This document shows, piece after piece, positions 1-64,000 of a stretch of 64,000 nucleotides of DNA. The position numbers were made by a program, and so were the translations under genes. Below the pieces are notes generated by a model that worked only from the letters and a program-made list of their open reading frames with translations, had not been told where the DNA came from and searched no databases. How positions within the stretch are numbered: position 1 is the first letter of the stretch; each line of letters opens with the position of its first letter. Source of the DNA: Deltaproteobacteria bacterium IMCC39524 (GTDB lineage: Bacteria; Desulfobacterota; Desulfuromonadia; Desulfuromonadales; BM103); NCBI GenBank assembly GCA_029667085.1, contig JARUHJ010000002.1, positions 434,001 through 498,000 of the forward strand. Direction: 5' to 3'.

Positions 1-1101
1 GCTGATCAGGCCTTTTTCGAACAGTTCCATGGCACAGCCAATCGTGGAGCCGGCGGTGATGGTGTCCATGCCCGCCTCGTTACAGATATAGTTGGCCTTG
101 GTAATCGCCGCCAGGTCGGAGATGCCGCAGGCGGCACCGATCGCCCAGAGCGTCTCATACTCGGGCCCTTCACCATCGCCCCCGTAGCGCGAATCGGAGA
201 TTTTGGTCACCCGACCGCAGCTGATGATACAACCCATGCAGCTCTTGTTGCGTTTCAAGTAACTGGAGGCCAAGGTCTCACCTGAAATCGCTTCGGCTCC
301 TTCGAAGGTTCCCGTCTGGGCGTTGCGGGTTGGCAAACCACCACTCTGGTTCATGATGTTAACCAGAACCGCGGTTCCCAGGGCGCCCAGACCTTCACCG
401 GTGACCGGATTCTCTTTCAGCATGCTGTAAGATTCCAGGGCCGCATCGCGATAAGCTTTCGGGTTAGCGACCTTGACGCCGCCGGTGCCGCGCACGGCAA
501 CCGCCTTGAGGTTCTTGCTACCCATCACCATGCCGACGCCGCTACGGCCGGCGGCCCGGTGTTTATCATTCACGATACAGGCGAAATGCACGCCGATTTC
601 ACCAGCCGGCCCAATGCAGGCGATCTTGGCGTCACCATGAAACTCGTTCAGGATAGCGTCTTCCGTCTCATTGGTTGATTTGCCCCACAGGTGGACGGCA
701 CCGACCAGTTCAGCCTTGCCGTCGCGAATCTGCAGGTAGACCGGGTGGGCCGACTTGCCTTCGAAAATGATCATGTCGAAGCCGGCGTATTTAAGTTCGC
801 TGGGGAAATATCCGCCAGAGTTGGAGCTGGCGATGGTGCCGGTGAGGGGTGACTTGGTAATCACCATGTAACGGCCGTTGGCCGCACCGTAAGTACCGGT
901 AAGAGGGCCGGTCGCCATAATCAGTTTGTTCTCCGGGCTCATCGGCTCAACCTCTGGGGAAATTTCCTCACAGAGATATTTTGACGCCAGGCCACGCCCA
1001 CCGAGATATGTCCTGGCCCATTCTTCGTTGAGCGCTTCAATCTTGCAGGTGCCCGCAGTCAGATCAACGCGTAACAATTGTCCCTTCCATCCCTTATTCA
1101 T
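1..1101 (-). CDS. aor: Aldehyde:ferredoxin oxidoreductase (AOR family), 3' end outside window
   Basis: The frame is open from an ATG at 1101 to the window edge (367 codons), so the C-terminal part is missing. The product starts [14 protein letters not shown], the usual AOR opening, and carries the N-terminal AOR domain ([12 protein letters not shown], about residues 32-43) and [17 protein letters not shown] near 185-200. A CxxCxxxC cluster (CMGCIISC) lies near residue 300 and should be part of the [4Fe-4S] site. The family oxidises aldehydes to carboxylic acids, or runs in reverse, with a tungsten bis-pterin cofactor in the cytoplasm and passes electrons to ferredoxin. The start follows the TGA of the ferredoxin gene by one base, so the two are translationally linked. 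The substrate cannot be told from sequence. Confidence 0.93.
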
Positions 1102-1102
1102 A

Positions 1103-1582
1103 TCAAACCTCCATCTGCCCGTCTTTTACCGTATTGACGAAACGCAGCATCTTCTGCCGCAGCGGCTTGTCCTCCTCATCCAGCGTGAGACACTGGGTGG
1201 GACAGAAAGCCACACACTCGGGAGTGTCGCCCCCGCAGAGGTTGCACTTGTCTGCCTTTCCAGTGCTGTCGACATACTTGATCATGCCGAAGGGACAGGC
1301 ACTGACGCAGGTACGGCAGCCGACGCAATTGTCATCGTCGACCGTAACAACGCCACTGGACATGTCTTTGCTGATAGCGTTTTTGGGGCAGGCCTTTTCG
1401 CACCAGGGCTCATCGCACTGCATGCAGGTGACTGTAATGAACTTGGCTTCCTCGAGAAAAATTTCGTTGTAGATGCGGGATCGACTGGGGGCAAACTCGC
1501 CGGTGTTCTTGAACGAACAGGACAGTTCGCAGGTCTTGCAGCCAACACATTTTGCGGGATCGATGCGTATCAATTTCTGCAT
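1103..1582 (-). CDS. Four-cluster 4Fe-4S ferredoxin, AOR electron-transfer partner
   Basis: This 159-residue protein has paired ferredoxin motifs: [11 protein letters not shown] near residues 13-23, [14 protein letters not shown] near 53-66, [12 protein letters not shown] near 86-97 and [16 protein letters not shown] near 113-128. It resembles the HycB/AorB-type electron-transfer subunits with four [4Fe-4S] clusters. It should carry electrons between AOR and a cytoplasmic pool; no twin-arginine or other signal is present. The ATG has a strong GGAGG site. It is the first gene of an operon running into aor, from which it is separated by one base. Assignment as the AOR partner rests on adjacency; the fold assignment is secure. 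Confidence 0.9.
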
Positions 1583-1899
1583 GAGCTACCTCCTTCACGA
1601 GATGGGTGATAACCAATAGAACGCAAGCTGGATGTCAAAATTCATATTTAAAGGGTGGCGTTGTCTTCTCTCCTCCCCGGATAACACATTTGAGCAGTAT
1701 AGCAGTGTTTTTGGAGGGTGCCAGTTCGTGGAAAGGGCGGGGCGCGAAATAAAAAAGCCCCGCCGGGAAGCGGGGCTGAATATTGATATGGTTTGAGAAG
1801 AAGGACCCTTTGAAGGAACGAAGAATAATCGACCTCTATCTGGTTACGAGGCCGTTTATTTGTCACCAAATATTAGGCACAGACTTTTCGGTTTGAATC
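1583..1899. other. Intergenic region, AOR operon leader and upstream terminator
   Basis: No convincing gene lies in these 317 bases. The stretch holds the ribosome-binding site of the ferredoxin gene, a TTGACA-like -35 on the minus strand (1633-1638) without a good -10, and the minus-strand terminator at 1751-1777 that ends the preceding alcohol-dehydrogenase-type gene. Confidence 0.5.
1750..1777 (-). terminator. Rho-independent terminator of the zinc-type dehydrogenase gene
   Basis: On the minus strand an 8-bp stem, AGCCCCGC/GCGGGGCT, encloses a 6-base loop and is followed directly by a run of T. It lies about 120 bases past the stop of the dehydrogenase gene at 1900. Confidence 0.88.
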
Positions 1900-2964
1900 T
1901 TATGGTTTTATGATGATTTTGCCGAAGAGCCCTTTCCCCGAGAGGAATTGCTCGTAAGCTTCAGCAGCTTGATCGAATGTGTACTCGGCACCGATTGCGG
2001 ATTTGATCTTGCCCTGACCCATCCAGTAAAAGCCCTGCTCGAGCTCCGCTTTGGTCCCCTGGGTAGAGCCGAGGACATTGGTGCCTTTGAAGAAAATTTG
2101 GCGCAGGTCAATTTTGGCGTCATAGCCGGTGGTGGCGCCACAGCTGACCAGGGTGCCGCCGAATTTCAACAATGTCAACTGAGCGTTGAAGTGGGTTTCA
2201 CCGACATGATCGAATGAGACGTCGATGCCCGGAGCACCGCCGGTCTGCTTGGCGATCTCTTTGCAGATGCCGCGCACTTCCTTGACCCAGCCCTCGTCGC
2301 GGTGATTGACCACATAGTCAGCGCCGAGTTCTTTACAGAGAGCGGCGTTTTCCGGGCTGGCTGTGGCGATGACGGTACAATTGTAGAGTTTGGCGATCTG
2401 GATGCCGAGGTGGCCGACGCCGGAGCGTCCACCCATGATCAGCACGAGCTGACCCGGCTTGATTTGAGCGCGCCCGACCAGCATGTGCCACGCGGTGAGC
2501 AGGTTCATGGCGGCAGCGGCAGCCTGCTCGTAGCTGACACTGTCGGGAATTTTGACGACGTTGACTTCTGGCAGGCAGACCTGCTCAGCGTGGCTGCCTG
2601 GAGTCGTCTGGAAGCCCCAGACCATACGCTTCGAACAGTCATATTCGCGGCCGCTGGTGCAGGCTTCACAGACACGACAGGCAAAGTTGGCGTGAACAGC
2701 GACCCGGTCACCGACCTTGATGCTGGTCACTTCACTGCCAACAGCAAGGACATCACCGGCGGCATCGGAGCCGGAGGTGTGTGGCAGTTCAACTGGAATT
2801 GGGTTGCCGCGCATGCCCCAGACGTCGTTATAGTTCAGCGCTGAAGCTTTAACCTGGATCAGGACTTCGTTTGGTTGTGGCTCGGGATTAGGAATCTCTT
2901 CGACTTTCAGGATGTCTCCAAAATTATCATTGGGCGCGTATTCTCTGTAGACAAGTGCTTTCAT
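1900..2964 (-). CDS. Medium-chain (zinc-type) alcohol dehydrogenase/reductase
   Basis: A 354-residue member of the MDR superfamily with an N-terminal GroES-like domain and a C-terminal Rossmann domain (MGGRSGVGHLG near 177-187). Four cysteines (C96, C99, C102, C110) form the structural-zinc lobe. At the place of the first catalytic zinc ligand the sequence reads SALNYNDVW, as in quinone/crotonyl-CoA reductase-like members that lack catalytic zinc. An NADPH-linked enoyl-CoA or quinone reductase role is therefore more likely than alcohol oxidation, but the substrate is unknown. The gene is divergent from a FadR-type regulator, and a matching operator lies between them. It is single-gene, with a terminator downstream. 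Confidence 0.85.
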   Translation of the reverse strand: MKALVYREYAPNDNFGDILKVEEIPNPEPQPNEVLIQVKASALNYNDVWGMRGNPIPVELPHTSGSDAAGDVLAVGSEVTSIKVGDRVAVHANFACRVCEACTSGREYDCSKRMVWGFQTTPGSHAEQVCLPEVNVVKIPDSVSYEQAAAAAMNLLTAWHMLVGRAQIKPGQLVLIMGGRSGVGHLGIQIAKLYNCTVIATASPENAALCKELGADYVVNHRDEGWVKEVRGICKEIAKQTGGAPGIDVSFDHVGETHFNAQLTLLKFGGTLVSCGATTGYDAKIDLRQIFFKGTNVLGSTQGTKAELEQGFYWMGQGKIKSAIGAEYTFDQAAEAYEQFLSGKGLFGKIIIKP

Positions 2965-3005
2965 GGTTTGATCCTTTCCGGTTGGTTAGGTGTCGTTCTT
3001 ATATA

Positions 3006-3021
3006 AGTTCCAAAAGGAACT
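3006..3021. promoter_or_regulatory. Palindrome in the leader of the minus-strand dehydrogenase gene
   Basis: AGTTCC-AAAA-GGAACT is a perfect 6+6 inverted repeat 42 bases upstream of the dehydrogenase ATG. It could be an operator half-site pair or a leader hairpin; the sequence alone does not decide. Confidence 0.4.
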
Positions 3022-3067
3022 GCTCTCTACTGATGTAATTGTTTGCTAGCCTATCTAGTATTTAACT

Positions 3068-3082
3068 ATTTGTCAAACAAAT
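3068..3082. promoter_or_regulatory. Candidate operator of the FadR-type regulator
   Basis: The 15-bp perfect palindrome ATTTGT-CAA-ACAAAT fits the TNGTNNNACNA consensus known for FadR-subfamily GntR regulators. It lies midway in the divergent promoter between the dehydrogenase (2964) and the regulator (3179), so one protein bound here could control both directions. Confidence 0.65.
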
Positions 3083-3178
3083 ATATAAATGCTTTCAATG
3101 CTCTTGGAAATAGGCTATCTTAGATGCGTGGGAAAAATAATATCACTCGTGCCGTGAGTGAAAAGGGAGTCCTTAAAA

Positions 3179-3928
3179 ATGGCGATTAATTTTCAACCCC
3201 TTGTGGCAGAAAGTCTTGCCAAACAGATAGCGGAGAATATCCGCAGCTCAATTTTAGATGGCAGTCTCAAGGTTGACGACCAGCTTCCGACCGAGGAGGT
3301 CTTGGCCTCAAAATTCAACGTTTCTCGTCCGACGATTCGCGAAGCTCTGAAACGGCTTGCGGCTCAGAACCTGATTCGCAGTCGTCGCGGACCGACTGGA
3401 GGCACTTTTGTTAACAGGCCCAGCCAGGAGGAGCTTCGTTCTTCGCTGGCGGGGGCAGCTATGCTCATGGTCAGTATGGGCAAGTTCAGTCTGTCGGAAA
3501 TTGCTGAAGCGCGCCGTGAGCTGGAGTTGCCCTGCTGCCGGCTTGCTGCAGAGCGGCGCAAAGACGAACATCTGCTGACCATGGCTGAAGAAATTAAACG
3601 TCAGAAAGACCCAGAGACCAGCGATGTCGACTTCTGCGCTTCGGATGTCCGATTTCACCGGGCGCTGGTCGATGCAACCGGGAATCCGGTGATGCAGTTT
3701 GTCATGTTTGCGGTCATTGAAGCCTTGCAGCCTGCAACCAATCTGGTCATTTTCCGCTTCAGGGAACGCGAAAAAATCATTGCCCAGCATGAACGGATCT
3801 ATGCATCGATCAAAGCGCGGGACGCTGATGCGACCGAAGAAGCAATGGCCGAGCAGATGAATTACCTGTGTGAGCAATATGCCCAGGCTCAGGAGTGGCG
3901 TCGCGAACGTGATGAGGAGTCGCTGTGA
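3179..3928 (+). CDS. GntR-family transcriptional regulator, FadR/FCD subfamily
   Basis: The 249-residue product has an N-terminal winged helix (about residues 8-78, with LPTEEVLASKFNVSRPTIRE as the recognition region) and a C-terminal all-helical FCD ligand-binding domain. FCD domains usually bind a metal through Asp-x3-His, His and His. Here DVRFH and QHERI are present, but the last position reads EQMNYL, with Gln where His is usual. I chose the ATG at 3179 because GGAG lies 9 bases upstream; a GTG at 3158 would add seven residues. The stop overlaps the GTG start of acuI by four bases, so the regulator and acuI are one operon, probably autoregulated through the palindrome at 3068. Confidence 0.88.
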   Translation: MAINFQPLVAESLAKQIAENIRSSILDGSLKVDDQLPTEEVLASKFNVSRPTIREALKRLAAQNLIRSRRGPTGGTFVNRPSQEELRSSLAGAAMLMVSMGKFSLSEIAEARRELELPCCRLAAERRKDEHLLTMAEEIKRQKDPETSDVDFCASDVRFHRALVDATGNPVMQFVMFAVIEALQPATNLVIFRFREREKIIAQHERIYASIKARDADATEEAMAEQMNYLCEQYAQAQEWRRERDEESL

Positions 3929-4917
3929 TCGATCAATTTAAAGCACTGGTTCTGTCCCGGAATAACGGCAAGGTTGAGCATCAAATTCGCCAGTTGACAG
4001 TCGACGACTTGCCAGATGGCGATGTCCTCGTCGCGGTGAAATACTCCAGCCTCAACTACAAAGACTGTCTTGCTGTCGCCGGCCGGGGCAAGATCGTTCG
4101 CCAGTATCCCATGGTTCCAGGGGTCGATTTGACGGGTGAAGTGTTGTCCTCAGAGTCCCCGGATTTTAAGCCCGGTGACGAGGTCCTGCTGACCGGTTGG
4201 TATGTGGGAGAGCGCTATTGGGGAGGTTATACCCAGCAGGCGAGGTTGAAGTCCGAATGGCTTATTCCGTTGCCAGAAGGCTTGAATGGGTTGAAAGCTA
4301 TGGCCATCGGTTCCGCCGGTCTCACCGCCATGCTGTGTGTCATGGCATTGGAAGATCAGGGCGTTGTTCCAGGCCAGGGGCCGATTCTGGTTACCGGAGC
4401 CAGTGGCGGGGTCGGTGGTGTTGCGGTCGCCCTGCTTTCCGAATTGGGGTACTCTGTCTCCGCGGTGACTGGTAATAGTGATAATGATGACTATCTTTAC
4501 CAGCTCGGCGCCACAGAAATTGTGAGCCGAACAGAGCTTGAAAGGCCTGCCCAGCCTCTGGAAAGTCAACGCTGGGCAGGAGCGATCGATACTGTTGGCG
4601 GAGAGGTCCTGGCCCGCCTGCTGGCAGAAATGAAGTACGGCGGCACTGTAGCCGCAACCGGCCTGACGGGAGGCTCTGAATTGCACACGACGGTCATGCC
4701 CTTCATCCTGCGGGCGATCAAGATGGTCGGTGTGGAAGTTACGACTTGTCCTGTGCCCCTGCGCAAAAAGGCATGGGCGCGTTTGGCACACGAACTATCC
4801 GATGAGCTCCTGGGGCCAATTTTCAAGGTGGTCTCACTTGAAGAGATCCCACTGTTTGCCGAAAGGCTTCTGGATGGGCAGGTTAGTGGACGAGTTGTGG
4901 TTGACCTTACGCTCTAG
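3925..4917 (+). CDS. acuI: Acrylyl-CoA reductase (NADPH), AcuI/YhdH family
   Basis: A 330-residue MDR protein lacking zinc-ligand cysteine clusters, with the AcuI/YhdH signatures SSLNYKDCLAVAGRGK (41-56), MVPGVDLTGEV and the NADPH-binding GASGGVGGVAV. The family reduces acryloyl-CoA to propionyl-CoA, a detoxifying step in propionate/DMSP or beta-alanine metabolism. The GTG start overlaps the regulator stop (GTGA), so it is co-transcribed with a FadR-type regulator. The substrate assignment follows the family; a broader 2-enoyl-CoA reductase role is possible. Together with AOR and the divergent reductase it suggests a locus for short-chain acyl/aldehyde metabolism. Confidence 0.85.
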   Translation: MIDQFKALVLSRNNGKVEHQIRQLTVDDLPDGDVLVAVKYSSLNYKDCLAVAGRGKIVRQYPMVPGVDLTGEVLSSESPDFKPGDEVLLTGWYVGERYWGGYTQQARLKSEWLIPLPEGLNGLKAMAIGSAGLTAMLCVMALEDQGVVPGQGPILVTGASGGVGGVAVALLSELGYSVSAVTGNSDNDDYLYQLGATEIVSRTELERPAQPLESQRWAGAIDTVGGEVLARLLAEMKYGGTVAATGLTGGSELHTTVMPFILRAIKMVGVEVTTCPVPLRKKAWARLAHELSDELLGPIFKVVSLEEIPLFAERLLDGQVSGRVVVDLTL

Positions 4918-4927
4918 AAGTTTCAAA

Positions 4928-4950
4928 AAGGCTCCATGCCATGGAGCCTT
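4928..4950. terminator. Possible terminator hairpin after acuI
   Basis: AAGGCTCCATG and CATGGAGCCTT form an inverted repeat (usable stem of about 9 bp) just past the acuI stop. There is no T run on the plus strand, so termination strength is doubtful. Confidence 0.45.
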
Positions 4951-5104
4951 AGCAGGACGTTTTACGGCCATCGTGTTTGGGCAGAATTCCTAAACGTCTT
5001 GGTGCTTAGCCTGCTTCCGGTTTCTCTTTTCAAGAGAGGACCAAACTGTTAGAATTGCCCCGTTTTTGTTCTGATGATGTTCCGGTATGGGGGCCGGGAA
5101 ATCC

Positions 5105-7150
5105 ATGTCTCTTAGAAAACCTATCTCTGTTCAAAAGAAAATGACAGGTATCATCTTCCTGGTCAGCATGCTGGTCATGATCTTGACCTCTGCCCAATTC
5201 TTTTTTATCGAACGACAGCATATGAAGAGTGTTGCGCGTGATGATATCGTATCTCTCGGTGCGCTGGTTTCTTTTAACGCGCGTTCTCACATGGCGTTGA
5301 ACGACTATGCCGGTGTTAAAAACACTCTTGAATCTTTATCTATCCGTAAAGACGTTGTCACTGCTTATCTGTTCAAACCTGATGGGCTCTCTCGGGTTGG
5401 TTATTCCCGTGCAAAAAAGAGTCGGACACAAACCGACCCTGTAAAAGAGATCGAGGCCCTCGAGCTTGAAGCCCGTCAGATTGAAGAAGGTCTGCAATCG
5501 GGGGCAGAAGTGTTCTGGGACGAAGCTGGACGTCTCGCGCATTTTATGCCAATCACCTTTGAAGGTGGTCACGTTGGTTATAGCTACGTCAGCACAGAAC
5601 CCGTCAAACTGCATGAGCGACAACAGCTCCTTGCTCTGGGCTGGCTGCTCTCCATGGGGGTGGTCATGCTCTTGACTTATCTGCTGAGCTCCCACATGCA
5701 GCGGCAAATCTCACGTCCGATCGCGCAGCTCGTTTCACGGATGAGTCAGGTTTCCCGTGAAAAGAGCCTACTTTGGTTCGAGACGAAAGAAACGGACGAT
5801 GAGTTCAAACAGCTCTTTCGTGGTTTTGATGAAATGATGCGTGCTCTGAAAGAGCGCGATCATCTGCTGGAGCTTCAGCGCAAAGACCTGGAGTTGGAAG
5901 TCAAGGTTCGCACCCGGGCGCTCGAGGCAGAAAAAGAGAAGGCAGAACAGGCGACAGCTTCCAAGTCCCGTTTTCTGGCCAATATGAGCCATGAAATTCG
6001 TACACCGATGATCGGTATCCTTGGCATGGCAGATCTTCTCAGACAGAGATCTCTGACAGAACAGGACCAGAAATTGGTTTCGACCATCTATCGGTCCGGT
6101 GAAGCGTTGTTGACGATTCTCAATGACCTTCTTGACTTTTCAAAAATTGAAGCTGGCCGCATTGAACTCGATTCGGTGCCCTTTGATTTGGTGCGATTGA
6201 CCGAGGACGTGACGCGTCTGATGGAGGTGTCCGCTCATGATAAGGGTCTTGAGTTGGAGGTGGTTACTTCAGTTGAATCGTCTGTTGTGATGGGCGATCC
6301 CGGGCGCCTGCGTCAGGTCTTGTTGAACCTGATCGGAAACGCGGTCAAATTTACTGACTCAGGGAGCGTCTCCATCTCGCTTGAAGTTTGCGACGGCCCT
6401 GAAGAGGGAGAGTGCGAATGCCTCTTTGTTGTAAGAGATACTGGGGTCGGTATTGCAGAGGATTTGCGTAGCAGAATCTTTGATTCCTTTGACCAGGGAG
6501 ATAGCAGCACGACAAGGATATATGGAGGTACAGGGCTGGGCTTGGCTATCACCCGGGATTTGATTCACCTGATGAAAGGGGAGGTTGAGGTTGAGAGTAA
6601 GCCCGGAGAAGGTAGTGTCTTTAGCGTTCATCTGCCGATGACGCTTTCCAGCCATTCTGAATTGCTGCATGCTAGCTTACCGAAGTCGACTCCGGCGGCA
6701 TTCTCTGATGATAATCCTGTGATCGAACCACCTGCTAACCTCAATAACAAAAGGCGCATCCTGCTTGCTGAGGACAATCCGACAACGCAGAGCCTGATAT
6801 CAATTCTGATGCAGCAGATGGGACTTGATCTGGTAATCGTCGATAACGGTCAGTCGGCAATCGATTACCTTACGGATAAGAAGGTCGATTTGATCTTGAT
6901 GGATTGCCAGATGCCTGTTCTAGACGGTTTTAAGGCCACTGCACAGCTGAGGAGGCAGGGTGTAATGACACCTATCGTTGCCTTGACCGCCTATGCGCGG
7001 GAAGAAGATGAGGAGCTGTGCCTTGAAGCGGGGATGAACGGTTTCCTCAGTAAGCCTTTTCGGCAGAGTGAGCTGAAAGAGGTCCTTTTGCGCTGGCTTG
7101 GTGCCGAAGTCCTCCCTCTTAACGCCGTGGGGAAGTCTGTGAACGATTGA
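5105..7150 (+). CDS. Membrane-bound hybrid sensor histidine kinase with C-terminal receiver
   Basis: Order along about 681 residues: membrane segment near 15-35; a periplasmic sensor of about 125 residues resembling CHASE8 (NARSHMALNDYAGVKNTLES); second membrane segment near 170-192; HAMP; coiled coil; HisKA with the phospho-acceptor in NMSHEIRTP (His296); HATPase with N (LLNLIGNAVKFTD) and G boxes (DTGVGIAED, GGTGLGLAI); and a receiver with acidic pair AEDN and phospho-acceptor Asp600 (LILMDCQMPVLDG). All catalytic residues are present. No response regulator, HPt or output gene is adjacent, so it is an orphan kinase here. An ATG at 5087 would add six residues but has no ribosome-binding site. 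The ligand is unknown. Confidence 0.9.
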   Translation: MSLRKPISVQKKMTGIIFLVSMLVMILTSAQFFFIERQHMKSVARDDIVSLGALVSFNARSHMALNDYAGVKNTLESLSIRKDVVTAYLFKPDGLSRVGYSRAKKSRTQTDPVKEIEALELEARQIEEGLQSGAEVFWDEAGRLAHFMPITFEGGHVGYSYVSTEPVKLHERQQLLALGWLLSMGVVMLLTYLLSSHMQRQISRPIAQLVSRMSQVSREKSLLWFETKETDDEFKQLFRGFDEMMRALKERDHLLELQRKDLELEVKVRTRALEAEKEKAEQATASKSRFLANMSHEIRTPMIGILGMADLLRQRSLTEQDQKLVSTIYRSGEALLTILNDLLDFSKIEAGRIELDSVPFDLVRLTEDVTRLMEVSAHDKGLELEVVTSVESSVVMGDPGRLRQVLLNLIGNAVKFTDSGSVSISLEVCDGPEEGECECLFVVRDTGVGIAEDLRSRIFDSFDQGDSSTTRIYGGTGLGLAITRDLIHLMKGEVEVESKPGEGSVFSVHLPMTLSSHSELLHASLPKSTPAAFSDDNPVIEPPANLNNKRRILLAEDNPTTQSLISILMQQMGLDLVIVDNGQSAIDYLTDKKVDLILMDCQMPVLDGFKATAQLRRQGVMTPIVALTAYAREEDEELCLEAGMNGFLSKPFRQSELKEVLLRWLGAEVLPLNAVGKSVND

Positions 7151-7453
7151 TAGTGATTGGATGAATAAACTGCATCGCAGAATCATTTGCTTGAGAGAGG
7201 ATATATCATTCGCTTCTCGATAAGGTGCCTTTCCCTGTGTCCTTTAGGGGGTTGATTCTTTTTGGCTCAACTAAAAGCCTCCTGTCGGGGAGCTTTAAAC
7301 TGATCATGTATAGAAAACAATGGTCATTGTTGATAAAAAAACGAAATGATGCCAATGTGAAACATTGATTCTTGAGGTTCTTGTGTCGCCTTTGGCATTG
7401 GTTGCTGTCGAGCCCTCATTCTTAGCTTTTTCAGGTTTGACTCGAGGTTGTCG
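7151..7453. other. Gene-free stretch before the TonB-like gene
   Basis: I see no credible coding frame. A weak imperfect hairpin at about 7274-7296 (AAAGCCTCC/GGGGAGCTTT) may terminate the kinase transcript. No recognisable riboswitch or promoter stands out. Confidence 0.4.
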
Positions 7454-8239
7454 GTGTTTAACGGAATATTGACTAATTTCCCCCCTGTTCTCAGGCTGGC
7501 GGTTTTTCTGCTCCTCTCTTCGGGGTTGCATGGCGGTTTAGCCTTTTATGGCTGGGTGAGTGACCCTGATGACTCCAGTTTGACCGCTGTCCCTGTGTCA
7601 GTTTCTCTCCTCCTCGCAACGAATTCTCCTCAGCTTGTGGCAACGTCCGAACCTGAACAGGCTCCGGCGCCTCCGCGTAAGCCTTCTCGTCCAAAGGTAA
7701 AGCAGAAAGCCGTGCCTCCGGTGGATAAGATTAAAAAAGCTTCGGTCAAAAAAAATCCAAACGCAAAAATTGTCGAAAAGATCGTCGCCGATCCTCCAGC
7801 CCCCGAGCTGGTGTGCTTAACGCCCCAAGAGGAGACGGAGGGTTCTCCCGTCGCAGTTGCCGCGGCTTCGGTTCCGGTTGAAGAGCCTGTCCTTATGGCC
7901 TCTCTGGTGACCGGTGACCTTCAGGTTGTCAATCAAGCGTCTTCTTCTGCCTCTTCACTGGTTGAGGCGATTCCTCATTACCGAAGTAATCCTCTCCCTG
8001 AATATCCTCGCCTGGCCCGCAAAAAACATTGGGAGGGCGTCGTCTGGTTGCTGGTTGATGTCTCTGTTGATGGGTCTGTTGATGATCTGGAGGTTGAAAA
8101 AACCTGTGGCCACAAGATCCTTGACCGTGCTGCGCAGCGAACGGTCAAGCGCTGGCAATTTTCTCCGGCAACTCGCGGCGGTCTGCCAGTCTCCAGCCAG
8201 GTTCGCATCCCGGTGCGCTTCCGTCTCGAGGAGGGATGA
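7454..8239 (+). CDS. Energy transducer TonB family protein
   Basis: About 261 residues: an N-terminal membrane anchor (near residues 13-35), a long Pro/Lys/Ala-rich periplasmic linker (KPSRPKVKQKAVPP), and a C-terminal TonB domain of about 80 residues with PEYPRLARKKHWEGVV and the closing AAQRTVKRWQFSPAT. TonB proteins couple inner-membrane ExbBD energy to outer-membrane receptors, but no exbB, exbD or receptor is nearby, so its partner is elsewhere. I chose the GTG at 7454 because GAGG lies 6 bases before it; a TTG at 7448 would touch the GAGG directly. No terminator is clear before the tRNA cluster. Confidence 0.85.
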   Translation: MFNGILTNFPPVLRLAVFLLLSSGLHGGLAFYGWVSDPDDSSLTAVPVSVSLLLATNSPQLVATSEPEQAPAPPRKPSRPKVKQKAVPPVDKIKKASVKKNPNAKIVEKIVADPPAPELVCLTPQEETEGSPVAVAAASVPVEEPVLMASLVTGDLQVVNQASSSASSLVEAIPHYRSNPLPEYPRLARKKHWEGVVWLLVDVSVDGSVDDLEVEKTCGHKILDRAAQRTVKRWQFSPATRGGLPVSSQVRIPVRFRLEEG

Positions 8240-8306
8240 CCTCAGGTATACGTTTGTTCGAAATGATTTTTATTCAGGGCAATGGTCATAAAGTTCAAGT
8301 TTAGTC

Positions 8307-8335
8307 TTGCATTATTGATTTTAGCATGCTAGAAA
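8307..8335 (+). promoter_or_regulatory. Candidate promoter of the tRNA cluster
   Basis: TTGCAT, 17 bases, then TAGAAA gives a plausible sigma-70 pair that would start transcription a few bases before tRNA-Pro at 8345. The match is partial. Confidence 0.35.
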
Positions 8336-8344
8336 ACCGGTCTT

Positions 8345-8424
<80 letters not shown>

Positions 8425-8428
8425 TTAA

Positions 8429-8505
8429 GCGCCAGTAGCTCAGCTGGACAGAGCAACGGCCTTCTAAGCCGTGGGTCGAGGGTTCGAGTCCTTCCTGGCG
8501 CGCCA
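8429..8505 (+). tRNA. tRNA-Arg (TCT)
   Basis: Acceptor GCGCCAG/CTGGCGC, anticodon stem ACGGC/GCCGT with loop CTTCTAA giving TCT; T loop GGTTCGAGTCC. CCA is encoded. It lies seven bases after tRNA-Pro. Confidence 0.96.
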
Positions 8506-8560
8506 TTTTGGCTCTCGGGTGGCAAGTTTCCCGGCCCTGGCTTTAAAGCTTTATTTTGTG

Positions 8561-8636
8561 GTGGGTGTAGCTCAGTCGGTAGAGCACTGGATTGTGGCTC
8601 CAGTTGTCGCGGGTTCAATCCCCGTCACTCACCCCA
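8561..8636 (+). tRNA. tRNA-His (GTG)
   Basis: Acceptor GTGGGTG/CACTCAC with one G-T pair, and anticodon loop TTGTGGC giving GTG. The base before (G at 8560) can serve as the G-1 typical of tRNA-His opposite C73. CCA is encoded. Confidence 0.95.
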
Positions 8637-8732
8637 TAATTATTCTGGGCCTGCCTTTTCCCCGTCAACCCCTCAACTTGTGGTGGTTCTCTAGGGAAAA
8701 GCCGGGCCTTAATTGTTTGTGTTCTAAAATAA

Positions 8733-8817
8733 GCGAGTGTGGTGGAATTGGCAGACACGCTAGATTTAGGATCTAGTGCCGTAAGGTGTGGGAGTTCGAG
8801 TCTCCCCACTCGCACCA
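8733..8817 (+). tRNA. tRNA-Leu (TAG)
   Basis: An 85-base class II tRNA with long variable arm, acceptor GCGAGTG/CACTCGC, anticodon stem CTAGA/TCTAG and loop TTTAGGA giving TAG. CCA is encoded. Confidence 0.96.
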
Positions 8818-8912
8818 TTTAAATTCTTAGTAGACTAATATTACTGAACAAATATGCCGGTCTCTGCATTTTTCTGTGCGTGGCTCCGGTAGAGGACGTG
8901 AGGAGCGAACGC

Positions 8913-10289
8913 ATGAATGTCAAAATTGAAGATGTCAGCAGCATTAAAAAGAAGTTGAGCTTTGAGGTTGCTGCAGACCAGGTAGATAAAGAAATCAGCA
9001 AGGCTTTTAAGAAGATCGGCAAGACCGCTAAGATCAAGGGTTTTCGCGCTGGCAAGATCCCCGTCGCGGTTCTCGAAAAGTATTATGGCGCTCAGATGGA
9101 GCAGGAAGTCCTCTCTCGTCTGATCAATGACACTTACTTCCAGGCCCTGCAGGAAAATGCAATTCCCGTTGTTGGCGAGCCCAACATCCTTGATAGCAGC
9201 GGTATCATTAAGGGAGAAGCCTTTACTTATGAGGCAGAAGTAGAAATCAAGCCGGAGATTACTGCCAAGGACTACACCAAGCTTTCTCTGGAAAAAGAAA
9301 AGTTTGTTGCGGACCCCAAAGTCCTCGACAGTCGTCTTGAAGAGATGCGTACGTCGCGTGCCCAGGTAGAGCCGACCACCCGTAAAAAAGCCCGCGAGGG
9401 CGATTCGGTCGTGATCGATTTTGAAGGTTTTGTTGATGGCGTGGCTTTCGAAGGTGGTAAGGGTGAGGAGCACCTGCTTGAACTTGGTTCAGGTTCTTTT
9501 ATCCCCGGCTTCGAGGATCAGGTTGTTGGCATGAAGCGCGAAGACGCCAAGGATGTTGAGATCACTTTCCCTGAAGAGTACGGTCAGGCCGAGTTGGCTG
9601 GCAAACCGGCAGTCTTCAAGGTTGTTATGAAAGAGATCAAGGAGAAGGTTGTTCCCGAGCTTGATGATGAGTTTGCCAAAGGCTTCGGAGTTGATACCCT
9701 TGATGAATTGAAAGCCCAATTGCAGACAAGCTACGAGACTCAGGAGGTCAACCGGGTTGAAGGTGACCTGCGAGAGAAGTTGGTTGGCAAGTTGATCGAA
9801 AAGAACCCGGTCGAGGTTCCTGAAGCGATGATCGTTAAGCAGCTTGAATATATGTACGAGAATATCTGCAACCGGATGCAGTCTCAGGGGATGAAACCGG
9901 AGATGCTCGGCATCACTCCGGAGAATTTCCGCGAGAACTACCGCGAGACAGCTATTGAGCAGGTGAGCGGCAACCTGATACTGGAAGCGATCGGTCGGCA
10001 GGAAAATATCGTCGCTGATGAGTCTGAGATTGACGCCAAGCTGGAAGAGATCGCCACCATGGCCAATGCACCGATTGATATGGTCAAGAAATACTATGCC
10101 GGTGCAGAAGCCCGCAGCGGCCTGATGGCCCAGATTGCCGAAGAGAAGGTGGTCAGCTTTCTCCTTGAGAGCGCCAAGGTAAAAGAGGTTGCTCCCAAGA
10201 AGGAGAAAGAGGCGGAGCCAAAGAAAGACGCTGCTCCTAAAAAGGCGAAAAAGAAGACCGAGAAGAAGGCTGACAAGGGGGACGCATGA
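8913..10289 (+). CDS. tig: Trigger factor, ribosome-associated chaperone
   Basis: The 458-residue product opens [19 protein letters not shown], includes the ribosome-docking signature GFRAGKIP (about 44-51), a central FKBP-type isomerase domain ([14 protein letters not shown], about 160-240) and the helical C-terminal chaperone domain. The last 35 residues form an unusual Lys/Glu/Ala-rich tail (repeated KK, EKK and PKK). It binds the ribosome exit and shields nascent chains. The ATG at 8913 has AGGAG seven bases upstream; an in-frame start at 8880 lacks a site. The stop overlaps clpP by four bases (ATGA), giving the conserved tig-clpP-clpX-lon order. Confidence 0.96.
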
Positions 10290-10879
10290 ACTTGATTCCT
10301 ATGGTCGTTGAGCAAACCGGTCGCGGTGAACGCTCTTACGATATCTACTCTCGACTGCTCAAGGACCGGATTATTTTCCTGGGCGGCGGTATTGACGATC
10401 ATGTGGCCAATCTGATCATTGCCCAGATGCTTTTTCTTGAGTCGGAAGACGCGGAGAAAGATATCCACCTCTACATCAACTCTCCCGGTGGAGTTGTCAC
10501 CGCGGGCCTGGCGATTTACGACACCATGCAGTACCTGAAAGCTCCGGTCTCCACGATCTGTGTTGGCCAGGCGGCCAGTATGGGTGCGCTGCTGTTGGCA
10601 GCAGGCACAGCTGGCAAGCGTTATGCCCTGCCGCACGCCCGTATCATGATCCATCAGCCTCTTGGCGGTTTTCAGGGGCAGGCAACGGATATCAGTATTC
10701 ACGCTCAGGAGATTCTGCGTCTGAAAGAGACTCTCAATGGCATCATGGCCGATCACTCCGGTAAGGATATCATCCAGTTGTCTTCTGACACGGAGCGAGA
10801 TTTCTTCATGGGTAGCGAAGCCGCAAAAGAGTATGGTATTATCGACGACATAGTGAGCAGGAAGCCTTCGGTGGATTGA
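10286..10879 (+). CDS. clpP: ATP-dependent Clp protease proteolytic subunit
   Basis: A 197-residue ClpP of ordinary length. The catalytic triad is visible: Ser98 in [10 protein letters not shown], His123 in [10 protein letters not shown] and Asp172 in ERDFFMG. It assembles as a 14-subunit barrel that degrades proteins unfolded by ClpX (next gene) or ClpA. The N-terminal [16 protein letters not shown] is typical and suggests a short cleaved propeptide. It overlaps tig by four bases and precedes clpX by 87 bases. Confidence 0.97.
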
Positions 10880-10966
10880 TGTTCCTTTTTTCAAAGTGTT
10901 TGTTAAACTGATTGTGCCACCCGATGTGCTTCCGGACAAGATAGAGTCTTTCAAAGAGGTGAGATA

Positions 10967-12214
10967 GTGACCCAGAAGAATGGTAGTGGCGACCAATTGA
11001 CCTGCTCGTTCTGTGGTAAAGCACAGGAAGAGGTGAAGAAGCTGATTGCCGGCCCGGCAGTTTATATCTGCGACGAGTGTATCGAGCTCTGCAAAGATAT
11101 TATCGCCGAGGAAGCTCAGCTTGAAGAGGTGCCTTTAGGAGGCGGTCAGCTTCCTAAACCGGTTGAAATTAAGGACGTTCTGGACGATTTTGTGATTGGC
11201 CAGGAGCGCGCCAAGAAGGTTCTGGCCGTTGCTGTTTACAACCACTACAAACGCGTCGAGGCTTCTGAAAAGGCTGGCGATGTTGAAATTCAGAAGAGTA
11301 ACATCCTGCTGCTCGGGCCGACCGGTAGTGGTAAGACTTTACTCGCCCAGACTCTCGCCCGGGTTCTTGATGTTCCCTTCGCTATTGCCGATGCCACCAA
11401 TTTGACTGAAGCTGGTTACGTTGGTGAAGACGTTGAGAATATTATCCTGAGCCTTCTGCAGGCAGCTGATTACGACCTGGAAAAAGCACAGAAGGGCATT
11501 ATCTATATCGACGAAGTCGATAAGATTGCCCGCAAGTCAGACTCTCCATCGATTACCCGTGATGTGTCTGGAGAAGGTGTCCAGCAGGCTTTGCTCAAGA
11601 TCATCGAGGGTACGACCGCCAGTGTACCGCCAAAGGGTGGTCGCAAGCATCCCCAGCAAGAATTCCTCAAGGTTGATACGACCAATATACTGTTTATCTG
11701 TGGCGGCGCTTTTTCCGGCCTTGAAACAGTGATCGGCCAGCGTGTTGGCGCAAAAACCATGGGCTTCGGTGCCGATTCAGCCCAGCAGAAAGAAGAAAAG
11801 ATCGGCGAAGTCCTCTGCCAGGTTGAGCCGGGTGATTTGCTCAAGTATGGCCTGATTCCAGAGTTTATCGGTCGTCTGCCGATCGTGGCAACGCTTGACG
11901 AATTGGATGAGGAGGCTTTGGTTCGAATCCTTAGCGAGCCGAAAAATGCCCTGGTCAAACAGTACCAGAAGCTCTTCGACATGGAGGGCGTTGATCTCCG
12001 CTTCAGTGATGGTGCACTGGTTGCCGTTGCTGCAGAGGCTCTCAAGCGCAAAACAGGTGCGCGAGGGCTGCGCTCCATCCTAGAGAATGCTATGCTTGAC
12101 GTTATGTATGATATCCCTTCTCAGGATCGTGTCCGAGAAGTCATGATCAACGAAGATGTGGTTTTTAAAGGCACCCAGCCTATTGTTATCTACGAACACG
12201 CCGAGTCGGCCTGA
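10967..12214 (+). CDS. clpX: ATP-dependent Clp protease ATP-binding subunit ClpX
   Basis: A 415-residue AAA+ unfoldase. The N-terminal C4 zinc domain is present (CSFCGK at 14-19, CDEC near 36-39). It has Walker A GPTGSGKT, Walker [10 protein letters not shown], sensor and arginine-finger regions, and the pore/ClpP loop region (IGF-type motif within GFGADSAQQ). It feeds substrates to ClpP. The GTG start at 10967 follows AGAGGTGAG. It is encoded with clpP and lon, so the three proteolysis genes can be expressed together. Confidence 0.97.
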
Positions 12215-12256
12215 TAGAGTTCCTGTCGGGCGTGTGCTCAGCTGGAAGATATTTCT

Positions 12257-14674
12257 ATGACAGAACTCTCAGAAGAATCCCTGCCTGACGCTGTAAAACC
12301 AGATACATATCCTGTCCTGCCTCTAAGGGACATCGTTATCTTTCCACACATGGTGACTCCCCTGTTTGTTGGCCGACCACGGTCGATTCAAGCACTGGAA
12401 TGGGCCATGGAGCATGAGAAGCTGGTTCTGCTTGTCACTCAGAAAGACCCCAAAACTGACGATCCCCTGGCGGATGACATGTTTGAGATGGGAACCCTGG
12501 GGCAGGTTGTGCAGATGCTCAAACTCCCTGATGGAACTGTCAAGGTCCTGATCGAAGGTCAGGTCCGAGCACGCCTTATCGATCTCGATTACACCGAAGA
12601 GTGTATCTTTGCTTCCTTGCAGGAGTTGCCCGATCAGGAAGCTGACTCACCTGAGCAGGAAGCCCTGATGCGCAGCGTGAACAACACTTTCGAGACGTAT
12701 GCCAACCTCAGCAAAAAAATTCCTGCGGAGATGGTCACCTCGGTAGCCGGCGTCGAAGAGCCCGGCCGCTTTGCCGATACCATCGTCGCACACTTGACCG
12801 TTCAGATTTCGGACAAGCAGGAGGTCCTCGAAGAGATGGACTCCCTGTTGCGCCTTGAAAAACTGCTGGCACTGATGGAGCGTGAAGTTGAGATCCTGCA
12901 GATCGAAAAAAAGATCCGCAATCGTGTCAAAAGCCAGATGGAGCGCAGCCAGAAAGAATACTATCTGAATGAACAGATGCGAGCCATTCAGAAGGAGCTC
13001 GGTGAAAAAGACGAGTTCAAACAGGAATTGCGCGAGCTGGAAGAGAAGATTTCCAAGTCGCGCATGTCCAAAGAAGCGACCGAGAAAGCGACGGCAGAGC
13101 TGCGCAAGCTCAAGATGATGTCGCCTATGTCGGCAGAAGCCACGGTTGTGCGTAATTACATCGACTGGCTGGTGGCGTTGCCGTGGAAGAAGGGCACCAA
13201 GGATCAGATTGACTTGGATAAAGCGGAAGAGATCCTCGATGAGGATCATTACGGTCTGGAGAAGGTTAAAGAGCGAATCCTCGAGTATCTGGCGGTGCAG
13301 GCCCTGGTGAAAAAAATCAAGGGCCCGATCCTCTGCCTGGTCGGCCCTCCCGGAGTCGGCAAAACTTCGCTCGGTCGTTCTGTGGCCCGTGCCATGGGCC
13401 GTAAGTTCCTCCGCGTCTCTCTCGGCGGTGTTCGTGACGAGGCCGAGATCCGTGGTCATCGTCGTACCTACATTGGCGCTATGCCTGGCAAGGTTATTCA
13501 AGGTTTACGCAAGGTCGGTATGCGCAACCCCGTGTTCCTTCTCGACGAGGTCGACAAGATGAGTACGGACTTTCGCGGTGACCCTTCGTCGGCGTTGCTC
13601 GAAGTTCTGGATCCTGAACAGAACAACACTTTTGCTGATCATTTCCTGGATGTTGATTACGACCTCTCCTCGGTCATGTTTATCGCCACAGCCAATACGC
13701 TGCATTCGATCCCCGGGCCACTACGTGATCGCATGGAAGTCATTCACGTGGAAGGCTACACCGAAGAAGAGAAGGTTCATATCGCCGAGCGTTACCTGCT
13801 GCCCAAGCAATTGGAAACCCATGGTCTCAAGGCTGAGCAGGTTAAATTTTCAGAGGCCGCGTTGCTGGAAATCGTTCGTCGTTATACCAGGGAGGCCGGC
13901 GTGCGTAATCTCGAGCGCGAGATCGCGAACGTTTTCCGTAAGATTGCTCGACAAGTCGTCAAGGCTGGCCAGCAAGGTAAGCGCTTCCAAGTCGGTGGAC
14001 CGCAGATCAAAAAGTACTTGGGCGTGCCTCGCTACAGCTTCGGAGTGCGTGAAGAGGAGCATGGTGTCGGTCTGGTTAATGGCCTTGCCTGGACCGAGGT
14101 CGGTGGTGAGCTGCTGACCATTGAAGTGACAATCTTGCCTGGTAAGGGCAAACTGACCGTTACAGGTAAACTCGGTGAGGTTATGCAGGAATCAGCTCAG
14201 GCAGCGCTCAGTTACGTCCGTTCTCGTTGGAGCCCTCTCGGCCTGGAAGAGGACTTCTATAGCAGTATTGATATCCATATCCATGTCCCAGAGGGAGCTA
14301 TTCCGAAGGATGGGCCGTCTGCTGGCATTACCATGGCAACAGCTCTGGCTTCTGCGTTGACCGGGTTGGCTGTCGATCAGGACTTGGCGATGACGGGTGA
14401 GATTACGCTGCGTGGTCGAGTTCTTCCGATCGGTGGGTTGAAAGAGAAACTTTTGGCAGCAAAACGTGCCGGAATTCATCGAATCCTGATTCCTCAAGAG
14501 AATGAAAAGAATCTTGAGGATGTGCCCATGACGATTCGTCGCTCTTTGGAGATAATCCCTGTCGCGCATATGGATAAGGTCCTTGATGAAGCGATTTTGG
14601 GTAGCTTTTCTGTGACGTCTTCGGCTGACAATACAGAATACTCCTTAGAGCCAGAAAAATCGGTACATCACTGA
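12257..14674 (+). CDS. lon: ATP-dependent protease Lon
   Basis: An 805-residue LonA: N-terminal substrate domain ([20 protein letters not shown]), coiled coil, AAA+ module with Walker [14 protein letters not shown] and Walker [11 protein letters not shown], and the serine-lysine protease domain. The nucleophile is Ser688 in [10 protein letters not shown] and the general-base Lys lies in GGLKEK (729-731). It degrades misfolded and regulatory proteins in the cytosol. It starts 42 bases after clpX. An HU gene with its own promoter follows 100 bases later, so lon probably ends the tig-clp operon. Confidence 0.97.
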
Positions 14675-14694
14675 CCGTTTTAACCAATTATTTC

Positions 14695-14728
14695 TTGACT
14701 CAATTTTGGAGCCTCTGATATATATAAT
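14695..14728 (+). promoter_or_regulatory. Promoter of the HU gene
   Basis: TTGACT, 18 bases, TATATA (overlapping TATAAT at 14723-14728) lies about 50 bases before the HU start, in an A/T-rich stretch between lon and HU. Confidence 0.6.
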
Positions 14729-14776
14729 CCCGTTTTCAGCAGGGCTTAATCATTCTTTTACTAGTGGAGGTATGTT

Positions 14777-15049
14777 GTGACTAAGGCTGATCTTGTTAAT
14801 TCAATTGCAGAGAAGGCGGGACTGAGCAAGGCCGATGCAGAGAAGGCACTCAAGGCATTTACGGATGCTGTTACTGATGCTCTGAAGGCAGGCGAGAAGG
14901 TCTCTTTGGTTGGTTTTGGTACTTTCAGCGTGGGCGACCGTGCTGCACGTACTGGCCAGAACCCTCAGACTGGTGCGAAGATCGAAATCCCTGCAGCCAA
15001 GGTTCCTAAGTTCAAGGCTGGCAAGGCATTGAAAGATTCCATCAACTAA
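14777..15049 (+). CDS. hup: HU-family DNA-binding protein
   Basis: A 90-residue HU/IHF fold protein of standard length. It has the N-terminal helices ([20 protein letters not shown]), the core signature [20 protein letters not shown] and a beta-arm that inserts in the DNA minor groove (about 55-74). It compacts and bends DNA without strong sequence preference. The GTG start has GGAGG six bases upstream; its own promoter and a long terminator hairpin make it monocistronic. The position after lon is common in proteobacteria. Confidence 0.96.
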
Positions 15050-15104
15050 ATAGTTGAAGACATGATTGTTTCAGAGTTTCTCTGGAACAGTTGTGGAGCA
15101 GTTG

Positions 15105-15156
15105 AAAATAGGAAACGTTTAAAGATGGGTTTTCCCTTAAAAGCGTTTCCTATTTT
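15105..15156 (+). terminator. Terminator of the HU gene
   Basis: A 13-bp perfect inverted repeat (AAAATAGGAAACG / CGTTTCCTATTTT) encloses a 26-base loop that itself can fold (AAGATGGG...). The right arm ends in T-rich sequence, and tRNA-Asp follows 13 bases later. Confidence 0.75.
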
Positions 15157-15168
15157 CTATCTTTATGC

Positions 15169-15245
15169 GGGGCTGTAGTAGAGTCGGTTACAACATCGGC
15201 CTGTCACGCCGGAGGTCGCGGGTTCGAGTCCCGTCAGCCCCGCCA
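15169..15245 (+). tRNA. tRNA-Asp (GTC), copy 1
   Basis: Acceptor GGGGCTG/CAGCCCC, anticodon stem TCGGC/GCCGG with loop CTGTCAC giving GTC; T loop GGTTCGAGTCC. CCA is encoded. It is identical to copy 2 at 15348. Confidence 0.96.
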
Positions 15246-15254
15246 TTAAAATAT

Positions 15255-15330
15255 GGGCGAATAGCTCAGCTGGGAGAGCATCGGCCTTACAAGCCGAGGG
15301 TCACAGGTTCGAGCCCTGTTTCGCCCACCA
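15255..15330 (+). tRNA. tRNA-Val (TAC)
   Basis: Acceptor GGGCGAA/TTCGCCC, anticodon stem TCGGC/GCCGA with loop CTTACAA giving TAC. CCA is encoded. It sits between two identical tRNA-Asp genes. Confidence 0.96.
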
Positions 15331-15347
15331 TATTTACAATTTGTTCG

Positions 15348-15424
15348 GGGGCTGTAGTAGAGTCGGTTACAACATCGGCCTGTCACGCCGGAGGTCGCGG
15401 GTTCGAGTCCCGTCAGCCCCGCCA
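15348..15424 (+). tRNA. tRNA-Asp (GTC), copy 2
   Basis: A 77-base tRNA identical to copy 1 at 15169-15245, with loop CTGTCAC giving GTC. CCA is encoded. Confidence 0.96.
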
Positions 15425-15566
15425 TTTTTAATCGAGGTGATTCCTGTAGTGGGGGTCGCCTCTTTCTTTTAGTTTTATTGACTTTGATTGGGATTTTTTA
15501 TAAGTTTCTTACTGGTAATTATTTTATTCGCAGCTGTTTCAAATAGTACTTTAAGGAGAAGCTTGT

Positions 15567-16532
15567 ATGCTTTTGTTAACTAGATTTGTTGGTGTTCTCT
15601 TTGTGTTGCTCTACTGTTTATCTTTTTCTGTTGCTTTTGCAGAGCAAAATAAAAATGAGGATAAAGATATCCTGAAGGTTGGCAATATTGTTCTTACAAA
15701 GATGGATTTTGATCTTCGGCTCCAAAAGATCATGCCTATGCAGCTGAGTTTTCATGGTGGATTAAAAACCGAAAAATTAAATGAGATTAAAGAGCAGGCT
15801 GAAGATGAGTTGATTACTATTGCCTACAAAGCTCTTTATGCTATCGACGAAGAAATTGCAGTTGATCCCGCCACGTTTGATAAAGAATGGGAAAAAGTGC
15901 TTAGTAGTACCCAAAACTTTTCAGAAACGTCAAGTCCTTATCTTTGGGGGAAAGTGAGAGCAGGCCTGTATCGTCAATTACTTGCGCAGCGTGCTGAAGA
16001 AATAGTAGTGAATGACAAACTTAAATTCTCTGATGAAGAGGTTTCTTCTTTTTATGCAAAGCATGGGGAAATGTTTTTTCAGCCCAAAACATATACAGCA
16101 AGCCACATTCTGGTGAAAGTTGATCCTGCCTCTAATGCTGAAGAACGACAATTACTAAAATCTCGTGCAGAGGATCTGCTCGCTAGAGCTAGGGACGGCG
16201 AAGACTTTTATAACCTGGCTTATTATGAATCGGACGACCGAAGTAAATATGTCGGTGGCAGTCTGGGCTCTTTTCAAGGAGGGCAAACTGTTGCGGAGTT
16301 TGATGAAGCTGTTAAAAATTTGCAGCCCGGTGATATCTCAGACCTTGTGAAGACGATGTACGGGTTTCATATCATCAAGCTTGATGCCGTGGATGAAGCG
16401 CGTCAGTTGACGTTTGAAGAAGCCGCACCTAAAATACGCACCCAGCTTGCAGAGACTAAGCGTAAGCAATTATATGAAGCTTGGATGTCTAAACTGAAAG
16501 ATCAGTATCCCATTGAACGCTTTGACCAATAA
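15567..16532 (+). CDS. Exported parvulin-type peptidyl-prolyl isomerase (SurA/PpiC-like)
   Basis: A 321-residue protein with a signal peptide (hydrophobic residues 6-24, likely cleavage after SVAFA), an N-terminal SurA-like helical region, and one parvulin domain at about 170-275 (YTASHILVKVD, GGSLGSFQGGQ, TMYGFHIIKL). It should help fold periplasmic or outer-membrane proteins. It starts a group of a parvulin, an NHL lipoprotein and two multiheme cytochromes on one strand, which suggests it assists those exported proteins; this last point is inference. AAGGAG precedes the ATG. The NHL gene follows after three bases. Confidence 0.87.
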   Translation: MLLLTRFVGVLFVLLYCLSFSVAFAEQNKNEDKDILKVGNIVLTKMDFDLRLQKIMPMQLSFHGGLKTEKLNEIKEQAEDELITIAYKALYAIDEEIAVDPATFDKEWEKVLSSTQNFSETSSPYLWGKVRAGLYRQLLAQRAEEIVVNDKLKFSDEEVSSFYAKHGEMFFQPKTYTASHILVKVDPASNAEERQLLKSRAEDLLARARDGEDFYNLAYYESDDRSKYVGGSLGSFQGGQTVAEFDEAVKNLQPGDISDLVKTMYGFHIIKLDAVDEARQLTFEEAAPKIRTQLAETKRKQLYEAWMSKLKDQYPIERFDQ

Positions 16533-16535
16533 ATT

Positions 16536-17579
16536 GTGACAAAAATGTCGAGAGGCCTTCCATTCCTTCTTCTCATTATCGTGTTGGGTTCGCTAAATGG
16601 CTGTGTCGGTGCGTCGACACAGCCATTTCTCTGGCAGGACGAAACCATTGATCTTGTTTGGCCGCCCCCCCCCGATGAACCGAGAATCAGCTTTCTTCGC
16701 AACTTGAATGGGCCTCAGGATTTTAAAGTTAAGGGTCGAACTTCCGGGGTTTTGGATTGGTTTCTTGGTGAGCGCCAAAAAGAGCTTCCCTTGCTCAGTC
16801 CTTTTGCTGTCGCAACCAGTCAGTCTGGATTGATTTGGGTCGCAGATAACGGATCTCGCATGCTCTATCGTCTCGACCTGAATCGTAAAAAGGTCGATTA
16901 TTTTCAGGAGTTTGCAGGTGCTCGGCTCTTTTCGCCGAGCGGGATCGCTGTTGATGAAGCGTCTCGACGGGTCTTTTTGGCGGATGCCGGAAGCCCAAAA
17001 ATCTTCGTTCTCGATTTCGAAGGGAATTATCTTGAAAGCTGGGGCCCGACAGGTGGTTTTAAACGCCCTGCTGGATTGGCTTTAGACTCGACAGGTCGGT
17101 TGTATGTTGCAGATGTCATGGGTGAGTCTGTCTACGTTTTTAATGTTGATGGATCTTTAGCGAAAAAGCTGCAAAGCCGGCTAACTCCAGATGGCCGTTT
17201 CAGAAAGCCACTCACTGTTGCTTTGGGACCAAATGATGAAGTTCTGGTTCTCGACGCAATATTTTTTACCGTTGAGGTCCAGGATGCGCAGGGGTCTTTG
17301 CTCGGGACTATTGGCCGGCCAGGAGATGCGGCGGGTTATTTTGCGAGGCCAAAGGGGCTTACTGTGGATCGGGCCGGCCATGTTTTTGTGTCGGACTCGG
17401 CATTTGACAATATCCAGGTATTTGATTTGGCGGGAAATCTCCTGATGTTTTTCGGGGGGTCGGGCGGCCAGCCCGGTCGATTCAATCTGCCCGCCGGGCT
17501 TTTTGTTGATCATGAAGACCGTTTGTTTGTCGCAGACTCTTACAACCACCGTGTTCAGGTGTTTAAGCTGCTTCATTAG
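16536..17579 (+). CDS. NHL-repeat beta-propeller lipoprotein
   Basis: About 347 residues. The N-terminus has a hydrophobic stretch ending in a lipobox (SLNGC, Cys23), so it is probably a lipoprotein. The rest is six or so NHL-type repeats with the pattern GIAVDEASRRVFLAD, GLALDSTGRLYVAD and GLTVDRAGHVFVSD, typical of a six-bladed propeller. No catalytic residues are evident; propellers of this kind usually act in protein or ligand binding. The start is the GTG at 16536 or the ATG at 16545; both leave the signal intact. It lies between a parvulin and two cytochromes, a neighbourhood that suggests a role with extracytoplasmic electron-transfer proteins. Confidence 0.85.
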   Translation: MTKMSRGLPFLLLIIVLGSLNGCVGASTQPFLWQDETIDLVWPPPPDEPRISFLRNLNGPQDFKVKGRTSGVLDWFLGERQKELPLLSPFAVATSQSGLIWVADNGSRMLYRLDLNRKKVDYFQEFAGARLFSPSGIAVDEASRRVFLADAGSPKIFVLDFEGNYLESWGPTGGFKRPAGLALDSTGRLYVADVMGESVYVFNVDGSLAKKLQSRLTPDGRFRKPLTVALGPNDEVLVLDAIFFTVEVQDAQGSLLGTIGRPGDAAGYFARPKGLTVDRAGHVFVSDSAFDNIQVFDLAGNLLMFFGGSGGQPGRFNLPAGLFVDHEDRLFVADSYNHRVQVFKLLH

Positions 17580-17697
17580 ACTTCAGACAACCCTTACTTG
17601 AGCCTGTTGTGGCGTATTCTTTGCATATATTGTTGTTTGTGTTTAACACTACACGTCATGTCTACACGCAATTTACGGCCACACTAGGTAGTTGATC

Positions 17698-18540
17698 ATG
17701 TCGCAGAATAAATATTTTTTTGTGTTTCTACTTATTGTCCTTTCTATGGTCTCAGCTGATGTGGTCATGTCAATACCTGTCTCAGACACTGATAATAAAC
17801 ATAACCTTTCGAGCTCCGCGACCCATGGAGGACCACACGCTCAACCTGTTTCGACGGGAGGTACGGACCAGATCTGCATTTTTTGTCATACTCCACATTC
17901 TGCAACGCCGGGGTCGACTCTTTGGAGCCGCTCTGATCCTAACTCCTCGACCTTTAAGCTTTATGGAGGACAATTGGTCATTAAGGGAGATCTTCCCGGA
18001 TCCCCTGCGAACTCCGTGGATCACAGCAAATACCAGCTTGCCGGGCCGGATCCCTACCCCAGCGGAGCTTCTCGGCTATGCCTTTCCTGTCATGATGGCG
18101 TCACGGCGATGGGTATTCTGAATGATGGCACGTCAATTGCCATGCTCGGCGGGCAGGATGTGGTCACTGACAATGTCCGCGGCGACTTTGTTATTGGAGC
18201 AGCGAGTGCTTCTAGCCAAGACCTTTCGACGTCTCATCCGATCTCATTTGTTTACGATAATGCTGTACTTGCCGATATAAATACTGCCCGGCCTGGAACA
18301 ACCTATCAGTTGCCGCTGAATCTAACAGTTTTTACCCCGCTTGATGGCGAGAACAAGATGCAATGTACGACTTGCCATGATCCCCATGAGGATACAAAGG
18401 CGGATGGCTATTCTGTGCCTTTCTGGAGGCATAGAGCAACACCTATTGTTGATCCCTATGATGATGTATGTAACCAGTGCCACATTGGAGGCACTCCTGG
18501 CCTTCCTGCTGGTGATCATAACCCAGGGCCAGGAATATGA
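17698..18540 (+). CDS. Tetraheme c-type cytochrome, exported
   Basis: A 280-residue protein with a signal peptide (about 1-26) and four CxxCH haem-binding motifs: CIFCH (60-64), CLSCH (128-132), CTTCH (223-227) and CNQCH (258-262). Extra histidines (for example near residues 43-47 and TSHPISF) can serve as distal ligands. Periplasmic or outer-membrane electron transfer is the likely role; the redox partner is unknown. The ATG at 17698 is preferred over a TTG six bases earlier. Its stop overlaps the next cytochrome by four bases (ATGA), so the two are made together. Confidence 0.9.
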   Translation: MSQNKYFFVFLLIVLSMVSADVVMSIPVSDTDNKHNLSSSATHGGPHAQPVSTGGTDQICIFCHTPHSATPGSTLWSRSDPNSSTFKLYGGQLVIKGDLPGSPANSVDHSKYQLAGPDPYPSGASRLCLSCHDGVTAMGILNDGTSIAMLGGQDVVTDNVRGDFVIGAASASSQDLSTSHPISFVYDNAVLADINTARPGTTYQLPLNLTVFTPLDGENKMQCTTCHDPHEDTKADGYSVPFWRHRATPIVDPYDDVCNQCHIGGTPGLPAGDHNPGPGI

Positions 18541-19685
18541 TTGTGGTTAGTATGAACGACAAAGACTTATATGAGGCGTTGCCGAGGCTAGCTTGTGTCC
18601 TTTTCTTGTACACTATTTTTGCTTTAACGTTTTTAGTATTGCCTTCTGATGCCATCGCAAAACAAAATTTTTTAAGCGGTTCACATAGCAATAAATCATT
18701 AGTAGCTAAAAGCTGTCGCGCTTGTCACAGAGGCATGACCATGGCCTTGAGCGGGGAAGAGAGCTCGTGTCTTACCTGCCACGGGGACGCTGGAGCTCGT
18801 GATCTTATGGTACAGGGTGGCTACCTGAAATCTCAAGGAGCGAGCCTTCTGCGTGATATATCGAACGAGCTACGCAAACCCTATAATCATCCGGTTTTAA
18901 CAGTTCAGGGTGTTCACAGGCAGCTCGAAGCGCTGCCGGAAGAGGTTGTTAACGCGGCCCGCCATTCAGAATGTGTGGATTGCCACAACCCCCACGTTGT
19001 TGAAAAGGGCAAGCCCTTTAGAGGCTTGCAAGGGCGGCGGGTTGGCACTTTGATCACTGAGATCGAAAATGAGTACGAACTCTGTTACCGCTGTCACTCG
19101 GAAAGTGCCAATCTGCCAGGGAACTCCTCTGATAAACACGCAGAGTTCAAAACGACCAACCCCTCTTTTCATCCGGTCGAAGGCGAGGGCAAGAACACGG
19201 TCGTCATCAGTCTCAAGGATCCTTATGTCGCGCAGAAAAAAAGGCCGAATGAGGTTTCTCAAATAAGCTGTGGGGATTGTCATGGTAGCGACGATCCCGC
19301 GGGTCCCAAGGGACCTCATGGCTCAGAAAATCAGGGCTTGCTGGTCTTGAATTACCAGACGGATGATGAGCGTCCTGAGAGTGAGCAGGCCTATGCTCTA
19401 TGCTATAAGTGCCATGATCGCGTGAGCATCTTGTCCAACGAAAGTTTCCCTTATCATTCGTTACATATTCAGGGGCGTATGGGAGGGCAAGATGGCACTT
19501 CATGTTTTACTTGCCACGATGCTCACGGAAGTACTCAATATACGAATTTACTCAAGTTCAACGAGGACGTGGTCTTTGAGAATGCAGCAGGCAAATTGAA
19601 GTTCGATGCGCAAGGATATTCTGCGCGGCACGGGTCCTGCTCCCTGAATTGTCACGGGGTTGAGCATGACGCTAAAGACTATTAA
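18537..19685 (+). CDS. Octaheme c-type cytochrome with one CX3CH site
   Basis: A 382-residue exported protein (membrane/signal segment about 20-40) with seven CxxCH motifs at Cys60, 78, 146, 183, 245, 289 and 323, plus an eighth site written CSLNCH (Cys368-His373), with three rather than two residues between the cysteines. Conserved NPH/DAH triplets after CxxCH resemble multiheme cytochromes of the doubled-CxxCH type. It is translationally coupled to the tetraheme cytochrome and ends at a strong terminator. Its role is probably electron transfer outside the cytoplasm; I do not recognise the exact family. Confidence 0.9.
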   Translation: MIVVSMNDKDLYEALPRLACVLFLYTIFALTFLVLPSDAIAKQNFLSGSHSNKSLVAKSCRACHRGMTMALSGEESSCLTCHGDAGARDLMVQGGYLKSQGASLLRDISNELRKPYNHPVLTVQGVHRQLEALPEEVVNAARHSECVDCHNPHVVEKGKPFRGLQGRRVGTLITEIENEYELCYRCHSESANLPGNSSDKHAEFKTTNPSFHPVEGEGKNTVVISLKDPYVAQKKRPNEVSQISCGDCHGSDDPAGPKGPHGSENQGLLVLNYQTDDERPESEQAYALCYKCHDRVSILSNESFPYHSLHIQGRMGGQDGTSCFTCHDAHGSTQYTNLLKFNEDVVFENAAGKLKFDAQGYSARHGSCSLNCHGVEHDAKDY

Positions 19686-19710
19686 TTGTGTTGTTTGTTC
19701 ACAAGGCGAG

Positions 19711-19739
19711 TGGCCGGTCATTTTTGACCGGCCATTTTT
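19711..19739 (+). terminator. Strong terminator closing the cytochrome operon
   Basis: A 10-bp perfect stem TGGCCGGTCA/TGACCGGCCA with a TTTT loop is followed by five T. It separates the cytochromes from the secretion operon starting at 19809. Confidence 0.95.
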
Positions 19740-19808
19740 CGTTTCAGGTCGATTTAATAGGTTATTTTCATTCAATTTATTTAGGGAATGTGTTAAAAAT
19801 CTAGGCTA

Positions 19809-21014
19809 ATGTCAACCTACCGCTGTAAAATTGGAACCTCCGATGGTCGGGTCCTCGAAAAGGAGTTCGAGGCGGACAGTCGTGCAGCTCTTCAGGTGAG
19901 TCTGGAAGAGCAGGGTTTTTTTGTATTCAAAATCCGGAAGGCGTCTCTGCAATGGTTTAGCAAGGGCGCCGGTGGTGGGAGTATAAGCGGTCGCCGCTTT
20001 CTTGGCTTAAACCAGGAAATGTTGGTTCTGATCCGCTCCGGGTTGCCGATTCTTCAGGTTCTCGACACCCTGGTTGATCGCATGGAGCCAGGAAGCCTGC
20101 TCAATACTCTGCAGGATATTCGTAGTGACGTGAAAGGCGGCAGTTCATTGTCCGATGCCTTCGAACGTTTTCCGAAGATGTTTCCTCAGCTCTATGTTGC
20201 TTCGTTGCGCGCCGGAGAGCAGTCGGGTGATTTGCCGGTTACTCTTGCGCGCTATATCGAATATCAGAAACGAGTAGAAGCGATCAGGGCGAAGGTTCGC
20301 AGCGCGACCTTTTATCCGATTCTCTTGGGGCTCGCGGTGACTGTTGTTCTTGCGTTCCTGCTGTTATATGTCATTCCAAGTTTCACCCAGGTCTACGCTG
20401 ATGCAAATTTGCAATTGCCTTTATTGACCCGCATGGTGATCGCTCTGGCCAATGGCCTGGTGTCTGGCTTGCCGGTTTGGTTGCCCGCTTTGTTGATTAC
20501 ATTTTTCCTGTTAAGAGCTTATGCCCGTACTGATGTTGGAGCCTTTCAAGTAGATCGTGTCAAACTGAAGCTGCCGTTCTTTGGTGAAATGCTTAACGAA
20601 TATGCTCTGTCGACATTCTGTAGAACCTTTGCGACAACGCTCGCCAGCGGTATTCCGATTGTTCAGGCGATGCAGATGTCGCGTGCAACTTTGAATAATC
20701 GAGTTCTAGAAACAAACCTCTCGGCGGCGGTTAATCGCATCAATGAGGGCGCCAAGATTTCGGAAGCTCTGGAACAAACCGGAAATTTTCCGGTCATTGC
20801 CTTACGTATGATCGGTGTGGGTGAAACCAGTGGCTCTCTGGTGGATATGCTGACGGATGTCTCAGAATATTACGAGGATGAGGTCGAGCGACGACTTGAT
20901 CGACTGACAACGATGGTAGAGCCATTAATGATGATGACTATGGGGCTCTTGATCGGTGGAATTGTCGTTGCCATGTACATTCCCATTTTTCAAATGGCAG
21001 GTACGGTACAGTAG
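19809..21014 (+). CDS. gspF: Type II secretion inner-membrane platform protein GspF
   Basis: A 401-residue GspF/PilC protein with an N-terminal cytoplasmic domain, two repeated F domains of about 120 residues (LNQEMLVLIRSGLPILQVLD and CRTFATTLASGIPIVQAMQM) and three membrane segments (about 168-193, 215-238 and 375-398). It forms the platform on which the ATPase GspE turns to assemble the pseudopilus. It leads the operon F-E-M-N-O-P-D-G-G, unlike classical gsp operons, which start with C and D. The Shine-Dalgarno is weak. Confidence 0.93.
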   Translation: MSTYRCKIGTSDGRVLEKEFEADSRAALQVSLEEQGFFVFKIRKASLQWFSKGAGGGSISGRRFLGLNQEMLVLIRSGLPILQVLDTLVDRMEPGSLLNTLQDIRSDVKGGSSLSDAFERFPKMFPQLYVASLRAGEQSGDLPVTLARYIEYQKRVEAIRAKVRSATFYPILLGLAVTVVLAFLLLYVIPSFTQVYADANLQLPLLTRMVIALANGLVSGLPVWLPALLITFFLLRAYARTDVGAFQVDRVKLKLPFFGEMLNEYALSTFCRTFATTLASGIPIVQAMQMSRATLNNRVLETNLSAAVNRINEGAKISEALEQTGNFPVIALRMIGVGETSGSLVDMLTDVSEYYEDEVERRLDRLTTMVEPLMMMTMGLLIGGIVVAMYIPIFQMAGTVQ

Positions 21015-21029
21015 GCTGGAGCATTGAAT

Positions 21030-22763
21030 ATGCTGTTTGAACATCGTAAAATCGGTGAAATCCTGGTCGAGATGGGGGCTCTTGCTCCGGCGGAAGTGCG
21101 TCTTGTCGTCGATCAACAGCGCGAGTCCGGTCAGCGCTTCGGTGAAACGGCCATCGCTCGTGGTGTGCTTTCCGATGATGTCGTCGCGCAGGCCCTTGCC
21201 CAGCAGTTTGGCCTTGAGTACGCTGACCTCGACACTATCGTTGCAGACCCTGCGCTGGGCGAGAGTCTCCCGCCCGAGTTATCCATCCGCTATAATTTTA
21301 TCCCTCTGCAGAAAACTGAAGAGGGTCTGGTGATCGCGATCTCCGACCCGACCAATGTTGCAGAGCTCGATGACCTCGAAATGCAGCTTGATATGCAACT
21401 CGTCTGTCAGGTCGCTGCTCGCAGTAAAATCACCGCCCACCTTGGGCAGGCTCAGGGATCAAAGCAGGTTCTGCAGGAGGTCTCGGAAGACTTCAAGCTG
21501 CAGCTGGTCAAAGAGACAGACAAAGGCGAAGAGGTCCTGTCGATTGAAAAATTGACCGATGACAGCAGTCCGATTATTCGTTTGATCGATTCAACCCTCT
21601 TTGATGCGCTAAACAAGCGCGCCAGTGATATTCATATCGAGAGCAGCCCTGATGGCGTGCAGATCAAGTACCGGGTCGATGGTGTCCTGTTCCGTGCCAC
21701 GGAGCCTTTGGACGGCCGCTTCCAGGGGCCAATCATCTCACGTATCAAGGTCATGAGTGAACTCGATATCTCTGAGAGGCGTATACCCCAGGACGGTCGC
21801 TTTAAAGTGCGCATGGCGGGCAAGTCGATAGACTTCCGTGTCTCCATCATGCCGAGTATTTTTGGTGAAGATGCGGTTATCCGTATCCTCGACAAAGAAA
21901 GTATCGCCAAGGATCTGCACGGTTTGACTCTCGATGTCCTTGGCATCGAAGGGCATGAGTTAACTCGTTTTCGTCGCATGATCCGTGAGCCTTACGGTAT
22001 GGTTCTGGTCACCGGCCCGACCGGTAGCGGTAAGACGACGACTCTTTATGCAGCTTTGACGGAGATTTATAACGAACAGGAAAAGATTATCACCATAGAA
22101 GACCCCGTTGAATACCAGCTCAAGGGGGTCGTCCAGATTCCGGTCAACGAGAAGAAGGGGTTGACCTTTGCCCGCGGTCTACGCTCCATCCTGCGTCATG
22201 ACCCCGATAAGATCATGGTTGGCGAGATCCGTGACCCGGAAACAGCTCAGATCGCTGTCCAGTCAGCTCTTACGGGACACCTGGTCTTCACCACTGTGCA
22301 TGCCAATAACGTTTTTGATGTCCTTGGCCGTTTTCTGCACATGGGAATTGATGCTTATAATTTTGTGTCCAGCTTGAACTGTGTGGCAGCTCAGCGGCTG
22401 ATTCGCAAGATCTGTGTCCATTGCAAGCAAACTGTTACTTACGAACGTGAAGACTTTATCGACTCCGGTCTCGATTACGACAAGCTTAAGGATCATACCT
22501 TCTACGAAGGGGCCGGCTGCAAGGAATGTAACGGTCAGGGCTATCATGGCCGTACCGCCATTCTTGAGCTGCTTGACCTGGATGACAATTTACGCGACCT
22601 GATTATCAAAAAGGCTTCTGTGAGTCAGCTCAAAGAGGCGGCGCGTGCTGCAGGCACTTCGTTCTTGCGAGATTCTGCCATAGAGAAATTGCTTAAGGGC
22701 GAGACGACGATGGCTGAGATCAACCGAGTCACCTTCGTTGACAAAGCAGGGGGGGGCTCATGA
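21030..22763 (+). CDS. gspE: Type II secretion/pilus assembly ATPase GspE
   Basis: A 577-residue secretion ATPase: N1/MshEN-type domain (KIGEILVEMGALAPAEV), then the RecA-like core with Walker [16 protein letters not shown], Asp box TIEDPVEYQ, Walker B (IMVGEIRDPETA) and His box (TGHLVFTTVHANN). The Zn-binding tetracysteine is present (CVHCK and CKEC). It powers pseudopilus polymerisation. I chose the ATG at 21030, eight bases after GGAG; a TTG at 21024 is too close. It overlaps the next gene by four bases. Confidence 0.95.
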   Translation: MLFEHRKIGEILVEMGALAPAEVRLVVDQQRESGQRFGETAIARGVLSDDVVAQALAQQFGLEYADLDTIVADPALGESLPPELSIRYNFIPLQKTEEGLVIAISDPTNVAELDDLEMQLDMQLVCQVAARSKITAHLGQAQGSKQVLQEVSEDFKLQLVKETDKGEEVLSIEKLTDDSSPIIRLIDSTLFDALNKRASDIHIESSPDGVQIKYRVDGVLFRATEPLDGRFQGPIISRIKVMSELDISERRIPQDGRFKVRMAGKSIDFRVSIMPSIFGEDAVIRILDKESIAKDLHGLTLDVLGIEGHELTRFRRMIREPYGMVLVTGPTGSGKTTTLYAALTEIYNEQEKIITIEDPVEYQLKGVVQIPVNEKKGLTFARGLRSILRHDPDKIMVGEIRDPETAQIAVQSALTGHLVFTTVHANNVFDVLGRFLHMGIDAYNFVSSLNCVAAQRLIRKICVHCKQTVTYEREDFIDSGLDYDKLKDHTFYEGAGCKECNGQGYHGRTAILELLDLDDNLRDLIIKKASVSQLKEAARAAGTSFLRDSAIEKLLKGETTMAEINRVTFVDKAGGGS

Positions 22764-23668
22764 GCAGGATATTTGTCGGTGTCGACGTCCAGCCTGGCGG
22801 ACTTTACTTCGCGGCTCTTCAACGAAACCGGCCCAATACACGCCTGCTCGGTTTACGCTTTGAAAGCCTGGAAGGGGTTTTGGACGTTTCCAGCCGACAG
22901 CCCAACATTCGTGACGCCAGGCGCTTTGTCGAAGGCTTAAGACGCGGAGTTGATGCTTTGGCAGGACAAGAAGAGCGTATTGCCCTGAGCCTGCCTGATC
23001 GCGCCGGTCGCATTTATCTTACAGATGTGGATGCGCCATTTAAAACTCATCAAGAGGGGGTTGATATCCTCAAGTGGCGGCTCAAATCGAATTTGCCGGC
23101 GCCGCCAGCCCAGATCAATCTTGATTACCAGGTCCTTGAAAAACGTGACGATGGCCGGCAACGATGTGTTGTGGCAGCTATTGCCCAACCTGTTCTCGAA
23201 CAGTATGAAGATCTCGTCAATGAAGCCAACAGGCATGCGATCCAAATCGATTTTCATTCACTGAACCTCTACAATTACTATCGTCCGCGTCTCGACCTTG
23301 GCGAAGAGTTCATTCTGGTCGGAATGGAACATGGTCTTTTGAGCATCCAGTATGTGATTGGCCACAGCCTCTGCTATCAGCGCGTCCGTGAATTCAAAGT
23401 GGACCCACAACGAGCTTTCCAGGAAATCCACCGCACTCTTGTCAAAGCTTATGAGTCTTTCCCGGCAATGAAGCGCTGTGCTATCTTTGCCCATGTTGAT
23501 CCTGATATGGACGGCGATATCGACAAGCTCCTCTCAACCGCCTTTGAGCGTGAGGTCAAGTGTCTGGATTCAGGCTTGAAGCGCTTTAGTGGTGATGGGA
23601 AAACAGGCGGTTTACAGCCTGTTGGTTCTGTCATTGCCGCCCTCGGCGCGGCAGAACGTATGATGTGA
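22760..23668 (+). CDS. PilM/GspL-like actin-fold assembly protein
   Basis: A 302-residue protein of the PilM/GspL actin-like fold: it opens RIFVGVDVQPGGLYFAAL, like the first phosphate loop, and has IALSLPDRAGRIYL and a C-terminal VGSVIAALGAAER. There is no transmembrane segment, so it is PilM-like (cytoplasmic) rather than a full GspL. In type IV pilus systems PilM binds PilN and connects ATPase to the PilNOP ring. The four following genes look like N, O, P and D, which supports that role. It is translationally coupled on both sides. Confidence 0.82.
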   Translation: MSRIFVGVDVQPGGLYFAALQRNRPNTRLLGLRFESLEGVLDVSSRQPNIRDARRFVEGLRRGVDALAGQEERIALSLPDRAGRIYLTDVDAPFKTHQEGVDILKWRLKSNLPAPPAQINLDYQVLEKRDDGRQRCVVAAIAQPVLEQYEDLVNEANRHAIQIDFHSLNLYNYYRPRLDLGEEFILVGMEHGLLSIQYVIGHSLCYQRVREFKVDPQRAFQEIHRTLVKAYESFPAMKRCAIFAHVDPDMDGDIDKLLSTAFEREVKCLDSGLKRFSGDGKTGGLQPVGSVIAALGAAERMM

Positions 23669-24228
23669 AGCCTATGGAAATTAAACTTAATCTTGCCAGC
23701 AAGCCTTACCTGAACAAGCAAAGTGTTCGTCTCTGGATACTCTTTGGCTGCACTCTTATGGTCTTGTTGCTGATTTTCAACGGCTTTCACGCTTATCAGA
23801 ACTACAGGCAGTTGGGTGTGCTTGAGAACCATTTTAAAGAACTGGAAGCTCAGGTCGCCACTGTACCGGGTGTCCCGGCAAATTACTCGCTCGAGAATCA
23901 TGCCGTTGTCAGGGAGAGTATTGCTCTGGCAAACGATTTTGCGGCGGCGGATCAATTTCGTTGGACAAGGTTGCTGAGCCGTTTCGAAGAACTTGTTCCT
24001 GACGATGTCAGTCTTCGTTCAATCCGGCCGAATTTCAAAGAACGATCTGTTCAACTTACTTGCGTTGCTCGTGATGTTGCCTCCATGACAGCTTTTGTTG
24101 ATAACCTGCTGGGCTCAGACGATCTCAATCAGGCCTATCTTCAGAATCATGCTGAGATCGAGTCGCAACCCGGTGGCCGTGGCCAGATGCAGATCGGGTT
24201 TTCCCTGCAGATAAGAGAGGCCTTCTGA
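23665..24228 (+). CDS. PilN-like inner-membrane assembly protein
   Basis: A 187-residue bitopic protein: short cytoplasmic start (MEIKLNLASKPYLNKQ, the PilN peptide that binds PilM), one membrane segment near 24-44, then a periplasmic ferredoxin-like domain (VPDDVSLRSIRPNFKERS). The INLAS-like peptide is typical of PilN. The GTG start at 23665 overlaps the previous stop; an ATG at 23674 would remove three residues. Known PilN/GspL-C partners form the alignment ring with PilO and PilP. Confidence 0.8.
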   Translation: MKPMEIKLNLASKPYLNKQSVRLWILFGCTLMVLLLIFNGFHAYQNYRQLGVLENHFKELEAQVATVPGVPANYSLENHAVVRESIALANDFAAADQFRWTRLLSRFEELVPDDVSLRSIRPNFKERSVQLTCVARDVASMTAFVDNLLGSDDLNQAYLQNHAEIESQPGGRGQMQIGFSLQIREAF

Positions 24229-24797
24229 TGCGAATCAAAGAACTTCTCAAACTGCTCTGGACAACCCACCGAGGCTCATTGCTTTTGCTCGGAATTCTGC
24301 TGGTTTTAAATGTTGCTCTCTCCGTAGCTCTTGAGCAATTTGTCGTACCACAAGTTGCTGCAGAAGAAGGTCGTTTCCTGAAACGGCAAACCGAGGTCCG
24401 CCAACTGCTGCGTAATCAAGGTGGGAGCGCAGAAACTCCTGAACAACTCTACGTCTTTGCCAGTCAGGATTTCTCAAAGTTTGAGCAGGCGGTGCCTGAA
24501 TACCGAGAATTCACCGGGTTGATAGAAGAACTACTGGTTCTTTCCAGTCAGTCACGCCTGAATATAACTCAGATCAGCTATGCTTCTGAGATGTTGAAAA
24601 AAAGTCCGCTGCTCAAATTTGATCTTAATTTTAGTGTTGCGGGAGACTACGAGCAGGTTAAAAAGTTTATCTATTCTCTGGAACAATCGGTTCGACTGAT
24701 AACGATCAAACAGATCAGCCTGCAGAGTGTCGATAACGAAGGTGTCAAGTTGGGTTTGAGCCTGGAAACGCTTTTCCGGCCAGGGAGGCGTGAGTGA
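24228..24797 (+). CDS. PilO-like inner-membrane assembly protein
   Basis: A 189-residue protein with a membrane segment near 16-35, a coiled coil (about 40-65) and a periplasmic ferredoxin-like domain (LKFDLNFSVAGDYEQVKKFI, typical of PilO/GspM). It should pair with the PilN-like protein. The start shares bases with the stop of that gene (TGATG). Sequence conservation in this family is low, so the call depends on architecture and place in the operon. Confidence 0.78.
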   Translation: MRIKELLKLLWTTHRGSLLLLGILLVLNVALSVALEQFVVPQVAAEEGRFLKRQTEVRQLLRNQGGSAETPEQLYVFASQDFSKFEQAVPEYREFTGLIEELLVLSSQSRLNITQISYASEMLKKSPLLKFDLNFSVAGDYEQVKKFIYSLEQSVRLITIKQISLQSVDNEGVKLGLSLETLFRPGRRE

Positions 24798-25606
24798 TGA
24801 ATCGCAAACGCATGATACTGGCGTCTCTGCTGGGAGTGCTGGCCCTTTGCCTGGTTTATGCCTATTTTGCAACCCCGAGGCTTGAGAAAGCCCCGCCGAG
24901 AAGTGCGAGCAAACGCACACGTTCAGTCGTTGCAAAGGCACCGGATAAACTACAATCGAAGGTTTCTCAAGAGCGCATTGATTTTACCTTTCTGGAATCA
25001 GAAGAGCAGGAGTTCCCAGGCGCGACGCGTGATGTCTTTCGCTTTGTTCAAAGGCGGCCAGAGCCGATTGCCGTTGTCGTTGAGGAACCGGAGGTTCAAG
25101 CGCCACCACCGGTTGTTATTGAAGAACCGATGGTGCCGGTTGAAGTTGTTCAACAAGCCCTGGCGCAGTTTACCTTTCTTGGCTTTCTGGACAAGGGTGG
25201 TGAAAAAACAGTTTTTCTTTCCAGTGAAGGCAGTTTGTTTCTCGCCAAGCGTGGAGAAAAATTCGGTCTTGATCTGGAGTTTACGGTTGAGGATATCAGC
25301 GGTGACCTTTTGCTGGTTCGTCCTGACGGACGCGATTTTTTGATCGACATCCCGTTGATTGAACATCAAAAATTACAAGCATCGGTCAGCGCACCGGCTC
25401 ATTTGCCACCAGCGGAGACGGTCAGTCAGCCGAAGTCACGGGTTTTTAATCCAAAGCGGAGAATGTTGCGTCCTGCAGCACCTCAGGGAAGTGAAGAAGA
25501 TTTCCCCGGGACGATTGAAGAGAATAACCCCGAAGGAGAGCAGGACGTTGTCTCGCCTGTCGAAGGGGATGCGTTAGAGGGAGAAGTCAATGGTTCGAAT
25601 CAATAA
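24797..25606 (+). CDS. PilP/GspC-like periplasmic linker protein
   Basis: A 269-residue protein with an N-terminal membrane anchor (8-25), a Pro/Val/Glu-rich linker (about 90-115), and a small beta domain at about 118-190 (FTFLGFLDKGGEKTVFLSS, then RGEKFGLDLEFTVEDISG) like the HR domain of GspC/PilP. That domain normally touches the secretin, encoded next. The acidic C-terminal tail (about 235-269) has no assignment. The ATG at 24797 shares its A with the previous stop; a GTG three bases earlier is possible. It overlaps gspD by 17 bases. Confidence 0.72.
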   Translation: MNRKRMILASLLGVLALCLVYAYFATPRLEKAPPRSASKRTRSVVAKAPDKLQSKVSQERIDFTFLESEEQEFPGATRDVFRFVQRRPEPIAVVVEEPEVQAPPPVVIEEPMVPVEVVQQALAQFTFLGFLDKGGEKTVFLSSEGSLFLAKRGEKFGLDLEFTVEDISGDLLLVRPDGRDFLIDIPLIEHQKLQASVSAPAHLPPAETVSQPKSRVFNPKRRMLRPAAPQGSEEDFPGTIEENNPEGEQDVVSPVEGDALEGEVNGSNQ

Positions 25607-28049
25607 GGTCCGTTTTGCAGGATGGATCGTCCTGTTGCTTGCAGTTCTTTGGCTTGGGGGGTGTACCACCGCCATGCAGGCTCGTTCAGCTTTTGAAGAA
25701 GCCGAGCTTCTTGCCGACGAAGAAAATTACGACCTGGCGATTGAAAAATATGCCGAAGCAATCGAGTTAGAACCCAGCAGCAAAACCTATCGGTTAAAAA
25801 TGGTCTCTGCCAAGACACGTGCCGCAGCCACGCATATCAGGAGAGCACGTGCTCTGAAAGAGGAAGGTAAATATTCCGAGGCGGTAGAAGAGTATCGTAT
25901 AGCGGAAGGTTTTGACCAGAGTGTAGAGGTCGCTGCTCAGGAAGCGAATGAGCTACTACAACTTATTGAAGCTCAGAAACTTGCTGAAGAAGGTGCATCT
26001 TTCTGGGGAACAGGAAAGCTGCTCCCGGCAAGAAAGGCCATCGAAAAATCTTTGAAGCTGGACCCTCAGAATGCCCGTGCTTTGGCGATCAAAGATCTAA
26101 TCGAACGCGATCAAAAGAAAATTTCTATGGATGGCATTGAACTGGACGTGGCCTCAGAGGAGCCGATCACCCTGAGTTTCAAGGATGCTGACATCAAAGA
26201 AGTCTTTGGAATCCTGTCGCAACTGAGTGGAATCAACTTTATCTTTGATGAGGAGATTCGCGATCAGTCCATTTCTGTTCTTCTGGAAAAAGCCAGCTTC
26301 CTCCAGGCGATGGAACTGATTCTACAGATGAACGCTCTTGATAAGAAAGTCCTCAACGGCAAGACCATTATTATTTATCCGCAATCCCGCGAGAAAAACA
26401 AACAGTATGACGACCAGATTATTCAAACTTTCTACCTGTCACATATCGATGCTAAGAAAGCAGTCAACCTGTTGCGCACCATGCTGCAGTTACGCAAGAT
26501 TTACGTCCACGAGGAGCGGAATGCTATCGTCGTACGTGATAAACCAGAGGTTATTAAACTGGCGGAGCAGATTCTCCAAGCCGCTGATCGCTCGGATTCT
26601 GAGGTGCTCTTTGATGTCGAAGTTCTTGCGGTCAGGGACACAGATAACCTGAATTTTGGCCCTAAGCTTAGTACTTATTCGACAAAGGTTGGTTTTGGTG
26701 CAGTGACAGGTGCCGACGGCGTCATCGGCGCGATTCCCGACTCTATAGTCACACAAAGTCTCAGCGGGCTAGAAACCTTCTATACGGTTCCCTCGGCCAC
26801 TTTTGATTATGCGAAGACCTTGAGCACGACAGAGCTTTTGGCGAGCCCTAAAATTAGGGTCAAGAACAACGAAAAGGCCAAGGTCCATATCGGCAAGCGT
26901 GACCCGATCGTAACTACGACACAAGTCGGCACCTCCGACTCAACGACTCAGAACGTCCAGTATGTTGACTCCGGTATTAAACTCGACATAGAACCAACGG
27001 TGCAGCTTGATGGGACCGTCCTGACGAAGATAACGCTGGAAGTCAGCACGGCAGAAAGATTGGATTCTACTGATACAACAGGTGAATCACCGATTGCTCT
27101 CACTACAACCAATGCACAGACCTCCCTGGTGTTGCTTGATGGCGCACGGACCATCCTCGGTGGCTTATTCGAAGATAACACCAGTAGCACTAAAACCACG
27201 TTCCCCTTTCTCGGTGAGATCCCATTTCTTGGCGACCTGTTCTCGAATTTCTCAAATTTTGAGGAGAAGCGCGAAATAATCCTGTCGATAACGCCCTACA
27301 TTATCAAAAAAGTCGAACTTCCTGATGTCGATATTGCCACTATCTGGTCCGGTGGAGAAGACGATCTTAAGGACGGACCGAATTTTGGTTCTTTTGCTCA
27401 GCCTTTGCTGAGTGAGGTAGAAGCGACCCAGCCTCGTACTTCTCCTGCTGCCAAGCCCCCGCAGTTGAAAATGACTTCTGATGATGAGGCACCATCGCTG
27501 AACGAGACACCGGTCCCGACGCAACCGATAGTTCCTACGGAACAAGTAATGCCACCCGTTGAAGCCGTTCCACTCGAAGTGCTTACTGAACAGGTGGAAA
27601 TCGGTGCGCCCATCGTTTTGCCAATGCCTGAAAAAGCCCCTGCTTCCATTAACTTTTCCGGGCCAAAAGAGGTTAAAAAAGGTTCTGAGTTTTCTCTTGC
27701 CGTACAAGTCAAAGACGTAGAGCAACTTTACAGCGCACCTCTTTTTGTCAAGTATGACCCGGCTATTCTTGAGCTGATGAGCCTCAATGAAGGAGTTTTC
27801 CTCAAACAAGATGGCCAGTCCACGGTGTTCTCCAGCAGCCCCAATCGCACTACGGGGCAGGTTATTGTCGGTTACAAGCAGGGAACCGGTGGTAAGGGCG
27901 CTTCAGGGGCGGGCGTTTTGTTCAACCTCAATTTCAAAGCTCTTACAGAGGGAGAAACGACGCTTGAAGTGAATCGTGTCAATTTCCGTAACCCGGAAGG
28001 TGTCCGTCTGCAGGTTGCTCCTGAGCCGGTCACAATAGAGATCCGTTGA
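25590..28049 (+). CDS. gspD: GspD-type secretin with TPR N-terminus and C-terminal cohesin domain
   Basis: An 819-residue outer-membrane channel protein. It has a lipoprotein signal (WLGGC, Cys25), TPR-like repeats about 35-160, an N0/STN domain (ITLSFKDADIKEVFGILSQL), an N1/N3 domain, and the secretin core to about 585 (VQYVDSGIKLDIEPTVQLDG, then GGLFEDNTSSTKTTFPFLGE). A Pro-rich linker leads to a cohesin-like domain at about 683-819 (INFSGPKEVKKGSEFSLAVQ, then LFVKYDPAILEL). Secretins form the outer-membrane pore of type II systems. The TPR start may replace a separate pilotin or PilF-type protein. The cohesin end is unlike classical GspD. The stop overlaps the pseudopilin start. Confidence 0.92.
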   Translation: MVRINKVRFAGWIVLLLAVLWLGGCTTAMQARSAFEEAELLADEENYDLAIEKYAEAIELEPSSKTYRLKMVSAKTRAAATHIRRARALKEEGKYSEAVEEYRIAEGFDQSVEVAAQEANELLQLIEAQKLAEEGASFWGTGKLLPARKAIEKSLKLDPQNARALAIKDLIERDQKKISMDGIELDVASEEPITLSFKDADIKEVFGILSQLSGINFIFDEEIRDQSISVLLEKASFLQAMELILQMNALDKKVLNGKTIIIYPQSREKNKQYDDQIIQTFYLSHIDAKKAVNLLRTMLQLRKIYVHEERNAIVVRDKPEVIKLAEQILQAADRSDSEVLFDVEVLAVRDTDNLNFGPKLSTYSTKVGFGAVTGADGVIGAIPDSIVTQSLSGLETFYTVPSATFDYAKTLSTTELLASPKIRVKNNEKAKVHIGKRDPIVTTTQVGTSDSTTQNVQYVDSGIKLDIEPTVQLDGTVLTKITLEVSTAERLDSTDTTGESPIALTTTNAQTSLVLLDGARTILGGLFEDNTSSTKTTFPFLGEIPFLGDLFSNFSNFEEKREIILSITPYIIKKVELPDVDIATIWSGGEDDLKDGPNFGSFAQPLLSEVEATQPRTSPAAKPPQLKMTSDDEAPSLNETPVPTQPIVPTEQVMPPVEAVPLEVLTEQVEIGAPIVLPMPEKAPASINFSGPKEVKKGSEFSLAVQVKDVEQLYSAPLFVKYDPAILELMSLNEGVFLKQDGQSTVFSSSPNRTTGQVIVGYKQGTGGKGASGAGVLFNLNFKALTEGETTLEVNRVNFRNPEGVRLQVAPEPVTIEIR

Positions 28050-28543
28050 GTCTGTCGCACTACATATCAAGGTCTAGAGGACAACGTGGCCTGACTCTCT
28101 TGGAGATGATTATTGCCCTGGCGATTCTGGCTGTCCTTGCCACGGTGGTTGTGCCGATGGCCGAGGTCACAGCGATGCGTGGCAAAGAATTGGAGCTGAG
28201 ACGCTCTTTGCGCGAAATTCGCACCGCGATTGATCATTACAAGGCTGATTTTGATAAGGCTGTAGAAGAAAAAAAGATTATTGCTGCGATCGACGAAACC
28301 GGCTATCCGGAGGACCTTGAGTCTCTTTTGGAAGGCGACGATTGGGGCGGTCTCTACCCTTATAAACGCAAATATCTGCGGCGTTTGCCGAAAGACCCTT
28401 TCGACGAGTATGATGAGGGCTGGGGGTTGCGCTCATACAAGGACGATCCGGATTCGACTTTTTACAGTGGTGACGATGTTTACGATGTTTATTCCCAGAG
28501 TCAGCGAATGGCCCTGGATGGCACACCTTACAACACGTGGTGA
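28046..28543 (+). CDS. G-type pseudopilin, first copy
   Basis: A 165-residue protein with a class III prepilin leader: processing after Gly in QRG-LTLLEMIIALAILAV, with Glu at +5. The body is a short alpha/beta domain ending ...GTPYNTW. It is similar in plan to the next gene (ending GIPYRDW), so the two are paralogues. The TTG start overlaps the gspD stop (TTGA); no better start precedes the leader. It could be a second major pseudopilin or a minor one. The prepilin peptidase is not in the window. Confidence 0.85.
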   Translation: MSLSHYISRSRGQRGLTLLEMIIALAILAVLATVVVPMAEVTAMRGKELELRRSLREIRTAIDHYKADFDKAVEEKKIIAAIDETGYPEDLESLLEGDDWGGLYPYKRKYLRRLPKDPFDEYDEGWGLRSYKDDPDSTFYSGDDVYDVYSQSQRMALDGTPYNTW

Positions 28544-28956
28544 AACGCATGAGCTTGCAAGATAAAAAAAGATCACAGCGGGGTTTTACGCTGATCGAGT
28601 TGCTGATCGTCATGTCCATCATCGGCATCCTGGCCAGCATTGTTGTGCCGAACTACCAGCGCAACCTGATAAAGGCCCGCGAAGCAGTACTGATGGAAGA
28701 CTTGCACCAGATGCGTCGTGCTATCGATGCTTATTTCGCCGATAACATCAAATATCCCGAGTCGCTCGAGGACCTGGTCGACAGTAAATACCTGCGTGAC
28801 ATACCTCGTGACCCCTTCACTAAGGAAACAGATACCTGGGAAGAGGTTGCACCGACCCCTTCTATTGAAGGTGAGTTTGCCGAGGGCGGGATGGAGGACG
28901 TGCATAGTGGTAGCGACCTGATCGGGCTGAACGGTATTCCTTACCGGGATTGGTAG
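28537..28956 (+). CDS. gspG: GspG-type major pseudopilin, second copy
   Basis: A 139-residue pseudopilin with leader KKRSQRG-FTLIELLIVMSIIG and Glu at +5. The body (REAVLMEDLHQMRRAIDAYF, then YPESLEDLVDSKYLRDIPRD) matches GspG, which forms the pseudopilus. A calcium site in GspG usually involves acidic residues in the C-terminal loop; DVHSGSD is a candidate. GTG at 28537 is the first start; an ATG at 28549 keeps the leader. By position it resembles the OxpG pseudopilin of Geobacter, as far as I recall the order of that locus. It is the last gene of the operon. Confidence 0.9.
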   Translation: MVKRMSLQDKKRSQRGFTLIELLIVMSIIGILASIVVPNYQRNLIKAREAVLMEDLHQMRRAIDAYFADNIKYPESLEDLVDSKYLRDIPRDPFTKETDTWEEVAPTPSIEGEFAEGGMEDVHSGSDLIGLNGIPYRDW

Positions 28957-28983
28957 ACACAAGACTTCAGACCCTGTCATGAT

Positions 28984-29000
28984 CAGTCATTATATGACTG
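28984..29000. promoter_or_regulatory. Small palindrome upstream of ftsE
   Basis: CAGTCAT-TAT-ATGACTG is a perfect 7+7 inverted repeat in the 119-base gap between the pseudopilin and ftsE. No T run follows, so a protein-binding site is more likely than a terminator. Confidence 0.35.
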
Positions 29001-29075
29001 GAACTGACTCGGTCCCCTTTGGTTCTCGTCAGGTTATGCCTGTCCTTTTAATTCGATCTTTACAGATGCAGGATT

Positions 29076-29777
29076 ATGATTCAGCTCTTTAATGTCTGCA
29101 AGGCATACCAGCGTGATCAGAACGCTCTGAACGATGTCACTCTCAAGGTCGAGAAGGGCGAATTCGTTTATCTGACCGGGCCCTCCGGTGCGGGTAAGTC
29201 CACCCTGCTCAAACTCCTCTACTGTGCTGAACGCCCGACGCGTGGACAGATCCTTGTTAACGGGCGCAATATCACCCGTTATGGGCCTGCTCGTATCCCT
29301 TATCTCAGGCGCAATCTCGGTATCATCTTCCAGGATTTCAAATTACTGAAACGACGTACTGTCTTTGAAAATGTCGCTTTTCCTTTAGAGGTTCAGGGCC
29401 GCAAGCGATTTGAAATCAGCAAGAAGGTCTACCAGACCCTGAAAAGCGTTGGGCTTGAACATCGCCTCAATCATTACCCTTTACAACTCTCCGGCGGTGA
29501 ACAGCAACGGGTTGCTGTCGCACGAGCCCTGGTGGTTGATCCACTGATCCTGTTGGCGGACGAGCCGACAGGGAACCTTGACCCGGAAGTGACTCTTGAT
29601 ATCATGGGTCTCTTCAAAGGGGCGAATGCCCGCGGCACAACCATTATTATGGCGACACATGATCGCAGCTTGATTCGTGAGTTCCCCAGACGGATTGTCT
29701 CGCTGGATGCGGGTCGTCTCGCCAATGATGATTTGCCACTCTTTCGTGGCACTGCCGTTAAAGCGGGGCAACCCTGA
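29076..29777 (+). CDS. ftsE: Cell-division ABC transporter ATP-binding protein FtsE
   Basis: A 233-residue ABC ATPase: Walker A GPSGAGKSTLLKLL (about 36-49), signature LSGGEQQRVAVARAL and Walker B LILLADEPTGNLDPE. The opening MIQLFNVCKAYQRDQNALND is typical of FtsE. With FtsX it forms a complex at the divisome that drives activation of murein hydrolases through EnvC, which is encoded two genes downstream. The stop and the ftsX start share bases (TGATG). Confidence 0.95.
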   Translation: MIQLFNVCKAYQRDQNALNDVTLKVEKGEFVYLTGPSGAGKSTLLKLLYCAERPTRGQILVNGRNITRYGPARIPYLRRNLGIIFQDFKLLKRRTVFENVAFPLEVQGRKRFEISKKVYQTLKSVGLEHRLNHYPLQLSGGEQQRVAVARALVVDPLILLADEPTGNLDPEVTLDIMGLFKGANARGTTIIMATHDRSLIREFPRRIVSLDAGRLANDDLPLFRGTAVKAGQP

Positions 29778-30682
29778 TGCTCTTACGCTCTGGTTATTTC
29801 CTGAAACGTGCCTTGCGTAACATGCGGCAAAGCCCTGTGCTGAGCCTGGCCTCGATTGGCACTGTCGCCGTCGCTCTGGCTCTTCTGGCCTTTTTTGCCA
29901 TCGCCGTTCTGAACGTTCAGCAACTGACCGCTTCATGGGGTGAGAATCTGGCTGTGGTTGCTTATCTCGAGGATGTCCCGGAAAAAAAAGTTGTTAATGG
30001 CTGGATCAAAGAGATTGAGAGCTATCCTGAGGTGGAAAAGGTCACCTTCGTGTCTCCCAAGGCCGCGCTTGAGCGTTTTAGCCAACGTCTCGGCGACGAT
30101 GCGGATCTGATAGAGGGTCTTGGCGAAGATGTCTTGCCGGCATCCCTGGAGATATCTCTTGGTAGTGAGTGGCGCAGCAAGTCGTCTTTGACCTCGGTTG
30201 TCGAACGATTACGCAAGGATCAACGCTTTTCTGACCTGCAATATGGCCAGGGCTGGTTGGAGAAGCTGGAGGCTTTTCTCCTCTTGTTGCGCGTGGCGGG
30301 TTCTGCGCTCGGTGGCTTCCTGGTTTTTGCGGCATTGATCATTGTTGCCAACACGATCAAGCTGACTCTCTATGCGCGTCAGGATGAACTTGAGGCAATG
30401 GCAATGGTTGGTGGGACGTCACTGTTCATCAAACTGCCTTACCTGGTTGAGGGTGCACTTCAGGGGCTCCTTGGAGGATTAACCGCACTCGGTTTGAGCT
30501 TTCTGGTGTTTCAGATTATTCTGCAAAAAACCCTGGGAAGTCTGCTGTTGATCACCGGTATCGACACGATTCATTTCCTGCCGCCTGTCTGGCAAGGTTC
30601 GTTGGTCGTTGGGGGCGGGCTCATCGGCCTGATGGGTAGTCTTTTTGCCTTGCGTAAGTTTGTACGTTTCGGAGTGTCATGA
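29777..30682 (+). CDS. ftsX: Cell-division permease FtsX
   Basis: A 301-residue permease with a first membrane segment near 22-45, a periplasmic domain of about 120 residues (NLAVVAYLEDVPEKKVVNGW), and three further membrane segments in the C-terminal half (about 170-195, 220-250 and 270-292). The plan is FtsX rather than LolC/MacB because of its short periplasmic part. It passes FtsE-driven changes to the periplasmic activator EnvC. The next gene starts at its stop (ATGA). Confidence 0.93.
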   Translation: MLLRSGYFLKRALRNMRQSPVLSLASIGTVAVALALLAFFAIAVLNVQQLTASWGENLAVVAYLEDVPEKKVVNGWIKEIESYPEVEKVTFVSPKAALERFSQRLGDDADLIEGLGEDVLPASLEISLGSEWRSKSSLTSVVERLRKDQRFSDLQYGQGWLEKLEAFLLLLRVAGSALGGFLVFAALIIVANTIKLTLYARQDELEAMAMVGGTSLFIKLPYLVEGALQGLLGGLTALGLSFLVFQIILQKTLGSLLLITGIDTIHFLPPVWQGSLVVGGGLIGLMGSLFALRKFVRFGVS

Positions 30683-31851
30683 AAAGGCTGCGTGACGCAA
30701 TCGGCAAGAGGGTTTGTGCGCTGTTGTTTGTCGGTCTTGCTGTGTCATTTGTCCCGTCTGCTGTTGTTGCTGACGACCTGAATGAGAGCAAAGAACGCCT
30801 CAATAAGATCCAGAAACAGATCGAAGAGGCCTTGCAGGGGCTGCGTAACAAAGAGTCGCAAAGCGGTACCCTCTCGGAAGAACTCGCTCGTCTCTCAGCT
30901 GAAACGCGCAGAATTGAAAAGCTGACTCAAAAAAGTAACCAACAACTCTCAGAGCTTTCTGCTCGCCTGGAAAAACAGCGCCATTCCCTCAAAGAGATTG
31001 AACAGCAACAGGACCAGACTGAACAACAGATTCGTCACCGTCTCGTGGCCCTCTACAAAACCGGCGAAGTCGGTTTGATCAAAGCCTTGCTCTCAGAAGC
31101 GGAAAGTCCGCGTGAAATTGCCGAAAAGTATGTTTTCTTGTCCAGAATGGTCAGACATGATCGTGCCCTGCTCGTCGAGTACCGCCAACAATCGGAGTCT
31201 CATCGTGTTCTTATGGTTGAGTTAGAGGCTTTGCGTAAAAAGCAAGCCGCTGTGGTCGACCGCCGCAAAGACGAAAAGGAAGCTCTCCGCAGAGCACGAA
31301 ACAGTAAAAAAGCTCTGCTGGCTAAAGTGAATCAGGATGCTGACCTGTTGGAAGGCGTTGTGCAGGAATTAAAGACCAAGGCCTTGCGTCTTAACGGGCT
31401 CGTTAAAAAACTTGAAACAGAGCAGACGCAACCCTATACTGGGCCTTTGGATGGCCTTTCTTCGCAGAAGGGCCGTTTGTTTTGGCCTGTCCCAGGCAAG
31501 CTAAGGGTTGGTTTTGGGACCAGCCGTCATGGCGATCTTGGTACGCTCATTGAGAGTCATGGCTTCGATATAGAAGCGGCTTCCGGAACCCCTGTGAATG
31601 CTGCGGCTGCAGGTAGAGTCATCTTTGCCAAACGTCTGCGTGGTTATGGTAAACTGATGATTGTCGACCATGGAGAAAAGTTTTATACCCTCTATGCTCA
31701 TGTGGCCAGTTTCACAAAGAAGCTTGGAGACATGGTTGCTGCTCAGGAAGTGATAGCTTTTTCTGGCTTTGAAGGCCGGGATGCTGTTTATTTTGAGATT
31801 CGCCAGGGGGGCAAGCCTATTGACCCATCGAGCTGGTTGAGGCCGCGTTAA
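30679..31851 (+). CDS. envC: Murein hydrolase activator EnvC
   Basis: A 390-residue exported protein: signal peptide about 1-32 (ending SAVVADD), a long coiled coil (about 35-245, rich in Glu/Gln/Lys heptads), and a C-terminal M23/LytM domain (about 270-390). In the LytM domain the metal ligands are altered: where active peptidases have HxxxD and HxH, it reads SHGFDIEAASGTPV and LYAHVASFTKK, and the fold is degenerate as in EnvC, which activates amidases instead of cutting peptidoglycan. Context after ftsEX fits this exactly. Confidence 0.9.
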   Translation: MKRLRDAIGKRVCALLFVGLAVSFVPSAVVADDLNESKERLNKIQKQIEEALQGLRNKESQSGTLSEELARLSAETRRIEKLTQKSNQQLSELSARLEKQRHSLKEIEQQQDQTEQQIRHRLVALYKTGEVGLIKALLSEAESPREIAEKYVFLSRMVRHDRALLVEYRQQSESHRVLMVELEALRKKQAAVVDRRKDEKEALRRARNSKKALLAKVNQDADLLEGVVQELKTKALRLNGLVKKLETEQTQPYTGPLDGLSSQKGRLFWPVPGKLRVGFGTSRHGDLGTLIESHGFDIEAASGTPVNAAAAGRVIFAKRLRGYGKLMIVDHGEKFYTLYAHVASFTKKLGDMVAAQEVIAFSGFEGRDAVYFEIRQGGKPIDPSSWLRPR

Positions 31852-31866
31852 TATCTGGAGGAAAGT

Positions 31867-33168
31867 ATGCGTCAAAAAAAACGACCAATTCTTCTGCTGA
31901 CCAGCGTTCTTGTTCTGTTGTTCGGTCTACTCTTGTTCGGTCGTATTGATGTGCGTCAGGCCGATGCCGCGACAGACTACCAGGAGCTGCAATTATTTAC
32001 GGACGTGCTGACGATCGTCAAGCGTAGCTACGTGGAAGAGGTGACAATCAAGGACCTGGTTTATGGTGCCATCGATGGGATGCTCGCTTCACTCGATCCT
32101 CATTCAGGCTTCATGTCTCCGGAAATTTACAAGGAGATGAAGGTTGACACCCGTGGCGAGTTTGGGGGCCTTGGCATTGAAATATCCCAACGAGACGGGG
32201 TACTGACCATCGTTTCGCCTATTGAAGACACTCCCGCTTCACGTGCCGGTTTACAGGCTGGCGACCATATCCTGAAAATTGAAGATGAGTATACAAAGGA
32301 TATGGAAATCATGGAGGCTGTGCAGCTCATGCGTGGCAAACCAGGAACTTCAATTTCTATTACGATCATGCGGTCAGGTTTTGAGAAACCTCAGCCTTTT
32401 ATCCTCGAACGTGAAGTCATCAAGGTCAAGAGTGTAAAATCAAGGACTCTCGAAAATGGCTTTGGTTATGTCCGCCTGGCCCAGTTCCAGGAACGCTCAG
32501 GCGAGGATCTTGGTAAGGCCCTGGACAGGTTGCGGAACGAAAATGGCGGTTCCTTAAAGGGGCTGGTGCTGGATCTTCGCAACAACCCCGGCGGTCTTCT
32601 GGATCAGGCTGTTGAAGTGAGTGATAAATTCATCACCGAGGGTTTGATCGTTTATACCAAGGGCCGCGAAGACGATGCGCAGATGGAGTTTTCCGCTTTG
32701 CGTAGCGGCACCGAACCCGATTACCCAATGGTTGTTCTGATAAACGGTGGCAGTGCCAGTGCTTCGGAGATTGTTGCAGGAGCCCTGCAGGATCAAGGTC
32801 GTGCGGTGATTATGGGGACGCAAAGTTTTGGCAAAGGTTCGGTACAGACGATCATTCCGCTGAGTGATGAATCTGGTCTGCGTCTGACGACTGCGAAATA
32901 TTACACGCCGAACGGGACTTCGATTCAGGCCCGGGGCATTGTTCCTGACATCGAGGTGATGCAGAGCGAAGTGAAAAACGTTAAAGATATGAGTCATTTT
33001 CGGGAAAAGGATTTGAAGAATCATTTCAATACAGAAACTAATGGCGACGACGCCCCCCAAGAGGAAGAGACTCTCCTCGATGAAGAGACCCGCAAAGACT
33101 TTCAATTGATGCGTGCCCTTGACCTGCTTAAAGGCTGGACGATTTTCCAGGGTTTGAAAGCCGCCTGA
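31867..33168 (+). CDS. ctpA: Carboxy-terminal processing protease (S41, CtpA/Prc type)
   Basis: A 433-residue exported S41 peptidase with an N-terminal membrane/signal segment (10-28), a PDZ domain at about 95-175 (GGLGIEISQRDGVLTIVSPI) and the tail-specific protease core. The Ser-Lys dyad is visible: Ser298 in GGSASASEI and Lys323 in SFGKGSVQ, with Gln327. These enzymes cut C-terminal tails of periplasmic proteins and often control peptidoglycan hydrolases, which suits its place after envC. GGAGGAAAGT precedes the ATG. Confidence 0.94.
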   Translation: MRQKKRPILLLTSVLVLLFGLLLFGRIDVRQADAATDYQELQLFTDVLTIVKRSYVEEVTIKDLVYGAIDGMLASLDPHSGFMSPEIYKEMKVDTRGEFGGLGIEISQRDGVLTIVSPIEDTPASRAGLQAGDHILKIEDEYTKDMEIMEAVQLMRGKPGTSISITIMRSGFEKPQPFILEREVIKVKSVKSRTLENGFGYVRLAQFQERSGEDLGKALDRLRNENGGSLKGLVLDLRNNPGGLLDQAVEVSDKFITEGLIVYTKGREDDAQMEFSALRSGTEPDYPMVVLINGGSASASEIVAGALQDQGRAVIMGTQSFGKGSVQTIIPLSDESGLRLTTAKYYTPNGTSIQARGIVPDIEVMQSEVKNVKDMSHFREKDLKNHFNTETNGDDAPQEEETLLDEETRKDFQLMRALDLLKGWTIFQGLKAA

Positions 33169-33205
33169 ATCAACCCTTTATCGGTCTAAACAAGAAGAGT
33201 TGTTG

Positions 33206-34357
33206 ATGAAGAAACGAACCCAGCGGCGCCGCCCGAAAAAGCGGCGCCCTGATTTTTTATTGAAAAACAAGCTCCTTTTGTTGATTCTTGGAGTGGCCGG
33301 CCTGCTGGTCTTCAGTATGGTGTTTTTTGCTCGTATGGAAGAGCAACCATCCGCTCCGGCTCCAAAGCCTGTGGCGAAGCCGCAGGTGGACCCCCTCAAG
33401 AAAGTTCATGCAGAGGTTGAGGCGTTTCTGGCTGCTCTTAATGTTTCTGGCAAGGACATTCAGCGGGATCTCAGTTATGAGCCTGCCCGCTACATGCTTG
33501 AAGGCGCCTTCCCTGCTCCTGAACTGGTCGACGGGTTTAAGGCCCGAATCCAGCAATTACCCGGTGACTATCTCGTTCGTTTCCGTGAATCCAACTCACT
33601 GGCTGTTGAGAACAATCGCCGCACTGTGATCGTTCTCCACTTTGTATCGCCGAAACCTGATCTGCCTGACGGACCTCTTGTGACGATCATCATGGATGAT
33701 CTTGGCAGGAGCCTTTACATGGCAGAGGCTCTTCTGGCGTTGCCGCAGGCAGTGACTTTTGCAATCATTCCTGGAGAAGCTCAGGCTGTTCAGGTTGCCG
33801 AACTCGCTTATGCCGGTGATCGTGAAGTCATGTTGCACACACCTATGGAACCTCAAGGCTATCCTGCTGTTAATCCAGGAGAAGATGCCCTCTTTGTAGA
33901 ATATAGTGATCAAGAGATTCGCAGACGTTTAGATCAGTTCCTGGCGTATATCCCACACGTAACCGGCATCAACAATCATATGGGGTCGCGTTTTACGGAA
34001 GATGCCAGAGCTTTAACGCCGGTTATGAAAAGTCTCCAGGAAAAAGGCTTGTTTTTTGTTGATAGCCGAACGACAGGCCGTACGCTAGCCGCTGAGACCG
34101 CACGCCGTTACAATGTGCCAACGATGGAGCGTGATGTCTTTCTGGATAATGTCGCCGAGGTGAATGCGATTGTGACGCAAATACAGAAATTGGAGGCTAA
34201 GGCACGCAAACAGGGCATGGCGATTGGTATCTGCCACCCCTATCCGGAGACGTTGGAGGCCCTGCGCAGAGAGCTTCCCGGGTTGGTCGAACGCGGCATC
34301 TCGCTGGTGCCGGTTTCAGTTCTGTTGCAGAAAAAAGCTTTGGCTCAGGGGAGTTGA
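33206..34357 (+). CDS. Divergent polysaccharide deacetylase family protein (YibQ-like)
   Basis: About 383 residues with an Arg/Lys-rich start, an N-terminal membrane anchor near 25-45 and a C-terminal divergent polysaccharide deacetylase (DUF610) domain from about 155: LVTIIMDDLGRSLYMAEALL, EVMLHTPMEPQGYP, NNHMGSRFTEDARAL, FFVDSRTTG and GICHPYPETLEAL. A periplasmic NodB-like TIM barrel acting on cell-wall or envelope polysaccharide is expected; the substrate is unknown. In E. coli the homologous yibQ lies by envC, so the order envC-ctpA-yibQ is conserved in spirit. The ATG at 33206 is six bases after GAAGAG. Its 3' end overlaps the facing ParA-like gene by 13 bases. Confidence 0.86.
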   Translation: MKKRTQRRRPKKRRPDFLLKNKLLLLILGVAGLLVFSMVFFARMEEQPSAPAPKPVAKPQVDPLKKVHAEVEAFLAALNVSGKDIQRDLSYEPARYMLEGAFPAPELVDGFKARIQQLPGDYLVRFRESNSLAVENNRRTVIVLHFVSPKPDLPDGPLVTIIMDDLGRSLYMAEALLALPQAVTFAIIPGEAQAVQVAELAYAGDREVMLHTPMEPQGYPAVNPGEDALFVEYSDQEIRRRLDQFLAYIPHVTGINNHMGSRFTEDARALTPVMKSLQEKGLFFVDSRTTGRTLAAETARRYNVPTMERDVFLDNVAEVNAIVTQIQKLEAKARKQGMAIGICHPYPETLEALRRELPGLVERGISLVPVSVLLQKKALAQGS

Positions 34358-35745
34358 GTTCCGACCTTGTTCATGATGGCGGAAAAATTTGCATAGTTCT
34401 GGTCGTAGAGGATTTCTTCCGGGAGATCGGAACTGACCTTACGCAACAGCAGGAATTCGCCTTCAAGTCGGCCCTGGTCGTTAAAGAGCGTTCTCTCGAG
34501 AAGAGGAAAGAGGTCTGATCTTTCTTTGGAGAGCAGACGCTTTTCAAACTCCTGCAGGTCGATCGTTTTGTGCGAGACTTCCAATCCGCTATCGTCGAAA
34601 CGATAGAAAGACAGCTTCTGTTGATAGAAGTTTTTCGTATGCGGGGCTCGTTGCAAGAGGAAATAGGATCTTTGCGCTGATTCGCGAAACAATTCCCAAA
34701 CCGGGTCATGCGTTTCAATGGAGCGTTTTGCCCCATAAAAATAGCGGAAAACCAGGCTGGTAAAACATTCCTCCTCAATGAAACCGGAGACCTTCAGGTC
34801 TGAGGTCTGGGCGAAGTAGCCGGCCATGCCGATGCTCTCTTTGCTGACGAGAGGGTTGCCGCAGACCAGGCAGTTGGTCGCAAGGTTGTCGCGTCGCAAA
34901 GCGTAAGCACCTTGATGCTCTACTTCGGCCTCGGCCATATCTATGCGATACTCGTCCAGGCGCCTAGTCTCCTTGTCGAGGGTTTTCAGATAAACCTGGC
35001 GAGCGATGTGGGTCATCTGTACATGGACTTCGGTCTGGCGACCGTGACTGAGGATCGGATAGATCTTGCCTTCGGGGTTGGTGTTGAGTGACTCTACCTT
35101 GGGGCTTTTGGCAATGAAGCCTTCCATGCAACGATAGCCGCGGTTGATGGCATAAGCTTTCAAGAGTTGGTAGGGGTCACTAAAGGGCCCATCAAAGTGA
35201 ATACGGCCATCTACCAGGCAGGGCAGGATACGTAATGGTCGTCGCGAGATCCCATGTGAGTCGAAGAATTCGTAGATGTGCCGGCAGTTGTCCATGGAGG
35301 GCGCGTCTTTGACTGGCACGATCACACGATCTGCAGCATAAAGTGCACTCTGGGTGAAAATATCCAGATCGGGCCGTGTATCAATAATGATAATGCCGCC
35401 AAGAGATGACATTGCCAAAGCGCGGGCCAGTGCTGTAGGGTCATCAAGCTCTCGCCGCATGATGTGCAGCTGTTTACTGGATGGAATGTACTGGACGCCA
35501 TATTCCCCGGTCTCTATCAGGTCGTCAGGGTTGCTGCCTGTGAAAAGGCCCGTAACATCTCCTCGCTCGGGTTGCCGCTTTATCCTGAACATTTGGTCGA
35601 CCGAGAAGTGGTTGTCGAAGCTCAGCAAGGTGACCGGAAGATCTTCGTGGAGGGCTTTCAGGTAGATGGCAAGGTTCGTTGCCAGGGTGGTCTTGCCGAC
35701 CCCGCCTTTTTCACTTGAAATTGTTACAATGTACGGTGCAGACAT
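34345..35745 (-). CDS. ParA/MinD-family ATPase with long cysteine-containing C-terminal extension
   Basis: About 466 residues. The first 260 form a ParA/MinD-type ATPase with deviant Walker A EKGGVGKTTLATNLA (about 11-25), switch I region and Walker B IIIIDTRPDLDIF. The last 200 residues are unlike ParA and contain CLVCGNPLV (a CxxC near 300), then an alpha/beta part without family match (SGFIEEECFTSLVFRYFYGA). No parB, parS or flagellar/chemotaxis gene is nearby, so I cannot say what it positions. The ATG at 35745 follows AAGGGA; an upstream start would add 10 residues. It is a single gene facing the yibQ-like gene tail to tail. Confidence 0.8.
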   Translation of the reverse strand: MSAPYIVTISSEKGGVGKTTLATNLAIYLKALHEDLPVTLLSFDNHFSVDQMFRIKRQPERGDVTGLFTGSNPDDLIETGEYGVQYIPSSKQLHIMRRELDDPTALARALAMSSLGGIIIIDTRPDLDIFTQSALYAADRVIVPVKDAPSMDNCRHIYEFFDSHGISRRPLRILPCLVDGRIHFDGPFSDPYQLLKAYAINRGYRCMEGFIAKSPKVESLNTNPEGKIYPILSHGRQTEVHVQMTHIARQVYLKTLDKETRRLDEYRIDMAEAEVEHQGAYALRRDNLATNCLVCGNPLVSKESIGMAGYFAQTSDLKVSGFIEEECFTSLVFRYFYGAKRSIETHDPVWELFRESAQRSYFLLQRAPHTKNFYQQKLSFYRFDDSGLEVSHKTIDLQEFEKRLLSKERSDLFPLLERTLFNDQGRLEGEFLLLRKVSSDLPEEILYDQNYANFSAIMNKVGTQLP

Positions 35746-35836
35746 AAGGTTCCCTTGTTGATTCAGGCTCTCCAATATATAGGGTTAAATTGATGAAAAG
35801 TCAAATAAAAACCACAAGATATGGGGTGTTTAGCGA

Positions 35837-37036
35837 GTGACAGAATCCCCTTCCAAATTATCAGTCAGTGGGTTGGTTGAACTCCTGCAGGACGTCGTAG
35901 AAACTAATTTTGTCACTGTGACGGTCGAGGGTGAAATCTCTAATTTTGCCGCGCCTGCTTCCGGGCACTGGTATTTTACACTCAAGGACAGTGGCGCACA
36001 GTTGCGGGGAGTCATGTTCCGCAGCCGAAACCGTCTTGTCGAGCGTCCACCGAAAGATGGTGCTCAGGTCGTTTGCTCTGGAACAGTGACTGTTTACGTC
36101 GCACGCGGTGAGATGCAGCTGGTCGTTGATAATTTAACTCAGGCGGGGCAAGGCCAGCTGCAGGAGGCCTTTGAAGCTCGTAAAGTGAAGCTGGCGGCCG
36201 AAGGTTTGTTCTCTGCTGAGCGTAAGCGTCCTTTGCCTGCCTTTCCGCAAGCCGTTGGTATTGTGACTTCGGCAACAGGGGCTGCTGTCCATGATATCTG
36301 CAATGTTTTGCGCCGACGTGCGCCCGATATCCATTTGCTGCTGCGGCCCGTCAAGGTTCAGGGAGATGATGCTGCTGCAGAGATCGCTGAAGCGATTTCT
36401 GATTTGAATCAGTACGGTGGTCTGGATGTCCTGATCGTAGGCCGAGGCGGCGGCTCTCTGGAGGACTTGTGGGCCTTTAACGAAGACGTTGTTGCCAGGG
36501 CGATCGCGGCTTCCGATATCCCTGTTATTTCAGCTGTCGGCCATGAAACCGACTTTACCATTGCTGATTTTGTCTCTGATTTACGGGCACCGACCCCCAG
36601 TGCTGCAGCAGAACTCGTCGCCCGGAGTCGACAGGAGTTGGAAGCCCACCTTGATCACCTGATCATCAGGTTGCAGTCACGAGTTGCTCAATCCGTTGCG
36701 TTGATTGCCGAGCGCCTCACCGGCCTTGAAAGACGACTTAAAGTGAGTTCGCGCGATTTTGTCAGCTTGCCCGACAATGTTGACGACCTCATGAACAGGC
36801 TTGCTTTGGCCATGAACTCCAGAATGCGCCAGTATTCCGATGCCTTGGGCCTCTCTGCCGCACAACTCAACGCTTTGTCTCCTTTACTGCAACTGGATCG
36901 TGGATACGTGATTGCCAGTAAGGACGAATCCGGAGGAGGGCTTGTCTCCGCCGAAGAGTTGCAAAGAGACGATCTTCTCTGGTTGCGCTTTTCTAGGGGA
37001 CAGGTCCGTGCCAGGGTGGAGGACGTCGATTTATGA
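35837..37036 (+). CDS. xseA: Exodeoxyribonuclease VII large subunit
   Basis: A 399-residue XseA: N-terminal OB-fold (TVTVEGEISNFAAPASGHWY), catalytic domain (VGIVTSATGAAVHDICNVLR, GRGGGSLEDLWAFN and VISAVGHETDFTIADFVSD), then coiled coil. With XseB it degrades single-stranded DNA. It is somewhat shorter than the E. coli protein. It starts at GTG 35837 and opens the operon xseA, M23 peptidase, xseB, ispA and dxs. The next gene begins within its stop (ATGA). Confidence 0.95.
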   Translation: MTESPSKLSVSGLVELLQDVVETNFVTVTVEGEISNFAAPASGHWYFTLKDSGAQLRGVMFRSRNRLVERPPKDGAQVVCSGTVTVYVARGEMQLVVDNLTQAGQGQLQEAFEARKVKLAAEGLFSAERKRPLPAFPQAVGIVTSATGAAVHDICNVLRRRAPDIHLLLRPVKVQGDDAAAEIAEAISDLNQYGGLDVLIVGRGGGSLEDLWAFNEDVVARAIAASDIPVISAVGHETDFTIADFVSDLRAPTPSAAAELVARSRQELEAHLDHLIIRLQSRVAQSVALIAERLTGLERRLKVSSRDFVSLPDNVDDLMNRLALAMNSRMRQYSDALGLSAAQLNALSPLLQLDRGYVIASKDESGGGLVSAEELQRDDLLWLRFSRGQVRARVEDVDL

Positions 37037-37875
37037 GGCAAATTTGTCTTTCACTGCTTCTTACGTTGTTCCTGGTTTCCTCGGCTTTGAGTGGAGAACT
37101 GTTTCTGCGCTCTGAACAGGTTAATAATGGAGAAGCGGCTGTGCTGCAGTGGCAGGGAGAACCTCTTTCCTTTGGTGTGGTGCGTTTTAACGAGGAAGTC
37201 TACTACCTCTATCCAGACAGTGATGGTGCTATTGCCTTGCTGCCTGTCGGCCTGGACGTCGCTGCTGGTCATTACCCTATTATGGCTGCTATGGTGGATC
37301 TGCAGGGGCAAACTTCAACCACAGAAATACTGTTGACTGTTGTCGATAAAAAGCGGCCCGAAGAGAAGCTGACTCTGCCAGAACGCATGGTCACGCCGAG
37401 CAAGAAGGACAGTGCGCGGATCAGTCGGGAACACAGTCACCTCAAAGAGGTTTTTGCTGAAAGATCTCCACGTTTCTGGACGACCTTCGAGCGGCCGGTC
37501 GGTGATGCTGTCAACAGTGTCTTCGGTAAGCGCAGAGTGTTGAATGGCAAGCCTAAGGCGCCTCATAGCGGTACGGATTTTCGCAGTCCCTCGGGAACGC
37601 CTGTGCGTCCAATCAGCAATGGTCGCGTGGCTCTGGTCTCTGATCTGTTCTATACTGGCAACACGGTTGTTGTTGATCACGGCGAAGGGTTATTCTCTCT
37701 CTATGCCCACCTCTCTGAAGTCCTTGTGGAAGAAGGGCATGACTTGCTCGTGACAGACGTCCTGGGCAAAGTTGGTAGCACCGGGCGATCAACAGGGGCC
37801 CATCTGCATCTGACTGTGAAACTGTTTGGCGAACGGATTGACCCTCTCGCCCTGTTGGCAGCGTTTAAAGATTAA
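37033..37875 (+). CDS. Exported M23-family metallopeptidase
   Basis: A 280-residue protein with signal peptide (about 1-18, ending SSALSG), an N-terminal Ig-like beta domain, and a C-terminal LytM/M23 domain with all zinc ligands: HSGTDFRSPSGTPV (HxxxD) and LHLTVKL, preceded by HLSEVLVEE. It should be an active cell-wall endopeptidase, in contrast with the degenerate EnvC LytM domain. It lies between xseA and xseB, overlapping the former by four bases. The reason for this location is unclear but tight packing indicates co-transcription. Confidence 0.9.
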   Translation: MRQICLSLLLTLFLVSSALSGELFLRSEQVNNGEAAVLQWQGEPLSFGVVRFNEEVYYLYPDSDGAIALLPVGLDVAAGHYPIMAAMVDLQGQTSTTEILLTVVDKKRPEEKLTLPERMVTPSKKDSARISREHSHLKEVFAERSPRFWTTFERPVGDAVNSVFGKRRVLNGKPKAPHSGTDFRSPSGTPVRPISNGRVALVSDLFYTGNTVVVDHGEGLFSLYAHLSEVLVEEGHDLLVTDVLGKVGSTGRSTGAHLHLTVKLFGERIDPLALLAAFKD

Positions 37876-37929
37876 GTTGCTTGACACTATACTTAAGAGC
37901 ATGGTGTCTTACGAATGGAAGGAATCGGA

Positions 37930-38169
37930 ATGCCTGAAGAAATGACATTTGAGCAAGCCCTGAAGAGCCTCGAGGAAGCCGTTGCACAACTTGAGAAGGG
38001 GCAGATGCCACTGGACGAGTCTCTTGATTGTTTTGAGGCGGGCGTGCAAAGCGCTAACCTGTGCCGTAAAAAATTGCAGGCGGTCGAGTCTCGTATCGAA
38101 ACCTTGATGAAAAATTCTGATGGCTCGTTTACGACGGAGCCTTTTGGTGAAGATGACGGCCAGGACTGA
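37930..38169 (+). CDS. xseB: Exodeoxyribonuclease VII small subunit
   Basis: A 79-residue XseB of ordinary length, with MTFEQALKSLEEAVAQLEKG and the coiled-coil MPLDESLDCFEAGVQ typical of the family. It binds XseA to form exonuclease VII. The ATG at 37930 is six bases after GGAAGGA; an ATG at 37915 would swallow this site. The acidic tail overlaps or nearly meets the start of ispA. Confidence 0.93.
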   Translation: MPEEMTFEQALKSLEEAVAQLEKGQMPLDESLDCFEAGVQSANLCRKKLQAVESRIETLMKNSDGSFTTEPFGEDDGQD

Positions 38170-38176
38170 TCAACCC

Positions 38177-39067
38177 ATGGACCTCAAGGAATATCTAGGC
38201 AATTGTTCTGCCCTCGTTGATCAGGCCATGGAGAAATATCTTCCGGCCGGGGACAGGATGCCCCAATCTTTGCATCAGTCGATGCGCTACTCGGTTTTTG
38301 CCGGCGGCAAGCGTTTGCGGCCGATTCTTATGATTGCAGCTTGCGAGGCCGTTGGTGGTTCTGCTCAGGATGTTCTCCATGCGGCTTGTGCCCTGGAGAT
38401 GATTCATACTTACTCTCTTGTCCATGACGACCTTCCGGCCATGGACGATGATGACTTTCGCCGTGGGCGCCCCACAAATCACAAGGTTTATGGCGAGGCG
38501 ACAGCGATCCTTGCCGGTGATGCGCTTTTGACCGAGGCTTTTCGCCTCTTGGCCGATGCGAAGGCCAACTCTGGAGTCTCGGCAGAAAAAGCCCTGCGAG
38601 TGATTGAAATTCTGGCGCGTTACGCCGGTTCGCAAGGTATGGTTGGCGGTCAGGTTGTCGACATGGAGTCTGAAGGCAAGGAGATAGACTTTCCGACCCT
38701 TGAATATATCCATACCCATAAGACGGGAGCCTTGATCCTGGCCTCTGTCCAGGTTGGTGCTCTGCTTGGTGGCGGTGATGAAGAGCAGCTTACCGCTTTA
38801 ACCCGATTTGGAGGTGCTGCCGGATTGGCTTTTCAGATCACAGATGATATTCTGGACGTCGTCGGTGAACAGGCTGATTTAGGTAAGGATATTGGTAGCG
38901 ATCAGGAGCGCGGCAAGGCGACCTATCCGGCACTGCTTGGTGTCTCCGATGCACGAATACGAGCCAGTGAACTTTGTACTATTGCCGTTGACGCCTTGGC
39001 CCCACTTGGTGACAAAGCTGCAACCTTGCAGTCTCTGGCCCGCTATATTGTTGATCGAAGCTCTTAA
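38177..39067 (+). CDS. ispA: Farnesyl/geranyl diphosphate synthase (polyprenyl synthetase)
   Basis: About 296 residues with both Asp-rich motifs of trans-prenyltransferases: DDLPAMDDDDFRRGR (first) and FQITDDILD (second), plus GGKRLRP. It condenses DMAPP/GPP with IPP in the cytoplasm to make farnesyl diphosphate. I chose the ATG at 38177 because MDLKEYLGNC aligns with family N-termini; an ATG at 38153 overlapping xseB would add eight residues. It is followed by dxs, so the operon supplies isoprenoid precursors and their chain extension. Confidence 0.93.
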   Translation: MDLKEYLGNCSALVDQAMEKYLPAGDRMPQSLHQSMRYSVFAGGKRLRPILMIAACEAVGGSAQDVLHAACALEMIHTYSLVHDDLPAMDDDDFRRGRPTNHKVYGEATAILAGDALLTEAFRLLADAKANSGVSAEKALRVIEILARYAGSQGMVGGQVVDMESEGKEIDFPTLEYIHTHKTGALILASVQVGALLGGGDEEQLTALTRFGGAAGLAFQITDDILDVVGEQADLGKDIGSDQERGKATYPALLGVSDARIRASELCTIAVDALAPLGDKAATLQSLARYIVDRSS

Positions 39068-39096
39068 AGAAACCTTTTGAATAATATGTGGTGAAT

Positions 39097-40968
39097 ATGT
39101 CCGAGTTATTAAAGCAGGAAAATCCTATTGCGGCGTTGAAGGCTCTTTCGGAAGACCAGTTGCCGAAACTGGCGCAGGAACTTCGGGACGTTATTGTCAA
39201 CACGGTCGCTGAAACAGGTGGGCATTTGGGAAGTTCTCTCGGCGTCATTGAGTTAACGATTGCGCTACACCGGGTCTTTGACTCTCCCAAAGACAAGATT
39301 GTCTGGGATGTCGGTCACCAGGCCTACGCCCACAAGCTGTTGACCGGTCGTTATGAACGCTTCAAAAGCTTACGGCAACTGGATGGTATCAGTGGTTTTC
39401 CGAAATGCAGTGAGAGCGATCACGATGCTTTCGGTGTCGGTCATTCAAGTACTTCGATCTCGGCGGCGCTCGGTATGGCAACAGCGCGAGATGCCAATGG
39501 CACTAATGAGAAAATCGTCGCTGTTATCGGTGATGGCTCCCTGACCGCTGGCATGGCATTCGAAGCTTTGAACCAGGCGGGACACCTTAAAAAAAATCTG
39601 CTCGTCATCCTCAACGACAACGAAATGTCGATTTCTCCTAATGTCGGCGCGCTCTCATCTTTTTTCAGCCGTCAGTTGACTTCCGATTTTTTCGTGCGGC
39701 TGAAGCGGGAAACGGAAAATTTTCTCGATAGCGTGCCTAAAATTGGTAAAGACTTGCGACGCCTGGCGAAAAAAGCCGAGGAAGCAGTGAAAGGGTTTTT
39801 AACTCCCGGAATGCTTTTTGAGGCTTTTGATTTTGATTACGTCGGCCCGATTGATGGGCATAAACTCGAAGAATTACTGCCGACACTGGAAAATATCACC
39901 CATATGGATGGCCCGGTTCTCATGCACGTGGTGACCAAGAAGGGCAAGGGCTATCCTCCGGCTGAAGAAAACCCGCATCTTTTTCACGGTGTCGGACCTT
40001 TTGACCCGGTTACGGGAGAGATCAAGAAAGGAAGCCCCGGCCCGCCCAGTTACACGGCGGTCTTCGGGCAAACCCTGACCGACCTGGCAGAGAAAGATGA
40101 TCGTGTTGTCGCCATCACGGCCGCTATGCTCGAGGGAACCGGACTCGCTCCTTTCGCCGCAAAGTTTCCGGACCGATGCTTCGATGTCGGGATCGCTGAA
40201 CAGCATGCGGTGACCTATGCCGCCGGCATGGCGACCCTTGGAATCAAGCCGGTTTTGGCTATCTACTCAACGTTCCTGCAACGTGCTTACGACAATGTTT
40301 TGCATGATGTCTGCTTACAGAACCTTCCGGTGACCTTTGCTCTCGACCGTGGCGGTCTTGTGGGTGCCGATGGGCCGACACATCATGGTGTGTTTGATCT
40401 TTCCTATCTGCGACACATCCCGAACCTGGTCTTTATGATCCCTCGCGATGAAAATCATTTACGCCATGCAATGGCAACGGCGCTTGCTTATGATGGCCCC
40501 TTCGCTTTCCGTTACCCGAGAGGTTCGGGAACCGGTGTTGCACCCGAAGAACCGCGTGAGTTAACGATTGGTAAGGCCGAGAAGCTGCGTGATGGCAAGA
40601 ATGGCGTTATCTTCGCTGTGGGAGCGTTGGTGGAAGAAGCCTTGGCGGCGGCTGAAGCTCTGGTCGATGAAGGCTTTCAGGTTGCTGTTGTTGACCCTGT
40701 TTTTCTCAAGCCTCTTGATCGAGATCTGTTGGTTGCCATGGCTACAGATAACGGCCCTGTTTTTACTCTTGAAGAGAATGTTCTGGAGGGTGGCTTCGGT
40801 TCCGCGGTTCTGGAAATGCTTTGCGATGCCGGAGTTCATGTGCCAGTCACGAGGATCGGTCTTCCCGATAAATTTGTTGAGCAAGGCAGCCAGTCTGAAT
40901 TGCGAGCCAGGTATCGAATTGATGCTGCAGGTGTCGTTAAGGTCATCATGAAGGCTTTAAAGACCTGA
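39097..40968 (+). CDS. dxs: 1-deoxy-D-xylulose-5-phosphate synthase
   Basis: About 623 residues of a TPP-dependent synthase: [18 protein letters not shown]/Mg motif [18 protein letters not shown], and the transketolase pyrimidine and C-terminal domains ([32 protein letters not shown] and [13 protein letters not shown]). It makes DXP from pyruvate and glyceraldehyde 3-phosphate, the first step of the MEP pathway. ATG at 39097 or GTG at 39088 are both possible. It ends the operon at a strong terminator. Confidence 0.96.
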
Positions 40969-40995
40969 TTATTAAGAAACCAAGTTTTGAATTAT

Positions 40996-41029
40996 AAAGG
41001 GGGGACAGAAATTCTGTCCCCCCCTTTTT
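40996..41029. terminator. Bidirectional terminator between dxs and the receiver-GAF gene
   Basis: GGGGGGACAGA and TCTGTCCCCCC make an 11-bp stem with a tiny loop. It is followed by TTTTT on the plus strand and TTTATAATT on the minus, so it can end both converging operons. Confidence 0.93.
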
Positions 41030-41054
41030 GATTCTTGATCAGTTTTTAATCTAG

Positions 41055-42035
41055 TCAAGTTTTGTCGTTTTTACCCTGCCGCTTTAATTGATGGATGATG
41101 CCAGCTTTTTCGAGAGTGAGTGCTGCGTGATGAGCCAGTTGCACGAGGAACTGTAGATTCTGGTCGGTAAAAGGTGTCCCTTCTGCATGGCCGAATAAAA
41201 CCATCACACCGATCGCACGGTCGCGATGATAGAGTGGCACGGAGAGTAAACCGGGTTTCTCCACCAGCGATTGTTCGGCGATTGTCACCCGGTCAGCCAT
41301 GTAGCCGGGCAATCCCTCAGGTACAACTATCGGGCTGCCGCTGCGGGCAATGTCCAGCAGGAGTCCTTCTGGAAGTTGATCTGAATGGTCTTGTACAAAG
41401 TCTGCCGCGATGCCGCGACTCATTTTGATGCCGAAGTGACTGCGTCCATTGCCACGAATCAGTGCCAATAAACCACGTTTGGCATGCAAGGCTCCAAGGG
41501 CAGAATCAAGCAGGCGCCCAAGCAGGTCACTGACTTCAATTGCGGAATTTATTTTTTCTATCGCTTCACTGAGTGCGGTCATCATGCTCAATGACTGGGC
41601 CATCTCTTGGTTGCGATGTTCCAGCTCTGCCAGAAGAGTTCGATTCTGTATTCTCAGGTCGATTTGTGTGAAAGCGCGGTCGATAACGTTGAAGAGAATC
41701 TCAGAGGTGTCGATGGGGCGAACGATGAAGTCAAAGGCGCCATGCCTCAGAGCCTGTAACAAGCTGAAAGACGAGGCGTTGTGGGTTGTCAGTATTACCT
41801 CTGTCTCCGGGTGCTGTTGCTTGACCTTCTGTAACAGGTACAGGCCGCTCCGCGTTGGCAGTTCTGTCTCTGTGATGACCAGGTCTGCCGGTCTTTGTTT
41901 GACCATTTCGAGAGCTTCTTCTGCTGTTTCTGCCTCCATCACCGCATCTTCTCGTTCCAGAAGCATGGACTTGAGATGCTGACGTCGTTTCTTGACATCG
42001 TCAACGATCAGGATCGTATGGCTTTTGGTTATCAT
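41055..42035 (-). CDS. Degenerate receiver domain fused to a GAF domain
   Basis: A 326-residue protein: receiver at about 7-120, coiled coil about 125-160, GAF domain at about 165-315 (RGLLALIRGNGRSHFGIKMS, then GLLSVPLYHRDRAIGVMVLF). The receiver keeps the acidic pair (VDD, 11-13) but the phospho-acceptor is Glu56 (DLVITETELP) and the conserved Lys is Arg106 (FIVRPID). It is therefore probably not switched by normal Asp phosphorylation. There is no DNA-binding or enzymatic output. It lies 55 bases after the PATAN receptor gene on the same strand; PATAN domains are known to work with receiver proteins, which suggests a pair. Confidence 0.85.
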   Translation of the reverse strand: MITKSHTILIVDDVKKRRQHLKSMLLEREDAVMEAETAEEALEMVKQRPADLVITETELPTRSGLYLLQKVKQQHPETEVILTTHNASSFSLLQALRHGAFDFIVRPIDTSEILFNVIDRAFTQIDLRIQNRTLLAELEHRNQEMAQSLSMMTALSEAIEKINSAIEVSDLLGRLLDSALGALHAKRGLLALIRGNGRSHFGIKMSRGIAADFVQDHSDQLPEGLLLDIARSGSPIVVPEGLPGYMADRVTIAEQSLVEKPGLLSVPLYHRDRAIGVMVLFGHAEGTPFTDQNLQFLVQLAHHAALTLEKAGIIHQLKRQGKNDKT

Positions 42036-42090
42036 GGTTGCTCGTTAACCCCTTTGGGCTTTCATGTGGAAGGCTGAAGTTCTTCTCCGC

Positions 42091-43929
42091 TTACTTTAAG
42101 ACCTCTGCCTTAACCATCAAGTATAGAAAACGGTAAACTTCGTAATCCATCATCGAGGATTCAACACAGATTTCATTGATCGTTCGGTTGCCGTCGATGC
42201 GGGTCAAGGTCTCTTCCTGTTGAGGAGAGAGGCTTACCTTCTCGAGTTTGGTGCGACCATCCGGGCAGAACCCCAGGGATGTGTTGAGGTTAGGCAGGGA
42301 CTGCCTTATTGCAGCCCACTCGGTTTGATGGTGAGACGCCTCACGGATCAATGCTGTGATTTCAAGAGTGATGCTCTCTTCTGGTGGCAATGAACCTTCC
42401 CCGGCGTAAATCTGGTAACGCCCTTCAGGGTAGAGAATAAGTGAATAGATCGTGACCTTGGCCTGACGAGTGAGCGCATGCCTGAGTCCGGCGAGGTCAA
42501 TCAGGCCGAGTTTGAGGAGTGCCTCTCCAAAGCGCAAGCCTGGCTCCTTTGCTAACAGTGCCATGCCCCGATCACGTTCTTCTGCGGTAATCAAAGCCTC
42601 TCGGACCAATAGATTGCCGAGCTTGTTCCAACGAACGCCTGACTCCTCTATCGTCGAGTGCTGAGTCAATGCGCCGGAAACCTGGCCACCAGCAAAGTAA
42701 ACCAGCTTTTCACAGGAGCCCTTGGTAATGCGCAAAACAACTGGTCGCGGCAGGTCTGCGCAGCGTTTGAGGAGTTGAGGAACTTTGCCAGGGCCCAGTC
42801 GGCCTTCTTCGATAATGACATCTTCTTCTTGTTTCAATGGCTCCGCAGGAGCTGACTGTTGAACCTCAGGCTCTTCTCTGTGGAAGTTTGTATCCATTGT
42901 CGGAGTTTCTTCCTGCCTGAATGAAGATGCCTTTTTCTTCTTCCAACGTAGGACGAAAAGAGCCGTCTTGAAAATAATGGCTGCGAAAATGACCAGTACA
43001 ATAAAAAGGGTCATGCGCTTGTTGGTCGCTGGCTTTGCTGCTTGTTCCTCTGCCTTGACCTTTTCTTTGCCAGGTGTTGGCTGGGGCTCTGGTGCTGTTG
43101 TCACAGAGGGTTGAGCCTCGCTTGCAGGCTGATCTTTAACTACAGGCGCTACTTTCTTGCCTGCAGGGGCAACCTGCTTGTCTACAGGGGCCGCGCTTGG
43201 TGCTTTTACTGCAGGAGACTCGACCTTTATACTTTTTACTGGCTGCGATTTCTCAGGCGCAGGCTCTGGAGCCATTGCGGGAGCTACGGTAGCCGGTTTC
43301 TTCTTAACCTTTGTTTGCACAGGAAGTTGTGATGCGGCTGCTGGTTTTACCTTTGCTATTGGCGTAGGCTTTTTTTGAGGGACCGGTGTCGGCTGCTTCT
43401 TAACGATTTGAGCTGGAGGCTCAGGAGCCAATCTTTTTTGGCTCAGAGCTTTTTCCGGGAGGGTTGTCCCTGCCAAGCCAATTTGAGACAGGGCCTTACG
43501 GCCATCTTTACTGGTTCCGAGGTCCAGAAAGGCTTTCTTGATCTGTTCTGTTTTGTTGTTGGCCAGATTGCTGCGTACGACCAACGCCAACGGTGTTAGC
43601 GAAGGCTGTTGAGCATGCAGATCAGAAATTCTATTGAGGGCTCCGGGTGGATGCTGTGTGATAAAAGACGGGGGCACTATGGCGGCATCGACTTCCTGGA
43701 AACGAAGAAGCCAGTTGGTGAGTGCGGCATCATTCTCAAAGCGCCTGACTTTTACGGGCTCTCCAGCAAGCTGACTCAGCTCTTTACTTAACTGGTCGAT
43801 GTTCCCTTGAGTAACACCGGAAAGCGGTACTGTCGAGATCAAGCCGATTGTCATGCGGGCTTCGGCGGGCAGACACAAAGTCATCAGCAGAACCGCATTG
43901 CACAAGATTGTTAGAATGAATTTTTTCAT
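42091..43929 (-). CDS. Membrane sensor: periplasmic solute-binding-like domain, TM helix, cytoplasmic PATAN (DUF4388) domain
   Basis: About 612 residues. Signal peptide 1-24 (MKKFILTILCNAVLLMTLC), a periplasmic PhnD-like solute-binding domain at about 25-160 (TIGLISTVPLSG; EVDAAIVPPSFITQ; LTPLALVVRSN), a Pro/Ala/Lys/Glu-rich spacer of about 140 residues as in TonB, one membrane helix at about 305-328, then a cytoplasmic linker and a PATAN domain from about 378 (LRITKGSCEKLVYFAGGQVS; LGNLLVREALITAEERDRG; FGEALLKLGLIDLAGLRHAL). A single protein that could sense a periplasmic ligand and signal inside by a PATAN domain. I chose the ATG at 43929 because the signal peptide starts there; an earlier start lacks one. 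The ligand is unknown. Confidence 0.8.
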   Translation of the reverse strand: MKKFILTILCNAVLLMTLCLPAEARMTIGLISTVPLSGVTQGNIDQLSKELSQLAGEPVKVRRFENDAALTNWLLRFQEVDAAIVPPSFITQHPPGALNRISDLHAQQPSLTPLALVVRSNLANNKTEQIKKAFLDLGTSKDGRKALSQIGLAGTTLPEKALSQKRLAPEPPAQIVKKQPTPVPQKKPTPIAKVKPAAASQLPVQTKVKKKPATVAPAMAPEPAPEKSQPVKSIKVESPAVKAPSAAPVDKQVAPAGKKVAPVVKDQPASEAQPSVTTAPEPQPTPGKEKVKAEEQAAKPATNKRMTLFIVLVIFAAIIFKTALFVLRWKKKKASSFRQEETPTMDTNFHREEPEVQQSAPAEPLKQEEDVIIEEGRLGPGKVPQLLKRCADLPRPVVLRITKGSCEKLVYFAGGQVSGALTQHSTIEESGVRWNKLGNLLVREALITAEERDRGMALLAKEPGLRFGEALLKLGLIDLAGLRHALTRQAKVTIYSLILYPEGRYQIYAGEGSLPPEESITLEITALIREASHHQTEWAAIRQSLPNLNTSLGFCPDGRTKLEKVSLSPQQEETLTRIDGNRTINEICVESSMMDYEVYRFLYLMVKAEVLK

Positions 43930-44102
43930 AATCCCCGGTTCAAATAGTGCCACCACCTGAAAGAATAACCTGCAAAATATAGGGCGGCTGAATTCATTAT
44001 TCTTCCAGAGGTGTGTGACTCGCAAGGACTCGAAGAAGAAAGGCGGCTAAAACCCCTGAATAATAGCCAATCAGGCGGGTTGAAACAAGTAGTAAACGCC
44101 AC

Positions 44103-45179
44103 TCAAACTTCCGGGCGATCTCCCTGTGCTCTTTTACGATAAAAGGAGAAGAGGGCGAAGACTACCCCGAGGGTGATGCACCCAGCGCCCAACGCAGCCA
44201 ATTTGTCTCCAGGGTCTCTATTGATTGTCAAAAGGCTGAAAGTTTTGAACACTGGCTCGGTCGGACGTAGCGCGATACCTGCTTCCCTCAGTTGCCGGGG
44301 CAGCGGGGTGCGCAGAAAATACCAACCTTCCCAGAGTTTGCCGGATGGCCCCTGAAGAGAGATCAGCATGGCCGGGTTGTTGAGTCGATTGCCGGTTTGT
44401 ATGACTCTTCCCTGGTTGTTTCGGCGTGCATCCGGGAGCGTCTTGAGGAGAACAATAGTGCTCTCAGAAGAAATTGACAGCCTGCTACCGGTCCTGAGCT
44501 CGATCACCCCGCGGCCCGGCATGTGAAATTTGAAACCGTCCAACTCCTGGCCAAAGGAGGTGGGCAGGATAACCATTCCCTTATATATGAGCGGGTGGTT
44601 CATTCGTACCAGTGCTTCAGCGACCTGTGTGCCGTTATCCCAGAGAGAGACCTGGTTCAGCATATCAAGCGGGCGCCCGGAAGGTTCGAGCTGCGGTGTG
44701 AACTCCTCCAGGAGTAGAGAAAGCCCTTGCATGTTGGGAATGGCCAGATGTTCTCCCTGAAAAATGCGATGAGGCCCGGATCGGAAACCGCTGATGTTTC
44801 CCCACAAGAAAGCGATGCTCAGGAGGATGAAGCCGGCATGAATCAGGTATTCGCCGGTTTTACGCCAGCGAGCCTTGATTTTTAAAAGCCAGTCGATCAG
44901 GCAGCAGAGTGTGTTGATTGCGAACAGGAAAACACAGATGCCGCTTAATGGAACCCAAACCACCAGCAGGGGCGCTTGTGACCATGCCCATGGTAGCCAG
45001 CGGGCCATGATGTCATCTTCCATGCCAGCGAAGATGGCTGGATTGAAGTGCATGACAAGCGAGCCGCCCATAATCAGAATGGTTGCCGCAGAGGCCAGGG
45101 CAATTGCCAGCTTCAGTGAGCAGCCAAGCAGCCATAACCTGTGCAATAGCGAAAGAGACTTTTGTTTGCTGTCAGTCAT
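44103..45179 (-). CDS. resB: ResB-like cytochrome c biogenesis protein
   Basis: A 358-residue membrane protein with three N-terminal membrane segments (near 20-42, 68-92 and 108-128), a periplasmic domain (HRIFQGEHLAIPNMQGLSLL; VRMNHPLIYKGMVILPTSFG) and a C-terminal membrane helix (about 325-348). This is the ResB/Ccs1 plan of System II, in which ResB and CcsA carry haem to apocytochromes outside the membrane. It is three bases after the CcsA-like gene. Homology is recognisable in the RMNHPLIYKG segment. Its ribosome-binding site lies in the end of the upstream gene. Confidence 0.84.
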   Translation of the reverse strand: MTDSKQKSLSLLHRLWLLGCSLKLAIALASAATILIMGGSLVMHFNPAIFAGMEDDIMARWLPWAWSQAPLLVVWVPLSGICVFLFAINTLCCLIDWLLKIKARWRKTGEYLIHAGFILLSIAFLWGNISGFRSGPHRIFQGEHLAIPNMQGLSLLLEEFTPQLEPSGRPLDMLNQVSLWDNGTQVAEALVRMNHPLIYKGMVILPTSFGQELDGFKFHMPGRGVIELRTGSRLSISSESTIVLLKTLPDARRNNQGRVIQTGNRLNNPAMLISLQGPSGKLWEGWYFLRTPLPRQLREAGIALRPTEPVFKTFSLLTINRDPGDKLAALGAGCITLGVVFALFSFYRKRAQGDRPEV

Positions 45180-45182
45180 CTG

Positions 45183-45974
45183 CTACTCCAGAGGATGGTT
45201 GCTTTCCAGCAACAGGCCAATGCCAAGGTAAGTGAAAAGTACGACACCGAATCCGGCGATCGAGAGCCAGGCGTAGACGCCTCCTTGCCAGCGACGAATG
45301 AACTTGGCGTGGCACATTCCCGCATAAAACATCCAGACCAGCACCGACCAGACACTTTTGATGTTCCAGCTGAACCAGTGGCCCCAGGCAATATGCGCCC
45401 AGATGCTGCCTGCAATCATGCAGAGGGTAAAAAGGCTGAAACCAAGAAAGATCGCTTCTTCGTTGATGCGCCTCAGGGTCTGAAGATCCGGTAACATGTT
45501 GCTGTGCAAGCGGGTCTGGAGCAGGTAGAGCGCGCCGATGGAAAAGGCCATGGCGAAAAAGGCATAACCGATGAAAGAAAAAATAATGTGCAAGCTGAAC
45601 AACGGTGTGTCGAGCGCCGGGATCAAGGCAGAGATCTTCGTGTCTCGCGGCAGTGCGCCACCGAGTAGAAGGAGATTGAGAAGCATAACAAAAAGACCCG
45701 TGGCGCGGATGCGATAACGGAGCTCAAAGTACAGGTAAATCAGGGCCAGGGCCCAGCTGAAAAAGAAGAGCGTGGCGAAAAGGTTGGTTACCGGCAAGTA
45801 GCCCGCGAGCCACCAACGATGAGCGAGGAGGCCTGTTTGCAGAAAGACGCCTGCGGCTATCAGCGCAAGCGCTCCCTTGGCAATGATGGGCCGTCTCCAG
45901 ATCAGGTGCAGCAGGTAGCCGATGGTGGCCGTCGCGTAGATTGAAAATAGCAGGTAGAGAAGTGGTTTTGACAT
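45183..45974 (-). CDS. ccsA: CcsA/ResC-like cytochrome c assembly protein with altered WWD motif
   Basis: A 263-residue protein with eight hydrophobic segments, of the CcsA/CcmC haem-handling family. The tryptophan-rich loop reads WGHWFSWNIKSVWS near residue 205, where the usual form is WGxYWxWDPKEtWS; Asp, Pro and Glu are replaced. Conserved histidines flanking the loop should be checked (LLHLIWR near 23; SLHIIFSFIGYAFFAM near 130). It should work with the ResB-like protein encoded next, but the altered loop suggests divergence in haem binding or a different substrate set. Confidence 0.8.
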   Translation of the reverse strand: MSKPLLYLLFSIYATATIGYLLHLIWRRPIIAKGALALIAAGVFLQTGLLAHRWWLAGYLPVTNLFATLFFFSWALALIYLYFELRYRIRATGLFVMLLNLLLLGGALPRDTKISALIPALDTPLFSLHIIFSFIGYAFFAMAFSIGALYLLQTRLHSNMLPDLQTLRRINEEAIFLGFSLFTLCMIAGSIWAHIAWGHWFSWNIKSVWSVLVWMFYAGMCHAKFIRRWQGGVYAWLSIAGFGVVLFTYLGIGLLLESNHPLE

Positions 45975-46074
45975 TTTTGAATGCGTCCGCTGAGATTGAT
46001 ATCGTTGTTTAGTGGGTTAATTTGTTATGCGAGGAAGCTAACATTATCACCTTGATCAGCCCAAGCGAAAAGAG

Positions 46075-46105
46075 TTGTTAACCATCGCTCAGTCAAGGTT
46101 GACAA
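46075..46105 (+). promoter_or_regulatory. Candidate BirA operator upstream of bioW
   Basis: TTGTTAACC, 13 bases, GGTTGACAA is an 8-of-9 inverted repeat of the form known for BirA boxes (TTGTTAACC...GGTTAACAA, spacer usually 14-15). It lies 31-61 bases before the bioW ATG, in the gap shared with the divergent ccsA-like gene. The regulator BirA would need an N-terminal DNA-binding domain. Confidence 0.7.
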
Positions 46106-46135
46106 CCCCGGGTGGCAATGATAATTTCATGTCCG

Positions 46136-46945
46136 ATGAAGACCTCCCTCTATTCAGTGCGTATGCGGGCCTCTTGCCACGATCAGCACATTTCTGGTGC
46201 GGAACGCATTGTGCCCGTGCATGCTGTTGCAGAAACCACGGCTGCTTTGATTGAGCGTGCGTTAAGTGCTCCTCTCGGACCGCCTGACAAGGTTCATTGT
46301 AACTCAGAGCAAATTGATCCGGCAACGGTGCACTTGGCAAAACTTCCTGATGTGCACAGTTATCAGGTTGAGAGTGTTCAGGACGGCCGTCTGGCTGCCT
46401 CACAGTTGCTGGTCGGGGCCGGTCTCTCGGTAGACTGTGCCGCTCTTGCCGTTGCTACCCTCGCCGAGGGGGCTGGCCCGGATGGAGTCGTTATGCGTGG
46501 AGCTGTACTGATGGATGCGCTAACCGGCGAGCGGCTGGAACATGATCCGGCGCGTGGTGTTCGGGTTTCACGCATGGATCTTTTGTCAACCTGCCGACCA
46601 GATGTAGAAGCTCTTTTGGCCGCTGCAGGGCTTGGTCATCATCGAGTTCTCGAAGCCTTGATTCTGTCGGGGAAGGTTCTGCACGCACCTGGTATCGTTG
46701 CCGAACTCTGCTGGTCTGATGCTCCCGAGTATGTGACCGGCTATGTCGCTTCTCCGCGATGTGGCTACCAGCGCATCTCGCAGTTGAAAACAGCTGGAGA
46801 CAAGCGTGGCGGCAGGGTGTTTTTTGTCGACCGGACGAAAGTTACTGTGCCGGCTCTTGTTGATTACCTGGAACGACAACCGGTTCTTTTTGATGCCGCG
46901 GGCACAATCGCACCTCTGAAGAAATGGGAGCTAGCAGATGCGTAA
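46136..46945 (+). CDS. bioW: 6-carboxyhexanoate-CoA ligase (pimeloyl-CoA synthetase) BioW
   Basis: About 269 residues matching BioW: YSVRMRAS near the start, ISGAERIVPVH, RGAVLMDALTGERLE, GVRVSRMD, VAELCWSDAPEYVTGYVAS and GYQRIS. BioW activates pimelate with ATP and CoA to pimeloyl-CoA, the substrate for BioF encoded next. Start ATG 46136 puts five residues before YSVRMR, as in known family members; ATG 46118 is an alternative. It begins a biotin operon behind a BirA-like box. The last eight bases overlap bioF. Confidence 0.93.
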   Translation: MKTSLYSVRMRASCHDQHISGAERIVPVHAVAETTAALIERALSAPLGPPDKVHCNSEQIDPATVHLAKLPDVHSYQVESVQDGRLAASQLLVGAGLSVDCAALAVATLAEGAGPDGVVMRGAVLMDALTGERLEHDPARGVRVSRMDLLSTCRPDVEALLAAAGLGHHRVLEALILSGKVLHAPGIVAELCWSDAPEYVTGYVASPRCGYQRISQLKTAGDKRGGRVFFVDRTKVTVPALVDYLERQPVLFDAAGTIAPLKKWELADA

Positions 46946-48110
46946 CTGGCAAGCACGGCTTGACCAACTTTCTCAGCAAGGCATGTTGCGCTCCATGCGA
47001 GTCGTTGATGGGCAGGGACCCAAAGTCAATATTAATGGCCGCGAAGCACTCTTGCTCTGTTCCAATAACTATCTCGGTATTGCAGAGCACCCTGCCTTGA
47101 CAGAAGCGATGCTTGTAGCGACAAGGCAATACGGTACGGGCTCCGGAGCCAGCCGCCTTGTCTCAGGGACAATGCCACCACATGCCGCATTGGAGGAGCG
47201 CATCGCCTTCTTCAAGGGCTCCGCCGCCGCACTGCTGTTCAACTCTGGCTATGCGGCGAACACGGGCATCTTGCAAGGGCTTTTTGGCCCGGATGACGTG
47301 ATCTTTTCCGATGAACTTAACCACGCCTCGATTATTGACGGTTGTCGCTTGGCCCGTGCGCGTACGGTCGTTTACCCACACTGTGATGTTGCCGCCCTGG
47401 CCGAACTCATGGCAGATGAAAAGCCACAGCGTAAAGGGCGCTGGTTGATTGTCACTGATGGTGTTTTCAGTATGGATGGTGATAAGGCGCCGTTGGCCGA
47501 ACTTTGCGACCTTAAGGAAGAGCACGATGCCTTGTTGATGGTTGATGATGCGCACGGTACGGGTGTCCTTGGTAAGGGAGGGCGGGGTACCGGGGAATAT
47601 TTTGATTGTCTTGATCGTATTGATTTGCATATGGGCACGTTCGGTAAAGCCCTGGGCTGCGCCGGCGCCTACCTTGCTGCCGAGCAGGTTGTCATCAACA
47701 CACTGATCAATAACAGCCGTGCCTTTATCTTCTCCACCAGCCTACCGCCGGGTATCCCTGCTGCGGCCATGGCAGCTTTTGATCTCATTGATAGCGAAGA
47801 GGGCCACCTGCTCCGCAACAAACTTGAAGCAAATCGGAAACAATTGGCCGGATTGTTGACGGCCGGTGGCATGGACCTTTTGGGCAGTACCACACAGATT
47901 ATCCCGGTCTTAAGCAAAGACCCGGAGCCGACCATGAAGATGACTGTCCGACTCCTTGAAAACGGCATCTTTTTGCAGGGCATTCGCCCGCCAACGGTCG
48001 CGCCAGGACTCTGCCGCTTGCGGGCCACTGTTATGGCCAGTCATGAACCAGCGGACCTTGAACGTGCGGCGAAAAAGATTCTCACCGTCCATAAGGAGCT
48101 TTCCGGTTGA
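46938..48110 (+). CDS. bioF: 8-amino-7-oxononanoate synthase BioF
   Basis: A 390-residue PLP-dependent alpha-oxoamine synthase: LLCSNNYLGIAEHPAL, GSGASRLVSGTMPPHAALEE, DELNHASIIDGCRLAR, DDAHGTGVLGKGGRG and the PLP lysine Lys237 in GTFGKALGCAGAY. It condenses L-alanine with pimeloyl-CoA or pimeloyl-ACP. GGGAG lies six bases before the ATG. It overlaps bioW and, by TTGA, bioH. Confidence 0.96.
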   Translation: MRNWQARLDQLSQQGMLRSMRVVDGQGPKVNINGREALLLCSNNYLGIAEHPALTEAMLVATRQYGTGSGASRLVSGTMPPHAALEERIAFFKGSAAALLFNSGYAANTGILQGLFGPDDVIFSDELNHASIIDGCRLARARTVVYPHCDVAALAELMADEKPQRKGRWLIVTDGVFSMDGDKAPLAELCDLKEEHDALLMVDDAHGTGVLGKGGRGTGEYFDCLDRIDLHMGTFGKALGCAGAYLAAEQVVINTLINNSRAFIFSTSLPPGIPAAAMAAFDLIDSEEGHLLRNKLEANRKQLAGLLTAGGMDLLGSTTQIIPVLSKDPEPTMKMTVRLLENGIFLQGIRPPTVAPGLCRLRATVMASHEPADLERAAKKILTVHKELSG

Positions 48111-48913
48111 AGCGAGAGCGCTTTACATTACCGGACGGTGGCGACCTGGCCTGGTACGAGGCGGGCAATGGGCGCCCTCTTGTGCTTCTTCATGGTTGGG
48201 CTACGTCGGCGTCAGTTTTTAGCGAATTGGTTGCCATGCTTGCCGACGATTTCCGCCTGTTGATCCCAGATCTCCCGGGCCATGGTGCTTCGTCGCCAGC
48301 GGTGCAGAACGATCTTGAGAGTATTGCCACAACGTTAAACTTTTGGCTTGCGACCATTGGAAGCGCCCCTGTTGCCCTCGGTGGTTGGTCGCTAGGCGGT
48401 ATGCTTGCCCTGGAGATGGCTCGTCAAAAGCCTCAGAGGATAGATCGTTTGCTGCTGATCGGAACCTCGCCACGTTTTACTTCTGGTGACGACTGGACTT
48501 TTGGCCTGCCCGAAGTTCAGGCCCGTGCCCTAGGCAGAAATCTTGCCCGCCGTTTTGAGGCAACACTGGCTGATTTTTTCAATCTGGCTTTTGCCGGGGA
48601 GAACATCTCCAAGGAACGTCTACGCGCAATTCGCCGCTTCGCTGTAAAGCAGAGTCCGCTCCCAGACCAGGTTGCGGCGATGGAACTGTTAAAGGGTTTC
48701 TCTGAACAGAATCAACTTGATCTCTTGTCTCAAATTGATCAACGGGCACTGGTTATTCACGGAGGGTTAGATCAGATCACCCCTCTGGCTGCGGGTCGGT
48801 ATCTTGCGGCAAGTCTACCGCATGGCGAATTTTTGGAGTTTCCCGGAGTCGGGCATGGACCATTTTTGAGCCGACCGCAGGAAGTCGTTGCTAGAATCTT
48901 GGAGTTTTGCTGA
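48107..48913 (+). CDS. bioH: Alpha/beta hydrolase BioH-like (pimeloyl-ACP methyl ester esterase)
   Basis: A 268-residue hydrolase with oxyanion region VLLHGWATSASVF, nucleophile elbow GGWSLGGMLA (Ser about 96), Asp in HGGLDQITPL and His in VGHGPFLSRP. BioH cleaves methyl from pimeloyl-ACP methyl ester after BioC-started synthesis. The TTG start is eight bases after AAGGAG and overlaps the bioF stop. Location between bioF and bioC strongly supports the name. Confidence 0.9.
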   Translation: MKRERFTLPDGGDLAWYEAGNGRPLVLLHGWATSASVFSELVAMLADDFRLLIPDLPGHGASSPAVQNDLESIATTLNFWLATIGSAPVALGGWSLGGMLALEMARQKPQRIDRLLLIGTSPRFTSGDDWTFGLPEVQARALGRNLARRFEATLADFFNLAFAGENISKERLRAIRRFAVKQSPLPDQVAAMELLKGFSEQNQLDLLSQIDQRALVIHGGLDQITPLAAGRYLAASLPHGEFLEFPGVGHGPFLSRPQEVVARILEFC

Positions 48914-49746
48914 TGGTTCCGGTTAAGGCCATTGACAGTGAGCGCATGCGAGGCAACTTTTCGAGTCATGCAGGTGATTATGACCGCTACGCTTGCGTGC
49001 AAAAGCGTGTCGTTGATTTGCTGTGCAGTAAAATGTCTGCTCTTGAAGTGAAGTCGGGGATGATTCTGGATGTCGGAACCGGAACAGGGGCTCTTGCTAC
49101 CGCAATCGCCTCGCAGGTATCAGAGCAACCGCTGGTTATTATGGATATTGCTCACGGCATGACCCATGAAGCGGCGCAGAGAATGCCCGGCGCTTTTGCC
49201 TGTGATGGTGACGCAAGATTCCTTCCCTTCGGGGGCCACTCTTTTGCCACTGTCGTCTCAAGCTCCGTCTATCAGTGGGTTAATTGTTTGCCTGCCGCAT
49301 TTACAGAGGTTGCCAGAATATTGAAGCCCGGTGGGCTCTTTGCCATGGCGTTGTTTGGTGAAAAAACCCTGCACGAGCTGCGTAGCTCCCATCGTCACGC
49401 GGTTGCCGAGAATAATCAGAGCCGCTCCTCACATGTGCAGAGTTTCCCTGATCTCAATGAAGTCTCTACCGCCATCGAGCTGGCCGGTCTGTCGTGTCAT
49501 GAGCTTTGCAGCACGATGGAGGTTGAATTTCATCGGGATGTCCCGGACTTGTTGCGGCAACTCAAGCAGATAGGCGCCAGTAACGCGGCTACAGATCGTC
49601 CGCGAGGACTGGCTTCCCGACAAGTCATGCAATCGATGATCAAAGAATATGAGCGCAGTTACAGGTCTGAGGCTGGTTTGCCGGCCAGTTACGAGGTGAT
49701 TATTACTCTTGCCCAAAAGCTTGAAAGGGGCAGGGTGCGAATATAG
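48913..49746 (+). CDS. bioC: Malonyl-ACP O-methyltransferase BioC
   Basis: About 277 residues of a class I SAM methyltransferase: NFSSHAGDYDRYACVQKRVV (BioC-type opening), SAM motif ILDVGTGTGALATAI, and FATVVSSSVYQWVNCL typical of BioC. It methylates malonyl-ACP so that fatty-acid synthesis builds the pimeloyl chain, undone by BioH. ATG 48913 shares bases with the bioH stop and has GGAG eight bases upstream. It is last in the operon, followed by a terminator. Confidence 0.93.
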   Translation: MVPVKAIDSERMRGNFSSHAGDYDRYACVQKRVVDLLCSKMSALEVKSGMILDVGTGTGALATAIASQVSEQPLVIMDIAHGMTHEAAQRMPGAFACDGDARFLPFGGHSFATVVSSSVYQWVNCLPAAFTEVARILKPGGLFAMALFGEKTLHELRSSHRHAVAENNQSRSSHVQSFPDLNEVSTAIELAGLSCHELCSTMEVEFHRDVPDLLRQLKQIGASNAATDRPRGLASRQVMQSMIKEYERSYRSEAGLPASYEVIITLAQKLERGRVRI

Positions 49747-49817
49747 TTATGATAGCTCACCTTAGGAGCTCTTTGTTCGTGAGCGCATAATATAAGGTTA
49801 CGGACAAACGGTAAAAG

Positions 49818-49846
49818 AAAACCCCACATTGGAAAATGCGGGGTTT
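49818..49846 (+). terminator. Terminator of the biotin operon
   Basis: AAACCCCACATT and AATGCGGGGTTT pair with one mismatch around a GGAA loop, then TCTCTG. It lies 71 bases after bioC. Confidence 0.8.
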
Positions 49847-49861
49847 CTCTGTGATCTGAGT

Positions 49862-49882
49862 GCCGACATATAGAGTGTCGGC
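49862..49882. repeat. Short hairpin between bioC and the OmpA-like gene
   Basis: GCCGACA and TGTCGGC pair around a seven-base loop. It has no T run, and may add to termination on the minus strand from the OmpA-like gene. Confidence 0.4.
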
Positions 49883-49990
49883 CCTTTGTCCTTCTGTTGC
49901 CTGCAATAAATTCTGTTTGCGCAAGAAGCCCCCTGTCGTCCGAAACTCAACAGGTGATTCCTTGCCGCCTTCTTGTTGTTACCGGGTTAA

Positions 49991-51079
49991 CTACTCCTGA
50001 GTCAGAATCTCGACACGGCGGTTCAGCTTGCGGCTCTCCTCTATGCCATTGTCGTACTTGGGCTGGCTTTCGCCATAGCCGATAGCTTCCAGTCGTTCTG
50101 CCGCAATACCGTTGCTGATCAACCAGTTCTTGACTGAAGTTGCCCGTCGTTCAGACAAGCTCTGGTTATAGCTGTCGGAGCCGATGGAACAGGTATGGCC
50201 TAGTACCAGGAAGGTCGTGGTAGAGTCTTCGTCCAGGATGAGCTTGGCTTGCTCCAATGCAGGGATCATCTCATCGGTGATCTCGTACTTGTCGAAGCCG
50301 AACTGCAGGTTGAAGGTGATGATCTCCTTGGTCACTTTAGGGGTCGGCTTCACTACAACCGGTGGCGGTGGTGGTGGAGGAGTTTTTTCGACAGGGGGAC
50401 AACCGACGGCGTCAACCATAACACCAAGTGGTGTGTCGGGACACTTGTCACGAAGATCGGGGATACCGTCGCCGTCGCTGTCCAATGGTGGTGGAGGGGC
50501 AAGTGCAGGACCACCGAATTGCCAGTAGAGTCCGGCCGAAGCCAGGAAGTTATTGTCTAGATCATCTCCACTTGTGCGATCCCACTCACGATCGGAGTGG
50601 AAGTCCAGCACATGACGCAAGTCCAGGCGTAAGGCCGTGTCGTCGCTGATGAAGTACTTGGCACCTGCGCCCCAGTTCATCATGTAATCTGAATCGTCGT
50701 CATAGCCGTCGACATCGAAATACATGCCGCCGAAACCCGCTGACAAATAAGGAACAAAAGGCCCGTCCGGGTTGAAGTGGTAGAGGGCATTCACGCCGAA
50801 GGACCAGACATCAATATCCTCATCTGGAGCTCCTGATAAATCTGTTTCTGTCCCTGTGTAGCGGACTTCAACTTCCGCGGCCCAACGCTTACTCACGTTA
50901 TAGCCGAGGGAGAAGCCTGCGAACAAGTTGTCCTCTGTGTTTTGGTCGCCTTCAAAGACATGGTAGCCAACCATCGGAGAAACGCTGAAGGCGCCTTCCC
51001 TTTGGCCAGCCTGGGCAAACCCTGCAAGGCACAGTATTGCCACTAAAGTTAGTAGTCCGCCTACTTTCAAACATTTCAT
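49991..51079 (-). CDS. OmpA-family outer-membrane protein (OprF-like)
   Basis: A 362-residue protein: signal peptide 1-24 (ending GFAQA), an N-terminal eight-strand OmpA barrel (about 25-190, alternating pattern ending YWQFGG), a single thrombospondin-3-type calcium repeat (DSDGDGIPDLRDKCPDTPLG), a Pro-rich hinge, and a C-terminal OmpA/MotB peptidoglycan-binding domain (LGHTCSIGSDSYNQSLSERR; AIGYGESQP). It ties the outer membrane to the cell wall. GGAGG precedes the ATG. It is a single gene on the minus strand. Confidence 0.93.
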   Translation of the reverse strand: MKCLKVGGLLTLVAILCLAGFAQAGQREGAFSVSPMVGYHVFEGDQNTEDNLFAGFSLGYNVSKRWAAEVEVRYTGTETDLSGAPDEDIDVWSFGVNALYHFNPDGPFVPYLSAGFGGMYFDVDGYDDDSDYMMNWGAGAKYFISDDTALRLDLRHVLDFHSDREWDRTSGDDLDNNFLASAGLYWQFGGPALAPPPPLDSDGDGIPDLRDKCPDTPLGVMVDAVGCPPVEKTPPPPPPPVVVKPTPKVTKEIITFNLQFGFDKYEITDEMIPALEQAKLILDEDSTTTFLVLGHTCSIGSDSYNQSLSERRATSVKNWLISNGIAAERLEAIGYGESQPKYDNGIEESRKLNRRVEILTQE

Positions 51080-51272
51080 AGAAATGCCTCCTTATAAAAT
51101 TGACGCATAGTCGCTTTGATTTATTTAAAATATCTACCATGCAATGATAACAGTTATTTGCGCGCTCGCAATGCTTATGTGCTTATTTGTCATGAGTTTT
51201 TTTGGATATTTATGAAAAATCATTAGTCAAACTTTAGTTGGTAATTGTTGTTGCGGAGCGCCTTGCTGAAAA

Positions 51273-52499
51273 CTAGAAAAAATACTTGAGGAAGAGGCCA
51301 CAATTGTCGCCGATCATACCAAATTCACTGCGTGGCTCAGGAGGTTGAAAAGCCGAGACGGTACGTGGCTTATCACCAATATGGCTGGTCCAGAATATCT
51401 GCAGAGTCACGTTGTCGGCAAGATTGAGATCAAGTGTTGGTCGGATGAGAGCCGAGTCGTCAGCAAGGTTGTAAATCACGATTCCCTGGATGTTCGCCAA
51501 TGGATGGATTTCATAGGTTGGTGCAACCATCAGGTAGTGACGACCGAGGAGATAGGTCAGACCTTCCTGCAGAGGGGCCGACAGGAGAACCTTGTTGTAG
51601 TCCTTTGGGTCGGTGACACCGGGCCCATTGTAAAGGTATTGGGTGATCAGAGAAATGCCGCTGCCGAAACGATACCATGCTTCAACGGCTGCAACGGCAA
51701 AACTATCATACAGGTCCCCGCCGGCCTTGTTCGTATCTTTCCCTTCGTAGACACTGAACTCGCCTTTTAGCCCAAGGGGCCCAAGGCTTCCCGCCAGGCC
51801 GGCCCCGAACATCGGTCTGTCGCGTAAACTCCCTGTTATCATTAACAGATCGACACCGTAGCGATTGTCTGTCCAGGTTGTGAGTAAGGAGTTGTCGCTA
51901 CTGTTTTCTCCCCATACGGCAGTCGCCGCTAGCTGACCGTCCATGCCGTAATTGTAGACGCCCTGCAGTGCGTCGACTCCTCTGCGGATGTCTGTGTCCA
52001 ATGCATCCGGGGCGAAGGGTGCTATGACATCAAGGGGGGAAAAGATCAGGATTCGTCCGAAACCGACGGCCTGACGCCCCAGAGTGACATCCATGTCTCC
52101 GCTTCGCCAGTGCAGGTTCAATCGGTCGACCTGAAGAAGGCTGGAAGCGTGATCGCCATGTTGCCAGTTTTTTTCCAGATCAAGGTGACGGTTGTAAGTT
52201 TTCTTCGGCAGGCTAAAGGCTGATTTCGGATCTCTCCATAGATACTGGTAGTCAAGGGCGGCTTCAAACTGCCAAGCTCTGTCCCGTTGCCAATCCATAT
52301 CGAGACGGACGCGGTTGCTGGACAGACGGTAGTCAGGGAAAAGCTCTGCAGGGGCTTCCTCGCCGTAGATGTTGAGAGACTTGACAGAGCCACTCCATCG
52401 CGGCGCATCTGAGTAAACAGGAGCGGCTGAAATAAGAATGGCACAGAAGGCCAAAAATGGAGTTTTAAAGAGAGAAATTGCTTTTAACGCTCTCTTCAT
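51273..52499 (-). CDS. Predicted outer-membrane beta-barrel of a LolA-like/ABC transport operon
   Basis: A 408-residue protein with a signal peptide (about 1-30, ending APVYSD) and amphipathic beta strands throughout, with long aromatic girdles (AWQFEAALDYQYLW; VTLGRQAVGFGRILIF), finishing in a C-terminal Phe (FLKYFF), which is the barrel-assembly signal. It resembles the DUF1302-like barrels in plan. Its ATG overlaps the stop of the ABC ATPase gene, so it is the last gene of the operon. A role as the outer-membrane exit or receiver of the transported substrate is inferred. Confidence 0.78.
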   Translation of the reverse strand: MKRALKAISLFKTPFLAFCAILISAAPVYSDAPRWSGSVKSLNIYGEEAPAELFPDYRLSSNRVRLDMDWQRDRAWQFEAALDYQYLWRDPKSAFSLPKKTYNRHLDLEKNWQHGDHASSLLQVDRLNLHWRSGDMDVTLGRQAVGFGRILIFSPLDVIAPFAPDALDTDIRRGVDALQGVYNYGMDGQLAATAVWGENSSDNSLLTTWTDNRYGVDLLMITGSLRDRPMFGAGLAGSLGPLGLKGEFSVYEGKDTNKAGGDLYDSFAVAAVEAWYRFGSGISLITQYLYNGPGVTDPKDYNKVLLSAPLQEGLTYLLGRHYLMVAPTYEIHPLANIQGIVIYNLADDSALIRPTLDLNLADNVTLQIFWTSHIGDKPRTVSAFQPPEPRSEFGMIGDNCGLFLKYFF

Positions 52500-53185
52500 T
52501 GGCTCTCCTTGCTGTCATCGGCGAGGCGCCCATCCTCGAGACGGATCACTCTTTGTGCCTGGGAGATCACCCTGTCGTCATGGGAACTGAAGATGAAGGT
52601 TGTGCCTTTCTCCTGGTTGAGCTGGCGCATTAGAGCCAGTAGCTCTTCAGCGGTGTGAGAATCGAGGTTTGCCGTTGGCTCATCCGCCAGAATGACGTGC
52701 GGGTTGGCAGCCATAGCCCTGGCAATGGCGACTCTTTGTTGCTGCCCTCCAGAGAGATCGGCTGGCCGTCGATCTTCCAGACCATCGATACCCAGATCGG
52801 CAAAGAGTTGGCAGACGATTTTTCTGCGTTTTAGTTTCGGGACCTTCTGCAGCATCAGAGTGAACTCGGCATTCTCCGCCGCTGTTAAGACCGGAATCAG
52901 GTTGTAGGACTGGAAGATAAATCCGATATGATGCAAACGAAAGTCAGCAAGTTGTTTCGAGCTTGCCGCGCCGAGGTCGAGATCGCTGACGATCACTTTC
53001 CCGGACGTTGGCCGGTCGAGGCAACCGATCAGATTCAGAGCTGTCGTCTTGCCGCTTCCAGAGGGCCCTGCCAGTACGGCAAACGCTCCTTCGTCGAAAG
53101 TGAGAGACACGTCTGTCAGGGCAGGTATTTCCTGACTTCCTAGCCGGTAGACTTTAGAGACTTTTTTCAGCTCGATTAAAGACAT
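52496..53185 (-). CDS. LolD/MacB-type ABC transporter ATP-binding protein
   Basis: A 229-residue ABC ATPase ([20 protein letters not shown]): Walker [16 protein letters not shown], signature [15 protein letters not shown] and Walker [13 protein letters not shown]. These match the LolD/MacB/FtsE class, which works with FtsX-fold permeases, and two of those lie just upstream. The ATG at 53185 is five bases after GAGG; a more distal start adds 13 residues without a site. A 143-base gap separates it from the permease gene before it. It overlaps the barrel gene by four bases. Confidence 0.92.
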
Positions 53186-53328
53186 GAAAACCTCGGTACG
53201 CTGTACGTGGTACGCGAAAAACAAAAGCAGGGCCCATGCTAATCTGGTTCATAACGTGTCTCTTTTCGTTTGCCGCTCATGGGGCGCTGCTTTTCTCGTC
53301 CCACCTCACTCGCTACGCGTTCCATTCC

Positions 53329-54573
53329 TTAATGATGTCGCATTCCTTCCACCGGGGTAATCCGCCCTGCCTTGATTGCCGGGTAGAGGGATGCGAGTAG
53401 TGTCAAGCCAGTCACGTAACCGGCAATCTTGCCCATCCAGACCGGATCCCAACTTGCCCGCATAATCGGATCGAAAACGACCCCGCCGAACTCGAGTGTT
53501 TCCGGAACAAAGGCCGCCAGGTCAATGCCCCTGTCAACCAGGTACCAGGTTGCCAGGCTGCCGAGCAGGGTGCCGATTGTAGCGGCGAGCAGGCCGAGCA
53601 TCAGAGCTTCCGTCATGATCATGATGCGCAGTGTCATAGGCTTGCTGCCGAGAGCCAGAATGACGCCAAACTCACGCATACGTTCCATAACAGACATGAG
53701 CAGGGTATTGATCACGCCGATCGTAACGATCAGCAGGATAATCAGAAAAATGAACTTCTGGCTGGCGTAATCAAGTTTGATCGCATTTGCGAGATTGGGC
53801 ATGGCGCGCTCCCAATTGACGGCCTCTATCCCGGGATGTGCTTCAATCAGTGTGGACACTTGATCCAGGACAGTTTCCTCATCGTTCGAGTTGGCCAAGA
53901 TGACGGACAACTCATGAACAGATCCGGAGCTCCCGGTGAGAAGACCGGCGCGCTCAAGGCCTACCATGATCAGCGAGCCGTCGATGTCCTTCATGCCGGA
54001 TTTGACAACTCCTCGAACACGCAGGAGTTCACTGTGTAGTGTGCCGTCCTGGTGTTGAGCGGTGACGACGAACTTTTGGCCGGGTTTGATCTGCAGCTCG
54101 TCAAGCAGGCGAACTCCGATCACGGCATCGCGTGAATTGGTAGCACGAACCATGCTGTTTTCAGTCAGCGCCTTGAGAAAAGGGTTGATCACCTTTTCTC
54201 GCTGCGGATCTACGCCGATGACCATAACGCCTCTGCTTTCTCTGCTCGACTGGGCCAGGGCGGGGATATAGAGGCGAGGCAAGACCTCTTCAACGCCGGC
54301 AATTGCGGCAATCTCCGTAATCAGGTTCCGGTCCTTGAAATGCAATGTTTCGTCTCGACTCTCAAGGTAGTTCTGTCGATAGACCGCAACATGACCTGAG
54401 CCGGCTCTGACGCCACTGTCAACCATGCCGGCATAAACCCCGTAAGAAAGATTGTGTGCTGCCTGCACCAGCATAATGCTGAAAGCAATTGCCGCCAGGG
54501 TTATGAAGGTGCGCCTTCTGTTCCTCCAGAGGTTTTTCCAGGCCAGAAATAGATGGTCCATATCGGTCTTCAA
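53329..54573 (-). CDS. FtsX-fold ABC permease, second of a pair (LolC/E-like)
   Basis: A 414-residue permease with the LolC/E or MacB plan: one N-terminal membrane segment (near 20-40) after AWKNLWRNRRRTFITL, a periplasmic domain of about 230 residues, and three C-terminal membrane segments, the first in LIILLIVTIGVINTLLMSVM. It is a paralogue of the upstream permease (same opening NLWRNRRRT). The TTG start overlaps that gene's stop (TTGA); an ATG at 54561 is an alternative. Together with the ATPase it likely forms a heterodimeric exporter. Confidence 0.9.
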   Translation of the reverse strand: MKTDMDHLFLAWKNLWRNRRRTFITLAAIAFSIMLVQAAHNLSYGVYAGMVDSGVRAGSGHVAVYRQNYLESRDETLHFKDRNLITEIAAIAGVEEVLPRLYIPALAQSSRESRGVMVIGVDPQREKVINPFLKALTENSMVRATNSRDAVIGVRLLDELQIKPGQKFVVTAQHQDGTLHSELLRVRGVVKSGMKDIDGSLIMVGLERAGLLTGSSGSVHELSVILANSNDEETVLDQVSTLIEAHPGIEAVNWERAMPNLANAIKLDYASQKFIFLIILLIVTIGVINTLLMSVMERMREFGVILALGSKPMTLRIMIMTEALMLGLLAATIGTLLGSLATWYLVDRGIDLAAFVPETLEFGGVVFDPIMRASWDPVWMGKIAGYVTGLTLLASLYPAIKAGRITPVEGMRHH

Positions 54574-55799
54574 TCCTCTCGTACCGCAACCACGGGATCG
54601 AGCCGCGCGGCTCGATTGGCGGGCAGAAAACCAGCAATCAGGCTGACGAGTAGCAGCATGCCGGCCGGAACCAGGAAGTTGGCGACTTCAAAGACAGCGT
54701 GCAGGCGGGGCAGGATGGTTCCCCCGGCATAGGTGATTGGCGTGATGTATGTGGTGAGGTCGATGCCAACCTGCTGCATATAAAGGGTCATCAGAGCTCC
54801 ACAGAACAGGCCGATAGCCAAAGCAATACCCCCAAGAAACAAGGTCTCCAATAACACCAGGCTGCGAATTGCCATTGGCCGCATCCCCTGGGCCATGAGA
54901 ATGCCGAACTCACGGGTGCGTTCCATAACAGACATGAAAAAGGTGTTGAGAATGCCGAGACCCGTGGCCAGGTAAAGGATCGTGACGATGATCATGCGGC
55001 TGACCCCATAGGCCGCTATGACTTCACGCATCTCCGGCAGTAAATCACCCCAATCCAGGACCTCTGTGTTCTCGGGCAAACGTGGGGTGATTCGATCGGC
55101 AACCTCTGCGGCAAGCATGGGGTTAGCGAGGATCATAGCGACTTCGTGGATGCGGCCGGGTAGCACCATGACTTCCTGTAGCCAGGGTAATGGAGCCAGC
55201 ACCAGATTGTTGTCGTTACGGCTATCGCCGGTGGCAAAGACTCCTCGCACGATCAGAAGATCATTGCCAATCGATCCATCGGCAGCCTGGGTGACGAAGA
55301 CCAGTTCGTCCCCTGGCTTGAGTTTCATTTTGTTCGCAAGCCCCTGGCCGATCATTGCGCCGTTCCGATCTTCCAGCTTCGGGTAATACCCGGCTGTTAT
55401 CTTGTTTTGTAGCGAGGTGACCTGCTGTTCTAACTCCGGAATAATGCCAAGGAGTTCGACAGGTTGACTGCTGAGCTGCCTGGAGAGTAAGCCGAAGCTG
55501 CGTAAGCGCGGTGATCTTGCCAGTATTTCAGGTTCATTCCCAAGTGCTGGATGGTTTGCGATGTCGACAGAGAGATTGGCGAAAAGATCCCGGCGCAGAT
55601 GGTATTCGGGTTGAGCAAGCACCAGGTGGCCGTAATATTGCTCGGTCGCCGAGGCGAGCATGTCTTTAAACATCCCTGAGAAGACACCCAGGGCAAGGAT
55701 CAGCAAGGCTGCGGAGACCACCATTGCAGAAAGGGTCAAAAGGGTGCGCCTGCGGTTGCGCCAGAGATTTCGAAAGGCCAGTGATAGCAGCATGGTCAA
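54570..55799 (-). CDS. FtsX-fold ABC permease, first of a pair (LolC/E-like)
   Basis: A 409-residue permease beginning LSLAFRNLWRNRRRTLLTLS, with an N-terminal membrane helix, a large periplasmic domain and three C-terminal membrane helices (MIIVTILYLATGLGILNTFF opens the group). It is a paralogue of the next gene. The LolC/LolE model is a heterodimer that extracts lipoproteins from the inner membrane; the LolA-like gene just upstream fits that, although the substrate may be a different lipid. The start is TTG 55799 overlapping the previous stop, or ATG 55793. Confidence 0.9.
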   Translation of the reverse strand: MTMLLSLAFRNLWRNRRRTLLTLSAMVVSAALLILALGVFSGMFKDMLASATEQYYGHLVLAQPEYHLRRDLFANLSVDIANHPALGNEPEILARSPRLRSFGLLSRQLSSQPVELLGIIPELEQQVTSLQNKITAGYYPKLEDRNGAMIGQGLANKMKLKPGDELVFVTQAADGSIGNDLLIVRGVFATGDSRNDNNLVLAPLPWLQEVMVLPGRIHEVAMILANPMLAAEVADRITPRLPENTEVLDWGDLLPEMREVIAAYGVSRMIIVTILYLATGLGILNTFFMSVMERTREFGILMAQGMRPMAIRSLVLLETLFLGGIALAIGLFCGALMTLYMQQVGIDLTTYITPITYAGGTILPRLHAVFEVANFLVPAGMLLLVSLIAGFLPANRAARLDPVVAVRED

Positions 55800-56551
55800 G
55801 GTGATTCGAGGTTGCGTAGCGAAAAATAGCTTTCATCCAAGTCCAGATCGTAAACCAGTTCCCGGTAATGGAGTACGGTCCTTTCCTCAGGTTTTTCCAG
55901 GGGCAGAACGGTTAAGCGCAAGGGGACGATCCGTTCACCGATCTGCTGGATGTCATCAAAATGAATTTCACGTACGCGGACCATCTCTTCGTCAAAGTAA
56001 TCGATTTGTTCTGGAACCTGTGGGGTTTTGCGAACACGGTAGACAATTTTGCCCCAAACCACCGCGGCGTTCTCTTTTGGCAGACACTCAATGACATAGT
56101 TGGTCGCGGTCTCTTCGAGTAATCTCAGGTGAAAGTCTTCATCGATATGGTTGGCTTTAACCAGGTCGTCATTGGTGATGTGACTGCCCATCCAGCTGCC
56201 ACCCATCATCGAAGGCGGCACTTTGATAATGCGATCGACCTTGGGGAGGTAGTTCCAAACTTCGCGGTTCCTCTTGAGTGTCGCAACGCCACGTTCCTTG
56301 GAAGGCTCGAGGATGCGGACCAAGAAATAATCGCGCTCCAGCGACCAGGCTTCCATCTCCAGGGTCCTCTCCCAGTGGGAGGTCTTGACCTGCATGGTCG
56401 TGCGGGCTCGAGAGGAGGTGCCCATGTACTGTTGCTCAACTTCGCGAATCACTGACTGGATGTCCAGCGCCAAGGCTGTGCTTGATAGTATAGACAGGAG
56501 AATCAAGAGCGGCAGGAGCTTTCGAATCAATGGGGTGTTGTATATGGACAT
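55796..56551 (-). CDS. LolA-like outer-membrane lipoprotein-sorting protein
   Basis: A 251-residue exported protein: signal peptide about 1-28 (ending STALA), then a LolA/LppX-type half-barrel (MQVKTSHWERTLEMEAWSLE, VPPSMMGGSWMGSHITNDDL, YFDEEMVRVREIHFDD). The family includes periplasmic carriers of lipoproteins and lipids. It starts an operon with two FtsX-fold permeases, an ATPase and a barrel. It is not the housekeeping lolA by length and partners. Substrate: an acylated protein or lipid, not determined. Confidence 0.86.
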   Translation of the reverse strand: MSIYNTPLIRKLLPLLILLSILSSTALALDIQSVIREVEQQYMGTSSRARTTMQVKTSHWERTLEMEAWSLERDYFLVRILEPSKERGVATLKRNREVWNYLPKVDRIIKVPPSMMGGSWMGSHITNDDLVKANHIDEDFHLRLLEETATNYVIECLPKENAAVVWGKIVYRVRKTPQVPEQIDYFDEEMVRVREIHFDDIQQIGERIVPLRLTVLPLEKPEERTVLHYRELVYDLDLDESYFSLRNLESP

Positions 56552-57248
56552 CTTCTCTTCTCACCTTTTGCATAAGTTCAAGCAGTTAAGAGAAGAATAT
56601 CATAAAAAAATTCATTTCGTGGTTGACGGCGATCTTGGGAGAAGTGGAGGAGTGAGTGCAACAGAAGGTTAATCTGTTGTATTTTTTTCTTTTGTGAAGA
56701 GAAAGGCAACACCGGCGGGGCGCGTCCCGCCAGACGCCTTACTTTTGTCCGGCAACAAAAGTAAGCAAAAGTGCCGTCTCCTAGCGGAGGGCATATTCTT
56801 TCTCCTGGTTACATTGACTTCAAAAGACCGAGGAGAATGGGATCCGGCCCGTTTCAGGGGGCCTCTCGTCGCCGCTTTTTTGCAGCAAGAAGCTAGAAGA
56901 CACCAAGCGTGCAAACAAGCAACGTTGGAGAGGACCTCAAGGGCCTCGTGGATAACGGGGGAAGCGTAGACCCCTGGAAGTTAGTCCCTCTGAATTTTAC
57001 CAGTAAGACACCACGCGCAAAACATGCCAAGCGCAGCGCAGCCATTTTCTGCATACTCTTTTGGGGCTTCAAAAGAGTATGGCGTCAGACGGGACGCGAC
57101 CCGTCGGTCTTGCTTATTTCTTTGGAACTATAAAATCCAACAATAAAGCGCAACAGATTAACCATCTGTTGCGCTCATACTATAAAAAAATCTACCCCAA
57201 AAATGCAGAAAATTATGTAGGGCTTGTCAACTGTGTCCGTACTTTTGA
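56552..57248. other. Gene-free stretch holding a structured inverted-repeat element
   Basis: No convincing gene occurs in these 697 bases; the short frames overlap repeats and have no family resemblance. The first 100 bases hold the promoter and leader of the LolA-like operon (minus strand). The rest is the element described at 56658-57175. Confidence 0.6.
56658..57175. mobile_element. MITE-like element with long hairpin-rich terminal inverted repeats
   Basis: The two ends are about 110 bases long and match when one is reversed. Each, from outside in, has a CAACAGA...TCTGTTG hairpin (56659-56679; 57151-57171), a GC hairpin (GGCGGG/CCCGCC at 56714-56731; GACGGG/CCCGTC at 57088-57105), and a long T/A hairpin (CTTACTTTTGT/ACAAAAGTAAG at 56738-56765; CATACTCTTTTG/CAAAAGAGTATG at 57052-57081). 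The centre of about 290 bases has no gene. No target-site duplication was identified. It could be a non-autonomous transposable element or a structured RNA locus. Confidence 0.7.
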
Positions 57249-58037
57249 CTACTTCTTTGGCGGCCGGCTGGCATAAACCAACACTTTACGGTCTGTGTAG
57301 GCTTCAACTTCTCCGGCAAAGGTTTCGATCTGGAAATAATCCTGAACTTTGTCAGGAGCATCAACGAAAAATTTATTCAGTGCGGCAATCCCTTCGCGGT
57401 TAAGTCCTGCCCGTTTTGCCCAGGTTGGAAAGTCGTGGGTCTTAGGAACAGTGACTGTCTCGTGCAGGATAAAGCCGGCTTCCTGAACCATCTCTTGCCA
57501 TTTCTCTTCCGTGTAGGCCTGGATGTGAGTCGGGTCGCGCATCTTCTCCATTTCCTGGTACCACTCAGCAATCTCCGGGTCGTTTGGCAGCATTGTATCT
57601 ACGATGGCAATTCGACCGCCACGACGCAAGACGCGATGGAACTCATTCAGTGCCCTTGCGACATCAGGAAAATGATGTGGGGCGACACGGCAGGTCAGCA
57701 GAGTGAAGGCCCCAGCGGGGAAGGGTAGATCTTCAGCGTCAGCTTCACGAAAAGTGATGTTGTCGACACTGCCTTCGTCACTGATATGCTCCTGGGCTTT
57801 TTTCAGCATAACCATGGTCAGGTCAGAAGCGACTACGCTACGAACCAGCGGAGAAAAGCGGAGAGCCGTGTGACCTCCGCCACAGGCTACGTCGAGCATA
57901 TTATCGTCAGGCATCGGTTGCAGCAGGCGTACCATCTCTTCAAGGTCGTTGCCGCTGGCAAAGCCTTTGTCGTGGATATAGCCATCCGCTGCGCGGCCGA
58001 ACTGTTCCCTGATTCTGTTCTTGAATTCACGAGTCAT
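57249..58037 (-). CDS. Class I SAM-dependent methyltransferase (UbiE/COQ5-like)
   Basis: A 262-residue methyltransferase: SAM motif I DNMLDVACGGGHTALRF, motif II FREADAEDLPF and TLLTCRVAPHHFPD in the UbiE/YcgJ style. It resembles small-molecule methyltransferases of the methyltransferase_11 family; the substrate cannot be called. GGAGGAG lies eight bases before the ATG. It stands alone on the minus strand, separated by long gaps on both sides. Confidence 0.88.
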   Translation of the reverse strand: MTREFKNRIREQFGRAADGYIHDKGFASGNDLEEMVRLLQPMPDDNMLDVACGGGHTALRFSPLVRSVVASDLTMVMLKKAQEHISDEGSVDNITFREADAEDLPFPAGAFTLLTCRVAPHHFPDVARALNEFHRVLRRGGRIAIVDTMLPNDPEIAEWYQEMEKMRDPTHIQAYTEEKWQEMVQEAGFILHETVTVPKTHDFPTWAKRAGLNREGIAALNKFFVDAPDKVQDYFQIETFAGEVEAYTDRKVLVYASRPPKK

Positions 58038-58486
58038 TAGCAGAACTCCTCCTTGATTAACGACAGATTATAACATCAGTTTCCAAAAAAGCTTGTCAGG
58101 AAAAGCACCTTCTGATAATAAAATTCGTTTACTGTCGACTTTTTAATGCATCCTATCCTGCTTGGCAAGGTCAAACTGTAAATTGTCTATTCTTAATAAG
58201 TTGCTAAACGGCCTTTTTGCTGCCTTTGAAGAGTTTCTTCCCTTGTTTGTTGCGTGTTTTGTCCTTTTAGACCAACCAGCTTTGTGTGGAAGATAAAGCG
58301 TAACAGATCTTGCTAAAAGCGGAACAGCTCTTGCTAGTGTGATAGGCGTTGTTTCCTTGTTGCCTTGAATATACTCATTTTCCTGCTGGTTAAGACTGTT
58401 TTCGGGTCAGAAAGCTGTCCTGTCGACATCGAACAGACAGAAACCTGACCACGCAGACATTCAACCTCTCGACACGGAATGGATTG
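58038..58486. other. Gene-free stretch with a pair of direct repeats
   Basis: I see no gene in these 449 bases. It is AT-rich and holds a direct repeat pair at 58298-58336 upstream of the permease gene. Confidence 0.45.
58298..58336 (+). promoter_or_regulatory. Direct repeats 21 bases apart upstream of the permease gene
   Basis: GCGTAACAGATCTTGCTA (58298-58315) and GCGGAACAGCTCTTGCTA (58319-58336) agree at 16 of 18 positions. A 21-base period is two turns of the helix, so two proteins could bind the same face. Confidence 0.45.
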
Positions 58487-59479
58487 ATGAACGATTTTCC
58501 CAGTATGCTGCTAGAACTTGTCAAAGCGATCGGCGAGGAATTCCTCTACATCCTCCCTTACCTGGTGGTTGGTGTCTTGTTTGAGGCTATCATCCGGACC
58601 CTGAAGTGGCACGTCAAAATCCGCAAGGCTTTAACGCGTTTCGGAATTCTGGCGATTCCTGCAGCAGTCCTGCTCGGTGTTGCAAGCCCTCTCTGTGCCT
58701 GTGCAACCCTGCCGCTGGTGATCTCACTTCTGATCGCTGGCCTGCCGTTGGCTCCGGCCATGGCTTTGCTGGTGACCTCGCCGTTGATGAGTCCGGCCTC
58801 TTTTGCCATGCTCTCGGGGATGTTGAGTGTCAACTGGGCGTTGGCCGTCCTTGTCTGTGCTGTCCTGCTAGGTCTTTTTGCGGGCTATATGACACATTTT
58901 CTCAGGAAAAAAGGTTTTGCCGAAGAAGATATCTTTCGCGAGGCGTTGCCGCAGGGAGATTTCCACGACCCTGATTATCCTGTTGAACAGCTGCGTTGTG
59001 AATGTGGGCAGCAACTTTCACATCGCGTTAATCGCTGCACCCACAACAAGTTCCTGGTGTTCCTGGCCAGGTTCTGGGAAGGCGGCTTGAAAATTAGCAA
59101 GTTTGTCTTGATCGGTCTGGTGATCGAAGTGGTCGCTTTGCTCTTCATCCCTAACGGCTGGATTACCGGCTTGCTCGAAGGGCAGGGGGTTCTGCCGATC
59201 TTTACCCTGACTCTTGCGGCAATTCCGCTGCATCTGCCGCAGGTGACTGCTGCTTCGATGCTCTTTGGTTTTTACCTTCCTGACCCGGGACAAGTGATCC
59301 CCCTGGCGAAAGGAGCGGGTATTGCCATGCTGGTTGGGGGCCCGGTCACAGCTTTGCCGGTTATGGCCGTATTTATCTCTATGTTCAAGCCGCGCGTACT
59401 TATCCTTTACATCTCTCTCTGTGTTGGTGGTACGATAGCCCTCGCGTTGCTCTTCAGGGCATTACCGATAACGATTTAG
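58487..59479 (+). CDS. Metal-efflux-type permease (SO_0444/ArsP-like DUF318 family)
   Basis: About 330 residues with eight or more membrane segments in two halves. The first half has ASPLCACATLPLVISLLIAG (Cys70, Cys72), which matches the SPLC-type motif of this permease family; the second has LHLPQVTAASMLFGFYLPD. A cytoplasmic loop between halves carries Cys171, Cys173, His179, Cys184 and His186 (CECGQQLSHRVNRCTH), a possible metal site. Members have been linked to copper/zinc or arsenical efflux; the substrate here is not proven. The ATG at 58487 is preferred over the adjacent TTG. A repeat pair upstream may be its operator. Confidence 0.82.
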   Translation: MNDFPSMLLELVKAIGEEFLYILPYLVVGVLFEAIIRTLKWHVKIRKALTRFGILAIPAAVLLGVASPLCACATLPLVISLLIAGLPLAPAMALLVTSPLMSPASFAMLSGMLSVNWALAVLVCAVLLGLFAGYMTHFLRKKGFAEEDIFREALPQGDFHDPDYPVEQLRCECGQQLSHRVNRCTHNKFLVFLARFWEGGLKISKFVLIGLVIEVVALLFIPNGWITGLLEGQGVLPIFTLTLAAIPLHLPQVTAASMLFGFYLPDPGQVIPLAKGAGIAMLVGGPVTALPVMAVFISMFKPRVLILYISLCVGGTIALALLFRALPITI

Positions 59480-59635
59480 AGGCAGGGACTCGTTGCTAGG
59501 AGCTGGGGGCTGGTTATTACCCTGAAGTTCAATCATCATGGTCCACTGGCTGATAAATAACACTTTTGGGACAGTCCCCATGCGGAGACAGTCCCTTAAT
59601 TCATCAATAGACCCGCTTCAGGGAAAGGACACATC

Positions 59636-60154
59636 ATGGGACAGGCAATTCAACAAGTAAAACCAGGCGACAGAGTTAAAATTAATTTCACCGGGACGCT
59701 GGAAGACGGCACCCTGTTCGATACGACTTATGAGAGCATCGGTTGTGCTGACGACGACTGTGGCTGCGACGAAGGTGGTTGCGATGACGACGATTGCGGC
59801 TGTAATGGGAACGTCGGCCCTATGGAGTTGGAGGTTGGCAGCGATGCTTTCTTCCCCCAGGTCGAAGAGGCCCTGATCGGCATGGCTGCAGGTGATAAAA
59901 AAACCATCACCATCAAGTCTGACGATGCTTTTGGCGCTTACGATGCGGAGCAGGTTTCTGCTGTTCCCCGTGACCAGTTTCCCGATGATATTGATCCGCA
60001 GGTCGGTGATAACTTCGAGCTTCTCAACGATGACGGAGAAGGCATGGTGGTTACGGTGATCGACGTGAATGACACCGAGGTTACCCTCGACGCCAACCAT
60101 CCACTGGCCGGCGAAGATCTCAATTTCGATGTGGAAATGGTTGAGATTGTTTAG
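59636..60154 (+). CDS. FKBP-type (SlyD-like) peptidyl-prolyl isomerase with Cys/Asp-rich insert
   Basis: A 172-residue SlyD-like protein: GDRVKINFTGTLEDGTLFDT (11-30) and PMELEVGSDAFFPQVEEALI (62-81) belong to the FKBP domain, and an insert-in-flap (about 95-150) follows (VPRDQFPDDIDPQVGDNFEL). Between the first two strands is an insert at about 34-60 with six Cys (37, 42, 44, 49, 54, 56) and about ten Asp/Glu, unlike ordinary SlyD, whose metal-binding tail is C-terminal and His-rich. It probably isomerises prolines and binds metal. AAAGGA precedes the ATG. Confidence 0.9.
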   Translation: MGQAIQQVKPGDRVKINFTGTLEDGTLFDTTYESIGCADDDCGCDEGGCDDDDCGCNGNVGPMELEVGSDAFFPQVEEALIGMAAGDKKTITIKSDDAFGAYDAEQVSAVPRDQFPDDIDPQVGDNFELLNDDGEGMVVTVIDVNDTEVTLDANHPLAGEDLNFDVEMVEIV

Positions 60155-60157
60155 GAT

Positions 60158-60192
60158 CTTCGGGACGCGGAACGCGGGACGAGGGACACGAC
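60158..60192 (+). repeat. GC-rich short repeat, partner of the tail of the facing gene
   Basis: CGGGACGCGGAACGCGGGAC is repeated with about 20 of 24 matches, inverted, at the 3' end of the gene at 60284, whose last codons it encodes. A distantly similar GGTACG repeat lies at 53199-53217. Confidence 0.4.
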
Positions 60193-60217
60193 AATATTCT
60201 CATTATCTTGAATACAT

Positions 60218-60250
60218 AAAAGGGCTGTCCTTTAATTGGGCAGCCCTTTT
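60218..60250 (+). terminator. Terminator of the SlyD-like gene
   Basis: AAAAGGGCTG and CAGCCCTTTT, extended inward by TCC/GGG, make a 13-bp stem with a loop of about seven bases, and T's end the right arm. It can also serve the minus strand. Confidence 0.88.
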
Positions 60251-60283
60251 GCATTTCTGATCGGTCTTTTTATTTTCTAGGTC

Positions 60284-60925
60284 TTACTCGACCCCCGTGC
60301 CGCACTCCGCGTCCCGCTCTTCTAAAAACCCGATCAATTGCACCACGGCCTGGCTCAACTCTTCCGGTACCTCGGAAACCTCATGCAAGCTGGTCGCAAG
60401 TCGTTTTGCTGCGAGCAGGGCGTTGCGGTGCTGGTGCTGCGTTTTTTGTTCCGGTTGATGACTGTGTGTCATGTCTCGAAACCGCTTGGCGACGGAGGGA
60501 TGGTTGCGCTCCTCTTCGATCACCGCCTGACGCAGTTCACTGTATTCCTCCATGCTGAAATGCTCGCGTTCATCTGCTTTCCGGAGCAGGTCAATTGATC
60601 GGTAATCGGGAAGGGGACGTCCTTCCTTGCGTTCCAGAAGGCTTGGCTCTCTGCGCTCCAGGAAGCGGAAGGCGAGCAAGAGCTTTTCCGCGGTCTGACG
60701 CCGAATACGGATCTCCTTGGTGCAATAATCCTCAAAAGAGGTAAAGCCCCACTCGGAAAACTGTTTTTTGTTGCTGACTTTTGCCAGCCACTCACCAAGT
60801 TCAACCCAGGATGATTTGAACTGTTTTGCCGTGGCTAAAACCTGGTAACGCTCAGATTCAGGCGGCAGCTGCCGCATGAGCTGTTCAATATGTTGAGAGC
60901 CTTTGGTCGGGCTTTTCTCTTCCAT
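60284..60925 (-). CDS. Hypothetical protein, helical, with an amphipathic core
   Basis: I do not recognise this 213-residue protein. It has no signal or membrane segment and appears all-helical and charged. It contains FSEWGFTSFEDYCTKEIRIR and RRQTAEKLLLAFRFLERREP, which could include a helix-turn-helix, so DNA binding is possible but not established. The last dozen codons coincide with an inverted GC-rich repeat found at 60158, suggesting the C-terminus was extended by a repeat insertion. AGGAG lies seven bases before the ATG. Confidence 0.7.
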   Translation of the reverse strand: MEEKSPTKGSQHIEQLMRQLPPESERYQVLATAKQFKSSWVELGEWLAKVSNKKQFSEWGFTSFEDYCTKEIRIRRQTAEKLLLAFRFLERREPSLLERKEGRPLPDYRSIDLLRKADEREHFSMEEYSELRQAVIEEERNHPSVAKRFRDMTHSHQPEQKTQHQHRNALLAAKRLATSLHEVSEVPEELSQAVVQLIGFLEERDAECGTGVE

Positions 60926-60990
60926 TCGCGTTCTCCTCTGGGATGCGCCGAAATCATAACATAACTGTTAAATCGTTTAGCAAAATGATT

Positions 60991-61159
60991 CTTAGCGCAA
61001 AGGCGCAAAGACGTAAAGCTACTCACGCTATTATATGGATTAACGGTTTGTCGCTTGGGGTGTATCGTGCTAATTAATTGTAAAGGTTAATTTTACCCTT
61101 GAAATTACCTGTTATAGAATAAATTCTTTTACTCTGTGTCTTTGCGCCTTTGCGTTAAG
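60991..61159. repeat. Imperfect element with GCGCAAAG terminal inverted repeats
   Basis: CTTAGCGCAAAGGCGCAAAG (60991-61010) and its inverse at 61138-61159 agree in 21 of 22 bases, and enclose 125 bases of AT-rich DNA with no gene. Similar GCGCAAAG repeats are scattered in many proteobacteria. It sits in the 254-base gap between the hypothetical gene and the RlmI-like gene. Confidence 0.7.
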
Positions 61160-61179
61160 TGTTTTGAAAGGTTTTAAAC

Positions 61180-62400
61180 GTGTCTGCCCGTAAACAACTC
61201 CGCTGCACCATCGGTTCCGAAACCGTACGTATGCTCAATCTCGGTCACCCCTGGGTGATCTCTGACCGCTTTACCTCAAATTGGCCAAAGACCGCGTGTG
61301 GCAGCCTTGTCGAGCTTGTGTCTGAAAAAGGGGATTCGCTGGGGACGGCGCTTTGTGATCCGGGCTCACGAATCGTTGCCCGCAGATTGTCGAGTTCTGT
61401 GGTTCAGCTCGATCAACAATGGCTGACAAAGATGTTGCAGCAGGCTCAAGTAAGCCGGAGTTGGCTGGACTTTGGTGATACAAACGTGTCTCGTCTGGTG
61501 AATGCAGAAGGTGACAGTTTGCCAGGTCTGACCGTTGATCGCTACGATGACTATCTCATGGTGCAATATTATACTTCGGCCTGGGAGAAGCACCTGGAGG
61601 TTTTGTCCTCGGCCTTGCAGGAGGTCTATTCTCCCGTGGGTATCTATTGTAAGTACCGCCCGCAGGAAACCCGCAAGCTTGCTTCTGGAAAAGAGAGTAG
61701 GGCACCGCAAGGCTGGTTGTTGGCCGGCGATCCTGCGCCACAGGACTTGACTGTTCGGGAAAATGGATTGAACTACCGGATTGATCTTGTGAAAGACCTG
61801 CACACCGGATTGTTCCATGATCAGCGACAAAACAGGCTGGGTTTTCGGCGTCAAGCAGCGGGCTGCCAGGTGCTCAACTTGTTTGCTTACACCGGGGCCT
61901 TCTCTGTGGCTGCTGCCGCCGGCGGTGCCACGCAGGTTACCAGCGTCGACGCCTCTGGCCGTTATCTAGATTGGGCGCGTGATAATTTCAGGCTCAACGG
62001 GATTGATCCTGAAAGCCACGAGTTTGTTACCGGTGACTGTTTTGTTGAATTAGATCGCCTGGCCAAGGCGGGGCGCAGTTTTGACCTGGTTTTTGTTGAC
62101 CCACCGAGCTTCTCCACCACCCGCAAGAGTCGCTTTACGACGAGTGGTGGTACCTCTGAACTGGTGCAGAAGGTATTGCGCTTGATGCCGACCGGCGGGC
62201 TTCTGGTGACTTCGTCGAATCTGCAGAAGATGCCCCTTGAGAAATATCTCAAGGAATTGCGCAAAGGCAGCCTCGCCGGTGGGCGTCACCTGCAGGTGGT
62301 CGAAGTGTCAGGGCAGGCAGAGGACTTCCCCTTCTCACCATGTTTTCCGGAAGGGCATTATCTCAAATATGTGGTCTCAGTCGTGCAGGATAAAATCTGA
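61180..62400 (+). CDS. RlmI-like class I SAM rRNA methyltransferase, catalytic Cys replaced
   Basis: A 406-residue protein: PUA-type RNA-binding domain (about 1-75), an EEHEE domain with NAEGDSLPGLTVDRYDDYLM, and a Rossmann methyltransferase (VLNLFAYTGAFSVAAAAGGA; VTSVDASGRYLDWARDNF; FVDPPSFSTTRK). This is the RlmI/RlmK family. In E. coli RlmI the m5C catalytic Cys lies in LTFSCSG; the aligned segment here is LVTSSNLQK, with Ser. So this copy may make a different product or modify another site. The GTG start follows AAAGG. It ends in 24 bases of overlap with the phosphodiesterase gene on the other strand. Confidence 0.87.
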   Translation: MSARKQLRCTIGSETVRMLNLGHPWVISDRFTSNWPKTACGSLVELVSEKGDSLGTALCDPGSRIVARRLSSSVVQLDQQWLTKMLQQAQVSRSWLDFGDTNVSRLVNAEGDSLPGLTVDRYDDYLMVQYYTSAWEKHLEVLSSALQEVYSPVGIYCKYRPQETRKLASGKESRAPQGWLLAGDPAPQDLTVRENGLNYRIDLVKDLHTGLFHDQRQNRLGFRRQAAGCQVLNLFAYTGAFSVAAAAGGATQVTSVDASGRYLDWARDNFRLNGIDPESHEFVTGDCFVELDRLAKAGRSFDLVFVDPPSFSTTRKSRFTTSGGTSELVQKVLRLMPTGGLLVTSSNLQKMPLEKYLKELRKGSLAGGRHLQVVEVSGQAEDFPFSPCFPEGHYLKYVVSVVQDKI

Positions 62401-64000
62401 GTTTATCAACTCTTCATGTTTTCTTGGGGACTCCTGCTGCGGAGGCCTTTTCTCTTCTGGCTCATCTTCACCGACCTGGGCTCTGAAAATCTCGTGGTAT
62501 AGAAATTCATAACCGCTCAAGCGCTCTTTTTGCAGAACAGGGTGGTCCAGGGGCAAGATGATGAAGGGGCGAGACTGTTCTCCTCCAACAGAGCCATGAC
62601 CACCAACTTGATCGTCAAAGCAGGCAATCCCTTCTTCATCGAGAGCGCCGAACAGGATCAAGTCACCGCAGCGTGGCCCCAGGCCAAAGCGGTGTAGCTT
62701 TTCAAGCAGTTCGTACGGTGCTCCGTAAGGTCGCAGAAAAGCGAGTTCGTCCTGTTGAAAGCGTGGATTGTCCGTAACTGTTATCTTTCCACCGCTATGG
62801 AAAATCATCAACTCTCCCTCGTTTTCACCCCGGGCCAGAACAAAGCCTATCCCCTTATGCTTCTGTAAAAACCGCAACAACAGGGGCTGGGCCTCTTCAA
62901 CCTGTTCCCAGTTGAGAGGAGCTTTTGATCCGGTAATGTAAAGGTGCGCCAGGCTGCTGGAGTAGGTGATCACCACACCCCCTTCGGGGTCGATTTTCAG
63001 AGTCTCCGGAACCAGAGCTTGGATTTTCTTTTGCAGGTGATTCTTGGTGCGACGATAGATGCGATGCCGCCAACTTTTTTCTCGGGCCTCCAGTTCGTCC
63101 TGCAGGTACCCAAGCTGTAGCCGGGTCGATTCCAGTGCTCCGGACGATACCGAAGCTGTCTGGTTCTCGCGTAGGAAAGCACTGACAGCATCACCAAGGG
63201 TCGTGCCGAAGCGATTCTGGAAAGGGTAGCCCGGGGTTTGCCCATGGTCGGAGAGAATGACCAGAAGATAGTCAGCTCCTGGAACATGATCGACTGCGCG
63301 CAAGATCTCACCGATGCGTCGGTCAATGTAGCGCAGATTTTTCAGCGCCGGCCAGGATTCCGGCCCAAAGTGATGAGCGATCTCGTCGTAGCCGCTGTAT
63401 GTAGTGTAAATGCGTGGTGTCCCGGCATAGACTTCGGCGATCACCCCAAAGGTCTGCATCTCACGCAGGATAACATTGCAGAAAATACGGATGAAAGGGA
63501 AGAGCCCCTCCTGGGTGCTCCAGGCTTTTTTTCGTTTATGATGCCACTCATCCTTGCGATTGGCCCAGAACTCATAAAAGCTGGCCAGAAACATTCGGCA
63601 GGTTCGCAAGGGGTTGAGCAACAGGAGAAGAAGGATACGAAAGCCGCCAAGGCGGCCGAAGAGTGTCTGTGGATGGGGTGAAGAAACGGTAAAGATGCTG
63701 CGTTCAGCGTCGCCATCGAGAATGTTCGAATAAGAGGCGCCGCCCGTGAGTAAACCCCTTTCCCCGGCAAACAGAGATTCACGAAAAATCTGAACATGGT
63801 CCGGGTCATTGCAGGATATAATCTGTCCGGATTCTTTCTCGAACCAGCGAAAGGCCGGAATGGCGTGGTCGTTGCCGTAGAAGAAGGTTGATTGAGCCGC
63901 CGGCGTCGTACTCGGCAGGCCGGCCTGGTACTCGACCAGCTTGTGGCCGCGGCGCAGGTAGCGCTCCAGGTGAGGAAGGTAGCCCCGATCAAGGGCTTGT
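62377..64000 (-). CDS. Alkaline phosphatase-superfamily phosphodiesterase, 5' end outside window
   Basis: The frame is open to the window edge (about 541 codons seen); a start at 63621 would cut conserved sequence upstream. Visible features: YLPHLERYLRRGHKLVEYQA, nucleophile region LPSTTPAAQSTFFYGNDHAI (Thr in STTP), IYTTYSGYDEIAHHFGPESW and metal motif LSDHGQTPGYPF. These match type I phosphodiesterase/nucleotide pyrophosphatase proteins that hydrolyse phosphodiesters. A hydrophobic stretch near residue 120 (GFRILLLLLLNPLRTC) may anchor it. The substrate is unknown. Its end overlaps the RlmI-like gene by 24 bases. Confidence 0.85.
   Translation of the reverse strand, partial: QALDRGYLPHLERYLRRGHKLVEYQAGLPSTTPAAQSTFFYGNDHAIPAFRWFEKESGQIISCNDPDHVQIFRESLFAGERGLLTGGASYSNILDGDAERSIFTVSSPHPQTLFGRLGGFRILLLLLLNPLRTCRMFLASFYEFWANRKDEWHHKRKKAWSTQEGLFPFIRIFCNVILREMQTFGVIAEVYAGTPRIYTTYSGYDEIAHHFGPESWPALKNLRYIDRRIGEILRAVDHVPGADYLLVILSDHGQTPGYPFQNRFGTTLGDAVSAFLRENQTASVSSGALESTRLQLGYLQDELEAREKSWRHRIYRRTKNHLQKKIQALVPETLKIDPEGGVVITYSSSLAHLYITGSKAPLNWEQVEEAQPLLLRFLQKHKGIGFVLARGENEGELMIFHSGGKITVTDNPRFQQDELAFLRPYGAPYELLEKLHRFGLGPRCGDLILFGALDEEGIACFDDQVGGHGSVGGEQSRPFIILPLDHPVLQKERLSGYEFLYHEIFRAQVGEDEPEEKRPPQQESPRKHEELINSDFILHD

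Follow-up and report, generated by a model that had tools for sequence, protein, structure and literature searches.

The window analysed here, a 64,000-nucleotide stretch from Deltaproteobacteria bacterium IMCC39524, carries on its minus strand a 612-residue frame that runs from 43929 to 42094, with its stop codon at 42093–42091. The frame is followed by a receiver–GAF gene and lies behind two co-directional genes, resB (44103–45179) and ccsA (45183–45974), that were named by sequence reading only. The protein combines a small periplasmic domain of PhnD type, termed mini-PhnD throughout, with a PATAN domain, and the parts of the locus are as follows.

42091–43929, minus strand: whole gene, 612 amino acids plus stop (frame translation)
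43858–43929, minus strand: signal peptide, residues 1–24, predicted by eye (hydrophobic N-terminus; model helix 2–18)
43450–43854, minus strand: mini-PhnD, a one-lobed PhnD-like periplasmic domain, residues 26–160 (profiles, model, Foldseek, alignment)
43021–43449, minus strand: Pro/Ala/Lys-rich disordered periplasmic linker, residues 161–303 (pLDDT mostly below 50; composition)
42931–43020, minus strand: single membrane helix, residues 304–333, with basic residues on its C-terminal side (hydropathy, model)
42817–42930, minus strand: short cytoplasmic linker, residues 334–371 (model, composition)
42313–42816, minus strand: PATAN (DUF4388) domain, residues 372–539 (PF14332, E 4.8e-12; model)
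42463–42624, minus strand: alpha-helical PATAN insertion, an MshEN homologue, residues 436–489 (profile matches; motifs)
42094–42312, minus strand: C-terminal helical region, residues 540–612, conserved in the class (class alignment A3; model)
41055–42035, minus strand: receiver–GAF gene, 326 amino acids, receiver degenerate (Pfam; alignment of copies)
44103–45974, minus strand: resB and ccsA, upstream and co-directional

The order of parts proposed in the initial annotation (signal peptide, PhnD-like domain, Pro/Ala/Lys spacer, one helix, PATAN) agrees with Pfam, with the structure model and with 21 relatives. The Pfam match to PATAN (PF14332, DUF4388) reaches 46.4 bits against a cut-off of 25 and spans residues 395–539. 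The linker of about 147 residues is composed of 19% Pro, 18% Ala and 16% Lys. A model built on a 99-row alignment gives a block-mean pLDDT of at least 91 at residues 31–160 and over most of 371–612, a helix at 304–333 and a low-confidence spacer, while a single-sequence AlphaFold model of the whole protein (pLDDT 42.8) was set aside. In each of the 21 full-length relatives, the window protein included, mini-PhnD is followed by a linker of 110–182 residues (13–38% Pro), after which comes the most hydrophobic segment; the 12 residues behind it include 3–6 Lys or Arg. This segment was taken as the best-scoring one, which is always picked, and the hydropathy threshold of at least 1.8 was judged separately; it is passed in 17 of the 21, and the segment is weaker, at 1.52–1.75, in L086, L088, L091 and L094. 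Because the basic residues directly follow the hydrophobic segment, PATAN should face the cytoplasm. A transmembrane protein with the PhnD-fold domain in the periplasm and PATAN in the cytoplasm, as was claimed before, is supported. Among the carriers of this class are Geothermobacter hydrogeniphilus HR-1, a Geoalkalibacter sp., a Desulfuromonas sp. and other Desulfuromonadales.

Several loci depart from this build. In a draft genome of the same genus a stop interrupts the PATAN gene L074 (1086–2486, minus strand) and the greater part of its mini-PhnD is absent; this could be an assembly error. The orthologue L098 (6821–7636, plus strand) is a 271-residue PATAN protein lacking signal peptide, mini-PhnD and membrane helix, and it still stands behind resB. 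Among 14 loci listed from the rest of the phylum, the PATAN relatives are PATAN-first, four of them soluble and nine with a later membrane helix; at the fourteenth, L245, a different frame was picked and it stands outside this count. Membrane-bound PATAN proteins of this opposite order, PATAN first and helix later, occur in other families at L238–L241, L246–L249 and L251.

The relation of mini-PhnD to solute-binding proteins had to be established with some care. On the window copy the Pfam profile PF12974 (Phosphonate-bd) gives E 1.3e-4 and 21.9 bits, below its cut-off of 27, over profile positions 185–235 only. This weak match is not due to chance, since three further lines concur: a 24-row mini-PhnD profile run against PDB sequences finds PhnD 3n5l (1.9e-5), PhnD 3s4u/3p7i (2.8e-5) and ArrX (9.2e-5); three mini-PhnD copies carried by a second protein of this genome reach 94.6 bits with PF12974; and Foldseek with the window domain model returns ArrX (1.2e-5), AioX (7.0e-5) and PhnD (2.0e-4). 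The initial annotation had named the lack of a solute-binding fold at residues 25–160 as the outcome that would speak against it, and by sequence profile and Foldseek alike a fold of PhnD type is present there. Two lobes with a ligand cleft were also sought in the window domain and were not found: its length of about 130 residues, the strand and helix order, and target-length TM-scores of 0.32–0.40 for the PhnD-type Foldseek matches, as expected for half of a target of about 255–300 residues, would fit one lobe. In the model the strands 98–106 and 114–119 are joined by a short turn. When aligned with three ordinary PhnD homologues from this order, mini-PhnD lacks about 110 residues, among them the second-lobe segment with an S/T-rich loop, which we take to be the ligand-binding loop in PhnD. 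The two lobes of PhnD-type proteins are pseudo-symmetric, and the exact deletion points are therefore uncertain; the Pfam alignment itself varies among mini-PhnD copies, some covering profile positions 12–92 and others 140–239. Judged from the model, mini-PhnD would thus be about one lobe of a PhnD/ArrX/AioX-type protein, and the best reading of the alignment is that it arose when a solute-binding protein lost about 110 residues. The literature, in the partial texts available, offered nothing relevant on PhnD-type domains carried by outer-membrane proteins, on a PhnD family with a single lobe or on MltF as a possible precedent.

These results bear directly on whether the window protein is a receptor. 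A one-component receptor would bind a solute (phosphonate, phosphate or an arsenite-like oxyanion) outside and relay the change along the linker to PATAN and on to the receiver; its nearest folds are indeed those of PhnD, ArrX, AioX and PtxB, and a W-x-x-R...V-D signature is kept in the mini-PhnD of 21 out of 21 PATAN members. Nevertheless, the periplasmic domain is about one lobe and the segment with the second-lobe loop is deleted, so the solute-sensor reading is weak. The same domain also sits on transport and adhesin barrels, and a disordered linker of about 147 residues would make a poor conformational relay. We therefore regard such a receptor as unlikely, even with the adjacent receiver genes described below counted in its favour. 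What stands of the solute-binding domain announced in the initial annotation is the PhnD-type fold; its functional sense does not, given the missing residues and the occurrence of the domain on non-receptors.

In its own genome mini-PhnD was found by profile search in eight copies distributed over five proteins: the window protein, a TolC-like protein (three copies), LptD (one), an inverse autotransporter (one) and a protein with an uncharacterised C-terminal family (two). A reading of the own-genome tblastn matches beyond the window, L002–L004 and L006–L008, as low-complexity noise was rejected, since their proteins contain genuine additional copies of the domain. Across the order, 36 of 136 genomes gave profile matches at E 1e-6. 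Five of them (G007, G078, G103, G104 and G134) were counted as ordinary PhnD, having partial matches only, in frames of 304–342 residues (G007 and G104 were read, the others judged by length), and 31 of 136 carry mini-PhnD. In a sample of the phylum, where the best ten candidates per genome were scored and four loci with the C-terminal part were left out of the classification, 17 of 395 genomes match; six of these belong to the same order and have near full-length copies, and the remaining eleven match in the C-terminal part only, at most over positions 56–135. Plasmid records yielded no mini-PhnD match.

The partners of the domain fall into nine classes among 76 classified proteins: PATAN (21), LptD (18), the uncharacterised C-terminal family (17), metallo-hydrolase (6), Ig-like adhesin (4), TolC-like (3), PgaA (3), inverse autotransporter (2) and TPR (2). 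Proteins were assigned by blastp against exemplars or from the Pfam matches of one to three members per class, L169 being placed with its near-copy L165. Dropped before the count were L102, L103, L104 and L200 (cut, or partner not visible), one broken frame at L179, the weak matches L194–L196 (36–41 bits, 215–230 amino acids) and the ordinary PhnD proteins L197–L199. In all 76 mini-PhnD is joined to another region, which sets it apart from PhnD-type binding proteins. The uncharacterised family, here labelled 'X941' (PF..VMVP...GE..GYVEDSGCCSTD), is represented by L108 (949–1476, minus strand) and 15 others in alignment A4; full-length scans of L108 and L166 gave no Pfam match, the PDB holds nothing that matches the family below E 0.2, and all members seen were found through mini-PhnD. 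The hydrolases have a metallo-beta-lactamase fold (L101 by PF00753; L148, L150, L151, L176 and L177 by blastp). In the PgaA-type exopolysaccharide porins L187, L191 and L192 mini-PhnD is N-terminal, with domain scores of 48–72 bits.

A tree of 98 copies over 136 columns, with 22 of its 95 inner forks open, requires 17 changes of partner, where the minimum possible is 8 and the mean after shuffling is 59. The TolC-like proteins L105 and L145 have three copies at the N-terminus, nested among LptD copies (100/99), whereas L173 carries two C-terminal copies nested among those of the uncharacterised family (100/100). Still, L173 is a TolC-like orthologue of L105 and L145, being 70% identical over 471 residues and having the same downstream gene (52% identical). 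A single origin of the TolC-like mini-PhnD copies, with the group defined by partner and the test chosen after the tree had been seen, is rejected (p-AU 1.5e-6). The pair L173 (3837–6965, minus strand) and L105 (3179–7108, plus strand) thus shows orthologous proteins with domains at opposite ends and from different donors. Mini-PhnD is an order-restricted module in the genomes sampled that has been repeatedly exchanged among partners; what is new here is this module of half size, limited to one order, and its passage between envelope proteins.

Since the same domain is joined to several unrelated envelope proteins, envelope anchoring is more likely than nutrient sensing as its role. OmpA-family domains bind the cell wall, and it is with such a domain that mini-PhnD alternates in inverse autotransporters, which were matched in 10 of the 136 genomes of the order. 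Between signal peptide and barrel, two of the ten (L107, L175) have mini-PhnD and two others (L227, L229) an OmpA-family domain (PF00691, E 2.2e-14 and 8.1e-16) followed by a Pro-rich stretch; the slot is empty in six (five by Pfam, L224 by eye), which counts against an anchoring role, and the empty-slot genomes G008, G018 and G020 carry mini-PhnD elsewhere. In the corresponding slot of E. coli YeeJ a LysM domain binds peptidoglycan (PMC5595812, excerpt). In family f7 the PATAN gene is succeeded in six of six loci by a gene for an SLT_2 lytic transglycosylase, identified with Pfam at L091 and L095 and with blastp at the remaining four. A charge signature of wall binding was sought in the 98 copies and not found: 62 are net negative, 27 positive and 9 zero, so that charge does not in general favour wall binding, and the PATAN-joined copies have a mean net charge of +1.6. 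Seven LysM matches in the own genome indicate that mini-PhnD does not replace LysM wholesale. By analogy with LysM and OmpA-type domains, we infer that mini-PhnD may anchor its carriers to the wall or envelope.

The domain could also be thought of as docking a shared periplasmic protein, such as an assembly chaperone, a protease or a scaffold, which would gather LptD, TolC-like, PgaA and PATAN proteins there. That many outer-membrane barrels carry it, at one end or the other, would suit this, as would the missing charge pattern of a polymer binder and the W/R/D signature, which 69 of 98 copies have and none of three full PhnD proteins has. However, the signature is absent from both autotransporter copies and from all five TPR copies, and the transglycosylase neighbour and the OmpA domain in the same slot fit the wall better. 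Such docking is in our estimate improbable, if less so than a receptor.

On the cytoplasmic side, the insertion within PATAN is an MshEN homologue. Compared with PDB, it matches PilF at 2e-11 and MshE at 4.1e-8, that is the N-domains of PilF/MshE/PilB, and it shares the tandem 24-residue motifs of the c-di-GMP-binding MshEN domain, whose form is RLGxx..Q. The second motif is nearly canonical (R in 16 of 19, Q in 18 of 19), whereas the first is degenerate, with Lys for its first Arg in 18 of 19 and its Gln in none of 19. The window protein follows this pattern, second motif intact and first degenerate, and scores 22.9 bits with NF053729 against a cut-off of 38. Makarova and colleagues reportedly named the insertion 'alpha-clip', a four-helix bundle, in 2006, and the MshEN link may for this reason be partly known; in the portions available of the PATAN/DUF4388 literature the insertion is not identified with MshEN, and the corresponding portions of the MshEN paper mention neither PATAN nor DUF4388. 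Elsewhere in the window (21207–21464, plus strand) an MshEN domain lies in a 582-residue frame that is probably a GspE/PilB-type ATPase. Cyanobacterial PATAN proteins bind the pilus motor PilB (PMC10519157, in the part available), which makes a type IV pilus link of the window protein plausible by analogy.

The prediction that the next gene encodes a receiver protein was borne out: the frame at 42035–41055 is a receiver–GAF protein. If the phosphorylated Asp and the conserved Lys are assumed to be the canonical receiver positions, the window copy has Glu56 in place of the former and the sequence VRPID in place of KP, so that both residues are missing in the alignment. Among 13 copies of this protein, the window's included, 12 keep the receiver and the L078 copy consists of the GAF part only; of these 12, all have Arg for Lys and 10 have Glu for the phospho-Asp. 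A receiver gene adjoins PATAN in 15 of 29 loci (window, L073–L079, L083–L086, L089, L090 and L093), an adjacency that is neither rare, which the initial annotation had said would count against it, nor general. At L083, L084, L089 and L090, which belong to two other families, it is a single-domain receiver keeping Asp and Lys; at L093 a 124-residue frame of the same place and size is a receiver by position only. As four loci hold an Asp/Lys-keeping receiver beside PATAN, docking of receivers on PATAN is plausible. The signalling pair seen in the initial annotation survives as this adjacency, but phospho-signalling in this genus is not supported, and the degeneration of the receiver speaks likewise against a receptor that would hand its signal to it.

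Upstream, the nearest co-directional gene is resB in 15 of 29 loci (at a distance of 1.2 kb in L084), and the place of the PATAN gene behind ccsA–resB could point to a regulatory role in the maturation of cytochrome c or in respiration. The upstream context differs in seven loci (L076, L078, L085, L088, L091, L094 and L095), the last four being of family f7, and in seven more (L073, L079, L080, L082, L087, L092 and L097) the contig ends too early to tell. The other carriers of mini-PhnD have no evident link with cytochromes, and we consider such a regulator very improbable.

The build of the window protein recalls a different kind of protein, the single-pass membrane organiser of FimV/HubP type, and an envelope-anchored PATAN hub of this kind is the account we would give it, with confidence falling a little short of even. 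The one-lobed PhnD-like domain would tie the protein to some fixed envelope structure, the wall or something wall-bound being the likeliest, and the Pro-rich spacer would let it reach outward from the inner membrane. The cytoplasmic PATAN would serve as a docking platform for receivers and, by analogy with other PATAN proteins, for the type IV pilus or other envelope machines, and mini-PhnD would have been passed among the envelope proteins of the order as an anchoring module. It is possible, although we rather doubt it, that a halved solute-binding protein became in this way a general envelope anchor in the places of LysM and OmpA, spread over LPS, efflux, exopolysaccharide, adhesin and signalling proteins, and with PATAN formed a FimV-like hub where FimV is nearly unseen. 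The carriers of the module include core envelope machines (LptD, TolC-like, PgaA) and a membrane-bound PATAN protein. Should wall binding be true, a solute-binding fold would be recast as a structural anchor, and a candidate polar hub would be at hand for bacteria where FimV is hardly found; should mini-PhnD instead bind some solute or protein, this would reveal a signal or partner that many envelope proteins have in common.

FimV_core was matched in one of the 136 genomes of the order, the own genome not being the one, and as the profile had no match in 14 control genomes this single hit is the only check on the sensitivity behind its absence. The window protein itself has no Pfam or NCBIfam match to the FimV core, to LysM or to the C-terminal FimV TPR domain. 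A long acidic cytoplasmic linker of 351–744 residues (D+E 17–26%, K+R 3–6%) is found in six of 19 members examined. That of the window member has only 33–38 residues (D+E 21%, K+R 9%), which weighs against the FimV-like account, as does the orthologue L098 with neither membrane helix nor periplasmic domain.

How, then, does the protein compare with known systems? With PhnD, ArrX, AioX and PtxB it shares fold and sequence over about one lobe, but mini-PhnD is half their size and the second-lobe segment is missing. With LysM and OmpA-type wall-binding domains mini-PhnD has in common the slot that it takes in inverse autotransporters and FimV-like proteins, although its fold is unrelated and its wall binding is a presumption. 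PATAN–receiver fusions of the PixG, PixE and LsiR type are soluble; PATAN is common to them and to the present protein, and receiver proteins are at hand in both. The cyanobacterial PixG, PixE and LsiR join the two in one chain (PMC7690835 and PMC10519157, both in part), whereas the present PATAN is tethered to the membrane and the receiver is encoded by a gene of its own. FimV/HubP is alike in its signal peptide, periplasmic anchor domain, single membrane helix and C-terminal docking domain and, for the long members, in the acidic cytoplasmic stretch that FimV/HubP also has; in P. putida the LysM-like domain of FimV/HubP is needed for wall binding and polar anchoring (PMC12918733, available sections, for both points). 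In the present proteins mini-PhnD stands where LysM does in FimV/HubP, and PATAN replaces the FimV TPR domain.
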